A stretch of DNA of 5,389 nucleotides from Sporomusa sp. (GTDB lineage Bacteria; Bacillota_C; Negativicutes; Sporomusales; Sporomusaceae): the NCBI GenBank assembly GCA_029256645.1, contig JAQSXM010000265.1:1-5389 (forward strand), in the 5' to 3' direction. Positions 1-5,389 of this stretch are shown piece after piece. The notes beneath the pieces were generated by a model. The model searched no databases and had not been told where the DNA came from. It worked only from the letters and a program-made list of their open reading frames with translations. Every line of letters starts with the position of its first letter. Position 1 is the first letter of the stretch. Position numbers and translations under genes: made by a program.

Positions 1-1766
1 GGCCGGTCTGCTCTTAAGCGTGCCGGAACAGTTGTCGGATCCACCGGATATTGATAAATCAACTGTGTGTGGCTAAGAATTTCTCCTACAGGTTTAATCA
101 TATACTGCGAGTCATTGGCAGGATTATTCTCAGGGTTATCATAGGATGTGGCATAAGCAATATTATCGACTTTTCGTTGTTTGATGGTTGCCACCAAATC
201 ACCAACCAGCCTGTCGTTTGTATAATAGTCCAGCCTAAAATGTATGATCTGACCACGGGCCACAGAAAACACTGATTTTCCAAAAATCTCAGCCATGACC
301 TGATCTGCAGAGGTATAATCTTTATGTTTGCTTTGTACAACATTAACCGAATGCCCAATCAATCTGCAGCCCTGGCTTAAAACGGCTTCTTTTGTAGCGT
401 CTGTTATGGCACCCCAAGGTTGTTTTACCAGATTCGTTTCCACACCAAACTGTTCTTGCAGGTTCTTACGGTCCCGCATAATCGTACTACGGGTTTCATC
501 CGCTGTTTCTCCATCTTTTGGCCTTATTGCAATCCCGATTTCGTGGCCATTGGCTATAATCTGCCGCAGTGTTCCGGGATACTTTTTCACTTCTGGTTCT
601 GCCACAAAGAAGGTCGCTTTAATGCCAAGCTCCTTCAATCTTCCGAGTACGTCGGTTACTACTGCTTCGTTGGCTAATCCTCCAAACGTATAGGCGAGCG
701 CCGGTTCAGTGGTAAAAATAGTCTTAATTTCTTGTGCCTGGTCAGCCACAGTTGCTGCCGCATAAGCAGTACGGATAGAAAACAGGTTCACAACCTGTTC
801 TCGTACGAGGGCAGTAATTTTTGCCAGCAAAGAAGCGGTGTCATCCCCGTTATTATTATGCTGAAGGGTAGTATTTATTGGTTTAAATTCTTCCACATAG
901 GTGGTAATATAATTTCCTTTATTCAGTGCAATTAATAGTTTTTCTAGCGTATCAATAAGCGCTTTTCCGCTTAGATCGGCTTGCTCAGGGAGTGCTTTCA
1001 AGCCCGGCTGTTTATCCACTGCCGGGCTTAATGCCGTTTTTCCCGGCTCACTGATAATCGACTCGACATTGTCTTGCAATTTAATGGAAACAATACTCCC
1101 TGGTCTAAGCTTGCCGACAAAAGCCTCTGCGGCAGCAAGAGAGTTTACTTGTTTTACATTCAGAAAAATATCACTGCTTACAACACTCTTAAACCCTGAG
1201 GCTTTCGCCACTTGCAGCAACTGATCGGTATATTTTGTATCATTGCATTTTAGAAGCTCTGTTCCTTGACCGGTGGTTACTTTAATGATCGTCTGGGACT
1301 GGCTAAAATCCCTAACCAACTGTTCGGCAGGCAGATTCTCCATCTTACCCAAACCGGCAAGGGTATAGTTTCCGATTCTTTGTCCTGCTGTTTTGATATT
1401 GACAACAGTTTGCGGATCTTCGGCAGTCTGCATCCCATCCACAAAAAATGTTGCCTTTACCTGATATTTTTTCAATAGATCTAAAATCTGTTGCATAGTA
1501 GTGCGGTCTGTTAGCCCGTCAAAAGTGAGGGCAATCTGCCGATGATTACTATTGCTCCGGGTAATGACAGTTGCCTTCTCCGGGCTTTTTTTCAGTTGCT
1601 CCAAGGCCTGGGTAATTTCGGCGTCAGCCGGATAGGGACTTGCCACATCGGTAATATTACGGTATTTCCCCCCGGTTTGCGTTGCAGCAAAGTCTTTGAG
1701 GAAAAATCCTCCCAGCAGACAAAGCCCTAGCAGAACCAGTGCTGCTACAATTTTCTTATTGATCAC
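1..1766 (-). CDS. Membrane-anchored protein with two degenerate polysaccharide deacetylase (NodB-like) domains, C-terminus beyond the window
   Basis: This frame is open for 588 codons from a GTG at 1766 to the window edge, so the C-terminus is missing. The GTG is supported by an AAGGGGTG ribosome binding site six bases upstream. Residues 5-23 are a hydrophobic signal or anchor segment, so the bulk should be extracytoplasmic. Two NodB-like units follow, at about 75-295 and 355-545. Each keeps the fold's landmarks: the QIALTFDG or LAYTFGG strand, then a helix and KATFFV (104-109, 383-388), and a late GxI strand and closing helix. The catalytic signature is lost. TFDDG has become TFDG (81-84) and TFGG (360-363). 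The HxxxH metal motif has become Tyr134/Gly138 and Ala413/Lys417. The RPPYG region reads KCNDT (173-177) and QPWGA (449-453). Family homology is fairly clear, but deacetylase activity is doubtful; glycan binding or scaffolding is inferred. It is the third gene of the operon, 18 bases after the sugar-nucleotide dehydrogenase. Confidence 0.85.
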   Translation of the reverse strand, partial: MINKKIVAALVLLGLCLLGGFFLKDFAATQTGGKYRNITDVASPYPADAEITQALEQLKKSPEKATVITRSNSNHRQIALTFDGLTDRTTMQQILDLLKKYQVKATFFVDGMQTAEDPQTVVNIKTAGQRIGNYTLAGLGKMENLPAEQLVRDFSQSQTIIKVTTGQGTELLKCNDTKYTDQLLQVAKASGFKSVVSSDIFLNVKQVNSLAAAEAFVGKLRPGSIVSIKLQDNVESIISEPGKTALSPAVDKQPGLKALPEQADLSGKALIDTLEKLLIALNKGNYITTYVEEFKPINTTLQHNNNGDDTASLLAKITALVREQVVNLFSIRTAYAAATVADQAQEIKTIFTTEPALAYTFGGLANEAVVTDVLGRLKELGIKATFFVAEPEVKKYPGTLRQIIANGHEIGIAIRPKDGETADETRSTIMRDRKNLQEQFGVETNLVKQPWGAITDATKEAVLSQGCRLIGHSVNVVQSKHKDYTSADQVMAEIFGKSVFSVARGQIIHFRLDYYTNDRLVGDLVATIKQRKVDNIAYATSYDNPENNPANDSQYMIKPVGEILSHTQLIYQYPVDPTTVPARLRADR

Positions 1767-1784
1767 GTATATCACCCCTTATGC

Positions 1785-3107
1785 TTAAAGACTCCAGTAG
1801 CAGTAACCCTTTTCTTCTATGGTTTTCTGTTCAAATATACTTTTGATATCAATAACAACATGTTGTGCTTGTAGTTCCTGTTGTTTGAACATGCCGGCCA
1901 AATCTTCCGGCCGCAAATCCTTAAACTGCTGATGTGCTACTAAAAACACCAGGCAATCGGCATTCCGGACATTTTTCAAATCTACAAGCTCTATATCAAG
2001 TTCTTTATTGAATTCTGCCTGATCAACATATGGATCTACCACCTTGACCTTAATTCCATATGCCGAAAGGTATTTACAGACATCCACAGCTTTCGAATTG
2101 CGCATATCCGGGCAGTTTTCTTTGAAGGTTACCCCCATAATATAAATGTTGGATTTCTTAACATCCTTATCAGCCTGAATCATTTTCTTAATCACGTTGT
2201 CAGTAACAAAAACACCCATATTGTCATTGATTTTTCTGCCGGCAGCAATAATCTGCGAGTGATACCCCAGCATCTCAGCCTGATAAATAAAGTAATAGGG
2301 ATCGACACCGATACAATGCCCGCCTACCAGACCCGGATAAAACCCTAAAGCATTCCATTTGGTATTCATCGCATCGATAACATCTTTTGTGTTGATTCTC
2401 ATGCGGTCAAAGGCCATTGCCAGTTCATTCATAAAAGCAATATTAATATCTCTTTGGGCATTCTCAGCCAGCTTGGCCGCTTCCGCTACTTTAATGCTGG
2501 GTGCTTTATAGACACCTGCATGAATAATCAACTCATAGACAGCCGCAATGGCTGCCACAGTCTCTTCATCCATACCGGCAACGACTTTACGGATGTTTTC
2601 AAGCCTATGCACTTTATCTCCCGGATTAATTCTTTCCGGCGAATAACCCACTTTAAAATCTTTCCCACATACCAAACCTGATTTTTTCTCTAAAATCGGT
2701 ATGCAAACATCTTCGGTAACACCTGGATATACAGTAGACTCAAAAATAACAATACTGCCTTGCGATAGATTTTGGCCGATCAATTTACTGGCATTGATAA
2801 CAGGTGCCAGATTCGGTGTTTTATCCCCATTGACCGGTGTTGGCACAGCAACAATAATCACTTTGGCTTCTTTTAGCCTTGCAGGATCGGTGGTAAACTC
2901 CAATGCTGTGCTTTTAATTTTTTCATCACCAATCTCATTGGTAGGATCGATTCCCTGTTGGTAAACGTTAATTTTTTCTTCATTAATATCAAAGCCCAGC
3001 GTTTTAACCTTCTCAGCAAACGCAACTGCCATCGGTAAGCCAACATAGCCAAGCCCGACAACGGCCAAATAGTCTTTTTTCGTCCGGATTCTCTCTACTA
3101 ATTCCAT
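1785..3107 (-). CDS. tviB: UDP-N-acetyl-D-glucosamine/galactosamine 6-dehydrogenase, TviB/WbpO family
   Basis: This is a nucleotide-sugar dehydrogenase, predicted to oxidise C6 of UDP-GlcNAc or UDP-GalNAc with two NAD+ to the uronic acid, in the cytoplasm, for capsule, O-antigen or exopolysaccharide synthesis. At 440 residues it is full length. Counting from the ATG at 3107, the Rossmann motif GLGYVGLP is at 18-25, VPTP at 88-91, ESTVYPG at 123-129, YSPERINPGDKVHR at 155-168, the AEAAKLAEN helix with the conserved Lys212 at 208-216, and GGHCIGVDPYY with catalytic Cys265 at 262-272. The C-terminal UDP-binding domain contains GVTFKENCPDMRNS. The YSPERINPGDK and GGHCIGVDPYY segments resemble TviB and WbpO more than UDP-glucose dehydrogenase (Ugd). 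The choice between GlcNAc and GalNAc cannot be made here. The open frame extends to a GTG at 3116, but the AGGTG ribosome binding site lies only about two bases from that codon and about 11 from the ATG, so I chose the ATG. It is the middle gene of the operon. Confidence 0.93.
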   Translation of the reverse strand: MELVERIRTKKDYLAVVGLGYVGLPMAVAFAEKVKTLGFDINEEKINVYQQGIDPTNEIGDEKIKSTALEFTTDPARLKEAKVIIVAVPTPVNGDKTPNLAPVINASKLIGQNLSQGSIVIFESTVYPGVTEDVCIPILEKKSGLVCGKDFKVGYSPERINPGDKVHRLENIRKVVAGMDEETVAAIAAVYELIIHAGVYKAPSIKVAEAAKLAENAQRDINIAFMNELAMAFDRMRINTKDVIDAMNTKWNALGFYPGLVGGHCIGVDPYYFIYQAEMLGYHSQIIAAGRKINDNMGVFVTDNVIKKMIQADKDVKKSNIYIMGVTFKENCPDMRNSKAVDVCKYLSAYGIKVKVVDPYVDQAEFNKELDIELVDLKNVRNADCLVFLVAHQQFKDLRPEDLAGMFKQQELQAQHVVIDIKSIFEQKTIEEKGYCYWSL

Positions 3108-3133
3108 CTGCAACACTTCACCTGCTTAACTAG

Positions 3134-4225
3134 TTAAAAATAATGAGTTATGTGGCTCCACAATGTTTCGCCTTTTGCCCCCGATATTTTGTCTGTCAGG
3201 TCGTAATACTCAATACCGCCGACATAGTTTTCGGCAAAGGTGTAGTTCATGCCTAAACCATGGCCCTTAAAGCCTTGCATTGAACTGCCTCTGCCATTCA
3301 TCCCATGAGCAATATACGTCCCCCGCGGCTGATCATAATATTTGGCAAATAGCCCATAGGTACCTGGCCTCCAGGTTTTTAAATCACCGTAGTTAAAGCT
3401 AAATACATAGCCGGTACCGCCCTCTTGGTTATCTTTCAGGCTGGAATCCAAAACCATGGCCCCTATGCCAAAATTACTGAAATTGTAGTTTCCGCTTAGA
3501 GTTCGGATTGTTTTTTGCCTGCGACTACCGTCATCTGTCTGATAGTAATAAACACCGGCTTCCAGATTGTAATCAAAATCATTATATCGTGCAGATGCCA
3601 CATATGTTTTTTGGGTGTCATTAGTCTCGCCATAGCTCATTGTATATTTCACAGGTCCGCCAAAGTCAAGGCGTACACCGTCAAAACCGCTGTCATACAC
3701 ATTACCTTCTGCCATAAGATAACCAAAAGAACCCGCTTTCAGCGTTGATGCACCTATTTTCCCGGTTACATACAGTCGTGAAAACCTTAATTCATTATTA
3801 TAATTGACTAAACTCTTTTGACTGTCCAGCATACCATAGGCGCGCCAATCCTGATTAATATCAGCATTAAAACCCAGACGGCTGCGTATCCCTGCTGAAT
3901 CCCGGCCCCAACGCCCGGAACCATTGTTAGATGCATAATGCAAACGAATTTCACCGTCAATATTCACCTTGTGATCAAAGTGCTTGCTACTATGGCCCAC
4001 CTGCATCAATTCGTCGATAAGGCCCGAATATGTTTCCAGGGTAATATCCCCTGGATTTCGGGTTGTTTTTTGTCCAGCATTAAAATTATTATTGATTTCG
4101 CCCATATTCAGGGGTTGATTTGAAGCATATACTATGGTTCCTTTCGGCTCGTCACCAAGCTGATTTCCTATAGTCATACCGATTAGCGCTGCCATTGCCA
4201 ACAGTACCCTTACGGTTTTTTTCAC
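3134..4225 (-). CDS. Outer-membrane beta-barrel, putative porin of Negativicutes type
   Basis: This encodes 363 residues from a GTG at 4225 with an AGGGGGG ribosome binding site eight bases upstream. The N-terminus (Lys2, Lys3, Arg6, hydrophobic 7-20) is a signal peptide. Cleavage may be near Ala34, which would leave an unusually long polar stretch after the hydrophobic core. Residues 35-84 are polar and possibly periplasmic. From about residue 86 the protein shows alternating amphipathic strands rich in Tyr, Gly, Asn and Asp, such as VNIDGEIRLHY, RFSRLYVTGKIG and FDGVRLDF (180-187). It ends in LWSHITHYF, with the terminal Phe typical of a BAM-recognised beta-signal. The IDGEIR...RLGFNADINQDW...YVTGK...FGY...YDSGFDGVR pattern resembles putative porins of diderm Firmicutes. 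I see no SLH domain, unlike OmpM-type porins. It is the first gene of the operon, directly after the riboswitch leader. The pore substrate is unknown; a role in polysaccharide passage is only suggested by its neighbours. Confidence 0.82.
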   Translation of the reverse strand: MKKTVRVLLAMAALIGMTIGNQLGDEPKGTIVYASNQPLNMGEINNNFNAGQKTTRNPGDITLETYSGLIDELMQVGHSSKHFDHKVNIDGEIRLHYASNNGSGRWGRDSAGIRSRLGFNADINQDWRAYGMLDSQKSLVNYNNELRFSRLYVTGKIGASTLKAGSFGYLMAEGNVYDSGFDGVRLDFGGPVKYTMSYGETNDTQKTYVASARYNDFDYNLEAGVYYYQTDDGSRRQKTIRTLSGNYNFSNFGIGAMVLDSSLKDNQEGGTGYVFSFNYGDLKTWRPGTYGLFAKYYDQPRGTYIAHGMNGRGSSMQGFKGHGLGMNYTFAENYVGGIEYYDLTDKISGAKGETLWSHITHYF

Positions 4226-4314
4226 TGAATAATCCCCCCCTGATGCAATGATCTAAGCAATTGGTTATTGCACAATTATAATTTTAATTAATTATTTGAT
4301 AATATCGTTTATCG

Positions 4315-4362
4315 AAAAATAGAAAAAATGACTGCCAGGTTGCAATGCAACCTGGCAGTCAT
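4315..4362 (-). terminator. Riboswitch expression platform: intrinsic terminator overlapping the aptamer
   Basis: A perfect 17-bp inverted repeat (4346-4362 with 4328-4344, one central base at 4345) is followed on the minus strand by a T-rich tract, TTTTTTCTATTTTT (4328-4315). The plus strand lacks a U-tract after the hairpin, so termination is minus-directed. The left arm contains both the P3 3' strand (4355-4360) and most of the P1 3' strand (4344-4350) of the adjacent aptamer. Terminator and ligand-bound aptamer therefore cannot form together. Confidence 0.9.
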
Positions 4363-4419
4363 ATACAAATGTACGTAGACCCATAGCTTTGCGTCCTTAT
4401 CTTTCAATAAGTTTGCATT
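4344..4419 (-). promoter_or_regulatory. Cyclic-di-GMP type I riboswitch aptamer (GEMM-I)
   Basis: The minus strand carries the GEMM-I landmarks in order. P1 is AATGCAA (4419-4413) pairing with TTGCATT (4350-4344) and includes the conserved GCAAAC start. A hairpin of CTTATT and GATAAG (4411-4406 with 4401-4396) is capped by a GAAA tetraloop (4405-4402). The invariant GGACGCAAAGC follows (4396-4386). P3 is formed by GC and GGTC (4387-4386, 4381-4378) with GACTGC (4360-4355). TCTA (4379-4376) and TATGA (4363-4359) resemble the two halves of a GAAA-tetraloop receptor. The GCCAGGTTGC segment (4356-4347) matches the conserved 3' core. Class I aptamers bind one c-di-GMP at the three-helix junction. 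It lies about 119 bases before the porin start, with a terminator sharing its 3' half. I read it as the c-di-GMP control of the three-gene operon. Confidence 0.93.
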
Positions 4420-4470
4420 TTATGTTTATTGGGTTTTAGCTATAGGCACAATCAGGGCTTTTGTTTTTAT

Positions 4471-4500
4471 ATTTTATCATCATTTCATTGGTTTCATCAA
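4471..4500 (-). promoter_or_regulatory. Candidate sigma-70-type promoter for the riboswitch leader and operon
   Basis: A -35-like TTGATG (4500-4495) and a -10-like TAAAAT (4476-4471) are separated by 18 bases. A start near 4464 would place the aptamer about 45 bases into the transcript and give a leader of about 240 bases. The match is moderate. It is the best pair I found between the tRNA terminator and the aptamer, which is where such a promoter has to be. Confidence 0.4.
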
Positions 4501-4535
4501 GTCTTATTACGGAAAAATAGTTATTAATAGACTTG
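4498..4535. repeat. Imperfect inverted repeat overlapping the operon -35 box
   Basis: CAAGTCTTATTA (4498-4509) and TAATAGACTTG (4525-4535) are reverse complements apart from one extra T in the first arm, with 15 bases between them. The repeat overlaps the outer part of the candidate -35 box and lies upstream of transcription of the leader. That position suits a regulator binding site, but the sequence matches no operator that I recognise. It could be chance in AT-rich DNA. Confidence 0.4.
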
Positions 4536-4610
4536 TAATTTTTCCTAGTAATTTATTTATCATTATAAATTATCACAAGTGCACTGGCGGCATAGCAGCA
4601 ATTTGTCATG

Positions 4611-4644
4611 AAAAAAGCCTTCCAGCAAAATCGCTGGAAGGCTT
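4611..4644 (-). terminator. Intrinsic terminator of the tRNA-Arg gene
   Basis: A perfect 12-bp stem (AAGCCTTCCAGC, 4644-4633, pairing with 4626-4615) has a six-base loop and ends in a run of T on the minus strand (4616-4611). It begins about 10 bases after the encoded CCA of the tRNA. It should insulate the tRNA transcript from the riboswitch operon. Confidence 0.93.
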
Positions 4645-4654
4645 GAATCTCTTA

Positions 4655-4729
4655 TGGTGCGCCCGGCAGGAATCGAACCTGCGCTTCCAGCTCCGGAGGC
4701 TGGCGCTCTATCCCCTGAGCTACGGGCGC
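4655..4729 (-). tRNA. tRNA-Arg (anticodon CCG), with encoded CCA
   Basis: The minus strand folds into a full cloverleaf of 75 bases. The acceptor stem is GCGCCCG with CGGGCGC, the D-stem GCTC/GAGC, the anticodon stem CCAGC/GCTGG, and the T-arm GCAGG-TTCGATT-CCTGC. The discriminator base is A, followed by a genomically encoded CCA. The seven-base anticodon loop CTCCGGA places CCG at positions 34-36, which reads the arginine codon CGG. It has its own promoter about 27 bases upstream and its own terminator. Confidence 0.97.
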
Positions 4730-4755
4730 ATTATGTTGTCTTAGCCACGAATAAG

Positions 4756-4784
4756 ATTATAACACACTAATTCTATCATGTCCA
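4756..4784 (-). promoter_or_regulatory. Promoter of tRNA-Arg
   Basis: TGGACA (4784-4779) and a perfect TATAAT (4761-4756) are separated by 17 bases. The expected start is near 4749, about 20 bases before the tRNA 5' end. No convincing terminator lies between the zinc-ribbon gene and this promoter, so some read-through from that gene is possible. Confidence 0.75.
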
Positions 4785-4828
4785 ATAAAATCAGCATATT
4801 TTTTTGGTGACTTCAACACTATAACAGT

Positions 4829-5218
4829 CTACTTAACGTCAGTCGGAGTCTGGCAATAAGGACATAGGCGCCATTCGCGCTTAAGTTCTTTGCCACATGA
4901 AGTACAAGCAGGTTTTAAGGCAAATCCGCAATAGGGGCATGCTCTAAAATCTTCTTTAACATTACTCGCGCACATCGGGCATTTAATCGTTTCTTCCACC
5001 GGCACAGCTTCAATATCAATAATATCATCATTGCGGCGCGGTTTCATAGGACGTTTCCGTCCAAGCAAAAGGTATAACGGCAAAAACACAACAAGGGCAG
5101 CCAGCGTTCCCACTGACCACAACAGGGCTGTTCCGGTCTCATGCCCCCGCCCCTTAGCATCATTATATACCCAGTACGCGGCAAGCGCAGCAATTAACAG
5201 TCCAAAAGTCGCCATCAT
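4829..5218 (-). CDS. Small membrane protein with C-terminal double zinc ribbon
   Basis: This is a 129-residue protein. Residues 3-19 and 31-52 are hydrophobic and likely form a transmembrane hairpin joined by a short polar loop with NDAKGRGHETG. A basic stretch (53-62, RKRPMKPRR) follows, which by the positive-inside rule puts the C-terminus in the cytoplasm. After an acidic linker come two CxxC-CxxC zinc ribbons: Cys80/83 with Cys94/97 (CPMC, CPYC) and Cys105/108 with Cys119/122 (CTSC, CPYC). This is the arrangement of double zinc-ribbon (DZANK-like) modules. The function is unknown; such ribbons often mediate protein or nucleic-acid contacts. The start is the first of two adjacent ATGs, with GGGAGG eight bases upstream. 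It is transcribed from its own promoter at 5253-5282 and looks monocistronic. It has no visible link to the polysaccharide operon. Confidence 0.88.
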   Translation of the reverse strand: MMATFGLLIAALAAYWVYNDAKGRGHETGTALLWSVGTLAALVVFLPLYLLLGRKRPMKPRRNDDIIDIEAVPVEETIKCPMCASNVKEDFRACPYCGFALKPACTSCGKELKREWRLCPYCQTPTDVK

Positions 5219-5252
5219 AGCAACCGCCTCCCAGCAACAATAGTTATGTGTA

Positions 5253-5282
5253 ATTATACCACGCCTTGCCCTAGGCTGGCAA
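5253..5282 (-). promoter_or_regulatory. Promoter of the zinc-ribbon gene
   Basis: TTGCCA (5282-5277) and TATAAT (5258-5253) are separated by 18 bases, with a TGG just before the -10 that makes an extended -10 element. The -35 box overlaps the last two bases of the preceding gene's terminator U-tract. Confidence 0.75.
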
Positions 5283-5315
5283 AAAAAACTGGGACGGCAC
5301 TACCCATTCCAGTTT
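5281..5315 (-). terminator. Intrinsic terminator of the MFS transporter gene
   Basis: AAACTGG (5315-5309) pairs with CCAGTTT (5292-5286). The stem continues past one A-C mismatch with ATGG/CCGT around a six-base loop. Eight Ts (5288-5281) follow on the minus strand. The hairpin starts five bases after the upstream stop codon. Confidence 0.8.
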
Positions 5316-5320
5316 AGCTG

Positions 5321-5389
5321 TTAACTGCTTATCTCATCCAACGCTTTACCCTTAGTTTCTTCGCCAAATAACCAGACAGCCACCGCAAC
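5321..5389 (-). CDS. C-terminal end of an MFS transporter (sugar-porter-like), 5' end beyond the window
   Basis: The last 22 codons of a minus-strand gene enter from the right edge and end at TAA (5321-5323). The readable peptide begins with a hydrophobic VAVAVWLF, which fits the end of the twelfth membrane helix, followed by GEETKGKALDEISS. The (P)ETKGxxLxEI pattern is the characteristic cytoplasmic tail motif of sugar-porter-type major facilitator transporters and related niacin or aromatic-acid carriers. The substrate cannot be told from this fragment. A terminator directly follows, which supports this being a real gene end. Confidence 0.72.
   Translation of the reverse strand, partial: VAVAVWLFGEETKGKALDEISS

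Follow-up and report, generated by a model that had tools for sequence, protein, structure and literature searches.

The stretch of DNA analysed here, 5,389 nucleotides of a Sporomusa sp. contig (JAQSXM010000265.1, hereafter the window), raises the question of how a riboswitch can control the operon behind it if the strand that holds the ligand is at the same time an arm of the terminator, and which ligand such a device would read. The first point to settle is the aptamer itself. A sequence-only reading of the locus had proposed a c-di-GMP-I riboswitch, and the covariance scan that it suggested matched RF01051 (GEMM-I) over the whole model, positions 1-87, at 4343..4427 of the (-) strand with 72.1 bits (E 2.9e-13; gathering score 35). 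A riboswitch of the c-di-GMP-I family is real. In the cmscan alignment the GAAA tetraloop of P2 is present (model 23-26), the conserved A at Rfam 38, equivalent to A47 of Vc2, falls at 4390 (-), and the ligand-pairing C at Rfam 83, taken as C92 of Vc2, falls at 4347 (-). Thus two of the three Vc2 ligand contacts are kept. The third, the selectivity base at Rfam 11 (G20 in Vc2, G11 in Cd1), is a U at 4417 (-), which the earlier reading had overlooked. This numbering agrees, for Rfam positions 11 and 38, with the equivalence of G11, A38 and C81 of Bc1 to G20, A47 and C92 of Vc2 given in PMC11218506; for Cd1 PMC9262584 names G11 as the key base and A24-26 as the tetraloop. The bare aptamer folds no better than its shuffles (z -0.84). 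In the predicted fold of a longer transcript the upstream leader pairs into the aptamer, and the 5' strand of P3 has its complement in a leader segment at about 4431-4443 (-), AUAGCU followed by ACCC, which may be a further competitor.

On the strand of the aptamer a consensus scan found an intrinsic terminator at 4328..4362 (-), composed of a left arm (4362-4347), a 3-nt loop (4346-4344), a right arm (4343-4328) and a U tract at 4327-4323. Terminator-like sites in the region 4200-4660 number two vs 0.2 expected from shuffles, and the stretch 4427-4310, which contains the terminator, folds at -45 kcal/mol (z -7.8, none of 200 shuffles being as good). The perfect 17-bp stem described earlier is right as to the palindrome, whose arms have 17 nt, but the hairpin itself can make 16 pairs only. 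Its left arm spans the P3 3' strand and the ligand-pairing C4347, which forms with G4343 the loop-closing pair of the terminator. The presence of the P3 3' strand in this arm had been seen correctly, but not its extent: instead of 4355-4360 the alignment gives 4360-4358 plus 4355-4349 (Rfam 70-72 and 75-81, together within 4349..4360 (-)). Since the P3 3' strand and C4347 are shared, aptamer and terminator exclude each other, and the earlier proposal that the aptamer acts as its own anti-terminator agrees with this anatomy. With a shared strand only one fold is possible, so the layout is that of a transcriptional ON switch.

To place this arrangement among its relatives, RF01051 matches were collected in 30 genomes, 28 from the order of Sporomusa malonica (26 with matches) and two reached via loci L001 and L003. 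In total 187 matches were tallied; 169 of them, from 28 genomes, together with the window make up a set of 170 distinct aptamers. A simple finder placed the terminator arm over the 3' core in 64 of them, downstream in 83 and elsewhere in 6, while 17 had none. With shuffled downstream DNA the overlap class shrank to 3-9 of 170 (ten repeats), and at a stem score of at least 28 it comprised 41 observed cases vs 0 in every shuffle repeat. The downstream class of this finder is unreliable and exceeds its control by a modest margin, with 83 calls vs 38-59 in shuffles (14 vs 0-1 at the stricter score). In the overlap cases several variable aptamer positions agreed with the terminator arm of their own locus better than the aptamers of other loci did (0.92 v 0.47 at Rfam 72, 0.86 v 0.58 at 77 and 0.97 v 0.55 at 84), conserved aptamer positions being without difference, and this comparison is biased because arms were picked for fit to their own aptamer. 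At loci of the same operon as in the window, 12 of which belong to the set of 170, the strict finder registered overlap in 10; for the remaining two, which belong to the two Sporomusa species, it placed the terminator downstream in one case and reported none in the other. A lenient fold test, which keeps the transcript end giving most overlap, detected it in 24/24 same-operon loci. Taken with the anatomy, these loci uphold the earlier proposal of ON wiring, and a predicted ON switch with the aptamer itself as anti-terminator is well supported. The base that follows the ligand-pairing C (Rfam 84) is A in 46/64 overlap cases and C in 55/83 downstream cases (Fisher 1.5e-10 for A, 0.015 among strong calls) and may predict the wiring type.

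The use of the ligand-binding core as switching strand, which had been called unusual, turned out to be common to these 64/170 aptamers and to have a precedent in the pilM riboswitch of Geobacter metallireducens, which we take to be Gmet_0970. PMC9262584 describes mutually exclusive aptamer and terminator folds for pilM, its C75 being captured by G102. ON wiring by a shared strand is already known, from pilM. What is exceptional in the window is the degree. How far the ligand-pairing C stands from the base it meets in the terminator could be measured in the 48 of 64 overlap cases that have this C inside the stem; the distance ranges from 4 to 34 nt, and the single value of 4 nt belongs to the window. 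The description of the switch as unusually compact holds, therefore, in degree, but not as a kind of wiring.

The same reading had assigned the segment 4344-4350 to the 3' strand of P1. This assignment had to be abandoned, since the complement at 4419-4413 would use bases of the ligand pocket. The helix (4344..4419 (-), AAUGCAA/UUGCAUU) joins Rfam 9-15 with 80-86 and takes positions 12-13 at the base of P2, 80-81 at the base of P3 and the ligand-pairing C at 83; because pocket bases are consumed it is impossible in the ligand-bound aptamer. Part of it is seen when the bare aptamer is folded in silico, and there it may represent a competing ligand-free structure. A conserved P1 was looked for in all 170 aptamers by pairing Rfam 84-91 with the 5' flank, and the best register exceeded expectation by only 0.11, a raw value summed over 8 pairs. 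As no tested register paired clearly above expectation, P1 was dropped from the mechanism. According to PMC9262584, a pilM construct of nucleotides 14-75, ending at the ligand-pairing C75, is called P1-truncated, so that the 3' side of P1 lies past this C; in Cd1, by the same paper, P1 was not detected.

Folding energies at growing transcript lengths indicate when the choice between two structures would be made. Keeping the window aptamer costs about 9 kcal/mol as long as the transcript ends no more than 6 nt past the ligand-pairing C, 12 kcal/mol at 9 nt, 18 kcal/mol at 12 nt and 28-29 kcal/mol from 18 nt on; these values account for secondary structure only, with tertiary contacts, ligand, polymerase and its pausing outside the numbers. 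The starting cost of about 9 kcal/mol relative to the best alternative fold, registered before any terminator, is above that of all three relatives tested at 0-3 nt (3.7-4.3 kcal/mol for G020, 6.3-7.4 for G010 and 4.4-5.1 for G005, i.e. about 4-7), which speaks for poor prefolding of the window aptamer. Because the finished terminator outweighs the aptamer in silico by this final 28-29 kcal/mol, control must be kinetic, and since the cost climbs with length, the choice must fall during transcription of the right arm.

From the sequence and its predicted folds, this is very probably a kinetic ON switch of the pilM type. In the absence of ligand the terminator would zip from its loop, the pair C4347-G4343 forming first, and would unravel P3, whereupon transcription would stop. 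If c-di-GMP is bound, one of its guanines would base-pair with C4347 and remove the starting point of the terminator, and in that case polymerase would reach the operon. The ligand would have to act before about 10 nt beyond C4347 have been made and have emerged. This deadline follows from the large excess in stability of the finished terminator over the aptamer, and binding speed and polymerase pausing would therefore set the response.

The first gene behind the switch is 3134..4225 (-), an open reading frame with a GTG start encoding a candidate outer-membrane beta-barrel protein, previously labelled a porin. Its product has no Pfam or NCBIfam match, and a search of the PDB by sequence gave no match either. 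The structural model obtained from a five-row alignment has 15 strands at low confidence (mean pLDDT 42.7), and a beta-barrel is likely. The Sporomusa malonica orthologue is a fusion with TPR repeats; the exporter PgaA carries TPR repeats. Two other orthologues (L208, 1757-3031, and L209, 2-1267) have several repeats of about 30 residues, similar to FAYEMAQITTKII, before the barrel region. Such repeats are absent from the first protein of the window, and the Sporomusa malonica protein has its TPR repeats farther to the N-terminal side. Further genes on the same strand encode a nucleotide-sugar dehydrogenase (1785..3116 (-), Pfam UDPG_MGDP_dh domains, NCBIfam TIGR03026 above cut-off) and a polysaccharide deacetylase (3..1775 (-), Pfam PF01522 in two stretches, open at the window edge). 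Named relatives of the first gene come from Sporomusa malonica, Sporomusa acidovorans and two metagenome-assembled genomes. The nearest relative found, with 77 per cent identity over 319 columns, is in genome G020. There the operon encodes a deacetylase (with domain matches at three places), a glycosyltransferase similar to NodC, PgaC and chitin synthase, a PgaB-like protein (weak match) and a GH18 protein; the glycosyltransferase has a weak PilZ match (E 0.0034, under the Pfam cut-off). By these genes the G020 operon resembles those for synthase-dependent exopolysaccharide production, and the one downstream of the riboswitch is putatively of exopolysaccharide type.

Upstream of the aptamer lies a tRNA-Arg (CCG) gene (4655..4729 (-)) that has a terminator-like hairpin of its own at 4644-4615; in L001 and L209, too, the aptamer has a tRNA upstream. 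An Rfam match to Plastid-ycf2 at 4657-4729 (+), antisense to this tRNA, was rejected (35.9 vs gathering score 65.7). Still further upstream, at 4829-5218 (-), a 129-aa protein gives double zinc-ribbon matches. A candidate promoter for the switch occupies 4471..4500 (-), with TTGATG (4500-4495) and TAAAAT (4476-4471) separated by 18 nt and TG before TAAAAT. In the consensus scan it scores 9/12 and, with three sites found vs 2.1 expected, is weak alone; the block TGATAAAAT from this region is also found upstream of the aptamer in G020. Another promoter-like site at 4275-4302 (-), in the gap between terminator and first gene, consists of TTATCA, 16 nt and TATAAT (10/12) and could bypass the switch, the evidence being weak in AT-rich DNA.

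The identity of the ligand deserves more caution. The earlier assignment to c-di-GMP is likely and this remains the best candidate, but it is less certain than was assumed because the selectivity base is U. Mutation of G20 in Vc2 lowers c-di-GMP binding 30,000-fold according to PMC4744006. In PMC9262584 the G11A and G11C variants of Cd1 still bind c-di-GMP, and the base is termed a selectivity factor, not a hard filter. An exchange between A20 and G20 switches selectivity between cGAMP and c-di-GMP (PMC6456294). The window carries U at 4417 and not the A at position 20 by which GEMM-Ib is recognized. This U could pair with the Hoogsteen edge of an adenine and so favour adenine. Recognition of c-di-GMP would be kept but lowered or broadened, so that the switch would require ligand at a high level or respond to more than one cyclic dinucleotide.

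Of the 170 aptamers, 147 have G at position 11, 18 have A and 5 have U. Aptamers with A here also match RF01051 above gathering, so the position bears on ligand selectivity, not on membership in the fold. A strict pattern applied to 380 Negativicutes genomes revealed 67 non-G aptamers (57 A, 6 U and 4 C), and 4/6 of those with U and 2/4 of those with C stand before the first gene that the window aptamer also precedes. The 57 aptamers with A20 have the nucleotide that is characteristic of GEMM-Ib, the cGAMP-sensing type. In the set of 170, non-G bases at position 20 occur in 16/64 overlap and 5/83 downstream cases (p 0.0016; 0.09 for strong calls). Close relatives of the first gene (26 matches at E <=1e-100) were found in 24/380 genomes; a c-di-GMP-I riboswitch stands upstream in 23/26, and in the examined upstream stretches of the other three (G078, G047 contig 24 and G049) no riboswitch reached the gathering score. 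Together with the window these 23 aptamers make a set of 24, of which 15 have G, 5 U, 2 C and 2 A, compared with G138, A18 and U2 for the other 158 aptamers of the 170 set. The excess of U or C (Fisher p 9e-6) and of non-G bases (p 0.005) is to be read with the reservation that these tests ignore kinship and that the two sets come from partly different genomes. A first-gene tree of 15 rows, 14 with a known base and predating the C, A and further G cases, needs at least 3 changes for U; strongly supported branches force only one change, and 45/500 shuffles were as low. A repeated origin of U20 is suggested rather than a single clade, weak branches still allowing one origin. Compensatory pairing of U11 with base 84 was set aside: A or G stands at 84 in all 5 U aptamers of the 170, but A is common there. 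In the literature searched we found no report of natural U20 aptamers, which could be in print, two founding papers on the cGAMP class being outside the search; a search for c-di-GMP riboswitches in Sporomusa also found no paper.

A further indication of the signal came from genome G033, where a c-di-GMP-II riboswitch (RF01786; L248, 582-668 (-), 61.7 bits vs 53.5) stands before a gene that is more distantly homologous to the first gene of the window (E 2e-80). On sequence reading its aptamer segment GGCCAUU pairs with AAUGGCU before a run of U, which would place the 3' strand of the aptamer in a terminator arm and give an ON layout here as well. Since the homologous operon of G033 carries a riboswitch of the c-di-GMP-II class, c-di-GMP remains the best ligand for the window. 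Two unrelated RNAs, c-di-GMP-I and c-di-GMP-II, would apparently transmit the same signal in the same direction to the same kind of operon.

Altogether we consider it probable that the c-di-GMP-I riboswitch of the window controls an exopolysaccharide operon by kinetic ON switching of transcription. The most serious rival, which we regard as unlikely, retains the ON wiring and assigns it to 3',3'-cGAMP or several cyclic dinucleotides as native ligand. It draws on the replacement, at Rfam 11, of the G by which a guanine of c-di-GMP is read, on the role of position 20 in setting cGAMP vs c-di-GMP selectivity (PMC6456294) and on the variability of this base at the operon, where U and C together make 7 of the 24, as opposed to 2/158 elsewhere. 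However, G is kept in 15/24 same-operon aptamers, c-di-GMP-II stands in the same place in G033, and the tolerance of Cd1 to G11A and G11C (PMC9262584) shows that c-di-GMP binding may survive a change of this base.

It is much less probable that the element is a decaying relic, in which U20 has abolished binding and the terminator constantly lowers operon expression. The altered selectivity base, the costly aptamer fold in silico and the competing helix 4419-4413/4350-4344 predicted for the bare aptamer would fit such decay; but the match extends over the full model with 72 bits, the equivalents of A47 and C92 and the GAAA loop are kept, and the combination of U20, aptamer and overlapping terminator recurs before the same operon in four further genomes. 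An OFF switch, whose ligand-bound aptamer permits the terminator as in Cd1, is hardly credible. Terminator-like stems downstream of 83/170 aptamers might recall this design, though shuffled DNA produced them in 38-59/170; in the window the terminator consumes P3 and C4347 and cannot form beside the bound aptamer, and the scan of 4200-4660 found no second terminator before the first gene. A kinetic ON switch responding to c-di-GMP thus remains the preferred interpretation. A speculative and rather doubtful reading is that the ligand-reading base has been repeatedly exchanged at this operon (G, U, C, A) with wiring and the other pocket positions kept, U20 marking a GEMM-I subclass, set apart by specificity or affinity, that has not been catalogued. 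If that were true, the subclass might read cGAMP or both messengers, the window adding the smallest terminator loop.

The locus is worth attention for its extreme compactness and its exchanged selectivity base, the wiring itself being known. The 24 same-operon riboswitches form a natural set that differs at the base presumed to decide between cyclic dinucleotides and is otherwise intact, so that the choice between hard filter and tuning knob at position 20 becomes testable. With its 4-nt distance the window offers a useful extreme for the study of riboswitches under kinetic control, and a Negativicutes exopolysaccharide operon is pointed to as a member of the c-di-GMP regulon.

Among known systems pilM is nearest. 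According to PMC9262584 it shares with the window the GEMM-I fold, transcriptional ON control without a separate anti-terminator, and a terminator that takes the aptamer 3' strand together with the ligand-pairing C (C75 with G102). Unlike the window, pilM senses cGAMP and has a ligand-stabilised P1, and its C-to-partner distance is 27 nt vs 4 nt; the selectivity base U is a further difference. Cd1 of Clostridioides difficile (PMC9262584) is likewise a c-di-GMP-I aptamer without a detected P1, and its G11 and A24-A26 are numbered as in Rfam, but it is an OFF switch with a separate anti-terminator, a downstream terminator and G at position 11. Vc2 of Vibrio cholerae belongs to the same aptamer class with conserved equivalents of A47 and C92, whereas it operates as a translational OFF switch (PMC9262584) and has G20 where the window has U. 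The c-di-GMP-II riboswitch of G033 (RF01786) resembles the window in gene context and, on sequence reading, in the 3' strand held by the terminator arm, although its RNA fold is unrelated.
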